NCBI GenBank assembly: GCA_002786025.1
Contig: NHNW01000027.1
Span: 186,001-250,000, forward strand
Direction: 5' to 3'
Length of the DNA: 64,000 bases
Origin: Zasmidium citrigriseum
Taxonomy: Eukaryota > Ascomycota > Dothideomycetes > Mycosphaerellales > Mycosphaerellaceae
How positions within the stretch are numbered: position 1 is the stretch's first letter; every line of letters begins with the position of its first letter. The position numbers and the translations under genes were made by a program. The notes beneath the pieces are model-generated. The model was not told the DNA's origin and ran no database searches. It saw only the letters and a program-made list of their open reading frames with translations. Of this stretch, positions 1-64,000 are shown one piece after another.

Positions 1-1
1 A

Positions 2-196
2 GAATACATCAGCGAGACACTAATTGAAGGCTCATGGGACCCTGAAGAGTGCTTCGGGCTCTACGGGGAAGATTGGCTTGAAACCATGCGCCAAAATGGA
101 TATGCGTGTGTCACCAACACGAACGACTTGGGTACGACTTTGCAGAAACTCTTTGGGGTGCCAGGAGTCTACTCAAACGTTGAGTGCACGCGCTGA
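2..196 (+). CDS. 3' end of an unidentified protein-coding gene (partial)
   Basis: An open frame runs from the window edge to TGA at 194-196 and gives 64 residues, with local motifs such as GSWDPEECFGLYGEDWLE and FGVPGVYSNVEC. Composition is protein-like, with balanced charge and no low complexity, unlike the other frames here. The start and most of the gene lie to the left of the window. I do not recognise the family; two cysteines near the end and a Gly/Asn-rich tail are all that can be said. It may be the last exon of a spliced gene. Confidence 0.5.
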   Translation, partial: EYISETLIEGSWDPEECFGLYGEDWLETMRQNGYACVTNTNDLGTTLQKLFGVPGVYSNVECTR

Positions 197-698
197 GGTA
201 CAGATGAATTGTTCCCCAGATTGTACCAGACAGAGAAAGGGGTATTAATGGGTTGGTGCCCGAGGAAAAGCGTCGAAGAAGAATGAAGTGATGAGGGTGA
301 CTCAAAGAACTAGAAGACGAGTGCCAAAGTATAGGAGTCCTGTGAATAGTACCAAAAAAGATTTTTTCTACTGTCAAATCATTAGGAAAGGCAGGTTTAA
401 GATCACATCCTCAGTCTGGCGAAGTCGACACCCGCGAGTTTCCTAGCATCGCTGCAATCATTGAAGCGCTAGAGACGGCGAGCAATTGTCACGGTGGCTT
501 TTTTTCGTCAATGCCGACACCCGGATTTCTTCAGATCTCCCTCTTCACTGCTAGTTGCCCAGCCCGCTCGTCATTCACTTGCGCGATAGTCCGTGCTCTC
601 ACGCTAAGCCCGCGTCACCTTCCACACTGCCTTCGCGCAAACAAAACACCGCACACTTCACCTTCTGACCCAAAAGTCCTTGCACCGGCACCTACAGC
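197..698. other. Intergenic, upstream of the F-box-like gene
   Basis: No convincing coding frame. The last 200 bases before the start at 699 are rich in C and in CT tracts, as is common in fungal 5' leaders. This stretch should hold the terminator of the left-edge gene and the promoter of the next gene. Confidence 0.5.
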
Positions 699-2078
699 AT
701 GGACCGGCAAGACACCCTGTCAACAGCCGCTGCGATCCCCTCAAATCCACCCACCGCACCCAACGACATGTCGTCCAAACCCGCCGCCACCGCCGCGACC
801 GATGCGCCCGGCCTCTGCGACCTCGTACAAGAGATTTTCGACATGATCACCACAGACCTCGAGCTCCCCGATCTGCGGAACCTACGCCTCGTGTCTTCTG
901 AGATAAATGCCAAAGTCCTCGACACCTTTGCCAAAGCGCACTTCACCGAATACTCCCTGCTCCTCGACAATTTCGACAGCCTCGAGACCGCGTACAAAGT
1001 CGCCGCACACCCAATTCTCAGTCGATCGATTCGAAAACTCACAATCTTCATTGACCAGCTGGGCGTGCGGCAAGGCAGATACTTGCCTGACAAAATGGCC
1101 GACATGATGATCGGGAGCCTGCGTTCATCGGCGGTGCAGGTTCCTAAGAGTGGGGATCTTTTCTACCAGATCCTCGATCGAGCTCATCGGACGGTGATGC
1201 CCCAGCAGGGCCCGGAGGAGACATTCAATATGCTCACTTCCATCTTCAACGCCCTGGTGAGTCTCGGCAGTGTCGAGGAGGTCGAGGTAGCGGTGCATGT
1301 CAAGGAGCGCGAGCGCCAGACACGACTGGTGTTGAAGGCCGAGCAGTTTAGACCCCGTTTCGGTCGCTTCGGCTACCTTGTTCCACCAGTTACGGATGAG
1401 TGGCCATTGACTGTAGTGGCAAAGGCGATGTGGAGAAGCGGCTTCACCACCAAGGCTCTCAACATCAACATGAACTGGGACAAGCGCCTGTCTTACTGGG
1501 ACGAGGATACGAAGGACAGACGTTATGCGTATCGGTACTGGGGCGTGTCCGTTGAAGCGGTCTCGACGAACCCTAACTTGCTGGAAGTCTTCAAGAAAAT
1601 GTTTCAGACCCTCGAGGAAGCGAAGCTCAACATCTGCACAGACGCAACATCTGCTGAGCGCGCAGACGTGTTCGCTTCGACACTCGCAGCGGCACCGATG
1701 CTCAAGATTCTGACGCTTCAGGCGTCCAGAAAGGGCAAGCATGGCCTTGCATTCCGAATTCCCCACTTCACGGAGGCTCTGCTTCACACGACGATTGCAA
1801 ATCTGCAACGTCTTTCTTTGAAAGGCTTCGAAGTCCACCTCCCCAGCCTGCTTGCCTTCATCCAACGTCACGACAGACTCGAGCGTCTTGACCTGGACAC
1901 GGTGAAGCTTCTCGGTTGCGCAGGTATCATCAAGGGGAATATGATGTCGGCGACTCGCTTCGACAAGGTATCTACACGGGGAGATACCACTGACCAGTCA
2001 GCTAGGGCCCTGGAGAACGAGTTGCGAGAGGCGTGCGATCTAGCGGGCGAGTATCACCAGATCACCGCGGTGGCGTAG
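699..2078 (+). CDS. F-box-like domain protein
   Basis: Single-exon protein of 459 residues. Around residues 41-75 the segment LVQEIFDMITTDLELPDL, followed by RNLRLVSSEINAK, matches the fungal F-box pattern (Leu/Ile-Pro-type helix, then LRxxLRLVSKxxN). Such proteins dock on Skp1 in SCF ubiquitin ligases through the F-box and bind substrates with the rest. The remaining 380 residues have scattered Leu-rich helices, for example LERLDLDTVKLL near residue 395, as in fungal F-box proteins with degenerate leucine-rich repeats. The start is the first ATG of the frame. The canonical Pro of the F-box is replaced, so the assignment rests on the helix pattern. The substrate is unknown. Confidence 0.7.
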   Translation: MDRQDTLSTAAAIPSNPPTAPNDMSSKPAATAATDAPGLCDLVQEIFDMITTDLELPDLRNLRLVSSEINAKVLDTFAKAHFTEYSLLLDNFDSLETAYKVAAHPILSRSIRKLTIFIDQLGVRQGRYLPDKMADMMIGSLRSSAVQVPKSGDLFYQILDRAHRTVMPQQGPEETFNMLTSIFNALVSLGSVEEVEVAVHVKERERQTRLVLKAEQFRPRFGRFGYLVPPVTDEWPLTVVAKAMWRSGFTTKALNINMNWDKRLSYWDEDTKDRRYAYRYWGVSVEAVSTNPNLLEVFKKMFQTLEEAKLNICTDATSAERADVFASTLAAAPMLKILTLQASRKGKHGLAFRIPHFTEALLHTTIANLQRLSLKGFEVHLPSLLAFIQRHDRLERLDLDTVKLLGCAGIIKGNMMSATRFDKVSTRGDTTDQSARALENELREACDLAGEYHQITAVA

Positions 2079-2305
2079 AAGTTCTGGACTAAGTCGAGGG
2101 AACTTCAGGCATACTCGTTCTGGAGTCGGATTGAGAAGAACAAAGAGGGTACAATCGAGAGAATGACTGCTGGATCAAGAATTCGTTGTGAAGGGCTTTT
2201 CGTATTGTGTCGTATTGTCACAAGAGTCGGGGAAAAGTACTGTACACCCGAAACCATAGCGCCGAGAAAATGCATCCACGTTGCAGTCGTGCAGGTATCA
2301 AAACA

Positions 2306-2805
2306 TCAATCCCATCTTTCTGAGTGTCAGTATATGCCACGCTGCTGTGCCGCTCGGTCCTTCACTCACCCTTGGTCCTTTTGCCGTACTATATCGCCTG
2401 CGTTTCCTTTTTGCTTGCCCGTCTTTCCTCCTTCGACCACTAACCGATCCAGCTGGAAGAATTGTGATACGACGGTTTGTCTCTGCATCACGGTATATCA
2501 GCCTCTGTCCAGCGTGACATGCCCATAATCTTCTCGATGCACTATCACTCCATCTCTTGCCACATGTATCTCTTCTCGCTATCTCTTCATGACCAACTCA
2601 CCTTCAGTACCTGCAACTCCTTCAACCCTTTCTGCATCAATTCCTGCACCCTCCTCGCATCCGACTCGGTACTATGCTCGCGGAAAGCATCTCGCGTCCT
2701 CCGCTTGGCGTACTCGCGGAAATTGTATGCGGCGAACTGTCGTCCTTGCCGGAGGAGGGAGCGATAAAGCGATCGCACTTCGAAGGCGGTGGTCTGCGAC
2801 ATCAA
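2306..2805 (-). CDS. ISD11: ISD11/LYRM4, LYR-motif Fe-S cluster biogenesis factor
   Basis: Three exons on the minus strand: 2602-2805, 2370-2482 and 2306-2315, giving 327 nt or 108 residues. The protein begins with a short leader and [20 protein letters not shown], the LYR motif and helix of ISD11, then [15 protein letters not shown], which is near-invariant in fungal homologues. ISD11 binds the cysteine desulfurase Nfs1 and acyl carrier protein in the mitochondrial matrix and stabilises the complex that supplies sulfur for Fe-S clusters. The second exon carries [18 protein letters not shown] and ends in KDQG, and the 10-nt last exon adds Trp-Asp and the stop. Reading through the first intron would end after four extra residues, so splicing is needed. 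Confidence 0.9.
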
Positions 2806-3226
2806 GGTGTTTTCTGATATCGATCGATTCGGGCGGGAAAGGGGGCGGGGGGCGAGTGGGATGGCGAGAGATGTCTGGTGAGGGTGAGTGAATGTTTGGG
2901 ATGGAGAGACGTCATTCGCTTGCGGACTTTGGCCGCGGAGGTCCGATGTCCGATCCGAGATGTTGAGGCCTGAGGCAGGTCTTGGCAGATTGGGAGGCGG
3001 GAGAGCTGGACTTCACGCTGTACGACGACACGCGCGCATTGCATCGATTATCAACACTCCCGCCGCATCCTCATCAATTCGACGTATTCTTTGACGCGAT
3101 TGCCTTTCTTTTGGTTCAAGCCTCCATCAATATCGCAAGCGCATGCGCATCTTACCCACTCCGCCGCCGTGAAACCTCGACAACAAACGCAGCCGACAGG
3201 GCCTGCGTCTATCCGCCAATCACGAA
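2806..3226. promoter_or_regulatory. Divergent promoter region between ISD11 and the 3.2-kb gene
   Basis: About 420 bp separate the ISD11 start (2805, minus strand) from the first plausible ATG of the rightward gene (3227). No supported reading frame lies within. A G-rich run occurs near 2840-2860. I see no clear TATA box or known operator. Confidence 0.4.
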
Positions 3227-5146
3227 ATGGCCACTACGGTACGTCGTGTGTCTTTTGCTTGTCTGGCAGGCGTAACGCGACCTCGATTCGCCCTGTGCTT
3301 ATGCGCGTTGGGCGCCCATGTTGGTTCTTCGAGGATCCTGGTGGGAACATGGCCCAGAGCTTCGGTACCCAGCGAAGCATAAGATGGCGTTTCACGCGTG
3401 ATACGTTCTGGATTACCACTTACCCATTTCTTGTTTGCTTGGAACTGGTCTTTTGACCTTGAAATCGCCACTTTCACTTGCCACCCGAGTACACACTTCC
3501 TACATCATTCGACTAACATGTCACTCCTTGAACAGTACCGCCCGCCCGGCCGAAGCAACAGATCCGGCCGGTCCAATGCGGATGCCGACGTATTCGAGGG
3601 CCTGCCTGTGAAGCAGTGGAATCAGGCATACTCTCGAGTATCTCTTGCGCCGCCAGTATCTGAAAGCCAGAACCCCGAGGACCAGAAATGGGCGGACCCT
3701 CCCATGCCACGTGACTATCAGTTACTCAACCCTTGGACACAGCAACTACTACGCCTGGCGCGATCTGGTAAAGTTGGAACGAAGCGAAAACAGGACCCCG
3801 ACATCATTGACGAGGATAAGCCCGAGGATGAAGTGGTCGAGGAAGTCGCGAAAAATCACGTTGACGAGCGTGGTTATATCGCCAAGAAATGGAGACAGGT
3901 CCCCGAACACCTTTTAGAGCCGGAGCATAAACATTTTGAATTTCTTGCGAAGCGACGAAGAGGACTTCCGAGTCTTTACGGTCCCGAACAGCAGAATGGC
4001 GCACATGTGGCTATGCGTAAGACGAAGGTGCAGAGGACAGGCGCTGATGGAGAGATCGCACTTTACGAAGTGCTGGTGCCAGAAGGCCAGGCTATTGAAG
4101 GCGAAGTGACCGAGTCTACTGAACTCGCCGATGTCAAGCCGATCGTTGCAGCACCTGGAACGGCTATCGAGGGTGTGGGTATTGCCAATGACGATGGCGT
4201 TCTTGTCGCCGAGCACCTCAAGCCTGCCGTTGCACCTCGGAGGAACAGGCCTCCTCCTAAGAAGAAAGGCGGGCCAGGACGAGGCAAAAAACGTGTCACG
4301 TTTACGAATCCCGACGGGAGCACGTACACGACTGTGGTGCCGAATGCGACCAAGATTGTGCCTCAACCTGGTCAGACAGTCAAGCATGTTGCGAAAGGCG
4401 AGGAAGCTAGCGCGGATGTCACGGCTGAAGAGGCGGCTGCGCACCAACAGTCGCAACCAGAAGGTGAAGAAGGGTCTGGAAGTGATGATGGAGAGGATGA
4501 TGGAGATGACGACGAGGATCGAGAGGAGGGCGAGCTTTCCGAGGATGATGCTCCTGGGACTGGGGCTGCCACGCCAGCGAAGCCCAACACGCCAGCTAAG
4601 AATGGGACGCCAGCTCTTCCTGCGCAGAATGGAGACGGCGAGCCGATGGAAGATGTCAAGCCGTCTGAGCCCGCTGAGCCAGAGAAGGCTGAGGAGCCGA
4701 AAGCGGAAGAAGTCACGGAGACCACTCTGGAAAAAGAAGAAGAACGTGCGCCTGCAGAACAGCCAGCAGAGAAGATGCAAGAAGACGAGCCGCCCTCAGA
4801 ATCGGCGCCAGCGCCAGTGCCAGCAGAAGACGACAAACCGCGAGACCCATCAAGTTCGCCCGAAATGCCCCTCGCCAGGACCAACCACAGCAGAAGCGAG
4901 TCGATGGTCGATCCTCCGCCGGTGTCTCTGGACGACCAAGAACCTGCCGAACCCGTCGCGCCTGAGGCTGAACCGGAAGCGAAGAAATCTGCGTCCCCGC
5001 CCAAAGACCATGCTCCTCCCGTCGAAGAACCCGAGAAAGTCGAAGAAGGAGACGGTGATGAGGACCTGTTGGGGAATCTGGAGAAGCATCTTGGCGGCGA
5101 GGAGGAGAAGACGGGGGCGGACGCGGAGGCGGAGGGTGAGGCTTAG
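3227..5146 (+). CDS. Conserved fungal protein with acidic low-complexity C-terminus, probably nuclear
   Basis: Preferred model: exon 1 3227-3238 (Met-Ala-Thr-Thr, then donor GTACGT) and exon 2 3536-5146, with a CTAAC branch site and CAG acceptor just before 3536. The unspliced alternative starts at ATG 3518 (MSLLEQ). Both enter the same frame at YRPPGRSNRSGRSN. The first 170 residues are well ordered and contain PMPRDYQLLNPWTQQLLRLA and LAKRRRGLPSLYG. The middle has basic stretches (PPPKKKGGPGRGKKR) and the last 250 residues are almost wholly Glu/Asp/Pro/Ala. The mix of basic patches and an acidic tail suggests a chromatin or nuclear protein. I do not recognise the family by name. Confidence 0.75.
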
Positions 5147-6986
5147 ATGTCCTATTTCCACACGCTTGGATTCGCCTTGTGATTGTGACAGAGTTGTCGG
5201 GAATCGATGCACGTGTAAGAATATTCTTGTCGAGAACGGATAAGACGGAGTGTACAATTCTTGAATACTGCTCGCGAGGAATGGAAGCATGTTCACCCTA
5301 CCGCCAACCCCGAGTTCGAGAACATTGTTGAGGCGCAGCAAGGCTGGCTGAAGACGATATTTTCGTGTGTTCTGGACGAGGAGCAGGGTCCGCTTGTGGC
5401 TTAATTGTTGTGGCGTTCTGTATCTCGCTGTCTTTTGCTTTGAGGTCTGTTTGAGGCTTCTGGACTGATTTGGACACATGTGTTGGGTAGGAGATCAGAG
5501 ACAGGGAAGAGGGTTGGTAACGTTGTTGCAGGGTGTTCAGCCAGCCCTGGGAAGTGTGGTGGAGTGGGTATGTTTTGGATGGAACTCGAGGGAATTTGTG
5601 CATAAGGAAGCAGACAAGAATGCTCGCACTACTCTCCCGATGACTTCTTGAACGATATGTCGACCTAAATTATACAGAATCCGTGGTAGTTCCTCTGTAT
5701 TTGCGTTGACTTGGTGAAGAGCTGTTCCTATTCGTAGAGCACATCCCTGTTTTGGATGAGCTTAAGTCGATTAAAGTTGTGTAGCGCGACAGGGGGCCAC
5801 TTCTCCTCTTCTGACCTCACGCGCTCCATCCAATTTCGTGGCGCTGCAACACCGACCTGTCACCAACGCCCGCACCGCCCGGTCCCCGGAGTGGAGATTC
5901 GATGGCCAGTCGACCTTCGTTCGAGAACTGCGTGGATGAGTGGATGCTTGCGCAAGATCTCCGCGCGGCGAATCGGAAGTCGATGTTGTGTTTTCGAATC
6001 TCTATTGTGTTCGATAGTCGCAGACTCTTCGTACGCTGCAGTACTGGAGAGGCAAGACGCGACGATTTCGTGTTTCCTGGTCGCTGGTTGCTTCATCAAT
6101 CTAACCTTGCCCGTCAACAAGCTCTGTGGGAATTGGAGCGTTTGGTCTTGGCCGTGAGCAGGGGAAATTGGGTGGCTCCGATCTTGTCCCAAAGAGCCGC
6201 GAACCGGTTCGGTTGTCAAGTTGCAGAGCACGTGGAAGTTTGGTGCTCTCCGGATCGCCCTGCAGTAGACGCCGTTGGGTACCACTGTCTTTCGTATCAG
6301 CTTGGACCTCCTTCTAGACTTGGGCTGGGCCGGCAGTTCGCTATTGAGCACCACCGGAGCAAGATGAGGACGGCAGACTGACCAATGCTTTTACGCCTCT
6401 TCAGCTGAGTACCGTACCACAGTTTGCTATCTTGCATTTCATGGCGCTGCAGTTGCTTTCGCTAATAGGCAATAGTCTTTGCGATATGTGTATACGAGGC
6501 GTCGATGGCTGTGGCGACTCATCACCACCAATCGATGCGGAATCGCCGTCGTGGTGGCTTCGATGCTTGTGCGTTCAAGCATTTCGACTTCGAGATCTCA
6601 GCCAGACCAATCGCATCGCCTTCCCATCTCCTACTTTTGCTCGAGGCCGGACACTATAGCCGTTGAACGGCGTGGTAGTGGGATCCACCAGCCGTTGACA
6701 CCTCCCCAGAACTAGAACAGACTATCTTCGCTTCGACCACGGAGAGCCCGCACCGGCGAACGGGGCCACTGGCCAGGCTCACCTGATGCTAATCACAAGC
6801 AGAGTTATAAGACCCTTCCTCCCTCCATCATCCTCACACCCCAGCAGCAGCAACAGACTTTCCAAGCTTCCAGCGTTCCGCTACCCACACTCGCTTTACC
6901 CACGCTCACCCGATACACTCGTTCAACCAGCGGACTCAATCAACCCACCAAGCTTCTCCAGCTCAATCAACAACAAAGTCGTCAAG
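5147..6986. other. 1.8-kb intergenic region
   Basis: Several overlapping frames of 75-210 codons occur on both strands, but none has motifs, hydrophobic segments or splice signals that make it credible. The last 200 bases before 6987 are CT/CA-rich with many cytosines, as expected for the leader of the strongly expressed-looking secreted-protein gene that follows. There is a TATA-like stretch (TTATAAG) near 6806. Confidence 0.45.
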
Positions 6987-7770
6987 ATGCAATTCCTCCC
7001 TGCCGCCGTCGCCCTTTTCGGCCTCGCTGCCGCTATGCCTGGTGAGTATGGCAAGCCTACCAAGGACTGCCATACCACCAAGACTTGCAAGGCTGTCTAC
7101 CACACCTCGACCAAGACGATCCCATACGAGGCTGTGAAGACTGTTACCGTCACTGAGTAAGTTAATCGTTTTGGCGCAAGCCGAGTTGCTGGCGAAGGCG
7201 GTTCGACTAGATATTCAAGATTGTTCGCTGACATTTGCTCTCCAGGTACAAGCCCGTCACCAAGACCACCGAGGTTCCCAGCGAGTACACGGTCACCAAG
7301 TACAGTATGTATCGATCCTCGTTCTCCTGGCGTGATTGCAGAACTCATATCGAGATCTTCGAAGGCTCGGTCGCGGTCGCAGTCACAGTCAATGTTGGAC
7401 TTTGGAATTGGATCCAACGAGGCTAACAATGAATTAAGTCCCATCGACCTACATTTCCACCTCGACTTGGACGGAAACCCAGACGGTTCCATACACCACC
7501 TACTCCGTCAGCACGATCTGCACAACTACCACCGTCCCAGTCGTCTCCAGCTACACGACCTGTGTTACCGAGAGCTCCACCTGCCCAGTTACGACCAGCG
7601 TTCCAACCACCGTTACGAAGCACACTGAGGTTCCTTCGACCTACACCACGAGCACCCCATGCCCAGTCACAGAGAAGAAGACCTACAGCACTTACTCCAC
7701 CAGCTTGTGCACCGAGACATCCACGAAGTGCGCCAAGACTACTCAGTGCAAGGCCAAGGCCTACAACTAA
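6987..7770 (+). CDS. Small secreted Ser/Thr/Cys-rich cell-surface protein
   Basis: Three exons: 6987-7156, 7246-7304 and 7439-7770, giving 561 nt or 186 residues, with donors GTAAGT and GTATGT and acceptors CAG and AAG. Residues 1-18 (MQFLPAAVALFGLAAAMP) are a signal peptide. The mature part is dominated by Thr, Ser, Val and Tyr with regularly spaced cysteines, and TEVPS is repeated followed by Tyr-Thr (in TEVPSEYTVTKY and TEVPSTYTTST). It probably forms an extended, O-glycosylated surface or wall protein. I see no terminal hydrophobic GPI signal; the end is lysine-rich (KAKAYN). It could equally be called a cysteine-containing effector-like secreted protein. Each exon alone looks non-coding, so the gene is easy to miss. 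Confidence 0.75.
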
Positions 7771-8970
7771 GCGCCACCGCCTCCTTGCGCTTCGAGGACC
7801 TTTTCGGATCTTTTCTTCACATTAACGAACGTGACATGACGAGGAACGTCTTATAGATGGGCGCAGCAAAGTTATATCAACGCGTGGCATCGGGTTTTTG
7901 GAGCTTTGGGATGGTTGGATTGTCGAGCATCTTTGAAGCGAGCATTTGATGGGCCACTTACTATTCTACTGCTGCACCGCCAATTTAGGTAATTTGTAAT
8001 GGCTAAATGTCTAGTCAGGCTGTAGTATGAAGACTTGGTGACAAGTCGTCTATGGGACTGCCGCACACACTTTTCTCAGTTACCTTGCTTTCAAATGCAC
8101 TTGGCGAAAAATTACTTGCTCAGCTGACCCTCGCTCACAGCCTCGCCGGTTCTCATCTCGCTTGCTAACTCCCGCCAAGCCAATATTGTGGAGATTGGTC
8201 AACGGCCGGACTGAAGACGATTTTAGCACGAACTTCGATGAAGACACGTGAGGTTCGAATTCTGCTGTTCTCATTCATTTAAAGCATTCTCAAGCTGATG
8301 AAAGGTTTTGGGGGTTCCCACCGGAGCTCAAAGAACCCGGGATATACTCGACTCTGCTTGAATCTGCAGGACGTTGTCAAGAGAGCGTGGGAGGGCTATC
8401 CGAGGGGTTGATCATGTACTCCTTGTGAAATGGCTTTCCAGGACTCAACATTGCTACGACTAGAGACCTCACTGTTCATTGACTCATGTCTCTATTGCCT
8501 TCGATTGACCCTACCAGGGGCTGCATATCAACAAGTTCCCTGTTTCTCAATCCTAGTCGCAATTCCACCTGCGATCAAATGGCCAGCAGTTGGCTGAATT
8601 GATATTCGGGCTGTATTAAGTATTTACCGAATGAATGCAGCTCATATGGAACCTTTGTCATGTATCAATCAACCTTGATCAAATAGCGATCGGATTTCTT
8701 CTATCGAATGTTGAGAATACCCCATTCGTGTTTGTCTTTTGAGTCAAGATCATCTAGTCCGACAAAGTGATGAAGGGCTGCTTCACAATCAGACATGACC
8801 AAAATCTACAGCTATCCACAGCACGCATAATGCACTCCTTGGAAGTCCTCCTGGCATCCGCTTTCCACACAGGTCGGAGCGTTGCACAACTGGCGGTTTG
8901 CCCATTTGCATGGCCGGAGAGATCCATCATCCGGACATTCACAAGTCATCTTTACGACTCATTAGAATAG
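7771..8970. other. 1.2-kb intergenic region
   Basis: It lies between the stop of the secreted-protein gene and the stop of the leftward chitinase gene, so it should mainly hold two 3' ends. No frame with recognisable features; base composition is somewhat more AT-rich than in the genes. Confidence 0.45.
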
Positions 8971-11900
8971 TCACAGCCTGCTAAAACCAGAACAAACGCT
9001 TACCGCTCGGGTCTTGTCGTAACTGCATATCTCACTGCTGGGGCCTGTCTCCCCGCCGCATGTCTGGCCAAGCTAAAATAGATAGCTGTCAGTATACATC
9101 GTAAAGAGGCGAGAGGGGGCTGGCTTACGTCAGGACTAGGATCTTGGTCATTCTTGTTCTCGATGTTGTCAATGTCCTGCGCAAATCTATCATAGATCGA
9201 GTCGCCTTTCTCCGGTGCTGTGCCACCGTAGGATGGATCCAGGACGATGGGTGTAGCAGGTGCTGGTATATATCCTTTGACTCGCGTAGAGTCGGTTACT
9301 GTAGGCAGAGGTGGACTGGAAAGTCAGCACACGGGGTGGAAGGGCAATGCGCTCGGGAACGTACCACTTCCGAATCTCCTTGGTCTTGTCCTCACAAGAG
9401 GTCGTGAGATAATTTGCAGCAGCGTTGGGAGTTTTGACGGTACAATCTGTCAGTGTCGAGGTTACTGTCTGGCGTTCTGAGCATTCCCCAGGTTCATCGT
9501 CGTCTTCGAAGCCTGGTGAAGACGGTTAGTATAGTGGGAAATTTTCATGGGCTACTGCAGACGCACCATCGCCGTCCTTGTCCCTTGGAGGTGTTTCGCA
9601 GTTGGGGCCAGTGCATGTCTCACATGAGGGTCCAATACATGGAGGTTTGCAAGGGGGAACAACGCAACCGGGGACACATCCAATGCATTCAGGGCTGGAC
9701 AAAGATCATATTAGCTTCCTGCAGAGTTTTTGAACAAACGTCAAATCGAAGGCTTTACTTACCCGCCATCATCATCGTCATCATCATCATCATCGTCGTC
9801 GTCGTCGTCATCATCATCATCATCATCGCCATCATCATCGTCGCCGTCGTCGTTATTTTGACCGCATTGTTCTGGAGGCGAGGTGCATGTCGGCATTGGG
9901 GGACCTTGCGTATAGGATATAGTTGAAGGGCAACCTGAGCAAGGAGGCACCGGGGTTGGTGTGTCTCCAGGATCAGTACCTCCAGGATTATCAGTGCCTC
10001 CTGGAGTAGACCAAGGCCAAGGACGAGGCGACCAAACATATTCAATGCCGGGTAGTGTGACTACCGATGTGCTGAAGCTTGTCTCCGCGCCTGAGTAGTA
10101 TGTGATCACGTTTGTAACGACGGTAGAGTCCTTCTAAAAATCAGCACCCTCTGAGTATCAAGCACCAACAGCGTTGCTCATACCTGTGTTGTTGTAACCC
10201 CTGACAGCGGAACACGCGGAGCCAAGGTGATGACGGTATTGTCAATAGAGCTGCTGATAACAACGTTGGAGACTGGAATGACCGTTGGAGTGACAACCCC
10301 TGGAGTCAAAGTCGTCACTTTCATTGTGTTAGCATTTCAGATCCACGGCACGCATGACATCGACAACGTCTCACCAATTGTAGTGAAAAGCACCACCACC
10401 GTCGAGGATGTCGTCCCATCTGTGACATAAGGCACGGTATTGGTCCAGGCGTTCACGACGCTGGTAACGTAAGGCTCTGGACGTATCTCAGACCCTCCTC
10501 CTGGCACGGGTATCGGAGGAAAGATGAGCTTGACCCAGGGGTAAGCTTGAACAGGTGGAGCGCCCGGTTCGTAAACACTTGGGTCGACGTAGAAGACGCC
10601 GCTCGCCTCTCCGTCGCCAGAGCCTCCGTATCCATTTTCAGTCTTGTTCAGATCGATTGCCCTACAGGAAACAAAATTAGTGAGTAATCGGGCGGGCAAA
10701 GGAATAAGTCTTACCAATCGGATGACCCTGCAATCCCGAATTTCCTTGCATCGTTCGTTCTTTGCTCGTAAGTCCCTGGACCAGGAGATGAGCTCGGAAT
10801 TTTGAAGATCAATTGGGAAGCTTACCGCCTTCGAGATATGACACCCAGTCTCCATTATAGATCATCACGTCTCCACCAACATCGTCCTTGTAATGCGTTG
10901 CTCCGCCGCGACCAAGGATCTCGCGAATTTCCTAAACAGTTCTGAGTCAGGGTTCATCGTTCGTTTTCGTTGTTCGATCTCTTACCACGTTGGACAGATA
11001 GCCACCGGTGCCGGTGCAGCGCCCTGGAGCAGCAGGCTGTTCTGTAAAAGTACACTCGGGAGTGTGGCAATTTGGATCCGTCATATGAAAGCTTCGGCCG
11101 TACAGTGCTTGACCAAACATAAGCTTGTTGGCAGGGACGCCAGCTTTCTTCGGGGTAAGAAAGATTAGCGAATGTCTCGTGATTGGAAGATTTTGGTGAC
11201 ATACCGTGATCATTGCCAATGCCCAGTTCGTTTCTGAAACGAAGTCAGTCATGATCGGTGACAAGTAAACGAGTTCACTTGCCTGTGGAATTGACATGGC
11301 TCCTAAGACAGTTGCCAAACTTGCAGCCTTGATTCGTCCAGGGGTTTCCGTGATCCCATTGACCTGTTTGAAAGACTCAGTGGGACGATATTCCACGGCG
11401 CCACGTGCAAAATCATACCATGCAGGTCATAGGTCATGTAAACGAAGTAATCCACGACGTCTGCCATTTCTTCGACTGGGAAGGCCTTCAAGTAGCTTCG
11501 AATTTGTCAGCCCAGTTCGTACATATTCTGTCGCCTCTGTTGCACCTACTAGTACGAAGCTGGGATCGCAATGGCAACTGTAAAGATATCCCGCGGAAGT
11601 TCATTCCTGAGAAGCTTCAAGAACTCCAAGTAATCGAGACCAGCATTCGGATCACCTAGCGGAATGCCCTCTCCTTGGTCGTCTGGGGCTCCTGGGTACT
11701 ACCAAGAAAATTAATTCCGTGCCCGCATGATTTGACGGCAGTTGAACTTGCCTCCCAGTCGATGTCGATTCCGTCCAATCTGTTGGCCTTGATGAAGTCT
11801 CCTAGCCTTTTGGCGAAAGTCTGACGGTTTTCTGGTTTAACACCTCGGCGAAAGATGTCGTACGTTGCCTCATCCGTGCAGAACGCCCAGCCACCTATTC

Positions 11901-14336
11901 GCAGTAATGAATGTGTCAGATGGTGATTTCAGAGGAAATGAGGCTCGCCCTGAATGGACTGACCAAAGGATATGACCCTTGCGTAGTTATGCTGCTTCGT
12001 GAACTCCTTCCATTGCGCAGTTCTCCATGCATCTCCGGTGCCGGGGCCCTCAGAAATTTCGAAGTCTGGAATTTAGTCAGCCACAAAGCCGATATCGAAG
12101 GGTGTCGGGCAAGAGTACTGTTTGAGACGTCGCCAAACCCCCAGTGAACGATGCTGTAGAAGTTTGGTATCGCGCTGACGGGCATCTTGAGGCACTTTCT
12201 CTCATTCTGAAACGACTCGAAGTAGCCTTTGGGCGATTAGTTCGATCACAAGGGAAAGACCGGTCTCAGTGCCATGAACATACCGACATGATGAAAACGC
12301 TGGGGCGGAGGACTGATGACAATCTCAGTGCCACAATTTGAAACACACCCGTACTTGCCCGTTGGTGCAGTACCGAAGTTCCCCGTAGGGCCTCTTTCAG
12401 GATCGCCTGTGGAATAATCAGTAGAAGTAGACGGGCACTTGTGGCACGGTGATACCCACAGAAATCGGGACTGATGCCGCATTGCCCCTGATGCGTTATA
12501 AGTTAATGCACGTATCATGCTGGTGTTTGAGCGATGACTTCTCTTACAAAGATATTGCAGCAGGCATTCAAAGGACATGGGTTCTCTTTGGCCCTGATCG
12601 CCGTTAACGCTGGAGGACAGTGGATGAAGTATTCGTTCATACCAGTCTTCTGGCAGATGGGACGTCGAGATGGGCTTGCCCGCAGGTCTGTGCAACGGAC
12701 CGCAGACTAAACATCGGAGTCAGATAAGTACGATCGATGAGAAAGCACACAAGTAGATTGAAACATACCTGCGCCCGGGTCCCCGGCCGGGTATGGAGGG
12801 TAGCCATAACTGAGGCATATGTTTTGACCAGCGAAGATCTTTGAGCAGCCAGCCCAGCCCCTAATTAAGGAAAGCAAAAATGTCAACCGGGCATCGCTCG
12901 TGTAATCTTCTGGATATTGACACCCACCAAGTGTCCTTATTTCTGGCCGATAGCTCATCGGTGGTCATTCCAAGTGGGTCTGCGATGGAGAAGCAGTTTT
13001 CATCCGGCTAAGGCTGTGTGTTAGTGCAAGCGGCCGACCTATAGTCACTAAGAATATTTCACCTGTATGGTATGATTGAAGCAAGCGCCCGACGGGTACG
13101 GCTGAGGTGTGTGGTCAGGTTTGTCACCTGGCGAGCAACACACGTATTGCTTCGGCTGAGACGTTGTCAGCAACCTATAAGCTGTGGTTTTGACGCGAAG
13201 ATGGACTTGCCTTCAAAGCTCTGCAGAACGTGTCATAGCTGGACGCATCTGTACCGTAGAAGTCAGCAATGCGCCAAAAGGGTGATTGCAATAAACCACT
13301 GAGCATACCATTGTACTGTGCAAATTGCTCCGATGTGATCTTGAGCCCATAAACGGAGGTACAGTTGCTGCGAACTCCAGGGAAACCCGGCTGATCGTCA
13401 CACGCTTTGCAGAGGTCAGCTGAGAGGATTGCACAGAGTGCGGTATTGTAACCTACTCTGCCCCGATTGGACTTGGACGTCTTTGCAGACGTCTCGTGGA
13501 ATAAGCTCTGATTGTTTCCCGACTTCAACATCTCTCGCTGAAACAGGCATCGTAGAGACACCAGGTGGAGAGTCCATCGTCACACTGAGGCCCTGCCATT
13601 TGTTGGCGCTATCGCCGGTGATGCATTGTGCCTCGTTCCACGAGCGTAGGGCGTCTTGCACCGCAGAGAGATCTCCTTCAGAGTCAACTATCATTCCCAG
13701 AAAGTACGAACTGACACTTGTGACATTGCCAGATCCGCATGCCTGTGCAGCGAGTCTGTTCGAAAGCGATCCTTCTCCAAGCCGTGACGAGAATTGATCC
13801 AGGGTGGCTCCGACGCTCTCGCGGCTCACAAGCTGCCCAACAAAGAGCGCAGCGACAACGGGTCCAGAACGTGCAAGTCTGATGAAGGGATAGTCGGTGC
13901 TTGTTCGCTTGCCCATATACCGATTGAGCTCATCTATGGCAGACCTCGCAGGGCCAGCGTTCGCCGAAGTGCCAGAACCCCAAGATACAATTTCCAACGG
14001 CGTGGAAGAGGACAGAGTGGTGTTGAGAGACTGTCGCTTTGCGATGCGACCATCTGAGTTGCTAGGACCCGTGATTGGGGATTCTGGCTGAGTTGCGGTG
14101 CATGCCCGAAAGTAAATGGAATCGTCAGGGCCGGTGAGGTTGCTGTATATGTTCATTTCCATGAGTATGGTGCTCTCGCAAAGACTGATCGTGTCCAAGT
14201 CATGGTAGAAACGCCAATCGGCTGAGCTAGGGCCGGTGCATTCTGGTGGACAGGGATCCTTTCGCTGAGACGTGTACTGAGATGTTACTCCGCAAAGCAG
14301 GAGCGTCCAAAGAGCACGCCAATAAAGCTGACGCAT
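8971..14336 (-). CDS. Secreted chitinase, LysM-CBM18-GH18 (subgroup C, killer-toxin-like)
   Basis: A many-exon gene on the minus strand. The start at 14336 gives MRQLYWRALWTLLLCGVTSQ, a signal peptide; an upstream in-frame Met would bury it. Next comes an N-terminal region typical of the family, then LysM-type segments: a degenerate one near 13200-13520 and a clear one near 12790-13010 ending in GWAGCSKIFAGQNICLSYG. A CBM18 chitin-binding module follows (CPLNACCNIF, then GQCGISPDFC across an intron, about 12400-12600). The GH18 domain, about 12300 to 10950, has the catalytic DGIDIDWE (11752-11775), so Glu is present, and YMTYDLHG near 11425-11450. The C-terminal extension holds a long Asp run (9770-9850) and Cys-rich segments. 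I end it at TGA 8971. It hydrolyses chitin, for wall remodelling or attack on other fungi. Exact exon borders in the C-terminal third are tentative. Confidence 0.85.
9768..9855 (-). repeat. Coding trinucleotide repeat (Asp run in the chitinase)
   Basis: An almost unbroken run of ATC/GTC triplets on the plus strand. In the chitinase frame on the minus strand it reads GAT/GAC and encodes about 25 aspartates, preceded by NNDDGDDDDG. It sits in the linker C-terminal to the GH18 domain. Such runs change length by replication slippage. Confidence 0.85.
11699..11751 (-). other. GC-AG intron within the chitinase gene
   Basis: The exon ends with the codon of the catalytic Glu (GAG 11754-11752), followed by GCAAGT, the consensus of the rare GC-AG intron class. 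The acceptor TAG precedes TAC-CCA-GGA, giving the family-typical continuation DWE-YPGAPD. No GT donor gives this junction. Length is 53 nt. Confidence 0.8.
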
Positions 14337-15429
14337 GTCTGCAGAGGTAAGAACAAAGGAGCTCACACCAAAATTTAGAAAGCGTCGACAGGTCGAAAAG
14401 TTCCTGCTGGCAAGACAGTAACAATATAGTAGATGACCAATTCGCTCGAGTCTCGCAGCCTTACTTCGCACAACCGCACTCGGACCTATGATGATTTTGC
14501 CCTGATCAGGATGGGGGGAGCACGAAGAACCCCAAATGGACGGCTTAAGCTCCCGAGATCAGATGTACTTCACCGACATTGTCAAAGCAATGACAGAGTG
14601 ACCAGCTTCAAGTGCTTCGAGGATGGGCTGAGGCGCTGCCGGATGAAGTCGTGTGAGTCTCGATTCCCACACTGCCGAGGTGCAAGAAAGGTCTCTGAGG
14701 GCCAGGTTTGAGGAATCTCAACTCTGAACGCCCTGATCCTGGACTTGGCACTCCTGAGGCCTTTCCGAATGCGCTGCTTGCTTGCCAAAAGAGGTAAACT
14801 TCCCGGGCGACATAAAAATGGATTGTTGCCTCTATTGTGTCTTCCCATCCATTGTATCTCGACATCGCGTAGGGCTATTCAAGGCAAGCCTCTCACGCAC
14901 GGCTTAAACCCGTAGGTGAAGCTTGACTATTGAGACTTCAAATGGTGCGCGAGCTTTCGCGAGCTTTCTGCAGGGCCCAAATCGCTGTTCTAATCCGGCC
15001 TTCCAAGTTAGGCGTGCGGCTGAAGAAGAGTACATCCAGATAAGGCCATTTGAATCCGCAAGGCTGAATTCCTGAGCAAGGGTCCATCTTGGCAAAGAGA
15101 GACATGCAATCCTTCGGCCTACCCAGGCCAATAGGGCTTCCATATACGCAACTGCGACGAGAGCGTATGCGCAGTGTGGTAACTTAGATGGCTGCTAGAA
15201 TGGGGCCGAGGTCCAACTTGCTCTTGCGGGTAACTGTGGAACGTTAATCCTCACACTTGTGGTTGTCGGTCAGTGTTCGTCGATCAGCCTGCTCGCATGC
15301 CCTCGGACTTCATGTCCTTGAAAGTGAAATAGCTCACAAGTGGTGGCTCAAAGGTATGTCCGTAGTCAAAACCCTAGGGTCGAACTCATTTCTCCTCCCA
15401 TTGTCGCAAATTCCAAACATAGGTGCGGA
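14337..15429. promoter_or_regulatory. Divergent intergenic region between the chitinase and the HExxH secreted protein
   Basis: About 1.1 kb with no credible gene. It separates two divergently transcribed genes that both encode secreted proteins, so it should contain both promoters. I see no known operator sequence by eye. Confidence 0.5.
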
Positions 15430-16823
15430 ATGATGAAGTTCCTGGACCTGATCCAGCTTGTTAGCCTTCTTTTCTTGATTCCGAGCATATGGGCGGCCAA
15501 CGACAACACCAAGCAACACTTCACGGTACAGCGTGCTTGCGACTCTGGATCGAAGAGCATGGACCTCGACAAGCTGCTCGGCAGCGTTGTCAAGCTCTGC
15601 GATCAAGCGATGAAAGCTCTACAAGCGATCATAGACGCAGGCAGCTTTCCAAATGGCTCAGACGACCAGAAGTACATGCGAGCTGCACATTTGATCTGGG
15701 GAACGCCATACATTGGCCCGTATGAGGGTGGAATGCCTTCCAATAAGCAAGGTTATCTCCGGGAAATAAAAGGTCAGAGATCGAAATCGAGAAGAAATTT
15801 GGAGGGAACACTTACCGAGCTGACTTGTTTTGACAGGCAATTACAATCTTCTCAAAGGGCTGATATCCGGGAATGATGCTTTGGATCCGAGCGCGAATAT
15901 CATTGTATGCGATCCTACACAATACAAGTTGGTCACCGAGATGGCGGACATTGATAGTTCGGCGCTGGGGAGGATATTGTATCCCAGGGGAACTCCTGAC
16001 GGACAGATACGGGAGTACTGTACGCAAAGATCCCATCGCTCGTCTTACACAGGCTGACAGTCAGAAGACGAGCAAGGCGACATGTTCATCCTTGAGGAGA
16101 CCAAGGGATCGGACGGCATCGTCAGAGGGCTCATAGACACTGATAGCGTCAGCAGAGACAGACGAGACGTTTGCGCATCCTCAGGGCCGCCCATTTTAGC
16201 ATTTGTCACTAAGGCAAAAAGGAGTGACGGATTTTTGTTGGACTTTGAGATCCAGCAGATTGTCTTTTGTCCATTGTTCAGGTCGAATAACTACTTCGAC
16301 CCCGATGAGCTCGAAATCGCCCACCAGTATCCCGGGAGCACTGCCCCGACCTCTGGAGGCAACCCGGACAACTTCCTGGACGGCTACCAGAGTCAGAGTG
16401 GCATCCTACTTCATGAATTGTTCCACGTCCTTCGTCCAGGGGATGATGGTATGTAGCTGGGTACGCTTATCATCGATCATTGCTGACCATGCATTCAGGC
16501 AACGACTGGGCATTCAAAGATCTCGCAGGAGTGGTGCATGGACCGTATAAGATTGTGAACTTGTGGATCATAGCGAATGCTCCCGATGCAATAGAGGCCG
16601 CTGGGAAGATAAAGCCTGATCCAAAGGACACTCCGGATGCGTACAAGACATTTGCGGAGGTAAGTAATGCGCAGTGGCTTATCACGAGACCGCAATCCAT
16701 TGCTGAACTCGCATGTAGGCAACGTATATCCTGCGAGAATGGGGTATAAGTTCCAACGGATATGTTGTTCCCGGTAAAGTCAAAAGAGACGGAAGCGACG
16801 GACAGGAGAAGGCCAGGTTGTGA
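15430..16823 (+). CDS. Secreted protein with HExxH zinc-binding motif, putative metallopeptidase
   Basis: Five exons: 15430-15772, 15837-16019, 16068-16448, 16499-16659 and 16719-16823, giving 1173 nt or 390 residues. The first donor could instead lie after 15751. Residues 1-23 are a signal peptide (MMKFLDLIQLVSLLFLIPSI, cleavage after WA). Exon 3 carries GILLHELFHVLRPGDDG, with HELFH at about residues 291-295, the zinc-binding core of zincin metallopeptidases. Overall length and early Cys positions resemble the deuterolysin-like (M35) secreted group, but I cannot locate the third zinc ligand with certainty. It is divergent from the chitinase, so the two may act together outside the cell. It could be a catalytically changed relative. 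Confidence 0.7.
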
Positions 16824-16907
16824 TAAGCATGGCGTTGGTGCGCTCTCCATAGAGGAAGATCCTTAGTCGGCCCGCTGCACTCGTTGCGTTGCTGTATCTG
16901 TCCCTTT

Positions 16908-19082
16908 CTAGACCAAACGAAATGTCTCCAGAGATACGCCTCGCTCCATCAATGCAAGAGGGAGCAACCTCGGATCCGAATTCAGAACCTCTCTCGTTTG
17001 CACATTGATAAAGTAATCCGTGAAAAGAGGATCGTCAGCAGTTCGTTCCCCGTCCATGCGCTGCCAGAAATCAGGAAGAGTGCCCAGTCGAGGATCATCA
17101 GCCTGAGATTTGCCAGTGGCAGGATCGATGTAGCGAGGTGAGAACAGGCCATCGACAAAAAGTTGGTTGATGGTCCAGCCAGGGGGTAGATTACCAAGAA
17201 GGGCTTCGCTGTCCATGAGACCATGGGCATAGCAGAAGCCGACGAGCTGGAAAGCGCCGTGTGTCTGAGCGGATGGTCGTAAAAGGAGTGGAGTCCAGAA
17301 TCCGAGGAGGACGACAAGAATGTCACCTTCATGGGTGTCTGGAGGACCGATTCCGATGTATCCAGTGTCGAGCTCGAAGAAGGATTTCTTTTTCAACAAT
17401 CTGGCCAGCTGGCGTGAGAGTGTGCCCATTAATGGATCCCGCTCAATGACTTGTTCAGCGTCTTCGTCCCCATCGATGAGTCTCATAAGAAGTGTCTTCC
17501 ATCTTGCTAGCTTGTGGGGAGATGTATCCTGAGAAGAACGATCTGAAGGTGAGTCGAAGCGGAGATCGTCCAGACTCAAAATGCGGGCCCAGGCATCGAT
17601 CTTGCTCTCTTCATTAGGATAAATTGTCAAAGCCATGTCGGAAGATGCTGTTTGCTTCAAAGCGGCCACAAAGTCTGGCTCATGCTCGCCAGCAGGAGGT
17701 ACAGAACGTGAAACGATGCCACACTTGATCCCGGTAACCTTGAGAATCGTCTCGTCCTCAAGCTCGATGAAGGCTCGAGACATACCAGAAGCCTGAAATC
17801 CGTAGGTCAGCGGAACCGCGGAGTGACCAAATGTAGAGCGCCAATCCGGTACCCAAGACGGGGCCTGAAAGTCTGGTTGAGCAGGAAAGCAGTGAGCCAG
17901 AAAGTCGAGTCGCCTGGTAAGTTGGCTATACCGAACAAAGAAGTCTTGATACACCTGCTCGAACGACTTTGTGTAGTCCGGAGGAGGCAGGGTGTTTCTG
18001 AGTTCTTCTCCAGTCAGGCTCAGCATGGCGTAGATCTTGTCCTTAGGATCTGCACATCCGAGCTTGCGACTGTAGCTGATGAGCTCCATCGGATTCAGCA
18101 GCTTGGAGCCGTAAGCCGTCTCGCGCTTCTCGAAGATGATCTCTCGGAGTCGGGGAGGGAGTCCGTTGCGCTCGAATAAAGCCGCGATGGCTCAGCGGAG
18201 ATGGTAGTAGGAGATGGACTCAGATCCACATACTACCACTGCATCTGGATTCGCCAAAGTGATTTCTTGCACGACCCAGAGTCGCTGCCACCAGGTCCGG
18301 CTGAAGAAGTTGGTCAGACTCTCCCATTGAGTGTCTGTGTAAGGAAGCTTGTGATCCTGACGCCACCATTCTTGCTCGGTGGCTCCGACCGCACGAAGCT
18401 TCATTCGATCATCCGAGATCTCGATCTGCTGGCCCAGGTACTCCAAAGTCCTCATTGCCAATGGACTTTCAGGCCCACTTGGCCCCAGATAAGCGATGAC
18501 CCGCTGTGCATCGCTGTATATCTGTCCCATCCGCTGGACTTGTTGTTCGCGCTCTGACAGATCGCTTTGGTTGATGCAGATTGCATCGATCCACAAGGTC
18601 CGCTTTCGATCCGCATATCGAAGATTACGAAGGGCCGCATCCAAGTTCGGTCCAATCTCCAAGGTGGCAACAGCGGACGGCGTGTCAACGTAGACGGTGG
18701 TCTTCGATTCTGGCGGGCCCCAAACGTACGACAAGGCCTCATACTCTGTGCTCATAGCTTGCAAAGACGATCTTACCTGGCGTAGACGAGACTCCAACTC
18801 AGAATCAGGATGCTCGTAAGTATTCGGTTCCAACTTAGTGCCATCCCAAAAGAAGTATCGACCTTCAGGAGTCCGAAATGTTCGCCAGCCGTGCGGAAGC
18901 CCTCCATCCAGCTCGATCACGCCCAAGTTCCCTTCTTCCTCAGCATTCGAACGCTGTGCAGGCAGAGACACATGCCTGATCGCGATGCGGATGTCGTCGT
19001 CAGCTCGGCCAGGAAACAAATCGATGACTCTGATTCCATCTCCAGTGAGTTGAGTGTATTCGTACACGTTCGTGGGTGTCAT
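16908..19082 (-). pseudogene. HET-domain protein gene with an in-frame stop
   Basis: The minus-strand frame starts at ATG 19082 (MTPTNVYEYTQL) and carries the HET-domain blocks: YEALSYVWG, then LWIDAICINQSDLSEREQQV, then SRTWWQRLWVVQEI. HET domains trigger heterokaryon-incompatibility cell death. At 18194-18192 there is TGA, where the family usually has Trp (after CGSESISYYHLR). The same frame then stays open to the stop at 16908 (AIAALFERNGLPPRL and onward, about 430 residues with a normal HET C-terminal half). The ORF is split only by this one codon, which suggests a recent nonsense mutation or a sequencing error. A 63-nt intron ending in GAG would bypass it in frame but would delete the conserved CGSES block, so I favour a lesion. 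Confidence 0.75.
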
Positions 19083-19981
19083 GATTAGCATGCACCTTTC
19101 CGCGGATACAGGAGACTGTGAGTCTTCGAAGTGGAGGGTGAGGCGCAAGAGAGGCCGCCACAGGGGTCTGGGCTTGTGAGCTGTCTTCCAGGCGCTAATG
19201 CATGCATATTTGGCGAGCGAGGTGGCAGGCAGTCATGCGATCAAGGCAGCCACACGGAAAGGCAGCGTTACTTGGTCCTGACGGTCGGCTTAGATAGCAT
19301 CTTTGTGACGACTCAGATGGAGCTCCAGCTGGTGTGTGTCACACGCTCAGCGCTTTGGGCTTGCGAGAGTGAAGGGCCTCTGAGGTTTCGGGATACATGT
19401 GTGAGCATATTATAAAGACTTGTGAGAGCGCGATGCTTCGGCAGCCCTTTTCCAAAGCAATCAAGATTTAGTAGAGAGAAGCAAGAAGATGGGCCTCGAC
19501 TGTGAAGTGAAGTGAGTGACGTCCAAACCTTCGTCTCCACTGTTGTCGGATGACCTCACATGCCGACATGCCGACCTCGCCTCTTACACAAGTTCAGCAA
19601 CTCCCACAACGTTCTCCTCTTCTTGATCGATAGGCTTCGGCCATACCTTTGATTCATTCCAGAAGAGTTGTCTTTCGAAGTCGCGGGTGTCCGCGGACAT
19701 CCACCGGGTTTGGAACAACTTCCTTACGACCACGCGTCAGAGCACTGTGACAACGATTGAGGCGTACAGAGATGCATTCCATTCGCTGCCGTTCGAGTGC
19801 GACCAAGGTGGCTCATTTTCTGACGCAGCGAAGATGTACAGGCCAGCTCCGGTCAAGCCGGCTTCCACACAACTCTTTCCATCACGGAGCATCACCGCGG
19901 CCCCTCGCCGGTATAAATGCATCAGTACCAGCAAGCCCTCACAGTGGAACGCCCAGTCTTCAGACCAGACAAGCATCAGAC
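19083..19981. promoter_or_regulatory. Divergent intergenic region, HET gene / SnoaL-like gene
   Basis: About 0.9 kb between two divergent starts. Only short frames without motifs are present. GGTATAAAT at about 19910-19918, some 65 bases before the start at 19982, is a good TATA box for the rightward gene. Confidence 0.5.
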
Positions 19982-20497
19982 ATGTCTTCCTCGCCATATC
20001 CATCCCGCGATGAGATCCGCGATCTCTTCAACAACATGGCCAAGGGCAACTATGCCAAGTTCATGGAACGAGTCTCGCCAAATGTCGACTGGACAGTCCT
20101 GGGAACGCATCCTTGCGCTGGGCGGTATCATACTTTGAAGGAGTTCCAGGAGAAGACCTTGACTCGACTGGGCAAGATCATGAAGGAGCCAGGTTTAAAT
20201 CTTGCTGTGAGGAATGTGATTGGTGGTGGCGATGGCGAGTGGGCGACTGTCGAGTTGGTGGCGAATGCTGAGTGTTTGAATGGTGTGTGCCTCGTTGTAT
20301 CTAGCCATGGCCGGCATCGCTGACGGTTCGCAGGCTTCAAATTCGACAATTGCTATTCGTGGTGTTGTCGCTTTGACAAGAGCGGCACAATAGTCGAAGT
20401 GCGTGCGTATTTGGACAGCTGGATGGTACGACAGGCCATCATCGAGAATGAGACGCCCAGCCAGAGAGCACCGGTGCCAGACGCCAGCAAGTTCTGA
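19982..20497 (+). CDS. SnoaL/NTF2-like fold protein
   Basis: Two exons: 19982-20282 and 20334-20497, giving 465 nt or 154 residues; the donor is GTGTGT and the acceptor CAG. The pattern RDEIRDLFNNMAKGNYAKFM, then VDWTVLGTHPCAGRY, a 'Leu-Lys-Glu-Phe' helix and, after the intron, FKFDNCYSWCCRFDKSGTIV with VRAYLDSWM, is that of small SnoaL-like NTF2-superfamily proteins: a cone-shaped fold used by isomerases, cyclases and binding proteins. The Trp-Thr-Val-Leu-Gly-Thr-His-Pro segment and the closing Tyr-Leu-Asp are typical. The substrate cannot be told. The upstream TATA box supports the start. Confidence 0.75.
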
Positions 20498-20532
20498 GTG
20501 GGAATGTCGCAAAGTGGAGTGTGGCAGCCTCT

Positions 20533-21882
20533 TCATATCAACACAATCTCATAACCGTCTTTGGGTATCCTGACAGCATCGTCGTCGTTACCGTACAAGC
20601 GTCGGATGACCTCGAAGGCGATTAGACCCGCAGCTGTGCTCGGTGTTTGTTTGGCGGTCGTCCAGAAGAAGTCTTTGAAGAGCCATCGTCGCAGCCCGCC
20701 TTCACGGCGAGCTATGGCCAGGCACTGTTTCCAGGATTTGCGGTAGGCTGCTCCATATAGTTTTAAGGCCTTCGTCTTCAGCTCGCCTGGCTTGTGGTGG
20801 TCATGCGAGTCAATCCATTCCAGACGCCCGTAATGTATCTCCTGCATCCTTCCTATTGGATGTTGGATGAGTGCCTGGGAGATCGACGCTGCAATTCCGG
20901 CTATGCCGATGAAGGCTGGTTCGAGCAGGTAGTGTGGTCGAATCTCTGGAGGGCCGGTAACGTAATTCCTCTGAGCAGATATCTTTTCGCGCTGCGATGT
21001 CGACAAATTGGCCCAATCACCGTACCACGTAGACACGAAGCTGTAGAAGCACTGAGATTTCACAGTCTCAAAGGTAGCGAAGAACAATCCGGCACCGATC
21101 GAATCTTTGACCAGGGATAGTGACCATCCAGCAAAGATGCCACGCGTCCCAATCTCTTGAGTTTTGCGCCAAGCATATTGCCACATGTTCTTGTACTTCC
21201 CCTCCATCATCTCTGTGGCTTGAAAACGGATCTGAATGGCATCCAAGGGGGCAGCGAGAACGCTTTGGATAGATCCAGCCACGAATCCAGCTGCGAATGC
21301 CGTGCTCGTTGGTGGCGGAGGAAAGACTCGCTTGGTCGAATACGAGGATGGCTCATGCATCAGACCCAGTGTCTGTAGATAGGCCGTATATAATACAGCC
21401 CCGACTGCGGTGTTGGCTAGCAAGGGGGGAAGGACCTGGTTTGGGAGGAAGCCCCACCCATATTGCTTGATGGCGTGTCCAAGTAACGCCGGCGAAGTCA
21501 TTCTCCATGACCAAGACTCTCCTGCTCGAACACTGGGATTGATTGCTCGCGCATATCCCTGACCAAAAGTCAGACCCAGCCGATAGAAGGTACAGCGCGT
21601 GGTCTATCTTACCATATAGCTACGGAGAAGAGTCAGACAAGACGGAAGGAAGGTGGCTGATGGCTGGACTTACTCGATTCTGGTCCTGAAAAAGGCCTTG
21701 ACGGGAGCTCGAAAGTAAAAGGTCAAGAAGCGAGCGCTCAAGGCCCGCATAGTGGCAGCGTAAAATCCAGTCGAGGCATGCTCCTTTCGCTTTCGCCGCT
21801 GTGTCTCGACCATCCCCGAGCCCTCGCGGTACGCTGCATCCGTGCGCCCGCCATCGCCCGCGACGCCATTCATTGCCCACAC
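20533..21882 (-). CDS. Mitochondrial carrier-family-like membrane protein
   Basis: Three exons on the minus strand: 21674-21882, a 7-nt exon 21613-21619, and 20533-21558, giving 1242 nt or 413 residues. The exon joins read RTRI-DYM-GYARAINPSV, in frame. The protein has a Pro-Leu-Asp carrier signature (APLDAIQIRFQ) after a hydrophobic, Gly-rich helix (AAGFVAGSIQSVL), a second helix pair (IFAGWSLSLVKDSIGAGLFF) and a third region (IAGIAASISQALIQHPIG). This is the three-repeat layout of inner-membrane solute carriers, but with degenerate second and third signatures. The transported substrate is unknown. The N-terminal 60 residues are basic. It diverges from SPT16 with about 310 bp between the starts. 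Confidence 0.75.
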
Positions 21883-22191
21883 AGCACCTTCAAGACGGCG
21901 CTATCATCGTGCGATTCGTCTTGCTCGCCCGCGCACGTGATGGTCGGCGAGTGAGTGAATGTTCGTGGAAGGTTCACGTTCGCGCGAGGTGAAGCCTGAA
22001 GCTCTGCAGAAGGATCGACCAATCGGCAACTCCCGCTGCCCGCGTCGCCGCCTTCTCGCGTCGCGTTCGTCTTGAACTCGAGCTCTTCTCTTCCATCGCC
22101 GCCTCACCACCTCCATCTTCCGTACACCAACCTCTGCCGCCTGGCCCGCCGACTCACTCTTCCAGCGCCATCACACCATCCAGCGGCGACA

Positions 22192-25100
22192 ATGGCGGAA
22201 GAGGTCAGCATCGACAAGGCTGTCTTCCACACCCGCCTTTCCTCCCTCATCTCGCAGTGGAAGGCCGACAAGCGCAGCGGCAATGATGTCTTCGGCGACG
22301 TCGGCAGCATCGTCGTCGTCATGGGCAAGAGCGACGAGACTCAGGGCTTTCATAAGGCGAACGGCCTGCAGTTTTGGCTGCTCGGCTACGAGTTTCCGGC
22401 GACACTTTTCCTGATTACCATGGACGGCATGACGATAGTCACGACAAAGAAGAAGGCGCAGTATCTCGAGGTCCTCAAAGATGGCAAGACTCCAGTGGAT
22501 ATCGTGGTTCGAGGCAAGGATACAGAAGAGAATGCGAAGCAGTTCGAGAAGATCAACGAAACCATCAAAAACGCGGGCAAGAAAGTTGGCACGATCGCCA
22601 AGGATACCTCGACCGGCCCCTTTGTCACCGAGTGGAAGAGTTCGTTCAGTGAGATCAGCAAAGATGTGGAGGAGTTCGACATTAGCACTGCCCTCTCCAC
22701 CGTTATGGCCGTCAAGGACGAGAACGAGCTCAAGGCGATTCGAAACGCGAGTACCGCGTCTGCCTACGTCATGCGCGATTACTTCGTCGAGACCATGTCG
22801 GACATTCTGGACAAGGAGAAGAAGATCACGCACAAGGCGTTTTCCGATAAGGTGGCCAACAAGCTCGAGGATGACAAGTTCTTCCGGGGCATCAAGGGCG
22901 TTGGCAAGTTCGACTCGCTGCAGCTGGACTGGAGTGTACCGCCGGTTGTGCAGAGTGGCGGCAACTTCGACCTGAAGCTTACTGCGGAGCCTGACGACAA
23001 GAACCTGCACCAGCCAGGTGTTATCATTTCCGCGCTTGGGCTGCGATATCAGACATACGCTTCGCTCATCGCGCGAACATACCTTGTGGAGCCCAACAAG
23101 GCACAGGAGAACATGTACAAGCTGCTTCTCAATGTGCACGATACAGTCATAAAGGAGCTACGGGAAGGCGTAACTGCCAAGGATGTCTACAACAAGGCAG
23201 TCGCTGTGGTCAAGGCGAAGAAGCCAGAGTTGGTGGACAACTTTGTCAAGTCGGTTGGCGCAGGCATCGGCATCGAAGCTAAGGACCCGACCCTGAGCTT
23301 GAACGCCAAGAACACCCGTCAGCTGAAAGACGGAATGACCTTTACCATCACGACCGGCTTTTCAAATCTCGAGAATCCGAGCGCGAAAGACAAGAAGCGC
23401 GACGGTACCTACGCTCTCTTGCTCAGCGACACAGTACGTGTCAGCTCAGGCGATGCATTTGTCTTCACCAAGGAAGCTCCACGCGACATGGAGAGTGCAT
23501 CGTTCTTCTTTAACGACGAAGAAGAGGAAGAGAAGAAGCCTAAAGCAAAGAAGGACAACCGTGTGGGTGCCATAGCAACCTCCAACATCACCAAGACCCG
23601 GACCCGAGGACAGGGTGTAATGACCCAGAACGAGGAGAGGGATGCCGCACGACGCGAGCATCAGAAGGAACTGCACGACAAGAAGCAGAACGATGGTCTC
23701 GAGAAATACACCGAGGGCCACGGCAATCTCAACGGCACCGAAGAGAAGAAGTTCAAGCGCTTCGAGTCATACAAGCGAGACAACGTCCTGCCGCCTAAAG
23801 TCAAGGATCTGATGATTGTGGTGGACCAAAAGGCACAGTCGATTATTTTGCCCATCATGGGCCGACCAGTACCCTTCCACATCCACACAATCAAGAACGC
23901 GACAACGAGCACCGAAGGCGGCTTCTGCTACCTCCGCATCAACTTCCTCTCTCCAGGCCAAGGAGTGGGTAGGAAGGATGATCAGCCATTCGAAGATCCT
24001 TCGGCACAATTCATTCGTTCGCTCACCTTCCGTAGTCAGTCAGAGGAGCGCATGAATGACATCCAGGGCCACATCACCGACATGAAGAAGGAGGCTGTCC
24101 GCCGAGAGCAGCAGAAGAAGGACATGGAAGATGTCGTCGAGCAAGACAAGCTTGTGGAGATCCGCAATCGCCGACCGCACCGACTGGACAATATCTTCAT
24201 GCGACCAGCAATGGAGAGCAAGCGTATCGGGGGCTCTGTCGAGATCCACCAGAACGGTCTGCGATACAACCACCTGGGCAACCAGAAGATTGACGTGCTC
24301 TTCAGCAACGTTAAGCACCTGTTCTTCCAGCCCTGTGTTGGTGAGCTGATTGTCATCATCCATCTTCACCTTCACAACCCTATCATCATTGGAAAGAAGA
24401 AAACCAAGGATGTGCAATTCTACCGCGAGGCGACCGAGATGCAGTTCGACGAAACTGGCAACCGCAAGCGAAAGCACCGATATGGAGATGAAGAAGAGTT
24501 CGAGGCTGAGCAGGAGGAGAAGCGACGGCGAGCTGCACTCGACAAGGAGTTCAAGGCTTTTGCCGAGCGCATTGCTGATGCCGGCAAGACCGAGGGCATC
24601 TCCGTTGACATGCCCTTCCGTGACCTTGGCTTCAATGGTGTCCCCAGCCGAAGCTCCGTCGTCATCCAGCCGACCACCGACTGCTTAGTCCAGCTCACTG
24701 AGCCGCCATTCATGGTCGTCACCCTCAACGACATTGAAGTCGTTCATCTCGAGCGTGTGCAATTCGGCCTGAAGCAATTCGACATGGTGATTGTGTTCAA
24801 GGACTTCACTCGACCTCCTGCTCACATCAACACGATTCCGGTTGAAGCGCTCGATGGCGTTCGTGACTGGCTCGACTCGGTTGACATTCCATTCAGTGAA
24901 GGACCGCTCAACCTGAACTGGGCTACGATCATGAAGACCGTCATCCAGGATCCCCACGAGTTCTTCAAGACGGGCGGTTGGTCTTTCCTCTCGACCGAGT
25001 CAGATGACGAGGATGAGGAAGAAGACGAAGAGGAGTCTGCTTTCGAAGTCTCGGATGAGGATCTCGCCTCAGATGAGAGCAGCGAAGACGAGTCCGAGTT

Positions 25101-25260
25101 TGACGATGATGCATCCGCTGAGGCAAGCGACGAAGACGTCAGCGAAGAAGACGAGGGCGAGGACTGGGACGAGCTTGAGAAGAAAGCCAAGAAGAAGGAC
25201 CGCGAGGGCGGCCTGGACGACGATGACAACAAGAAGTCCAAGTCCAAGAAGAAGCGGTAA
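22192..25260 (+). CDS. SPT16: FACT complex subunit SPT16
   Basis: Single-exon protein of 1022 residues; the start at MAEEVSIDKAVFHTRLSSL is the family start, and the frame extends upstream without a conserved sequence. Residues 1-450 form the catalytically inactive aminopeptidase-like domain. It is followed by the highly conserved FACT-Spt16 middle part (KDLMIVVDQKAQSIILPIMG, FFQPCVGELIVIIHLHL), the Rtt106-like PH domain (VHLERVQFGLKQFDMVIVF) and an acidic C-terminal tail from about residue 935. With Pob3, SPT16 disassembles and reassembles H2A-H2B dimers ahead of polymerases in the nucleus. Length matches yeast and Neurospora SPT16. Confidence 0.97.
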   Translation: MAEEVSIDKAVFHTRLSSLISQWKADKRSGNDVFGDVGSIVVVMGKSDETQGFHKANGLQFWLLGYEFPATLFLITMDGMTIVTTKKKAQYLEVLKDGKTPVDIVVRGKDTEENAKQFEKINETIKNAGKKVGTIAKDTSTGPFVTEWKSSFSEISKDVEEFDISTALSTVMAVKDENELKAIRNASTASAYVMRDYFVETMSDILDKEKKITHKAFSDKVANKLEDDKFFRGIKGVGKFDSLQLDWSVPPVVQSGGNFDLKLTAEPDDKNLHQPGVIISALGLRYQTYASLIARTYLVEPNKAQENMYKLLLNVHDTVIKELREGVTAKDVYNKAVAVVKAKKPELVDNFVKSVGAGIGIEAKDPTLSLNAKNTRQLKDGMTFTITTGFSNLENPSAKDKKRDGTYALLLSDTVRVSSGDAFVFTKEAPRDMESASFFFNDEEEEEKKPKAKKDNRVGAIATSNITKTRTRGQGVMTQNEERDAARREHQKELHDKKQNDGLEKYTEGHGNLNGTEEKKFKRFESYKRDNVLPPKVKDLMIVVDQKAQSIILPIMGRPVPFHIHTIKNATTSTEGGFCYLRINFLSPGQGVGRKDDQPFEDPSAQFIRSLTFRSQSEERMNDIQGHITDMKKEAVRREQQKKDMEDVVEQDKLVEIRNRRPHRLDNIFMRPAMESKRIGGSVEIHQNGLRYNHLGNQKIDVLFSNVKHLFFQPCVGELIVIIHLHLHNPIIIGKKKTKDVQFYREATEMQFDETGNRKRKHRYGDEEEFEAEQEEKRRRAALDKEFKAFAERIADAGKTEGISVDMPFRDLGFNGVPSRSSVVIQPTTDCLVQLTEPPFMVVTLNDIEVVHLERVQFGLKQFDMVIVFKDFTRPPAHINTIPVEALDGVRDWLDSVDIPFSEGPLNLNWATIMKTVIQDPHEFFKTGGWSFLSTESDDEDEEEDEEESAFEVSDEDLASDESSEDESEFDDDASAEASDEDVSEEDEGEDWDELEKKAKKKDREGGLDDDDNKKSKSKKKR

Positions 25261-25544
25261 ACGAGAATATACCTTTTGACAGTGTTATTTTGGATTTGCT
25301 TGGAAGTTCCAGCGGGCGTTCGGGATTTGCTTCTTTCTGTGTCTGCTTTGATGCACTGACAAAAGCGGAGACACATTCGGCGAGAGGAGAGCTGTTGTAA
25401 GATGAAGGCGATCAGTTAGCTTCCTCAACAGAAACGACTTTCATGATTCCTCATCCCTCTCCTTCATTTCCACGCTTTAATGCAAGTACAAGATCTAATA
25501 TCTAGCCAGTCAAGTCACAACCTTGCCATCCTTCGCCACAATCA

Positions 25545-26148
25545 TCATAACGCCGCCTTCCGCGGCGCAATATACAACGCGTCCCCCTCCGCATACACCT
25601 TTCCCTCCCCATCCTCCAACACACCCCTCAAAAACACTTTCCTCCCCTCAACTTTCGTCGCCCACGCCCTGGCCATGACCACACACGGCGTGTTCACCGG
25701 CGCCCGATACTGCACGTTTAGATACGCTGTCGCTGGCGGTGGCGTCGTCCCGCCGAATTCGCGGTTTGCGGCGCTGCCGGTTACGTGGTCGAGCAAGAGG
25801 GAATTGAAACCTCCGTGGGCGCGGCCGGCGGCGCCGTCGATGCCTGGGCCGAGGGATGCGATGTCTGGGTGGTGTTAGTGGAGTTTGAGGGGAGGGGATG
25901 GGGTGCGTACAGATGTCTTCTGTTTGGGTGGGGTTGGAGGGGTGGGGACGGGTTAGGTAGAGGAGGGACCGAACAGCGTCTGTTGATGGCTGATTTAAGG
26001 TTGCTCCAAAGAGACGATTGTTGTTCTTTGCTGTTAGGTTGGATGCTTCTCCTTGGATTGTTGTTTTGGGGTCTGAGAGGAGGGTTTGGAGCCAGGGGAG
26101 GGCGAAGTCCGGATTGTTTTCAGGAGCGTTGGGGTCTTTGGATGGCAT
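25545..26148 (-). CDS. Thioesterase superfamily (hot-dog fold) protein
   Basis: Two exons on the minus strand: 25911-26148 and 25545-25864, giving 558 nt or 185 residues. The joined segment reads SLGPGIDGAAGRAHGGFNSL and then LLDHVTGSAANREFGG. The block Gly-Arg-Ala-His-Gly-Gly followed by an Asp-containing helix is the catalytic centre of PaaI/4HBT-type acyl-CoA thioesterases. The end (YLNVQYRAPVNTPCVVMARA, VEGRKVFLRGVLEDGEGKVY) gives the remaining strands. It is probably a cytosolic or mitochondrial enzyme hydrolysing an acyl-CoA; the substrate is unknown. The start is the first Met of the frame. Confidence 0.8.
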
Positions 26149-27334
26149 CTTGAGGGTTCAAGCCTTGATTCTAGGTCATGTTACAAGAGACAATATCGAT
26201 TTCCTGTTATTGAGATTCGATAGTTTGACAGGTGAGGTCGATGTCAAACGCGGAATTTGGCCCGAGGTTGTTCTTCGGCGTCTTGTCGCCGAGCATCCTC
26301 TTCTTCCTCCATCTCACTCTTCACGCATCGCAATCATCACCAAAATGGTCTTGGGCGATGCAGATGTATCAGTCTTCATCCAAGTCACCATCTTGCCTGG
26401 CGTTGGGGCTCATTTTTGGCTCTGGCGCTGAAGATGACGATTCTCCGTGGATGTTCCTGGATGCGGATCCGCTTGAGTGAATGAACGCCAACAATGAAGC
26501 ATTCGACACGGTGTCTGCTGCCTATGGACTAGCATGTATGGATGCTCCCACTCACGGCTTTTCCAACGTTGTACGATGATCCAAATCTACTTTACTTTGG
26601 CGTGGAAGACTCATCGCTTCTCGACTGCCACAGTCTGAAGGAGCCTATTTATTATACCCTCGACGAGACTGCTCGTACGTGGCTCACAAAGTTGCTTCTC
26701 TCCGCACGACTCGGCAATAGAGACTCATAGCCTGTTCGAACAAGTATCTGTACATGTGAACCGCACGGCTTTACCGCAAACAGACAGGTCTGCCTCTGCA
26801 TGACCGCACTGCAGTACTCTTCTTGGCTGGCTTGGTTTTCTTGACCTTCGCGGGGAAACTGCAGATTATCTTTGCTGGTATTCGTGCACTTCCACGTGCC
26901 ATACACGAGCTCGTCGCCACCACTTGACTTGGCTGCCCGAACGGCAATCATGCTATAGGTGGGCATACGGACTCCCTCATCCGCCAAGGATACCGCAGCC
27001 CTGGCAAAGGCGTGCGCTGCAGAATTGAGCGGCGACACAGCATGGTAGTTGATCTGGAACACTGTCTCCATCTCGCTTGGCTCTCGATACCCCATACCCA
27101 AGGCTCTTGGGTCTCTCCACCGTCCCACAGGTATGGTCGTGGCAGGTCATGTCTTCACGCCTCAATACGAAAGATAGCGAGCGGTAAAGACGGTAGACGT
27201 CTATGTTTGTGCGACCCGACGGGAATAAGAAAGGCCATGAAAACGTATATGACTGGGATGCATCGCCAGCCATCTGCTGAGCCAGCTTGATCCCAACTCA
27301 GTCGTTTGAAGACGAATATACTCACCTGTTAGCC
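26149..27334. other. Region with one doubtful gene, otherwise intergenic
   Basis: A minus-strand frame covers 26652-27128 and is listed separately. The rest shows no supported gene. The last 60 bases hold the leader of the transporter gene starting at 27335. Confidence 0.4.
26652..27128 (-). CDS. Doubtful hypothetical protein
   Basis: A 158-codon minus-strand frame. The stretch from METVFQINYHAVSPLNSAA to GGDELVYGTWKCTNTSKD, with RAAVSLADEGVRMPTYSMIA between, has a natural-looking composition, and AKSSGGDELVYGTWKC with later Cys residues could be part of a Cys-containing protein. No motif is recognised and no signal peptide is visible. An upstream overlapping frame (26977-27273) could supply a first exon. 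It may be non-coding. Confidence 0.3.
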   Translation of the reverse strand: MGRWRDPRALGMGYREPSEMETVFQINYHAVSPLNSAAHAFARAAVSLADEGVRMPTYSMIAVRAAKSSGGDELVYGTWKCTNTSKDNLQFPREGQENQASQEEYCSAVMQRQTCLFAVKPCGSHVQILVRTGYESLLPSRAERSNFVSHVRAVSSRV

Positions 27335-29019
27335 ATGGCCCTGGATCCTAAGCACGACCAGTCAGATAAACATGCTACCATTAGCGATCATGTCGAGCAA
27401 GCCTCGACAGATTCTGGCACGGGCAACGATGGCATCGTCGAGAAGGGTCCCGTTGAACGACAGCAAGATTGGACTCCAGAAGAAGAGCGAAAGATTGTGT
27501 AAGTATCAACACTACAACATTTGGCTATTTCACTGACGGTCATCTGTAGATGGAAGATCGACTTCCGCGTCTTTCCCATGCTCTGCATCGTCTTCGGTCT
27601 CTCCCTTCTCGACCGCACCAACATCTCCTCCGCCTACATCGCCGGCTTGAGCACCGATCTTGAACTCACAGGCTCTCGCTATAATATCGCCCTCCTAGTG
27701 TTCTTCATTGGCTATGGGCTATTCGAATTGCCGTCAAACTTCGTGATCCGACGTCTTGGGGCTCGCTGGTGGCTGAGCTTCCTGATCGTCTCTTGGGGAT
27801 GTTGTGTCTTGGGTATGGGTTTCATTCATCACTGGACTGTATTGGCTGTGCTTCGTGCACTCCTAGGCATTTTTGAGGTAGGTCGAACGTTCTTTCCCCC
27901 TTAGCAAAAACTAACTTTTCTCCAGGCTGGACTTTTCCCCGGAGCAGTGTACATCATCGGCTCTTGGTATCGGCAGTACGAGACTGGACGACGCATCAGC
28001 GTCTTCTATATGGCATCGTTGATCTCCTCTGGGTTTGGACCAATCTTTGCATACGCATTGTCTCTGATCAGTGTCGGCAACGGAATGTACTCACAAGGCT
28101 GGCGATGGGTGGGTTCAATTTTCATCACACGAGAGAGCCAGCAACTAACGAAATTCAGATATTTATCATCGAAGGGGTTGTTACTGTCGCCGCCGGCCTG
28201 TTATCGCCATTCTTCCTGATCGAATTTCCCGAAAAAGTCAAGTTCCTCGACGCTCGCCAAAAGCACATCGCCTTGGAGCGAGTAGCCATCGAAAAACGAG
28301 AGAAAGACGTCGTCCACCCAAGTCTTAAAGAAACCTTGACCATGCTTTTGGACTGGAAGCTACTGCTCTAGTAAGCCATCCCTCAATCACCCCGTACTCT
28401 ACACCTTCTAACCCTATCCAGCTCGATCAACTACTTCATCTGCGCCTCCTCAGTCTACTCCCTCGCCTTCTTCAAACCCATCATCCTCCGCGAAGGAATG
28501 GGCTTCCCCTACGCCAAAGCCCAACTCCTCTCCTCCCCACCCTACGTCTTCGCCATCATAGCCTCCATCGCCGCGGCCTACGTCTCCGACAAAATCCGCC
28601 TCCGCTGGGTAATCCTCAACTTCCAAGCCCTGGTCGCCATCATCGGCCTCCTGATCATCCTCTACACCAAACCTCCAGGAGTGCGATACTTCGGAATCTT
28701 CCTCGCCACCTACGGTACCCAGGCGAATATCCCTGGCACGCTGACGTATGGGCAGAATCAGGTTGCGAGGCTGGAGAAGAAGGGCGTTGTGGCTGCGGCG
28801 ATGATTTCTGCAGGGGCGGTGGGGGGTGTCTGTGGGAGTACGATTTTCCGGAGTCAGGACGCGCCGTTGTATTTGCCGGGGATGTGGGCTACGATTGCGT
28901 TGCAGATGTTGCATATTGTCATTACTTTTTGTATGTCGATGTATTTTAAGAGGAAGAATAAGAGGGCTGAGCAGGGGGAGGTTTTGGAGGGTGTGCCGGG
29001 TTTTCGGTATGCTCCTTAG
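27335..29019 (+). CDS. MFS transporter, anion:cation symporter (Dal5/allantoate permease-like) family
   Basis: Five exons: 27335-27498, 27550-27877, 27926-28108, 28159-28370 and 28422-29019. The N-terminal 60 residues are polar and cytoplasmic. The first membrane helix region contains SLLDRTNISSAYIAGL, the hallmark of the Dal5/Tna1 group (Leu-Asp-Arg-x-Asn-Ile). It is followed by LFELPSNFVIRRLGARWWLS, ALLGIFEAGLFPGAVYIIGS and WRWIFIIEG. These proton-linked plasma-membrane carriers take up organic anions such as allantoate, nicotinate, pantothenate or biotin precursors. The second half ends with a short cytosolic tail (GFRYAP). All splice junctions restore the expected family sequence. Substrate unknown. 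Confidence 0.9.
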
Positions 29020-29145
29020 AAGCTCTCTCGAGGACTGTGAGGAAGGACGTGGCACTTGTGCTCTGCGCCCCTGATGACGTAAATCGATGAATGGGAGAGA
29101 CTGAGCAATGCTACAGATCTATTATACCAACCAAGAAACAACCCT

Positions 29146-30129
29146 CTACAACTTCAACCTCTTCTCCCTCAAATACTCATAATGCGGCATACTCGCCTCC
29201 GTCGTCTCCCTCAACATCTCCGCAACCTCCTCGCCCCACTCCTCCCTCCACTTCCCCTCCTCAACATCAACATCCACCTCCCTAACAACCTTCCCCTCAA
29301 CAATCCCCTCCGAATTCAGCAGCGTCTGCTGCAACTTCACATACATAGGATGCATGCCCTTCTGCTCCTCCGTCGACGTCTTCTCCCACTTAAACACACA
29401 ACACTCCGGATCCAACCCCATTTTCTCCGCAAGCAGCCTCACGAACGCCGGCGAGGACATATAATCCTCCGCGTCGACCACGATGGGAGTTATACCGCGG
29501 GAGACGTACCAGTCGTAGATCTCGCGCTGCCAGCCTAGATGCCTCGCCATTAGGAAGCCGGGTTTGCTGAGGCTGAGCTCGATGCTGCGCATGCCGCGGT
29601 AGCTGCCTGGGCCGCTGAGGGCTGGGTGCCGGATGTTGAGGAGGACGGTTGTGCCGGGGGCGAGGAGGAGGGGTTCGGGGAAGAGGGTGTAGTTGCGGGC
29701 GTAGTTGGCTGTGGGGGATTCGGCGTTCCATTCTTTGGTTACGTAGGAGAGGCCGCGGCTGGGTTCGAGGGCGAAGTGGGGGTGTTCGTGCATGAAGAGG
29801 GTCTCGTTCTGCGGGTGTGGTTAGGGTTGGAATGATGCCTTGGACCGGATACGAACTGATGCTTTTGCTTCCGCCAGCGCTTTCTCCCACGCGGCGTTGC
29901 TCTCTTCGATTGCTGCAAGGTATGGTTTCCTTTTCTCTTCCGGGATACCGGCTGCAATGGAGTCTTCTTCAAACATCGGTATTTGCGTCGGCCTGGTGGG
30001 AGCGTATGGATGCCACAAATATTTCACGCCAGGTTGCTTGGAAAGCATTCGCTCCAGCAGATGACATGCTGCTCGAGGGTGCGAAAAGAAGATAATCTGG
30101 GAAGGTCGAGATGGAGGTGTTGACGCCAT
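29146..30129 (-). CDS. P-loop sulfotransferase-like protein
   Basis: Two exons on the minus strand: 29857-30129 and 29146-29808, giving 936 nt or 311 residues. The donor (GTTCGT) is weak. The N-terminus PSQIIFFSHPRAACHLLERM resembles the PAPS-binding P-loop of fungal sulfotransferase-like proteins, with HPRAACHLLERML after the first strand. Further on come TTVLLNIRHPAL (second strand, with Arg-His-Pro) and GWQREIYDWYVSRGITPIVV with DAEDYMSSP, which also match this family. Function would be transfer of sulfate to a small acceptor, or a related P-loop role. It converges with the transporter gene and lies 126 bp from its stop. Confidence 0.7.
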
Positions 30130-30604
30130 GGTCGCTGCTACTCTCCGTAGGTGTCATCTAGAAAGTTTGGAGGTTCGTCAATATTTGTATCAATTCGACT
30201 TTTGCTAACACGAAAGACACGTGAGCGATGACTGCCCTTGTATGTGGTCGTCGAGGTCAGCCCGAATTAGGGTTCACAAAATCCTTCTCCAGCCTCCCGC
30301 TTACTCACTGTGCCTCAAGTCAGAGAGGTCATCCTTCAACGGAAGATAAGTGATGAGTACGCTCTCATTCGATTCGCCCATCTTGAGTGGTTCGCTACGT
30401 TGACTGTAGCTGGAGCACGCCGAAACTCTTCCGTAATCGTAGGATTCATCCCTCGTTGTACTGTTTGTGCCGCTCTCACATTCCATCACCAACTCCTGAT
30501 CACCAAACCGAGATAGAATTTTCCAGAGACTCCGCGCTTTTTGGGGCCGGGTATATGTCTGAGACTGTGTGCTAGAACATCGATCATCTGTCGTTCTTCG
30601 TTCG
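30130..30604. other. Intergenic region
   Basis: 475 bp between the start of the sulfotransferase-like gene and the stop of the bZIP gene, both on the minus strand. It should contain the bZIP 3' end and the promoter of the sulfotransferase-like gene. No gene or operator is seen. Confidence 0.45.
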
Positions 30605-32162
30605 TCATAAAGCTGTTCCTGGTGGTATCGATTGTGCTTCCGGCGGTGCTAAAGATGCCGGTACTGCCACTGTTGGAAGCGACGTGGGTGTTGCCTGTTT
30701 GCAACTGAAGACATGCTGCAGAGCGAAGTCGAGGTCATTCTCATCTACGATTGCGCCAAATCTGGACATGTACTTAGTGAAGTCTCATCAAGAAGATGCT
30801 GTTTGAAACCGACCTGTAGCAGTGTACTTTGCTAAGAAGCGTCTCCTTCAAAAGCGCAAAATCGTTGACGCTCAAAAGCTGTAATCGTTGATCTTGCATG
30901 ATCTTCATCCAGGCTTTGACTGGAGGTAGTTCAGGGTCGTGGACCTCTAGCTGGGAGCTGAGATCTAATAATCGAAGGAGGTCATCTCGTTTCAGACCCT
31001 CAGGGAACTGTGTCGGATATCGCTTGCCAGGATCGTTCATGAGGAGACTATACGGAGGTGCCGAGGCCATCAGCGCATGGCCGCTGATATGTTGGTTCTC
31101 GCCGTCGTCGGGAACTTCCATAGGTTGACCTCCCAGCTCGCCTTCTTCGGAGGCCTGGTAGTTGTGGGCTCGTACGTGGAGATAGTGAATGTGACCCATA
31201 CATGGTCTTTCTAATCTGAGGGACTGTAAGCAAAGTGTCTTGTCGTGGTCATGACCGAATCGACATACGATAGGACGAAGTCTAGGGCTAGCTCGTCATA
31301 GTCCATGCCTATCGGCGGTAACTCTGCCACTATACTGACCCGCCGGTTGCTCAGGTCGAGTTGTTCTGTCTTGATGGGTTGTGCTGCTTCCTGGAGCGCT
31401 GCGTCAGACGCAAAGCCTCGGGATTCACAGAGCTCCCACACACTCTGTTGCCATTGCATTGTCACGGGTTCCTGCGTACCGTATTCCTGATAAGGGCCTG
31501 GGACGACCATACCAGGATACCCGTCAGCGGCGGACAGACTGCTGTTTCTGGTGACGTCGCAGCTTACTGAGGTCCCATCATATCCGGAGTCGGTGGAGGC
31601 AGAGGAGGATTGAATGGTCTCTCGCATCCTTTGGTTCTCTTCTCGAAGTCTTTGGTTTTCAGCGAGGATTTGATCCCTCTCGCCTATTACGGAGTCTCGA
31701 GCGTGAAATGCACCATCGCGCTCGCGGGTGGCTGTGACATATAGTTCTTTCAAGCGCAACACCTCAAGCTCTAGATCCTTAGTATATTGCTCCTTTCGTT
31801 CTCGGTGTGTCCTGGCAGTCCCAGGTCAGCAGATTCGGATAGAGGATGATTTCTCAGCTCACCTCTGAGCTTGTCGATTTCGCTCGAGCTTCTCAGACGG
31901 CGCAGGCTTACTGTCTCGCTTGGGACCTGGCTTCTTCTTTCGATGCTGCAGAGATGGATCGGGCAAGGTTGAATTGATGGGCGTCTCACCCTGGCTACTG
32001 GCTGCAATACATAAGCTTAATGTTAAAGACTACCGCCCAACCGCTATTGATAGAAGCGGCCGGGGTCCTTTGAAGACACCCAGGCCGTCATGATGGAATG
32101 GATGGCTTACCTGAAGCAGCAGACGTGCTGCCCTCGGGCACTAATGGTCGCTGATTGTTCAT
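30605..32162 (-). CDS. bZIP transcription factor, AP-1/YAP-like
   Basis: Five exons on the minus strand: 32111-32162, 31863-32001, 31269-31811, 30814-31215 and 30605-30761, giving 1293 nt or 430 residues. Exons 2-3 join to RNRQAQRTHRERKEQYTKDL, a basic region of the fungal AP-1 type (N-x2-A-Q-x2-x-R). It is followed by a leucine-zipper coiled coil (LELEVLRLKELYVTATRERD, and ENQRLREENQRMRE further on). The C-terminal half has the conserved fungal module beginning LERPCMGHIHYLH, with ISGHALMASAPPYS and FGAIVDENDLDFAL. It is a nuclear DNA-binding regulator; the target is unknown. The usual Phe of the YAP signature is replaced by His. No YAP1-type Cys-rich redox domain is seen. Confidence 0.85.
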
Positions 32163-33905
32163 TCTGGAAGAGGCTGGCCCGCGGTGGTAGGAATGGCAGA
32201 GGCAGGTGTGGTTCCGTCACGGTGGTGTTCTGTGAACCTTAATATGCGTTCGGGCATGCGTTCCTCATGGCACCATCGCCCCGAATCCCACGCAGGAAGC
32301 GCTTAAGGTGTGTCGATCGCAAAAGGCCAGACGCGCTGATCCCCGCCAAGAGCGCCGCAGTCGCCAACCACGGTGTGGTCCTACGAGGTCTCTCCAAGGC
32401 GGTCAAGCAGATGCTCCGTGAGGCACAGATTGATATCGATGTTGGTGATCGGGTCCTGCGCAGGCCACGTCCGGAAAGTGGTGAGGAGAGCAAAATTGAC
32501 GTCGTGTTGGTGCACTACTGGCCCGGATGTGCGGACTGCATCCCGAGGTCTTGGATGGCGCTAGTCATGCAACGGCATTCCGTAAGGTGGTATTGCCAGG
32601 GCGAAGAACCTTCGCTTGCAGCTGTAGCTGCTCGCTTGCGAAGATGTGATGTTGAAGGCTTTGACTGTGGTGTTTCTGCGTGTTGTTGTCGTTGAGATGG
32701 GCCAGGAAGGTCGAGTGATGTAATCTCGAAGCAGGCACGTGCTCAACACGCACGGGCCCTCTTTTTGAACTTTGAATTTCCGCGGAAAAGACTTCACCTC
32801 TGCCATCTCTTCTTGAACACTCTACTCAAACATCGTCAGCAATCCTCGAACGCCAACAAGGTGGCACGGAACGTGTTTCTCGAAGCGATGATGAAGCTTA
32901 CCTGGATCGAAAGCCACAATGCAGGGTTCCCAACGGAGCTCCTGCAGCTATCGTTATGTCACCGCATAAGCTCGAACGATACACACGAGGCGCCAATATC
33001 ACCTCCATGCCCGGGATGTCGGCAAGATGACGAACTCAGCGAGCTTGAACCGAATCCATTGCCAGAGAGAGCTGTCCTCGTTGTGTACCTCTCCGCCAGG
33101 AACGATCATGACTATGCCATTGGTTCACGGGTTGGCCTCGCTGAGATACTCGAGGGGATGCAGTCAGTCGACAACCTCTTGGTATGGTTCATGTCATACC
33201 AGCCAAGATAGCCAATGCTCTGCGATTCTGAAGGTCCTTCTCGGATCCTCAGGTTCATCGAGCGGTAATCGCGGCAATTCAATCGCTTCACATAGCCTTC
33301 AAGACAAAGACATGAAGTCTGGACTCCTGAGGCTGATATGTCGTGTAACAACCAGAGACGCCTCCTGACGTACAGCTTGCCTTGAAAAGGGGTCTGACAT
33401 TTCGGAACCGAAGACCGGATTCCTCTCCGACACGCTGTGTAACAATGCAAACGCCGTTGACGCAGCGCCATGCGTCGCGACGCAATTTCTGGATAGAGGC
33501 ATTGCGTGGAATCTACGATGAAGGCGAATCGCAGATGAGTGAGCGACTGATCCTAGTTCTGAAGTCGTATTCGGTTGAACAGCACTTAGCAGGTGTTGTC
33601 TTCGTCATGGGCTTGTGAAGTCTCAGGCTGAACCGTGGGAAATGGATTCCCCATCGTATTGATTCTTGGCTTATGGAAACGACTCTCCTTCGAGACAGGT
33701 CCGGACTGTTCCATTCACATTCCATCGTTTTCCCCAAGACCTGACACAGGATTCTGACAGCCTGTCTTCGAACAAAATGAGTCGAACAAGCACCTAATTG
33801 CGGTCAACCAAGAGCCACACACTTGGCCTGGCTGATCCAAGCCATCATCCAAGAGAACTGTGATACCACAAAGGCCTTCAAATGAGCAAAAAGGAAGCAA
33901 TTACA
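32163..33905. other. 1.7-kb region without a firm gene
   Basis: It begins with the promoter of the leftward bZIP gene. One doubtful frame (32267-32695) is listed separately. Other frames, for example 32765-33211 and 33382-33618, lack motifs and splice signals. It ends at the tRNA gene. Confidence 0.4.
32267..32695 (+). CDS. Doubtful hypothetical protein
   Basis: A 142-codon frame with GC-rich third positions up to about codon 105, including AVANHGVVLRGLSKAVKQML and ESKIDVVLVHYWPGCADC. It is basic and without signal peptide or known motif. It starts 105 bp from the divergent bZIP start. It could be a small basic protein or chance; the end looks less protein-like. Confidence 0.25.
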   Translation: MAPSPRIPRRKRLRCVDRKRPDALIPAKSAAVANHGVVLRGLSKAVKQMLREAQIDIDVGDRVLRRPRPESGEESKIDVVLVHYWPGCADCIPRSWMALVMQRHSVRWYCQGEEPSLAAVAARLRRCDVEGFDCGVSACCCR

Positions 33906-33990
33906 AGCCAACTACCCGGATTGAACGAGTGATCTTCACATGATCTTGCTTTTATACAAGTGTGACGCTTTACCACTAAGCTAAGCTGGC
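33906..33990 (-). tRNA. tRNA-Thr (anticodon UGU) with a 13-nt intron
   Basis: The minus strand folds as a cloverleaf. The acceptor arms are GCCAGCT and AGTTGGC, with one G-U pair. The D-arm is TTAGCTTAGTGGTAAAGC. The anticodon stem is TCACA/TGTGA with loop CTTGTAA and anticodon TGT. The T-arm is ACTCG-TTCAATC-CGGGT. The loop is interrupted after position 37 by TAAAAGCAAGATC, the canonical site of nuclear tRNA introns. The discriminator base is U. The mature length without CCA is 72 nt. Confidence 0.9.
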
Positions 33991-34318
33991 CATTTTTGAC
34001 ATGTGGGAGCGGTCTGTGTTGTTCATTATATAGGTTTGCGGGTCATTGCAGCTTGGCAAGGCTACTTACAGCACATGATGTAGACACTTATTCGATAGTG
34101 ACAAGGAACTGTCATGTCAAAGGCCGTGGGAATGTCCGTGTTTGAGAAATGGTGGAGGAAAACAGTGAGTTGTTGTGGCCGTGAAATATGCCTTCATTGA
34201 TATTGATCTTTGTCCTCCCATACCGATATCCAATTCATTACACAAATCTGGCCCAGATACTGTCAAGCCCTCCATATTCATCCATTCAACCCTTGGTATC
34301 CAACCAACATCAATCTTA
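33991..34318. other. Intergenic region
   Basis: Between the tRNA and the stop of the rhodopsin-domain gene. AT-rich with TTATATAGG near 34026; no gene seen. It should hold the upstream part of the tRNA gene and the 3' end of its right neighbour. Confidence 0.4.
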
Positions 34319-35549
34319 TCAATCCGTCCTCTGCATGACACTCCTCTCAACCTGAATCCCCCTCAAATCATTCCCGCGCATATCCTGCAGAATGTACTCC
34401 TCGCTCGTCGAGCCGGACCCATCCGAACCCTTGCGCATCTGTGAGCTGGTGATGGTCGTCTTATGCGCCTTGGCGGCGCCCGTGTGTGGCATCATACCGG
34501 CTCCCCGTCCTCCGTACATGTCGTGGCTGCCGGCCTCGTCGCCGAGTTTGATGTTCGAGTGTTCGCTGCCGCCGAGTTGGAAGATTTTGCGGAAGAGCGG
34601 GCGGAGGGTCGCGATGCAGCCGACTACGAAGCCGACGCCGTTTTCGGCGTCTAGAATGAGGTGGTTAGTAGGGGTGGCGTTTGGGGGACGGGTGGGTTTG
34701 TGGACTTACAGCCCCAGATCATGACGTCGCCGACGCTGTAGAGGTAGTCGGTTGAGTTGTTGAGGTTGACGGTGTATTTTAGCCGGATGCATGCTGACAG
34801 ACTGGCGAGGACACCGAGACTCAGGAGGAAGCCGACGGAGATCTTTGCGTTAGTGTTCAGCTTAAGGTTCCAGAGAAGCGGGATAGGGAGTAGAGCGCAG
34901 AACCAGTCGGCGATGATGTTAACGGCGGTGTCCATGTAGTACATATCGGCAAGGTCTGTGGACGGCAGACAGGAGCCTCCGGGGATAGTGGTGTCCCAGG
35001 CGTAGCTGACGGGATTGCATCGGAAGATGATGTAGAAGAACGATATGAGGTTGCTGAGAATGAACAGCCCGGACATAATCCAGAGGGCGGTGATGTACTT
35101 CTTCTTGGGCCCGGCGACCCGCATCAGCATCAGTGAGATGCTCAGCTTCACTGGTATGATTGCAATGCAAAAGAAGATTTCGAAGAAGAAGAACCACTGC
35201 ACACGTTAGCCATGATCGAATAGATGTTATACATGTACTGACCATCATTCCTTGCTGGAATTGGGCATCGGATAGCTTCTCCTTGTGAGTGCCGACGCCG
35301 AGGAACGAACTCCCCAGACAGAAGACACTGAGTGCCCCAAACGGTATCTGACATGTCTCAGCATAATGGACATGGAGGTTTGAGGATTGTGTAGCATACC
35401 ACCGCAAAGGTCATGGACCAATCATCCCATCCCCACGCGCTGTGTTTGATGCGGGTGTACACCCGCAAAGGGAACACAATGAGCGAGAACGTAACAAGAA
35501 TGATGATGGTGGCGGCGACGCTCGGCGCCTTATCCTCGAAGACGACCAT
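34319..35549 (-). CDS. Rhodopsin-domain (PTH11-like) seven-helix membrane protein
   Basis: Four exons on the minus strand: 35400-35549, 35243-35347, 34710-35196 and 34319-34650, giving 1074 nt or 357 residues. The first helix (VAATIIILVTFSLIVFPLRV, then YTRIKHSAWGWDDW) is the signature of the fungal rhodopsin/satratoxin-SC4-like integral membrane family. It is followed by FFFFEIFFCIAIIPVKLSIS, ALWIMSGLFILSNLISFFYI, the polar loop RCNPVSYAWD with Cys-containing PGGSCL, and LLWNLKLNTNAKISVGFLLS. The cytosolic tail is polar and Gly/Ser-rich. Members are plasma-membrane proteins of mostly unknown function, some linked to surface sensing. The start at MVVFEDKAP is chosen over an upstream Met because the helix follows directly. 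Confidence 0.85.
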
Positions 35550-37459
35550 TTTGGCTTTCGACTCGTGCAACCAGCAAATCCCGGACGGACACAAAAACGC
35601 CTTGACGCCTCACACCCCAGATATCTCCACGAACGTCAACACATGCGCTGGAACGAGTGTGGTGTCCTTCTCCGGGGTAAAAAGAGAGGAGAATGGAGGG
35701 AGGGTCGAAGTTTGAGAAAGAGGGACCTGGGGTGAGGCGCACCCTTCAAGCAGCGCGGGAAAGTGTTTGAGGTTGATGAGCGAGCGTCGGACGACAGACG
35801 GGAAAGAGAAGGGCCCTACCGTGGCCGCATATACTCTCGTGCGACCCCATAAGGCTGAGGAGAAGCGCAATCTACTCGTGCGCACGGCGCTCGCGCATGT
35901 GGGCTGGAATCCTGTCAACCACGACGCCGTCTCGATGGCCCTTTCTCCCCGTTCCCGCAGCGAGGCGACTCATGGGCAGAAAATGGGCAAGGAAAAGGTG
36001 GTGTGCATGCGTGTTGGGTTTGGTGGCAGCGGGTGGCACAAGAGTGGATTCTGCACACGCGACACAGCGGCAGGCCATCGCGTGGATGAATCTCGGACGG
36101 AGGGCCAGGCTCCGCAGTGGCCAAACCGAGGCACAGATGCAGGTGCTGTCTTCGTTTTCGTGGGCACTTTCATACTGGAAACATTCTTTCTGCGCGCTAC
36201 AAGCGAGTTGGCACGATATCATTCTTCGCAGCGGATTGTTGTCTTGGTGGAGGTGTTGTCGGCGAGGAACGAGTTTGGAGAGGTGAGGTCGGCGGGATCG
36301 GCCGCCGTTGGCGCAATCGAAATCGGGAAAGATCAGCAGCTTGTTTTGACGGCACATCCTCCTGAACACAACATCCAAGCGTCCAGCACGACCACGACCA
36401 CGACCCATCCTCAACAACACTTGTATTTCTTCTCAGTGGAGGATGACAGCACGCCGACGTCGACGTTGTGGATGGCAGTGGACCTTCTCAAGCGGGCCGC
36501 CCTTTCTTCCCGGCAACCAAATTCTGCGGCGCGCTCGGGATGTGGTAAAAATGGGTCTCCGTACGGCATCATCATCCGCACCGGAATCGCTGGCGGCAAC
36601 TGGAAGCTGCTCCGATGCACGAACCGAACAACATCGCTTGCGGTTGTCTCCTCTTCTTGCATCTTCGTCCAGCAAGTCAACCACGCCGCATTCCATATTT
36701 CGACACGGCTCCGGATTTCAACGTCCTCGCATGCAGGAATGAAGGCGGCACGGAGAAGACGCAGGAACATTTTGCCGTCTATTTCTCGCTTGCCCGGATC
36801 TTGAGATATTGTCATGTCGTACAATGTGTGCATTGACAAGACTCGCTTGTCAAGCTTCACCAAGACTGTGCCACCGGTGAGACTGAACCGAACTGAATGG
36901 AGTTTACCAGGTATTCCTTGCTGGCGCTTTCTGGGGATGACTGCCGCCTCTTCCAACCGTTCTTGTTGCGAACTTGACCTGTGCACGATGGGCACGTTGA
37001 GTCCTCTTATCATGGCTTGTCTTGGGACTACACTTGCTTGACAGCTCCCGCATTCATCCTGGCGTTGGACTCTTGACTGTGTTGAGTAGGCATTCCTTGA
37101 CTGAGGCTATGTCGGCAGAGCCTCTGGCCACGCCTATGCAGGCACAAGTGCTCGCTTGATCGCGGAGAAAGAAAATTGGTGAGGTCAAGGATTTGTACGA
37201 CCGCTTCGCCTACACTCGCCTACAAGCGCTTTGAATCTCCTGAGAGCTGCATGAAACCTCGGTAGAAGCGCGACTGACTGAGGTCCGCTCTTCCGCATTG
37301 CAACGCGATCAGGTGATGGTGCATGAAAGCAGGCAGAGAATGAGATACTGCGATCCGAGGACGGCACGAGTTGTAGAGCTCGTTCGGCTGGAAGACGGAA
37401 TGATGACTACTCTGCCACTGCGCAATACTGATGATGCTACAGGACCGTTATTTTTTCCA
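35550..37459. other. 1.9-kb region without a supported gene
   Basis: Two long frames overlap on opposite strands (35767-36804, 345 codons, plus; 36411-37013, 200 codons, minus). Neither has a recognisable motif, hydrophobic pattern or splice signal, and both contain low-complexity runs. I treat the stretch as intergenic, with the promoter of the leftward membrane-protein gene at its left end. Confidence 0.4.
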
Positions 37460-38503
37460 TCACTCAGCGACATGCCCATGGAACTCGAGATACTGCTTCA
37501 CCAAGCCTCGGACCATATCCTCCGACCCCTTAAACTTCATGCCGAGCTTGGCTTCCGTACTCTCAACCTCATAGCTGACATCGGAGATCTTCTGCCCCTT
37601 CACCGGCTTCAGCAAACCCTTCTCGACAGCCCTAGGATACATCTGAGCTGCGACACGACCGACCTCATCCCATGAGACGCTTCTGCCGCCATTCCCAACA
37701 ATTATCAGGTCATCGCCATCCTTCACCTTCGTGGGATCGAGAGCATGGACGTTGGCCATAGCCGAATCATCCAGAAAGACTTGCGAAGCAGGTGCCGGGT
37801 ATGGCTTCAGATTGCCCAAGACGGCGTTGATCGCACCCTCGTTCGAGCCCGTGTAGAACTCAGCGTCGGATTCCAAGAGCTCATGCGGTCCCGTGATATA
37901 GCCCGGATGGACGAACACCAAACCAAAGCCGACCTTATTCTCGCGGACGAAGTCTTTCGCCGTCTGATACGCGAGGATCTTGGACGTCATGTACGCCTTT
38001 CCCACCGCGCTGGCGTCTTTGGGCAAGCTCTCGTAATCGCGAGGGATGGGCGCAGCGTCCTTTGGTCCGGCACGATCTTTCCCTTCTGGAGCCTGCAGAA
38101 CCCCGACTGAGGCCGTGATGACAACTGTCTTGACACCTTCCACGCTCGCCGCGGCCCGCAATGCGCTCAAGGTCCCTTCGATTGCTGGCTTGTAGAAGAT
38201 CTCACTCCAACCACCGGTTTGATGCTCTGGCTTCGTCGGCACTGGGGAGGCGATGTGGATGACATGCTGCACGCCTTTGACCGCCTCAATATAGGCTCCT
38301 GCGGCTGTGATGTCTGGCACCACGATGAATTCGATGGCATCTTGGAAGGGCTTCATGGAAACTGCTTTGCGGATCTTGGCCTCCTGCTCCGGCTTGCGAA
38401 TCGCAATGCGGGCACGGTAGGCTTTGGTCTGGAGGAGGAAGACGAGGGTGCGGAAGCCTAAATGGCCGGTTGCGCCGGTGATGAGAACGAGGTCTTGAGG
38501 CAT
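37460..38503 (-). CDS. NAD(P)-dependent reductase, extended SDR (dihydroflavonol-reductase/3-beta-HSD-like)
   Basis: Single exon, 347 residues; the start at 38503 gives MPQDLVLITGATGHLGFRTL, where the TGxTGxxG nucleotide-binding loop is complete. An upstream in-frame Met would add 46 unconserved residues. Other marks are VQHVIHIASPVP (the IASP loop of this family), VKTVVITASVGV (catalytic Ser/Thr strand), AYMTSKILAYQTA (the YxxxK active site) and VHPGYITGPHELL. It should reduce a carbonyl with NAD(P)H in the cytosol; the substrate is unknown. It lies next to an FAD monooxygenase, a possible metabolic pair. Confidence 0.88.
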   Translation of the reverse strand: MPQDLVLITGATGHLGFRTLVFLLQTKAYRARIAIRKPEQEAKIRKAVSMKPFQDAIEFIVVPDITAAGAYIEAVKGVQHVIHIASPVPTKPEHQTGGWSEIFYKPAIEGTLSALRAAASVEGVKTVVITASVGVLQAPEGKDRAGPKDAAPIPRDYESLPKDASAVGKAYMTSKILAYQTAKDFVRENKVGFGLVFVHPGYITGPHELLESDAEFYTGSNEGAINAVLGNLKPYPAPASQVFLDDSAMANVHALDPTKVKDGDDLIIVGNGGRSVSWDEVGRVAAQMYPRAVEKGLLKPVKGQKISDVSYEVESTEAKLGMKFKGSEDMVRGLVKQYLEFHGHVAE

Positions 38504-39243
38504 TGTAAGTGCGGTCTTTGTCTCTTCGATGTCGTGTGTTTTGTGTTGAAATGTTTCTCGTTTGACGATGATACCGTCCTGGATAGCTGAAAAGTCGCAG
38601 CGCCTTTTATCCTTCTTCACCCTCTGTCTTCTACCCTCCATCGATCAACACCGTCACCCCCTGCTGCCTGAGCGCCGACATCGTCCTTGAATTTCCAAGC
38701 GTCGGATCTCGATTTCTCCCGTCTTCAGCATTCGAACACTGCACCAGCTCACACGTTTAGTGAACTTGGTGAACAGCGCCGTCGATCACAACTCTTTCGT
38801 CGAGAAATGAGTAATTGAACCGCACGCCACATAGGTACTTACATCTACATTGTACGATGTCTGTACAGCCAAGAGAGACGTGTGGCTTAGGATACGGATA
38901 GCTGTTTAGGGCGGCTTAGGATAGCACTCGTGATCTAGGGTAAGACTGGAAAGTTTCAGGACCGAACGATTTGTAATCACGGCACGTGAATCAGGTGTTC
39001 CTGGCTAGTAGCTTCGCAGGATTCATTGGCACGGAAGAAAGATCTCGAGAACAGGGTCCATCCGTCGTGGATCTACATGGCTACCACGATTCAACGAAGC
39101 AACTGCAACGTACTGCCCTCGATGTTCCGGTCAGACTGTAGCAATCCCCGATTTCCTCATCAAGGAGCAAGGGTCCAAGAAGCCCTTCAATAGTTTGACC
39201 TACATGCTAGATCGGAGAGAGCTGATCTTCCAGCCTCTCAATT
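38504..39243. other. Intergenic region
   Basis: 740 bp between the reductase start and the stop of the monooxygenase, both on the minus strand. No supported frame; it should hold the promoter of the reductase and the 3' end of the monooxygenase. Confidence 0.5.
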
Positions 39244-40774
39244 CTAAGACCCCTTCAACCCCTCAAAAACCTCCACCGCCTCCTTTCTATGCTTCTCCAA
39301 ATCAAAATACCACAATTCCTCCCATCTGAACTCGAGTTCCTGCTTCAACTGCCCCGCATCCATCCCCTTAAACCTCCCTCGGTTCATGATGATGTCGCCG
39401 TTCTCCGCCGACATGTCCTGGGCGTAGTGCGTTCTGGTCTTTCTCGTTGCCGTGTACGCCTCTAATGCGAGAGAGATGTCGGAGGACGAGTGGACGCGGG
39501 AGAAGAGCGTGCTGAGGATCATGGCGTCTTCGATGGCTTGGCCCGCGCCGGCTGCTTGCCTAGAAAGAAGGAGAGGTCAGTTGCGTGGTTATGGAACGGA
39601 GCTACCCTCTTCGTGCCGCTCAAAGTAGAAGATCAGCTCTCTCTTGGCAAGTGCTAAAGTCCCAGCCGTTGGAAGTCTTCTTAGACTCTCAGTATTTGGA
39701 TACATATCTGGGAACATCTTGCACTTTGACCGATCACCGGGGGGAGGAGAGGGGACGTACCAGGGTTGCATGGCATGTGCCGCGTCGCCGAGGATGGCAG
39801 CGTGTGAAAGGTGGTAAGTTGATGCTCGGGGGTGTTCCCAAACGGAACGAACGTTTAGGGGTTCGCCTTGTAGAGCCAGTAGCTTGGATTCGAATGGTCA
39901 GTCTGGGAACATCAGTGAGGTAGTTCGGACTTACATCACCACAAACGCTTCCCAACTCCCTAAACCCCTCCAAATCCCTCCTCATCACCTCCTCACTCTT
40001 CTCCTTCGTCCACTGATCGCTCTCCCAAGCCTCATCCGTTTGCCTCGCAGCAAGAATCTGGAGTGTCTGTCCCCCATTTGCAGGATCGTACATCAGGAAC
40101 GCCTGGTCGCCAAACCACGCATACTGGATCGGTAGCTCCGGAAAGTGGGTTGCCATCTTCTGCTTCGCGATCTCCATGTCGACCATCGTAACGTAGAAGT
40201 ACTGCTTGCTGAAGGATGGCTCAGTCTCTCGGGGATGTTGACGGAGAACGTGTTTCCGGACGATGGAATGCACGCCGTCGCCTCCGATTAAGGCGTCTAC
40301 CGTTGTCTTCTCCCCGTTCGTGAATGCGATCCCTAGGCTCTCGTCCTCATTCCTGGTGACCGATGAGATCTTATGCGACGTCTTGCAGCGATCCGCCGGG
40401 ACCAGCTTGAAGAGTTGCTGAATGAACTTCGATCGCTGGAATAGAAATCCTCGTTCTCCAGTCCTCGACTTCAGATCAAGCACCACATCACCGAACGCCG
40501 GTTCTCGACCCATAATCGCCCTCGCAAAGGGATCGGTGAGAAAGACACTATCCGCGTTCTCTGCAGCCGCGACGAGTTGTGGATCAATGAGCTTCAGTGC
40601 CCGGATGGCGTTGGGTGCTAGTCCAACGCCTGCGCCTTCATCGCCTGCGATCTCAAGCGAGGCTTCGTAGAGTGTGACGTCGAGATGCTCGTGTTTGAGG
40701 AGGCCGTGGAGAAGACATAAACCGGCGATACCACCACCACAGATGGCGATCTTTAGTTTTTTGTTCGCTGCCAT
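39244..40774 (-). CDS. FAD-dependent monooxygenase, salicylate-hydroxylase-like
   Basis: Three exons on the minus strand: 39935-40774, 39761-39882 and 39244-39559, giving 1278 nt or 425 residues. The N-terminus IAICGGGIAGLCLLHGLL is the GxGxxG dinucleotide-binding fold. DALIGGDGVHSIVRKHVL is the DG motif, and ILGDAAHAMQPWQAAGAGQA, joined across the 201-nt second intron, is the GD motif that binds the FAD ribityl chain. These flavin enzymes hydroxylate aromatic or related substrates with NAD(P)H and O2. The C-terminal helical part (AQDMSAENGDIIMN) is typical. Substrate unknown; no signal peptide, so cytosolic. Confidence 0.92.
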
Positions 40775-41288
40775 GATGCTTGATGGAAGAGGCGATTAGT
40801 CTTGTTCTGCAGCCTGAAAATAGCTGCTTGAGATAGCCGATCTGTTACTGAGTGAAGTCTTGGTTGAAAGTAGCCATAGGCTAGTGTTTCTCGATGATTA
40901 TCAAACGAGTGTAAGCCATCGAGGCTGTAAGAAATGCTTGCAGAGCTGAAGTATGACGAAGAAGAAGATTCACTCTAGGGAGGATCGCGCATACTTTCCC
41001 GCATCAAGCCCCAAGCTCTTGATGACTGAGAGGGTGGGACTGCGGGCGTCGCATCTCGAAGGATCCGGCCCGAACTCTGTCTCCGAAAACGTCGAGCGGT
41101 ACGGTGGCATCCTGTCCCTCGTGAGAGTGATAAGAAACTTGCAATACATCTGGGAAGCACGTGAAGCTTGACCTGATCTGAGACCGTTGACCCTGCTTAT
41201 ACAGGCGGTGAGCGTAAGAGAAGTTTTCTCGAAAGATACAAAACCACGCACGAGCTGTCAATTCATCAGCAAGCCAACTACAGAAGCG
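40775..41288. promoter_or_regulatory. Divergent promoter region, monooxygenase / acetyltransferase
   Basis: About 510 bp between two divergent starts. No supported frame. TGCTTATACAGG lies near 41193-41204, about 90 bases before the right-hand start, and is a weak TATA-like candidate. Confidence 0.4.
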
Positions 41289-41924
41289 ATGGCAAAGGAC
41301 GCTGGCGACATTGTTTACCTGGACGCCAGGACCCAGGACATCGAGTCACTCAAGACCATTGTCCCTCGAGCATTCTTCGCGATTAGGCCAGGCATGAAGA
41401 AGTACTTTCCCGATACACCGACAATGCGGGCTTGGTGGGGAAGGGTCTTCGAAGACTACATTACCAATCCAAACAGCAGTCTGCCTATAGCCATCGACCC
41501 ATCTACCAACGTTGTTGTGGGCGCCATGATGCTGCACGGGGTCCTCAAAGGGCAGCCTTTTGGAGGCTTCATGATAGACCACCCCGCGACAGAAGACCAC
41601 GACAAGGAAGGCTGGCCAACTGCCATCAAGACTTTTGCTGAGAGGGAGGAGCAAGTTGTTGGCGATCGGAATCGCTTCCTCGTGGAGATTGTGGGCGTTG
41701 ATCAGGCGTATCAGGGCAGAGGGATCGGGAAGCGCCTTGTGGCCCAGTGCTGTGGGATCGCAGATGCGAAAGGCTGGCCAATCTATCTGGAGACGAGCCT
41801 TGCGCGAGACTGGTATCTCGGGCAGAACCAGGGATTTCGGCATGTCGAGGAGGTTGTCGGTAAGGCTGACGAGCATGGTGGTTCTCTTATCAGGGAAGCT
41901 GTCGGGAATGGACCACAGTCCTGA
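41289..41924 (+). CDS. GNAT-family N-acetyltransferase
   Basis: Single exon, 211 residues from ATG 41289 (MAKDAGDIVYLDA). The acetyl-CoA binding motif A is LVEIVGVDQAYQGRGIGKRL, with the Q/R-x-x-G-x-G/A core, about residues 138-157. It is followed by the helix VAQCCGIADAKGWPIYLETS and the strand QNQGFRHVEEV (motif B). The N-terminal part holds FFAIRPGMKKYFP. Fungal proteins of this form acetylate amines of small molecules or proteins; the acceptor cannot be deduced. Cytosolic. It diverges from the monooxygenase. Confidence 0.88.
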   Translation: MAKDAGDIVYLDARTQDIESLKTIVPRAFFAIRPGMKKYFPDTPTMRAWWGRVFEDYITNPNSSLPIAIDPSTNVVVGAMMLHGVLKGQPFGGFMIDHPATEDHDKEGWPTAIKTFAEREEQVVGDRNRFLVEIVGVDQAYQGRGIGKRLVAQCCGIADAKGWPIYLETSLARDWYLGQNQGFRHVEEVVGKADEHGGSLIREAVGNGPQS

Positions 41925-42871
41925 CCACCGTAGTGAAGTCTAGAGGGCGATTGGGCGGGTTCTCGGCGCACGCGGCCTTCGTTCGATTGTCCATATGTAA
42001 AGTCCTCATCCGGCATTCGCAGTTATCGCCGCGGTAGAACGCGCCCCGATGGGAGTCTTCCGTAGCAAACCCACGCTCCTCCTGAGCTCTGCCAACTGCC
42101 GCAGCGACAGCTCATATCTATCCACATTCTCCAAGATCTCCAGCATCTTGCGATTGCTGGTCTGATGCTTACCATACAGCTCAGCAATATTCGTTCGCAG
42201 TGGGCCTTCCACCTCTTCAGAGCAGTCTCTTTGTGGAAGTAATGAGATGCCCCGTGTTCGCAGCCGCCGTTCAAGCGTTGCTATCGATGTCTCTACATCC
42301 CGGGCTTGGTCTTTGATCTCGTCGCGGGGCTTATCGACGTCGAGTCTACGGCGCGGTCACAAGGCTGCGAGATAGCCTTGTGAGATATTTGCAACTATGG
42401 TTTCGAAGAGAGTGTCAAGTTGAAGTGCAGGTTGTTGCTGGAAAGTCAGATGGCAGGTGTCAGGGGCCGGTCTGGAAAGCGGGTCTGTGCGCGGCGTTCC
42501 AACGTCACCTCTCGACATTTCGGTCTCCTCCTTCCAACATCATCGTTCGTTCCTCTACAGCTTGGGTCAAAGTACCACTCCGGCTGTCTAGCATCTGAGA
42601 TACTTTACAATATGAATGTTCGAAGCAAAGTATCGCCGGATGTAGAGCTGCGCATTTTCACTCTGCTTACCTCCGAGATCCACCTGACTGGCTTCGTAGC
42701 AATGCGCTTACCTTCTGATCTAGACTGCCTATGAATGGCCTCTCGAAATCTCAAAATCGCATTAATCATGCATAAAAAGCGACATCCCGCGCGAACTTTC
42801 TAAATTCTCGGCATGCTTGAACTCCCACACAATACAATCTGCACATTCACTTGCCGCATCACACCAACACC
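41925..42871. other. Intergenic region with a possible gene remnant
   Basis: A minus-strand open stretch at 42003-42349 is listed separately. The rest shows nothing recognisable. Just before the next gene is CATAAAAAGCG near 42772, a TATA-like element about 100 bases upstream of the start at 42872. Confidence 0.4.
42003..42349 (-). pseudogene. Possible last exon or remnant encoding a coiled-coil segment
   Basis: The minus strand is open from an acceptor-like CCGTAG at about 42350 to the stop at 42003. It encodes about 115 residues of strongly helical, charged sequence, for example DEIKDQARDVETSIATLERR and ENVDRYELSLRQLAELRRS. This resembles the helical N-terminal regions of fungal NLR-like and related proteins. 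There is no convincing upstream exon with a start, so it is either a remnant or the 3' exon of a gene I cannot assemble. Confidence 0.3.
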
Positions 42872-43429
42872 ATGGCCACAATGAACACCACCAACCAGGA
42901 TATCTTGGACAAAATGAATTCATACTATTCGGTCTGGAGCTACGCCGCCATCGTCCTCGCTACCCGCTTAGTGGAGATCTACTTGCCCAAGGCATTCCAT
43001 CGCCTGACCGGTCGGAAGCTGCCACATTCAAAGTCTGGTTGGGAGACCCTCGCGTTCAGGTTCATTCCAATCTTACTGCTCGACACACTGCCATTCACCG
43101 GTGCCACAATATATCCACTCGGCATCAACATTGCGAATCCTTTGCCCAACTCCTGCCAGGTATGGGTGGAGCTCCTCGGTGCACAGGGAGCTCAATCATC
43201 GTGGCCGTGTCAACGAGATGCCATACTTCAGCTTATCAAGAAACGGCCTATCGACTTTAGAGCCCTTTTCAGCATTGCTGTGGTGCAGAAGGTGGTCTTT
43301 TGCTGTGTCAGCCTTATTGCGTGGCAAATTATGGTTTCATGCTTCCCACCACGGCCGATTGGGGAAGCGCACGAAGCACTCATAGGACAGCAAGGAAACC
43401 AGGCCGCCGAGGAGAAGTACGGACCATAG
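42872..43429 (+). CDS. Hypothetical membrane protein
   Basis: A frame of 185 residues from ATG 42872 (MATMNTTNQDILDKMNSYYS). Hydrophobic segments are SVWSYAAIVLATRLVEIYL, FRFIPILLLDTLPFTGATIY and VVQKVVFCCVSLIAWQIMVS, which suggests three membrane helices. A 72-nt stretch starting GTATGG and ending TTCAG inside the frame has no stop and could be an in-frame intron (about 43160-43231). A TATA-like element lies 100 bases upstream. No family recognised. Its stop is 20 bp from the stop of the leftward sugar transporter. Confidence 0.5.
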   Translation: MATMNTTNQDILDKMNSYYSVWSYAAIVLATRLVEIYLPKAFHRLTGRKLPHSKSGWETLAFRFIPILLLDTLPFTGATIYPLGINIANPLPNSCQVWVELLGAQGAQSSWPCQRDAILQLIKKRPIDFRALFSIAVVQKVVFCCVSLIAWQIMVSCFPPRPIGEAHEALIGQQGNQAAEEKYGP

Positions 43430-43448
43430 AGCGAGCCTCCGCGTCATC

Positions 43449-45199
43449 TCATACACCCTTCTCGCGAACCTCGCGATGCTGCACATCAATTGCATACTCC
43501 TCCTTCTGCTCCGCCGGTCCTTCGTATCCCTCCGATCCACCAACAGCGATCTGAGCACGAAGCTGTTTGCTCCTTCCAGCGACCATCCAAGGCGAGTCGA
43601 ACAACAGATTGATCCTTTCGAGTGATTGCTTGGACGTCTCTGGCAGCAAGAGCCAGAAGAAGACAGCATTGGTGAAGTTGCAAACGATGAAGAGGTAGTA
43701 GTACCGATAGCCGATGTTCGACATGGCGATAGGGGTGATTTGACCCTGTTGAGATATCAGATTTGGGGTAATATTTGGAAGCGGACGAGACTTACGATCA
43801 TCGTGTTGAACGCAAAAGTCGTCATCGTCGAAAGCGACACACCCTTGGCCCGCGTTCTTGTATCGAAAATCTCGGCCGGAATGATCCAGCTCAACGGGCC
43901 TACAGTGGCGGAGAACGTATAGTTGTAGATCCACGTCACGGCAATGAAGCCCCACTGGGCTGATAGATTGCCCGCATTGGCGTCGCCTGGTGGGAACTTG
44001 GCTAGCAGGATCGTCGCGATCAGGAAGCAGACCATGTGGACGAGGTTGCCGCCAATTAGAACCCAGCGTCGGCCGAGCCTGTCGATGAAGAGGAAACAAC
44101 AGAGCTCTCCAAAGAGTGCAAGCAAGTTGCTGATGCCTTGGTACTTGAGTGTATCTTGGGGAGGGATGCCTAGGCTGGTCAGTCTGGTCTTGAAATGCTG
44201 TGAAAATGAAATGGCGCACCGATTTTGGCAAAGATTGTCGGACTAAAGTATTGGATGGCCGACACGCCTGTCATTTGACCTGATGCTTGGAGGGCCACTC
44301 CAATCAACAATCTTCTGAATGTCGACTTGGTTCTGAAGAGTTCCAAATATGACTTGGCTTCGACCTCATGCTCGTGAACGATCGACTGCTTGATCTCGGC
44401 GGCTTCGTGCTGGACAAATTCGTCGGAGATGTCACCTTGTGCGTGAAGTCGGGCGAGAGTGTGTAAGGCTTTCTCTTCGAGACCCTGATCCATGAGCCAT
44501 CTGACATGTGCCGTTAGTACCTACAATGCATACGTATTTTCTGGTCAGTCTCACCGTGGACTCTCCGGGAACACCCAGATCAATGTAGCCAAGAAAATGG
44601 TGGGCAAGTTTTGCAGACCCAACGGGATCCTCCACTGGCCACTCGAAGTCTTCAAATGGATGAACGTCCCATACGTGATCCACGCCGCAACAAATGCTCC
44701 AATGCCAAGCATGAACTGCACAAGAGCATTGATCCGTCCGCGAATGGCAGGATGCGCGAGCTCAGCTTGATACAGCGGAACGATCATGGTCAGAATACCG
44801 ACTCCGAGACCTGCGACAAACCGACCGCCGTAAAGATAGTGCAAGTTCAATGCTGCGGTCTGAATGGAGCCTCCCACGAGGAATACCAACGAGCCGAAGG
44901 TCAGGGAGGCTCTACGGCCGAATCGATCGCCGAAAGGACCTGCTATGAAGGCTCCCACGACGGCACCGACGGTGAACAGCGAGACGACGAGGCCGGCTTG
45001 GACATCATCGGGCCGGAATCGGTCGATGAAGGTGTTGCTGGCGAGGACTCCTGCGATGACGCCCTAAGTAAAGAGGTCAGCAAGTGGACTTGATTGGAGT
45101 GTGTTTTGAGCCACGTACGAGGTCATATCCTAGGAGAAACGACCCCAAGGAGGCGAAGAGGCCAACCAGGACTTGGTAGACGGAAGGGTGAAGGGCCAT
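43449..45199 (-). CDS. MFS sugar porter (lactose/hexose permease-like)
   Basis: Five exons on the minus strand: 45119-45199, 44555-45063, 44220-44500, 43796-44169 and 43449-43745, giving 1542 nt or 513 residues. Sugar-porter motifs are present: GPFGDRFGRRASL after helix 2, PESPRWLMD at the end of helix 6, DRLGRRWVLIGG after helix 8, and PETSKQSLE after helix 12. The start MALHPSVYQVLVGLFASLGS leads directly into helix 1. It imports a sugar with protons across the plasma membrane. It is divergent from the beta-galactosidase-type gene across 491 bp, the same layout as LAC12-LAC4 in Kluyveromyces, which suggests a galactoside substrate. Confidence 0.92.
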
Positions 45200-45690
45200 G
45201 GTGAACAATTTTTGCGCTGAGCCAGACCTAGTGCGTAAGACGAGGACCTGACCAGGTGTGCACACGGTGTCGATTGACTTATATGAGTCTCCTCGAGATG
45301 TCCTTAGGCTGAATGGTACGCCACGTCCATGTATCCCGCAATGTGGCTGACTTGACACAGACCGTATCGTACGGGAAACAGCCAATCGCAACTTCGTTTC
45401 CCCGAGAACACTCCACTTCAACAGCCTGACCCCGTAACAAGGACCCCGTACAGGCGGGGTACAGCAACGGGCACGTGGTCTTCCCGAGCTATCGTTTTAG
45501 GACCTTCCATCGCCCAAAGAACAGAAAGACAGACAGCTGGCGAGCCAGACCCACAACAGCTTGTCGGCTTTGCAGCAGCTCTATTGGTCTGCTTTCCGCT
45601 CAGGATGGGAACGAATGGTCCAGTCTTGACTTATAAGTCGTTCAGTGCACCTCCTTCTGGCCTTTTGTGCCAGCGTTATACTTCTTTGCC
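45200..45690. promoter_or_regulatory. Divergent promoter with CGG palindromes and CreA-type sites
   Basis: The 491 bp between the sugar porter and the hydrolase hold two everted CGG repeats: CCGTA-TCG-TACGG at 45362-45374 and CCCCG-TACAGG-CGGGG at 45444-45459. Such palindromes are bound by dimeric zinc-cluster regulators, and one is encoded at 47571-49220. GCGGGG within the second site and GTGGAG on the minus strand near 45410 fit the carbon-repressor consensus SYGGRG. A TATA-like CTTATAAG is at about 45629. Binding is inference. Confidence 0.55.
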
Positions 45691-47521
45691 ATGGGACAGA
45701 TCGATAGTAACACCCCTGGACTGGCCATGACCAGCCACGAGACTCCTCGCATAGTTCAAACGCACAATGCAGGCCAACTCTACGTCCATGGAAAGCCGTT
45801 CCTCGTGCGAGGCGCCGAACTCCAAAACTCGTCATTCTCATCTCCAGAGCATATGTCCGGGCTATGGAAGAAGATGGTGGATATGAATGTCAACACAGTT
45901 TTGGGGAGTGTATCTTGGGAAATGATTGAGCCCAACGAAGGCGAATTCGACTTCACGATCGTCGATCAGATCCTCCAGGATGCCAGGGCGCATAATCTCA
46001 AGCTGATTTTGTTGTGGTTCGGTAGTTGGAAGAATGGTATGTGAGACGCTCGTAGGGTGGAGACAAGTGTTTACAGATGGAACAGGTATTTCAACGTATG
46101 CACCTTCGTGGGTGAAGATGTCGCCTTCTCGCTTCCCTCGAGTCGTCATTCGTAGCAAAGACGGAACATCCAAGACCACCGAGATTCTCTCTGCCGTCCA
46201 TGGAGAGACCGTAGACATCGATGCAAGAGCGTTCCAAGCCTTCATGCGGCATCTCAGAGAGGTCGACGAGGAGCATACCACCGTGATCATGGTTCAGGTA
46301 GAGAACGAAGTTGGGATTCTGGGAGACTCGCGCGATCGCAGCAATGAAGCCGAAAAAGTGTTCAATGCCGCGGTACCTAGCGACTTGGTCGAATTCCTGG
46401 CGAAAGACTGGCAGAATCTCCACAAGGATTTGAGGCAGAAGCTGGACGGCTTCGTTCGAAGTCATCCTCATATTTCGAAGGGCAAGTCGTGGCCCGCCGC
46501 CTTTGGCGAAAGCGTATACACGGACGAGCTCTTCATGGCGTATCATTATGCCCGCTTCCTCGATCGAGTCGCCCAGACAGGGAAGGCAGAGTATAATCTC
46601 CCCATGTTCGCGAACTTCTGGCAGAATTACGGAGAAGATCAAATGGCAAAACAGTATGCCACTCTCGCCGGCGGAGGCGATCTCCCAGGCGACTATCCTT
46701 CTGGTGGAGCCATCAGCAACGTTCTGGATGTATGGATGAAGTTCGCGCCTACGCTGGACTTTCTCTCGCCGGACACGTACCTCAACGACTATCATCGTAT
46801 CTGCTCCACATACCGGCATCGAAATCAGCCCTTCTTCATTCCGGAGCAGCGACGCGATGAGTACGGTGCCCGCCGGATATGGGCTGCTATTGGCGCTTAT
46901 CAAGCGATCGGAGCCTGTCCGTTCGCACTTGATACTTTGGAGGCTGCAAATTGTCCATACACAGCGCATTACGGCTTGCTATCTCAAGTCGAGGACACCG
47001 TTCTCGCTGCTCAACAGCGCCCGGGCTCCATAGTCGGCTTCTTTTTCGACGAGATCGACAACCCTGACGCATCCACCTTCCCGGCTCCTGTGGTGGAAAT
47101 GAACGGATTTGAAGTCAAAGTCGAGCGAGCCTTCACAACAGGTCCCCAAGGTCCAGGCTATGGGATCATCATAGACCTGGGAAGCCGAAAAGCCAACACT
47201 TCGACATTCCTGCTGATTGGAGCTGGATACCAGGTGAAGTTCCGGTCGCTCGACAAGGACGCCTATTACACTGGGATCCTGGACTTTGAGGAGAAGCGTC
47301 GAGATCTGGAGACGGGCGAGTATGTGACCGTGCGACGGCTCAATGGAGATGAGACGAGAAGTGGCCAGCAGGCTATTATGCCGAACTTTGTTCCTGATGA
47401 TGGCGGATTCCCGATCCATATTAACATACCAGCGGTTACGAGGATCGCTGAATGCACGGTGTACCATTTAAAGAGCGAGAATGAGCGAGTTCTTGTTTAT
47501 TGGAGAAAAGGTCGACGCTGA
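45691..47521 (+). CDS. Beta-galactosidase-type glycoside hydrolase (GH35/GH42-like, DUF5597 C-terminus)
   Basis: Two exons: 45691-46036 and 46086-47521, giving 1782 nt or 593 residues; the donor is GTATGT. The N-terminal TIM barrel reads LVRGAELQNSSFSSPEHM and VNTVLGSVSWEMIEPNEG, typical of GH35/GH42-type enzymes. IMVQVENEVGILGD carries the Asn-Glu acid/base pair, and PFFIPEQRRDEYG carries a candidate nucleophile Glu. The C-terminal 150 residues (YGIIIDLGSRKANTSTFLLI) match the accessory domain found in the DUF5597 group. There is no signal peptide, so the enzyme acts inside the cell on an imported galactoside or similar sugar. The start could also be 45667 or 45727. Confidence 0.85.
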
Positions 47522-47570
47522 TGAAAGTCGATCGAACTCGGGCGTGTTGTTGTCGACAATAGATCTTCAC

Positions 47571-49220
47571 TTATAACAGCTTGTGCAAATCCTCGCTACT
47601 CCAAGTCTCTGGTAGCTCGTTCAATGCAGCGGTCGTGATCTCACCCCGCCCATCGGCAGAGGAAGGCGATTTGTCGTCGCTACTTGGCCGGTCTTCAAGA
47701 GGAAGGGCGTACTCTACCAGCAATCGTAGGACCCAGCTACTCATGGCAAAAGTAGTGGATGCCGAGCTCGAGAGGCAGACCTTTTGGACGATGAACAAGC
47801 GTTGAATCTATGCTGTTGTCAGTGGGCTCTCAATATCGGAGCACATTGAAGCGTCACGTACCCATCTAGTGAGGCCAGGCCACAGCCGTTGAAGCTCGAT
47901 CAAAGCATCAAAATTGCAGACGAGTGCTTGACGAGAGGCAGATACCTCAGCCTCGCTGCCCTCGAGCAGATAGAATAGTAGGACCGATGAAGAGACGACT
48001 GTCATATGCCCCACTGTACCGTGAATGGCCCAGTAATCGTTCTGTGATCTCGCCAGTGCCAGCAACGAAGAGTACTGCAGAGCGTGCTCTCTGCACTGTT
48101 CGGCATAGACGTGTCTCTCTTGGCTGCCTGGACCCGGCGCCCCGAGGAAAGGGAAGAGCAAGAGTGTGGAGTAGTAATGGTATCCGAGAAAAAGATCGAT
48201 GAAGGTACCGCCGTGACCAGCCACCTTCCAAAGCTCGAGGTTCTCGGAACTGAAGCTGATGTTAGCTGGAAGCCCTGCCTCCCAGACCTGCAGCGAGCTA
48301 GCAAGCGATTCAGTTTCTGTGTGCAGTCGCTCGATCCTAGGCTGACCGCGGACGACGGACTGCAAGAGATTCTGAATTTGGCCAAATATCACAGCTATGT
48401 CAGTCTTGTACGCCCATAGGCCGCGCTCTTGGCAAGATCCGATATCTGATGCTCCGTATTTTGGAGTTTGAAAACGGTCCTCCCGGATCGCTGCATCTTT
48501 TGGCAATTCTTCAGCCCGGGTCTGCATGGGTAGTGTCAATCCGTAGGATGCCCATCGGTCTGCCATGAACAGCGATAGAAACACTCGCTTCTTGGTCTCG
48601 GCAACAATCGGATTGTCTTGGTCATTTCTCGTATTCAGCTGGAGTATCTGTGCCATCCGGACTGCCATTGCTGTTCAAAAATTCGCGTTAGTTCGGCAGA
48701 GACAGAGCGCAATGATATGCTCACCGTAGTAAAGAGCTTCTTTGTTGTACTGAGAGTCAGCACTGTAGCTGTTGGCTAGCAGTATACATGTTTGAACGCT
48801 CTCCAAGTCGACGTGTTCAACACGGGCCTGGAAGCAGGACTCCGCCTGCCGCAAGTACGAAGTCCCAAGTTCTTGGGTCGTGTCATCGTGAGCGAACCGA
48901 CAGCCCAGAGAGCAAATGGCGTAGAGAAGTGCTCTGTCGAGAGTATTGCTTTTCACCGCTTCCAGGAGCGAAGGAACGTGAAACAAGGAGTGCGGCCGGT
49001 CGTGCAAGCACCGGATATAGTGATCCACCAGCTCCAATGTAAATCCAGGCGCGAAGGAGAGAGGGCCATGGAGAGATTTGCGGGGATAGCGGTCGGCGCT
49101 CTCGGCGAGTGAACATTTTCGGGCCTTTGAACTGCAGTTGCTGCAGGAGTTTGACCTGGCGGTCGACCTGCACTTCAGCTTTCGTTCTCGGCACTGCAAG
49201 CATGCAGTCGGCGGCTTCAT
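47571..49220 (-). CDS. Zn(II)2Cys6 transcription factor with fungal_trans domain
   Basis: Three exons on the minus strand: 48725-49220, 47862-48670 and 47571-47807, giving 1542 nt or 513 residues. The N-terminus has ACLQCRERKLKC and then CSNCSSKARKC, the six-cysteine zinc cluster (C-x2-C-x6-C-x8-C-x2-C-x6-C), residues 7-36. The middle-homology region begins LELVDHYIRCLHDRPHSLFH and continues LLYAICSLGCRFA, as in fungal_trans proteins. Such factors bind paired CGG triplets as dimers. It converges with the beta-galactosidase-type gene (49 bp between the stops) and is the obvious candidate regulator of that gene and the porter. Confidence 0.92.
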
Positions 49221-50387
49221 CTCAAGAGATGGAGATGAACGTTAGTCTATGTCTGATAATATCGGAACGGGCATGATGGCCATTGAGAGCGTTCTGTTCA
49301 CCACTCTTGCAAGACAGAGGAAAGCCTGGGAGTACGTTTAGGACAGACAAACGAAAGAAGGAATACCAATGGATAGAAATGAGATGGTTGCCCCTGACTT
49401 CTCGATATGTCGTGTGAGAGATGAAGACTGGAAGATGTTTGAAGTTGTTTTGCTTGGAAGAGGAGACGGAGAAATGTTTTCCCGTACACGTGACCTTTCT
49501 CAGCCATTTGACCAATGAGAACTCACATCGTCAACAACAACTTCCTTGACACGCTCCTCACCATTGTGTACAACAATTGAACACCCATCGCTTCCTTCGA
49601 ACCCTCGTCGAACGTGGCAAGCACTCGCATGATGAAGATGGTCACACACGAATGAAATATGCTCGGCGATGCCGAAGACAACCCAAGGACATAAGAGTGC
49701 GGAAGACAAGGGACACCATGAAGCTCGCGAAGGCACAACCGCCTAGGCAAGGCTTTGTTATGGACGACGATGCCTTTTCAACACCGCGGAACGAGACTTC
49801 GTATCGACAGGCCAACCGTGAAAGGCATGCCGCATAACAATGGCCACTACCAAGACCCAGCTGAGCCGCATCGTCTTGGCACATACATGGCTCCAGTCCG
49901 AAACCCGAAGACTTTGGCCGACCAGCAGGCTGAAATGCTCGAAAATTGTTCATCTCCACGTGAAAGAGCACGCGGTAGCTGCAGACAAGACATTGGCATT
50001 TTAGGGTCCCCACAAAACTTTTGAAGCTGAACCACAACATCTCCTCGCCAAGTTCTTGTACGCCGAGCCGAATTCGCGTCATCAGGACAACGACCTGAGG
50101 CCGCCACTGAGCTAATCACCAGAGACTTCGCCTGGCAGACCTTGTCCCATATGTCTTGTGGAGTCTTATACTGACCCATGGCATACGTAGGCCAAACGTC
50201 CTGGCACATACGATCTTGTGATTTGGCATCCATGGTGGTGGCCAACACAGTGGAGACGGTGGTGCTGTAGCGACATGCGCGAACAGATCGATAAGTATTG
50301 CTACCCGCTCTTTTTCATCTCATCTCTTTCTTGTCCTCTATCCCCACATCTCCAGTCGTTCTCTCCGCATTGTTCTGTGCATCAATC
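49221..50387. promoter_or_regulatory. Divergent intergenic region, zinc-cluster gene / second sugar porter
   Basis: About 1.2 kb. Frames on both strands (for example 49642-50082, minus) lack motifs. The last 90 bases before 50388 are CT-rich, as in fungal leaders. It should hold the promoters of both flanking genes. Confidence 0.45.
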
Positions 50388-52648
50388 ATGGCGGACCCCA
50401 GGAAAACAGACGAGGAGGCTGCCATTCACATCGAACCCGAAAAGAGGCCCTCGCCATCGCATCTATCCTCTTCTGACGATGGCAGCAAGGGTTTCCATGA
50501 GAGTGCTGATGCCCATGATGAAACAGCTCGAAGGGCCAGCGTCGCCGCGCTCCTTCGTAACCCGCTCACGGGCATGAGCGAGGGAGATATCCTTCGAGAC
50601 GTCGACGCCTTTGTGCACGGACGGGGACTTTCAGAGCATCGCGAAGTCTTTCAGAAGGGCGCCCTCCTTGCTCGGGTCAACCAGCGGGACAATGGTTTCG
50701 AATCCGTCACGCAGCTATCGGAAGAAGAAAAGGAGATTCTCCGGTACGAGATCAATCATCGCTGGCACCAACCATTCATGCTCTACTTCCTGGTAGTTCT
50801 CTGCGCGGGCTCGGCGATTGTTCAAGGCAGTCAGTACACCCTAGACCACTACCTCATCTGAGACATTTACTGATACTAGTCTTCGTCGTTAGTGGACCAG
50901 ACTGCTGTCAATGGGGCTCAGGAGTTTTACTTCAACACCTTCAATATTCCTGCGGAAGCAGTCTGGCGACGGGGTCTCCTCAATGGTGCTCCCTACCTCT
51001 GCTCTGCTCTCATCGGTTGCTGGACGAACGCCCCGTTGAACAAGTTCTTCGGCCGCCGCGGAACGATCTTCATCTCCTGCTTCATCTCTGTTGTGACAGG
51101 TTTCTGGATGGCTGCAGCAGACTCGTGGTACAACTTGCTAATTGCTCGGTTTGCGCTTGGATTCGCAGTTGGAGCCAAGTCAAGTACGACTCCTGTGTAT
51201 GCGGCTGAATCAGCACCCAAGACCATCCGTGGTGCTTTGACCATGATGTGGCAGATGTAAGCACAGTCTTTCACATCGCATGGGAAATGTATAACGCTAA
51301 CATTTCCTAGGTGGACCGCTTTTGGTATCATGCTCGGCTTCGTTGCCTCCGTATCATTCCAGGATACAGACTTCCTAGGACCGAACACCCAATGGCGCTG
51401 GATGCTCGCATCAACCAGTATCCCGCCACTTATCGTCATGGTTCAAGTGTACTTCTGTCCCGAATCGTAAGTACCTTCTCTTCACGTCAGAGCGATATTG
51501 GCCCTGACACTAATGATCGCCAGACCCCGATGGTACATGGAGAAGGGCAAGTGGGACAAAGCCTTCAACTCCATGAGACGGCTTCGTTCACACGACATCC
51601 AAGCCACCCGGGACATGTACTATGCGTTCAAGCTCTTGGAAGTCGAAGCGGCCGAACGGGAAGGCAAGAATCTCTGGAAGGAATTCTTCTTGGTCAGGAG
51701 GAATCGTCGCGCAGCGCAAAGCTCGTTCTTTGTCATGTTCATGCAACAGTTTTGTGCCGTCAACGTCATTGGTGAGAAAATCCGCATTTCTCGTCAAGAT
51801 TATTCGAATGCTGACCCACTGAAGCCTACTACTCCACCAACATCTTCACCACGGCTGGCTTCACCACACCCAACGCCCTGCTGGTGTCGTTCGGAACGGG
51901 TGTGGTCAACTGGATATTCGCCATTCCAGCAATCTACACCATTGACACCTTTGGGCGCCGGAACTTGCTACTGGTGACATTCCCCTTGATGGCCTTGTGT
52001 CTGCTCTGGTGCGGGTTCTCATTCCTGATCCCGGATGATCCAGCTACGGGCCGGCCTACTGATGCCAAGCTTGGAAGTATTGCAGCTGCGATCTATGTCT
52101 TCATGGCCGTTTACAGTCCTGGAGAAGGCCCTGTTCCTTTCACATACAGTGCAGAGGCGTTTCCTCTGTACATCCGCGACGTTGGCATGAGCTTTGCGAC
52201 TGCGACTTGCTGGGTAAGCAGCCCACTATTTAGCCTTATAAACAACAAGATCGTGCTGACATGAAATGCGTAGGGCTTCAACTTCATCATCTCCTTCACC
52301 TGGCCCGCTCTCCAGGACGCCTTCACACCCACCGGTGGATTCGCCTGGTACGCTGCCTGGAACATCTTTGGCTGGGTCTACGCCTACTTCCTGCTTCCGG
52401 AAACCAAGAATCTCACTCTAGAAGAACTCGACAATGTCTTCAATGTCGGCAATCGGGAGCATGCGAAATACTTCTCCGATAAGCTGCCTTGGTACATGAA
52501 CAAGTACCTATTGAGGAAGGATGTGGAGCCATTCCCGGAGCTATTCCAATTCTCGGATCCGGAAGCTGAGAGGGAAAGGAGAGAGAGTATCAAGAGCGGT
52601 GGAAGGAAGAATAGCTTTAGAGCGGAAGAGAAGGATGTTGTTGCATGA
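50388..52648 (+). CDS. MFS sugar porter (second copy, maltose/hexose-permease-like)
   Basis: A multi-exon gene. Exon 1 is 50388-50829 and joins 50893 to give IVQG-MDQTAVNGAQEFYF; further introns lie near 51257-51310, 51468-51524, 51771-51825 and 52214-52273. The cytosolic N-terminus is long (about 135 residues), with RRASVAALLRNPLTGMSEGD and EEKEILRYEINHRWHQPFML. Sugar-porter motifs are NKFFGRRGTIFI, PRWYMEKGKWDKA, DTFGRRNLLLV and LPETKNLTLEEL. The extended N-terminus is usual in the fungal maltose/sucrose-like branch. It has a plasma-membrane proton symport role with unknown sugar, and is likely part of the same sugar-use group as its left neighbours. Confidence 0.9.
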
Positions 52649-52942
52649 ACGTGCTGACGTGAGGCTAGATGTTAGAGCTTCTAAACACGATCTGCATACG
52701 TTCGGCTGATCTACTTCGATTGTAAGCATATTATCGGAAAGATCTATACTATAATGACTTAACTCCGCTGGGAATCCACCTTCCTTCGTCGCAGCAATCA
52801 GCATACCGCTTGAGGCATAGCTTGGTAGCCTGGTTGCCTCCGACTTCGCTATCGAACAGTAACGACGACAGGACATCGAAGAGGTTAAATTATAAGAACA
52901 GGAGCGTCGATATTATGCCCTTGAGCAACGATAACGCACAGG

Positions 52943-53857
52943 ATGGAAGCTTCATCGAAAGTCATCACTCTGGTCACAGGAGGTAAGATTCCCTATTAGC
53001 TGCGATTTGCATGTGCCTATCTAATAGAGCATTTGCAGCGAGCAGTGGCATCGGTCTTGAGCTCGTAGCACAGCTCGCTGCTGATCCCAACAATCATGTC
53101 CTTCTTTGTAGCCGATCAGTCGAGAAAGGAGAGGCTGCAATGAAGATCGTCCTTTCTCAAAACCTGCCAGGCACTGTAGAGTTGCTGCAATTGGACGTTG
53201 CGAGTGAGGTATCGATCAATGCTGCCGCCAAGCTCGTCGAAGAGAAGCATGGAAGGTCAGTACCCACCATGCATCTTACAATCATGACTGACCTACTCCA
53301 GACTCGACGCCCTCGTCAACAACGCCGGCATAGGCTCAACCTCCCTCCCCGCCCATGAAGCATTCCCCAAAACCTATCTCACCAACACCATCGGACCATA
53401 CATGGTCGTCGAGGCTTTCATCCCACTACTGAAGAAATCCATCACCACGCCCCGCATCCTCAACGTCTCTTCAGGTGGCGGCTCAGTGGGCAGGCGCCTT
53501 GACAAAGCAGCACCCAACCACGGCCGTGGCATGTGGGGCTTGCCATACTGTGCTAGCAAGGCTGCATTGAATCTCATCAGTGCGACACAAGCGGTCGTGT
53601 ATAGAGAGATGGGAATGAAGGTTTTTGTGTTCTCGCCGGGGTTTGTGGAGAGTAATTTGGGACCGCATAATCGGGTGGAGAATGTAAGTTTGAGCATCGA
53701 ATCTCGTTGAGGTTGTCATGACTGGAGCTAATGACAGTCTAATTAGGGAGCTCAGAGTACGGAAGACGGCACGAGACCCATGTTGGCGATCTTGAAGGGG
53801 GAGAGAGACGATGAGCATGGATGCTTTCTGACTAGGGATGGGCAGTATCCTTGGTAG
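52943..53857 (+). CDS. Classical short-chain dehydrogenase/reductase
   Basis: Four exons: 52943-52982, 53039-53255, 53302-53683 and 53747-53857, giving 750 nt or 249 residues. The cofactor loop is joined across the first intron as LVTGG-ASSGIGLELVAQL (TGxxxGxG). LDALVNNAGIG is the NNAG strand, ILNVSSGGGSVG carries the catalytic Ser, and LPYCASKAALNLIS carries YxxxK. RSVEKGE after the second strand suggests NADP(H) preference. The substrate is unknown. The gene converges with the gasdermin-like gene; the stops lie about 60 bp apart. Confidence 0.9.
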
Positions 53858-53918
53858 GCGGCAGAGAGCCTGGCCGGCAGACCTGTGGTTTGACTATGCA
53901 TACACCCTGATCGCAAGC

Positions 53919-54758
53919 CTACGGGCTTTCCTCATCTAGACGCAGAATAAGGCATTTCTCCCCTCCCTCGTCAACTTCCAACGAAACAACCTCATCCTCG
54001 TTCTCATCAGCAATGAGAGAAAGCTCGTCCGGAGTAGCAGGCAATGCGTCAACCTCATCATCAGCCTTGCTCCCATCGTCCTTGCCCATGAAACCAGATT
54101 TAGGAACATATTGATCCGCCACGATCTTCTGCCTCCGCCAGCCTCTGTCGGCGATCACATGTAGTTGGTATGCAAACACAATATCCTGCTCCGTGCGAGA
54201 AGAATATCGATGGCCAATCTCTCTTTCTGCTCCTATCTCTGCTCCTGCGGTCACTTGCTCGGTGATTGGTAGGCTGGCCCCAGCTTCGCCTGATGTAGAC
54301 GAGGTTGTTTCTTTAGACCAGCTCAACCCTTTGGCGATCTTCAGACCACTTATCATATAGACTGGCTGCCGGCCGAGAAGACCGGAGCTCATCGTGGCTT
54401 TGACCTTGGTTTCCTGTGCTCGGGAGGCTGCATATTCGTCCGAAGGGTCCCGGCGGAGTGAAATCGTCTCAAGGCATGAGACTGTGTATGTTGAGCGAAT
54501 ATCTCGTCCTACTTTCGTAGACAGCTTGGCATTGGCGACTTCAAGGAACTGGGCCCAGACGCTACTTGAGAAGCCGTGTTTGGAGGAGTTGCTTAGTTCG
54601 GCTTCCAGCTCGGTATGAGTGACTGTTTCCAATGGTCCAGTGGGTTCGCTGAGAGGTTTCAGTGGTCTGAAGGGATCGGCTATGATGGTGCCTATTGTCA
54701 TCGCATCGCCTGGGTGTGTCGTCAGATTTGGTGGAAGGATGTATGTCTTGAGAGCCAT
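53919..54758 (-). CDS. Gasdermin-like pore-forming cell-death protein
   Basis: Single exon, 279 residues, close to the 250-280 usual for fungal gasdermins. The pattern fits that family: an opening with GTIIADPFRPLKPL; SSVWAQFLEVANAKL; the amphipathic strand pair around VYMISGLKIAKGLSWSKETT; a Gly/Ala-rich turn; and RTEQDIVFAYQLHVIAD, which resembles the strand before the end of the pore-forming domain. From about residue 215 a Ser/Asp/Glu-rich tail follows (DDGSKADDEVDALPATPDEL), a plausible cleavable inhibitory segment. Fungal gasdermins are cytosolic and form plasma-membrane pores after proteolysis. The gene directly upstream on the same strand encodes a subtilisin-type protease. The call rests on pattern, size and context, not on a database match. 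Confidence 0.7.
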   Translation of the reverse strand: MALKTYILPPNLTTHPGDAMTIGTIIADPFRPLKPLSEPTGPLETVTHTELEAELSNSSKHGFSSSVWAQFLEVANAKLSTKVGRDIRSTYTVSCLETISLRRDPSDEYAASRAQETKVKATMSSGLLGRQPVYMISGLKIAKGLSWSKETTSSTSGEAGASLPITEQVTAGAEIGAEREIGHRYSSRTEQDIVFAYQLHVIADRGWRRQKIVADQYVPKSGFMGKDDGSKADDEVDALPATPDELSLIADENEDEVVSLEVDEGGEKCLILRLDEESP

Positions 54759-55024
54759 GGTCTTGACCGGCCGCTACCACACACAGAGGTCGGTGGCCAG
54801 AATGTCGGAGAACACTGGTGCTGTTGGAGTTTCGAGCATTGTGCGGCTGAAGAGGCCGCCTGGCACGCCACATGAGCTGTCGTCACAGCTAATGCAGCAG
54901 CAGCTCGTGGAAGAAGCCAACGCCGGGCGACTCCTCCGTGGTTTGGCTGCAGGTCAGTATAGCAAGTATTTTCAGCTCATGAGTAAATTCCTACGGATGT
55001 TGAACAGCAGAAGCTGTCTGCTGG
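54759..55024 (-). promoter_or_regulatory. Spacer between protease and gasdermin-like genes
   Basis: 266 bp separate the protease stop from the gasdermin-like start, both read leftward. It should contain the protease 3' end and the gasdermin promoter. No gene or clear TATA box is seen. Confidence 0.4.
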
Positions 55025-57964
55025 CTACGACACCAAAGCAGCATAATCTAGTATTGTCTTTCTGTCGATTTCCGATTTGTTGCAGAATCCAACGGCACTC
55101 AAATACCACGATCTCTCATTGATCTTGCGAGACATGGTGCTGCTGCGGAACATCTCTCGCATGCCATGTCGTGTCCGCATCTTCTCCAAGGTAGTATTGT
55201 CGTTTGAATCAGGGTGGCACATCTTAGTCGCGTCTAAGACGAGCGCACTAATCGCCGCTGCCACCGGTGTCGCAAATGAAGTTCCCTCAAGAGGTTGTAC
55301 ATCATGGCCATCTTGAGAGAAGGACGGTATATCGACTCCAAGTGTGCCAATGACATCGGCCCCTGAGTAGTCGGGAGGAGCGTTGAAGCCGACGAACTCT
55401 CCTTCATGAGTAGTCGCTCTGATGGCAGTGACAAACTCATGACTTGCGGGAAAGAGCTCGCCATGATCGCCGCCGAAGTTCGAGGCCGCGGCGAAGAACA
55501 AGACAGCATCTTTTCGCTTTATTATGGCGTTCGAAATTGCAGTCGAAATAGCCCGCGACTCTTTCTCCTGCGGCCATCCGAACGACATGGAGACAATGTC
55601 AGCGTTCATTTCGTCCACGGCCCAATCGATGGCCTACGTAGGTCAGCAAACATCTCTTGCTGCCTGAAGTGCCAAGTGACCTACCTCTGCAATGCGTTCG
55701 TACGAGTTGATGAAGTCAACATCATTCTTTGCAACTCTCGCCACGCATACATTGGCCGACGGAGCAATGGACATGGCGGTTGCAAGGACCTGCGTTCCGT
55801 GACCATCTTCATCAAGTGGATTAGCAGAACTGTCCACAAAGTCTCTCCAACGATCTTTGAGCCGATTCTGGCGGGCCTTCTGTGAGAAGAAGGTACTAAT
55901 TGGGTCGTAGCCAGTGTCCAAGATGGCGATGGTGGTTCGTCGGGATATTTGCTCCTTGTAGAAGACACGGAGATCTCGATTCAGCATCGAAGAAGTCAGC
56001 CGACTGATCCAGTCTTGCGTGGCGGAGCTACAAGGCTTTGGTCAGAGAGCGATGTGATGTTAGGTTGATTTTGGTAGACGTACCCTGTCCCTCGTGAGGC
56101 TGCAAGTTTCGTAGGTTGCTGTGATAGTGGTGTGGGAATGTCACGATCTTTGCGCTGCCAGAGAGCACGTTTCTCTTGGGCCTGCACAAGCTTGGTGACA
56201 GACGCCAACGGTGAGACCACATGCGTCCAGAGGAGAGACTTTCTCCCCGTCGCATCAGCTTCAGGGTTCTTGAAAATATCTCCTTTCAGGCAGATGGAAA
56301 CTGCCTCTCGTATCCGTTTGCGCACGACATCAGCCTGAATTTCGAGCAGCGGCCAAGCTGGGTCTTCAATGGCCCCTTGACAGTAGAGCAATTCGTCATT
56401 GAACCTAGCCTGCCAGTCTGAACCATCTTCCGCGAAGGTCAAATGCTCGTCGCTGAAAATACTGGCAAGGACTATTCCCAGAGCCAGTATCCTAGGTGCC
56501 CAGTGAACTGATCCTTCAAAAGGAATAAATTCTCTTTCAGTGGGAGGTTGACTGTGATCCCCAAAGGCCATCTGGACGAATGGATGAATAGGGCTGATGA
56601 AGCCCTTTTGATCGGATCTCCGGCCCCATCTGGGTGCCTCCATCATGAAGTATATTGAGTCTGATGTCCACCTATTCGCCATTATTTTGGTGTCGTAGAA
56701 CTCCCATACGGATCTTGCTACGCTGTGTGCCAAAAGGATCTTTCCATCGTCAGAAAGGATGTAGTCTTTCAAGACTTCTGAAAGCGCTATTCTGGGCTGT
56801 GCTAGAAGCAGCTGGTCTGCTTGAATCACATCGTGCAGGTCATATAGGTGCTTCTCACTGATGCGGAGCTGATGGCGACCAGCACCTCGACGAAGTAGTA
56901 GGAGTCGACAGAAATCTCCGGCACATATTGATAGGAGCGATTGAGCTGAAGATTGATTCGATGGCCTTGGCGGGTTGTGTTCATCGGAGACACAGAACTT
57001 CGGACGAGCTTTGGACTTTGAGGATCTGCATGTGTTGGCATGAGCGAAGCTGCGAACTGGTGGACGAAATGGACTTACCTCGCAATACGAAATCTCACAC
57101 AGATCCAACGGCCCATAGATTCATTGACATGAGATTTGGAAGCCTGATAGACGGTGTCGATGGTCAGTTCGCCGTCTTGAATTAGAGGGTCTCGAGTAAG
57201 TTTTAGGTTGGCTTGATGCAGACGGGTGGTCCTGTCAAGCGTGGCTGCAGAAGTGCATTGACACTCAATAGATTGCCTCAAAACATCGTGCAATGCGGTG
57301 TAAGCATCAATTGGAAGCTCCTCGGGTGAATCTCGATGCGTTGTCGACTTATTGGGCGACTGTTGCCGTCTGGGAAGGAGACGGTCCAGGTTCCTGAACA
57401 GAGCCTTGCGAGGGATCTCATTGCGGGCTAGGTACTTGAGTGGATATGACAGGGAGCTCAAGGTGAGTTTGCCTTTCGACAGAGCGTATAGTCTTGGAAA
57501 GTCCGTCTCTGGCACACACTGTCGGCTGGAAAGGGCTACGGACCCTTTTGGCGGCCACTATAAGGCCCCTCAGTATCGGATGTACATACTGCAGTTGACG
57601 GACAGCTCACAGTGCAAACTTTTTCAAGATCTCGCAGATAGTGTGTCAGATCTCGTGCTGATTTCGGTCTATACCCTGCCGGCGGCTGATCTAACTCGTC
57701 GGCGATACTGTACAGGCGTGTGGCAAGATCGATCAGCTTCGGCGCCTCGACAGTAGCTGGGCCATTTTCGGCAACGTTTAACGCTACCTTGCTCAGTGCT
57801 CGTGTAGCGGTGCACGCAAATTCGACGATGGAGTCGTCCATAGGGTCATCGGAGGGAAAAGGACCAAGAGCATCAAGCAGGCGCCATCGATGTTTCAGCT
57901 CCGTTGGTCCGTGCACACGGCTCGACTTCACTTCCCATTTTCCTTCAACTTCTTGCCTTGCCAA
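55025..57964 (-). CDS. Intracellular S8 subtilisin-type protease with helical N-terminal region (HET-Q2-like)
   Basis: Five exons on the minus strand: 57590-57964, 57079-57518, 56084-57025, 55685-56027 and 55025-55633, giving 2709 nt or 902 residues; all joins are in frame. The C-terminal third is a complete subtilase: Asp623 in TTIAILDTGYD, His662 in EDGHGTQV, Asn752 in FFAAASNFGG and Ser819 in LEGTSFATPVAAA. The first 580 residues lack a signal peptide or propeptide and are mostly helical, for example VEAPKLIDLATRLYSIADEL and ISEKHLYDLHDVIQADQLLL. SVARSVWEFYDTKIM and APRILALGIVLASIF in the middle resemble the DUF7580-type region of fungal cell-death proteins. In Podospora the paired HET-Q2 protease cleaves the gasdermin HET-Q1; the same role is inferred here. 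Confidence 0.85.
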
Positions 57965-58106
57965 TCAACTTTCATCGAAGCCGGCCTTCTGTTATCGGTA
58001 CTGCAGGCTACGATCCCCGGACAGCAAGTCTGATACTTAGTCTTGATGGCGGAGACCGCCATTGACCGGAGGGCCCCAGGGTCGTGACTCCTCTGTCTTA
58101 TCCGGG
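57965..58106. promoter_or_regulatory. 142-bp bidirectional promoter with a CGG-AGA-CCG palindrome
   Basis: The protease start (57964) and the patatin-like start (58107) diverge across only 142 bp. Within it, 58046-58062 is a perfect inverted repeat, ATGGCGG-AGA-CCGCCAT, centred on inverted CGG triplets, a plausible zinc-cluster operator. The same ATG opens a 13-codon frame ending at 58087 that could act as an upstream ORF for the patatin-like gene. Confidence 0.55.
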
Positions 58107-61100
58107 ATGGAAGCCCCAAAAGATGTTGCACTTACGCTAGAGGAAGCCGGGACGATATGCCGCCGTACGATTGAATCTGTTCAAGACTGCGAGCTGCTCA
58201 ATCAGCAGCAATGGGCTCGTCATCGGCTTATTGACTTCAATCACTGGGCTGATGGAATTGGACTTTTTGCGGACGGCCGAAATTCGCTTCATCACCGCCT
58301 GCGCGAGCATCTGGATGCGGAGAATGTCTTCATTTCAGTGCTTGGTGCTCTTTCGGAGGTCTTTGCGCGGCTCTCTTCTCTGGCAAATGGCGGCAGTGGG
58401 TTGCCTTCTACCGACGAGGTGTCACTTGGCGATCTAGATATAGGTGATCATCCGCCTATGTCGTTCTCGCCCTGGTCGTCTGACGAGGACTCTGATCACC
58501 TCAGTGAAAGCGATGATACTACGACACCGGACAGTGGAATGGCGTTCTCCGTGGGTGAGGGCTGCAAGGACGCAGAAAATCTTATCGAGAGGCTGTTAGA
58601 TCTTGCGAACCTCGTCAGAAAGGCTGGGGCTTCATCACGCATCACGAAAGCGGATATGGTATTCGAAGCCGCCAACTACGAGGAGCTTCGACTTCATCTG
58701 ACTTTCTTGCTCCAACGGGCAAACGTACGATCAATGGGGAACGAGAACGGAGAAACTATCAATTTGGCAGCCGCTGATGCAATCGATGCTACTAATATGG
58801 AGCAGCTCAGAGCAGAGCAGCAGTCTTTGGTAATTGCGAATCTTCGGCGAAGGCATCGATTTGAATATGCACGAAAACGTGCCAACACGCTTGCTCGTCA
58901 GCCTCAGAGGAGCACAACGATTCCAGTCGAGAGGATCTCGCCCAGTCCGAATCAACCAATTACTCAAGGTGCTGTGAGCGAGGCAGTTGACCTACCAGTT
59001 CAAGATGCGGAGATCCCTCCGGCGGCACCTCTCAAAGGTCTTCCTAGTCAGTCATCAGCGTCTGCGATGACGCATTTGCAACTTCCTCCTTTCCACGAGT
59101 CTGGCCTTGACTTTGCTCCTCCTTCGACATATGCGGCCAGTTCCACTCAATTTTCAATTGTACAAGACAAAGTGGAATATCCGAAAGCACCAAAAGTCAG
59201 CTTACAGCATTCGTTCAAATGTCCATGTTGCTATCAAGTCTTGCCAAAAAAGATTGGGCATAGCAGCAAGAATTGGAGGTATGTCGTCTCGCGGTCTCAC
59301 GGCTCGCTAACTTTCGCCAAGCTAAAGCACTCATTCTATAGAAAGCATGTTGCGCAAGATTTGTTTCCATACAGCTGCCTTGTTGATGGCTGCAAAGCCG
59401 ACACATCATTCTTCATCAAGAAGAAGGACTGGAAGATCCACATGGAAGAGAACCACCAAGTGATCTCCCACTGGGAATGTCCACTCTGTCATGATGGCCA
59501 CGAGTTCCTCGACTCCACCTCACTGGAGAAACATGTGCAGCAATCTCATGGCCGACTTTTCGATCCGCGAAATTTACACAACTTAGTCGACATCTGTATG
59601 TCCGATCTGTAATCTACCTCAAGGAGAACCTTCTGATACAAACGCCTTCATGGACCACCTGGCCGAACACATGCATGACTTCTCTTTGCTAGCCCTTCCG
59701 TGGAATGATAGCATACCAGATCGTGGTCAAGAGATGTCTCTGCCATATGGACAATCTTTGAATCGCTGGCTTGACGAAAGGGAAAGTCACATTCCAGTAG
59801 AGGTCATAGCTACGATTAGTCACGGATATCCCTTGAAGGCTCCTTTATCAAAAGGAATGGGTGGCGAGGTTCTAACCGACGACGAGTACTTCGACGCTGC
59901 CGACGGAGGATCACGATCTTCGGACGCCGCACTGGCATCAAGGACTGGTCGTTCAATATTGACCGAGATGAGGCCATCGAAGACACCCGACGTCGTCCCT
60001 TTTCCACTTGAATCAGTGGCAAGCGTTGACAGCGATACAGCTGACGAGGAAAGATCTGGTAGAGCGTGGGCCGGAACCGTCGACAGTCCCTGGGATCCTT
60101 GCATCCTGACTTTGGATGGCGGGGGTGTCAAGACATACAGCAGTTTACTAATACTGAAATTTTTGATGCAGGAGGTGCGGGACTATGAGCGACACTACGC
60201 CCAGAACTCGGAATTTGACGACAGGTTGCCAGGAGTCGGCGCATCCGAAGGAGGTGTCTCGATTGGAGACCCGCATGAAGAGCCATTGCCCTGTCATTAC
60301 TTCGACTTCATGTTTGGAACATCCACAGGCGGTATTGTCGCGATCCTCCTTGGCCGACTTCGCATGACAGTGACCTCAGCTCTCGAACTATTCCCCAGGC
60401 TGGTGGACGACATGTTTGGTCGCAGGCGATCGAGAATACCTCTCATGACGAAGTATTACCACGAGCCTCTGGAAAAAGCGATTAAAGACATCGTCAGTGC
60501 ACGGTGTCAGGAACACGAGGAGTGTGACGGAAATGACCTGCATGCGTGGCCTGACTACCGGATTGAACTCGATTTATTCGTGAGTGAATCCGCCTCGCTG
60601 TCTCAGAGCTCTTCATAGCTAATCCTGTCCTCGCTGTAGAGTCCTGAAGCCCTCTTCCACGTCGACAGACCACGAGTATGTCAAACGTGCTGTCTTACAG
60701 CAACGCACGACGAGAATATCTCGGAGGCATACATGCTGCGATCGTATCCTCACTACTATTCTGAAACGGCACCGAACTGGATCGGAAGATACAACCAAGG
60801 GGCAGATGCATTGCCAATCTGGCAGGTAGTTCGTGCAACAACGGCGACTCCCTTCTACTTCGACATGGTCCAAGCCGTGGTGAATGGAGAAGAGAAGAGC
60901 TTCAAGGATGGAGGGATCAGAGAAAACAACCCATCCGGAGCCGCTCTGAGTGAGTTCCATGCTCTCTACGAAGGAGAGGCTAGCTCGCCCGCGCTTTTGT
61001 TGAGTGTTGGTACTGGCAAGCCAAATCAAGTTAATCAATTCCGGGACAAGACCTTAACTAGCGTTAACCCAGTTAGCAAGTTTCTGGAGAAGAGAGCCGT

Positions 61101-61630
61101 GATTCAGAATTTACTCATCAAATACACGGAGGGGGAAAAACAACACAAGATGATGAGAGAGCTTGCCCGTGGTGAGAACACATGGTACAAAAGGTGAGCA
61201 CCAAACAACAGTTATGCATGTATTCAGCTGTACCACTAACGGAGGTATCTTGCGCAGACTGAACGTTTCCACCGGCCTTGAAGACATGCAAATGGACGAC
61301 TGGCAGAGAGGTCAATGGGTAGACCCCATGTCCAACCACCCCCGAACAGCCCCTGGAGGAGCCACCCTCACGAAGATAGAAGAAGCCACAAAGGCATACT
61401 TGCAAAGACCGTTCGACGCTGAGAACGATTCGTACGCCTCTCCGAGAGTCATGCTCCGACAAGCAGCGCAGAAACTCGTCCTCCAACGCCGCGCTCGTGA
61501 GCAGATGGGAGGCCCGAGATGGGATGTCTTCAAGGGAGAGGATCTTGCGAAGATGCCATCAGCTCTGCCGAAAGTGAAGGCGGGCTCAGACGTTCCTTGG
61601 TGGGACGATGGGGGCGAGAAGAGGTTCTGA
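58107..61630 (+). CDS. Zinc-finger / patatin-like phospholipase protein
   Basis: In the preferred model exons are 58107-59534, 59587-60579, 60640-61193 and 61258-61630, giving 3348 nt or 1115 residues. The N-terminus (LTLEEAGTICRRTIESV, EHLDAENVFISVLGALSEVF) is the helical region common in fungal NLR-type and related proteins. Cys/His clusters follow (FKCPCCYQVL, WECPLCHDGHEF, CPICNLPQGE, HLAEHMHDFSLLALP). The patatin domain has LTLDGGGVKTYSS (oxyanion loop), FGTSTGGIVA (nucleophile Ser in GxSxG) and FKDGGIRENNPS (catalytic Asp), so it looks active. It should cleave membrane lipids on activation. A frame change near 59590 needs either a 52-nt intron with donor GTGCAG or an indel; see findings. 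Confidence 0.8.
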
Positions 61631-61890
61631 TTCGAGTGAGAAGATGTGAAGGAGGAATTTGAATAGCCAAGACATGAAGGAGGAGAGGAGCACAGAAGCC
61701 CGACGCGGATGACGTTAAGGTAGTGCTGCCGTTAGGAAAAGGGTGGTAAAAGGTCAACTATCCGTTAGAATGCCAAACAATCTTGTTCAACAACGTTTCT
61801 CTCAACCCTATCCTCGGACAGCCTGATCAACCACATCGAGCTAGCCTATACGACCGCCCAGGCCTACAAAGAATATCTTCAATGCCACCC
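61631..61890. other. Boundary between genic DNA and RIP-mutated repeat
   Basis: The 3' flank of the patatin-like gene. Composition is ordinary until about 61890 and then shifts within a hundred bases to AT-rich DNA in which CpA and TpG almost vanish. Confidence 0.6.
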
Positions 61891-64000
61891 AATTTAACAA
61901 AGTTTTCCTGAGTGCCACGTGTTATCTTCGGTGCCCCTTTCCTTTCCTTCTATCTTCCCTTTCTCATCTTTAACATTAATACCTTACTATTATACCTTAC
62001 TATCCTTACTATCGTAACCCTTATCGTCGATACTATAGATAGTATTAAAGATATTAATAGCCCGCTATCTTAAGAGGAAGATAACTAAGCACTAGCTACT
62101 AAAGGTGTAATTAAGTTAAAGGAGGGGGCTATCTTTAGCTATATTAACGAGGTTAAGATCGCTATATAGGTAAAGGTAAGAGAGGAAGGATAGGTTAAGT
62201 ATATTACTAAAAGGGACAAGTAGAGGGTATTTATTAGGTGCCGTAGTTCGAGTAACTATCTATTTATCTATAGAGCGTATATCTATAATACTAGATTTAA
62301 GATTAGCTCGCTAGTAGATAAGTATACCTATACTAGATCTAGATACTAATACCGATAACCCTTAGCCTTTATATCTACGATACTAGCGGAGGTTCTAAAG
62401 ATTATAGATATTATAAAGGATACTCTAGCGAAGGATATTCGAAGCGTCCTTTTTAAGAAGTTTAAGTAGTCTATACTACTACTCTAGTACTATCGATTAC
62501 GGGCTAAGATCTTAAGTAATAATTAAGTCTTAAGACTATTAAACTTTAAGAAACTACTAGCCTATCTAAGAGCGCTTAAGGACGCTAACCCTAGAGTTAT
62601 AACTAAGCTTAAGGTTAACGAGAAAGGATAGTTTCGAAGGGTGTTTATATACCCTTAAACTATAGTACCTTCCTTCGTATACGGCCTAAGGATAGTAGCC
62701 TTTAATAGTACCTTTCTTAAGGATTCCTTTAAGTAGGTATTTCTCGTAGCTATTAAGCTAGATTATAATAATTACCTCTAATTACTAGCCTAGGGTATCG
62801 TTAAGACTAAGAGCGAAGATTCCTAGCGTTAGTTTATTAAACTCTTTAATAAGGCGTTAGGCCTAGACTTCTAGAAGGATATCTACTTTACTAATCGCTT
62901 TACTATTATCTTAGACTACTATAAAGGACTCCTTAACTACGACGACGAGTTTCTAGGTTACTACTACTACTACTATATCTAGTACCTTTATCGTAATATC
63001 GTATAGTACTTTAAGAGTAAGGTAGCTATAGATCTTATCTATCCGATTACTCGAGCTTCTATAGACGCTACCTATAATAAGCTACTTAAGAAGGTTAGCG
63101 AGTACTCTCTAGAGGTAGCTAAGTATATTAAAGGACTAGATAGAGCGACGTTTATAAAGAAGGACGTTATAGCTACTAGCGTAAGGCGGTACGATAAGAT
63201 TACTAGTACTATTATAGAGTCTTAGAATTATATAATTATAAAGGATAGGGAGCTATCTACCCTTTACCTTCTTAATACTCTATAGAACCGAACTATATAG
63301 CTATACGCCGAGCGCTATTAATAGGCTATAGATCGGATAGTAAGGGCGTATAGTTTAATACTAGATTTACCTAGGTAGTTACGCTATAGAGCTAATATCT
63401 CGTAGTTTACCCCCTACGCTAAAGAGTAATTAAAGAAGGCTACTTACTTCGCTAGTAACTACTCTATTTAGCTCGATAGTACTAACCTTCCTATTATAGT
63501 ATAGGTATAGTATAACCTACGAGTAGATATTATTAGGGTTAAGTTTAAACCCCCTCGCTAGAAGCCTATTAGTATAACTTGCTCTTATAAGCGCCCTTAG
63601 GACTATTAGATTCCTTATAGCTATAGACTAGTAGTCCTTAATAAGCTTAGACTACGAGTAGTAGACTATATTAGTAACTACTAGGCTACTAAAGACTAGT
63701 AGATTATATATAGTTAAGGTTAAGACGTAGAAGATAAGGATCTAATTAAGTAAGTTAATTACCTTAATAGTAATAGACGTATAAGGCTAATCTAACTCTC
63801 TAAGCTTCTCTTAAAGCCTAAGTTAACGATAGCGCTAGCTATAACCCTTCGTTAAGGAAGGCGTTAAACTAAGAGGAAGGATTATAACACCTACGTTAGC
63901 TCCTTTAAAAGGAAGAAGGGTAATCTACTAAAGTATAGTAATTATAATTAGCCTAGGTATAAGAAGCTAACCTATACTAATCTACCTATATTATAATCTA
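61890..64000 (+). mobile_element. RIP-degraded Mutator-like (MULE) DNA transposon, truncated by the window edge
   Basis: The stretch is AT-rich, full of TA dinucleotides and nearly lacks CpA and TpG, and has no open frame of useful length. Read with stops ignored, plus-strand frames show MULE transposase features in order: a FAR1-like start (about 62200-62290); a core with VPSFVYGLRIVAFNSTFLKD and QVFLVAI-like strands (about 62650-62760; Lys and Gln codons often now stops); a SWIM-type region with SITCSYKRPQDY (about 63570-63610); and near 63870-63990 a Lys/Arg-rich tail with what was probably a CCHC knuckle. Stops are mostly TAG/TAA from CAG/CAA, as RIP produces. Terminal inverted repeats were not located. 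Confidence 0.75.

Follow-up and report, generated by a model that had tools for sequence, protein, structure and literature searches.

The window, a stretch of 64,000 nucleotides from Zasmidium citrigriseum (C69:186001-250000, where C-numbers denote the contigs of the 44.4-Mb assembly of 148 contigs), carries a block of three neighbouring genes. A fungal gasdermin of 279 residues is encoded in a single exon on the minus strand (54758-53919, stop codon included). On the same strand lies a gene combining a DUF7580 region with a Peptidase_S8 (S8) domain (57841-55025), and 266 bp (54759-55024) separate the last base of this protease gene from the gasdermin frame. A third gene, with C2H2 fingers, starts at 58107 on the plus strand and stands back to back with the protease gene. 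The single open frame of the gasdermin, the shared strand and the spacing agree with the initial annotation, which had read the pair as a gasdermin/protease cell-death module.

The gasdermin, its linker and its tail

A Pfam scan of the 279-residue protein returned no match at E <= 1 and hence no family, and when the single sequence was compared with those of the PDB, only marginal matches resulted (RCD-1, 0.062 and 0.21), so that profiles were required for the assignment. The profile searches bore out the gasdermin assignment through a sequence relation to RCD-1 and HET-Q1, the latter matching the family of the window protein with an E-value of 0.54 with profile A1 alone and of 1.8e-5 with profile A4, while a bacterial gasdermin gave a weak match (E 0.0038). 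The homologues from named organisms are all fungal, and the closest among the matches listed is a protein from Cercospora beticola (67%). By sequence, the window protein is a member of the fungal gasdermin family. A 485-aa protein (P0041) from Fusarium sp. was considered as a gasdermin fusion and rejected, its N-terminal extension being devoid of subtilisin motifs on inspection by eye.

The structure of the protein was predicted with intermediate confidence (mean pLDDT 70.7, pTM 0.57). The gasdermin pore-forming sheet, on which the assignment had been expected to stand or fall, is present in the predicted fold, and the pore-forming domain was placed at about residues 1-212 (54123-54758, minus strand) from the AF2 strands and the VIA alignment range (3-219). 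RCD-1 of Neurospora crassa is the closest solved relative in both fold and sequence. Pores of the perforin, complement and pleurotolysin type occur among the gasdermins from rank 7 of the Foldseek list and from rank 9 of the VIA list, and HET-Q1 (9uv9) was absent among the 50 matches listed by either.

The pore-forming domain is followed by a linker of low confidence (residues 213-240; 54039-54122, minus strand; pLDDT < 50) and by a tail (residues 241-279; 53922-54038, minus strand) that is the candidate inhibitory piece. The tail had been described as acidic, and its acidity was borne out, but the description was incomplete, as the model adds the linker, a short helix and a beta hairpin (243-275), with the helix at 243-253 and the hairpin at 256-275 predicted at moderate confidence. 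From residue 213 onwards, 21 of 67 residues are D or E, and when the protein's own residues were sampled at random 100,000 times, this content was attained in 0.013% of the samples. D and E outnumber K and R more than twofold in the C-terminal part of all 40 aligned rows, namely the window protein and 39 of the 44 listed gasdermin homologues. Conservation declines along the protein, the mean majority frequency being 0.58 for residues 1-212, 0.45 for the linker and 0.42 for the tail.

Within the linker, a conserved boundary motif (YVPKSGFMGKDD in the window protein) resembles Y-x-P-K-x-A-F-L-x-x-D; all 40 rows have L or M at residue 224, with F, L, M or A before it. A similar hydrophobic-then-acidic stretch is found in two divergent gasdermins of the same genome, on C79 (ALFDD) and in a fused copy on C64 (AFLFDDD). 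The linker is the candidate cleavage region, and the cut site may lie beside F223-M224. HET-Q1 is described as being cut at F238 with the loss of 40 residues (PMC10989679).

The DUF7580-S8 protease and the divergent C2H2 gene

The protease gene was modelled on the minus strand with five exons (57841-57611, 57518-57079, 57025-56084, 56027-55685 and 55633-55025) and four GT-AG introns of 92, 53, 56 and 51 bp, encoding 854 residues from the ATG at 57841. The initial annotation had given a subtilase of 902 residues with an intact catalytic set. The catalytic residues are indeed intact, as D575, H614, N704 and S771 (previously 623, 662, 752 and 819, an offset of exactly 48), but the length was revised, since a start 48 residues downstream is favoured by the alignments with relatives from Cercospora beticola (59% to residues 255-852, a range that spans introns 3 and 4) and Trichoderma viride (28% to residues 14-835, thus beginning at residue 14). 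Both relatives, from a protein search that scored a limited set of candidates and returned at least two such proteins, carry DUF7580 and S8. No signal peptide was seen by eye at the N-terminus, in agreement with the lack of a secretion signal claimed earlier.

The proposed HMM check of the whole model recovered both domains, Peptidase_S8 at 2.6e-20 (residues 568-796; domain at 55199-55939, minus strand) and DUF7580 (PF24476) at 5.2e-9 (residues 155-498; 56203-57287, minus strand, spanning intron 2). When the exons were scanned one by one, DUF7580 was found at 8.8e-9 and S8 was split into two matches, one of 6.5e-12 and one of 1.4e-4 that fell narrowly short of the cut-off. The genome search for DUF7580 gave a shorter match, confined to a single exon, at 56203-56814. 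The Pfam scan of the 854 residues gave only these two families at E <= 1, with no ANK, TPR, WD40 or NACHT/NB-ARC sensor part, such parts being frequent but dispensable in Q2-like proteases. Exon 2 alone matched CATRA-C (caspase and TPR associated C-terminal domain) weakly (57075-57557, minus strand; E 0.051, below cut-off), a match that was not recovered when the whole model was scanned. One DUF7580 sequence used as query gave no credible match in the PDB (Kelch-like 7, E 0.93). For a Dactylonectria homologue modelled for this region (pLDDT 53.7), the 50 structure matches listed were all subtilisin-type proteases.

The divergent gene was read on the plus strand in two parts, an N-terminal region with C2H2 fingers (58107-59612, intron 59279-59341) and a further finger with a patatin-like phospholipase (59587-61630, introns 60580-60639 and 61194-61257 placed by eye). 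The frame changes within 59587-59612, and inspection of 59535-59612 by eye allows two explanations. Either a 52-bp GT-AG intron (59535-59586) is present, which would remove the second histidine of one finger, or the sequence contains a frameshift or an error of assembly; the window copy may be interrupted. At 62000-64000, the GC content falls abruptly from about 0.48-0.53 to about 0.33-0.36, which suggests an AT-rich, possibly repeat-derived block adjoining the cluster.

Related loci in the genome

In the genome, where all counts of matches are lower bounds, Peptidase_S8 gave 19 matches, merged into 16 genes, and DUF7580 gave 8, of which 7 were above the cut-off. Searches with three queries returned four gasdermin sequences, one in the window and three at C64:401434-402243, C64:422548-423273 and C79:264823-265677. 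A profile scan of 31 loci (L001-L031) revealed no others, and the Metarhizium homologue among the queries returned the same four loci only, although gasdermins that are too divergent could escape these searches. DUF7580 runs on into S8 in three genes, those of the window, C64 and C79, and all four gasdermins are located at these three loci, so that the protease neighbour recurs at both other DUF7580-S8 loci. Within 20 kb of 12 of the 16 S8 genes, no gasdermin was detected. The C79 gasdermin and protease genes are convergent, with about 0.2 kb between the gasdermin and the S8 match. Of the two C64 gasdermins, one is joined to a second S8 in a fusion and the other is 14 kb away from the nearest S8 match. 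The distance of 266 bp places the window protease within the 10 kb that the literature uses for Q2-like gasdermin-associated proteases, and the C64 gasdermin at 14 kb falls outside it.

A genome search with the first open frame of the C2H2 partner (501 codons, including a 63-bp intron that was read through) gave 11 matches including itself. Those beside DUF7580 were on C69 itself, C64 (6.5e-55), C79 (1.2e-7), C65 at two places (1.2e-7 and 4.1e-7) and, weakly, C54 (0.017). A partner-type gene is thus present at six of the seven above-cut-off DUF7580 loci, always divergent and with 1.3-2.9 kb between the matches, and at three of these six neither S8 nor gasdermin was found. No partner match was detected at C116 or at the sub-threshold DUF7580 match on C61, and weak matches on C85 and C94 (E 0.002 and 0.04) lie away from DUF7580 matches. 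In pairwise comparisons, whose E-values are valid for 11 sequences only, the window and C64 partners share 32% over 482 aa (7e-69), the C54 partner matches those of the window (1.7e-7) and C65 (1.4e-12) also in its N-terminal part, and the C79 partner has only the finger region in common with the window (4e-6). The C-termini vary, being a patatin in the window, S8 and gasdermin on C64 and a ubiquitin-like ULD_2 at one C65 locus. This last gene (L029:1270-4152, minus strand) lies beside a DUF7580 gene without S8 match, and the pair therefore exists without a gasdermin found nearby.

The frequency of the C2H2 gene at DUF7580 loci, half of them free of detected S8 and gasdermin, and the exchange of partner C-termini argue for a reading in which the real unit is the divergent DUF7580/C2H2 pair, with the S8-gasdermin arm only one of several plugged-in outputs. 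We give this reading considerable weight, although rather less than an even chance, since the C54 match is weak in the genome search and depends on the comparison scaled to 11 sequences, strong homology beyond the fingers is confined to the window and C64, and the C79 match is in the fingers only, where similarity can be generic. It is compatible with the explanation of the locus by a gasdermin and its activating protease.

The fused gene on C64 (C64:419570-423399, plus strand; L013:1571-5400) was modelled with three exons that give a single predicted frame of 1243 aa. The order is partner N-terminus and fingers, S8 domain (the motifs of D, H, N and S begin at 627, 680, 773 and 840), gasdermin domain from Met954, and a long aspartate run at the end. 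The third exon is open from S8 through the gasdermin with no intervening stop, and its frame matches the gasdermin profile with 53.6 bits. On this model, built from genomic sequence alone, the C64 copy appears to join partner, protease and gasdermin in one protein, while Met954 could be a separate gasdermin start. Among the 7986 candidates sharing most words with the fusion, which were the ones scored, no full-length relative was found, a result that is not evidence of absence; five proteins covering 16-27% of the query were returned, with S8 in all five and DUF7580 in three.

Proposed activation of the gasdermin and comparison with known systems

The predicted fold, the family relation, the intact protease and the recurrence in the genome support the reading of the pair as a cell-death module. 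We consider it probable that the three-gene block comprises a fungal gasdermin and a dedicated intracellular activating protease, with a mechanism leading from cleavage to death as follows. The DUF7580-S8 protein would be cytosolic and held latent, a latency required because both genes share one cell; no sequence feature indicating it was found in the protease. A trigger sensed via the DUF7580 region, or together with the divergent C2H2-patatin partner, would render the protease active. The protease would then cleave the gasdermin within the linker (about residues 213-240), in all likelihood beside the conserved hydrophobic residues F223-M224, and the acidic tail would be lost. Without it, the pore domain would assemble in the plasma membrane and cause hyphal cell death, and the patatin part of the partner may attack lipids in parallel.

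The initial annotation had cited the HET-Q genes of Podospora anserina as neighbours. Instead, het-Q1 and het-Q2 are described as idiomorphs, a single locus being occupied by one gene or the other depending on the strain (PMC12881547). Gene clusters of gasdermin and protease in general are the proper parallel, with protease genes reported near about 80% of fungal gasdermins (PMC10197012, PMC12881547, PMC10989679). The Podospora system is alike in that HET-Q1, with 278 aa, loses a short C-terminal piece to an S8 protease, but HET-Q2 has 388 aa (PMC10989679), against 854 aa with a DUF7580 region in the window, where a divergent third gene is also present. Since HET-Q1 and HET-Q2 are a gasdermin and the S8 protease that cuts it (PMC10989679, PMC12881547), an allorecognition (heterokaryon incompatibility) locus of het-Q type, at which strains differ in the gene carried, was also considered. 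We regard it as improbable, as the window holds both genes on one contig rather than one per strain, gasdermin and DUF7580-S8 genes occur together at two further loci, and a protease that shares the cell with the gasdermin has to be latent, whereas HET-Q2 encounters HET-Q1 only after fusion.

Even less probable is a lack of any functional link between the two genes, in which case the protease would have another substrate and the gasdermin another mode of activation, for instance allelic co-assembly as in RCD-1, the closest solved relative, for which reviews describe activation when two variants are co-expressed (PMC10197012, PMC12881547). Against this reading, all three DUF7580-S8 loci also hold gasdermins, with none found elsewhere in the genome, S8 and gasdermin are predicted to be fused on C64, and the window gasdermin, beside its protease neighbour, has an acidic tail after the linker that is kept across the family. 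A CHAT protease as alternative activator gave no genome match in a search that ignores introns and whose control was positive in 1/14 genomes.

The gasdermin/protease pair is of a published kind, and the new element is its setting in a block of three genes that recurs in the genome and appears fused in one copy. Fungal clusters of a gasdermin and a Q2-like protease (Clave et al. 2022, via reviews) likewise place a gasdermin next to an S8 protease with an extra N-terminal region, and bacterial clusters a gasdermin beside a protease gene (PMC10197012), although bacterial gasdermins are only distantly related to that of the window. The review passages on the fungal clusters do not mention DUF7580, a divergent C2H2 partner or an S8-gasdermin fusion, some of which Clave et al. 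2022 may already describe. The term 'DUF7580' was absent from the literature searched, and 'fungal gasdermin' and 'zinc finger' occur together, once each, in PMC13304501 and PMC9950082. Elsewhere in the literature searched, neither a C2H2 partner nor an S8-gasdermin fusion was encountered.

Beyond the gasdermin and its activating protease, we see a nearly even case for a modular immune unit of fungi that has the divergent DUF7580/C2H2 pair at its base and the gasdermin arm among its outputs. Its exchangeable effectors would include S8 with gasdermin, patatin, and, in one copy, a single polypeptide of sensor fingers, S8 and gasdermin able to cut itself and form a pore without a partner. A 2025 review lists the stimuli that activate putative fungal sensors among the major open questions (PMC12881547). 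The recurrent divergent partner of the gasdermin-linked protease, together with its one fused copy, names a candidate sensor, and the C64 fusion offers a one-gene system for the direct test of activation, cut site and inhibition.
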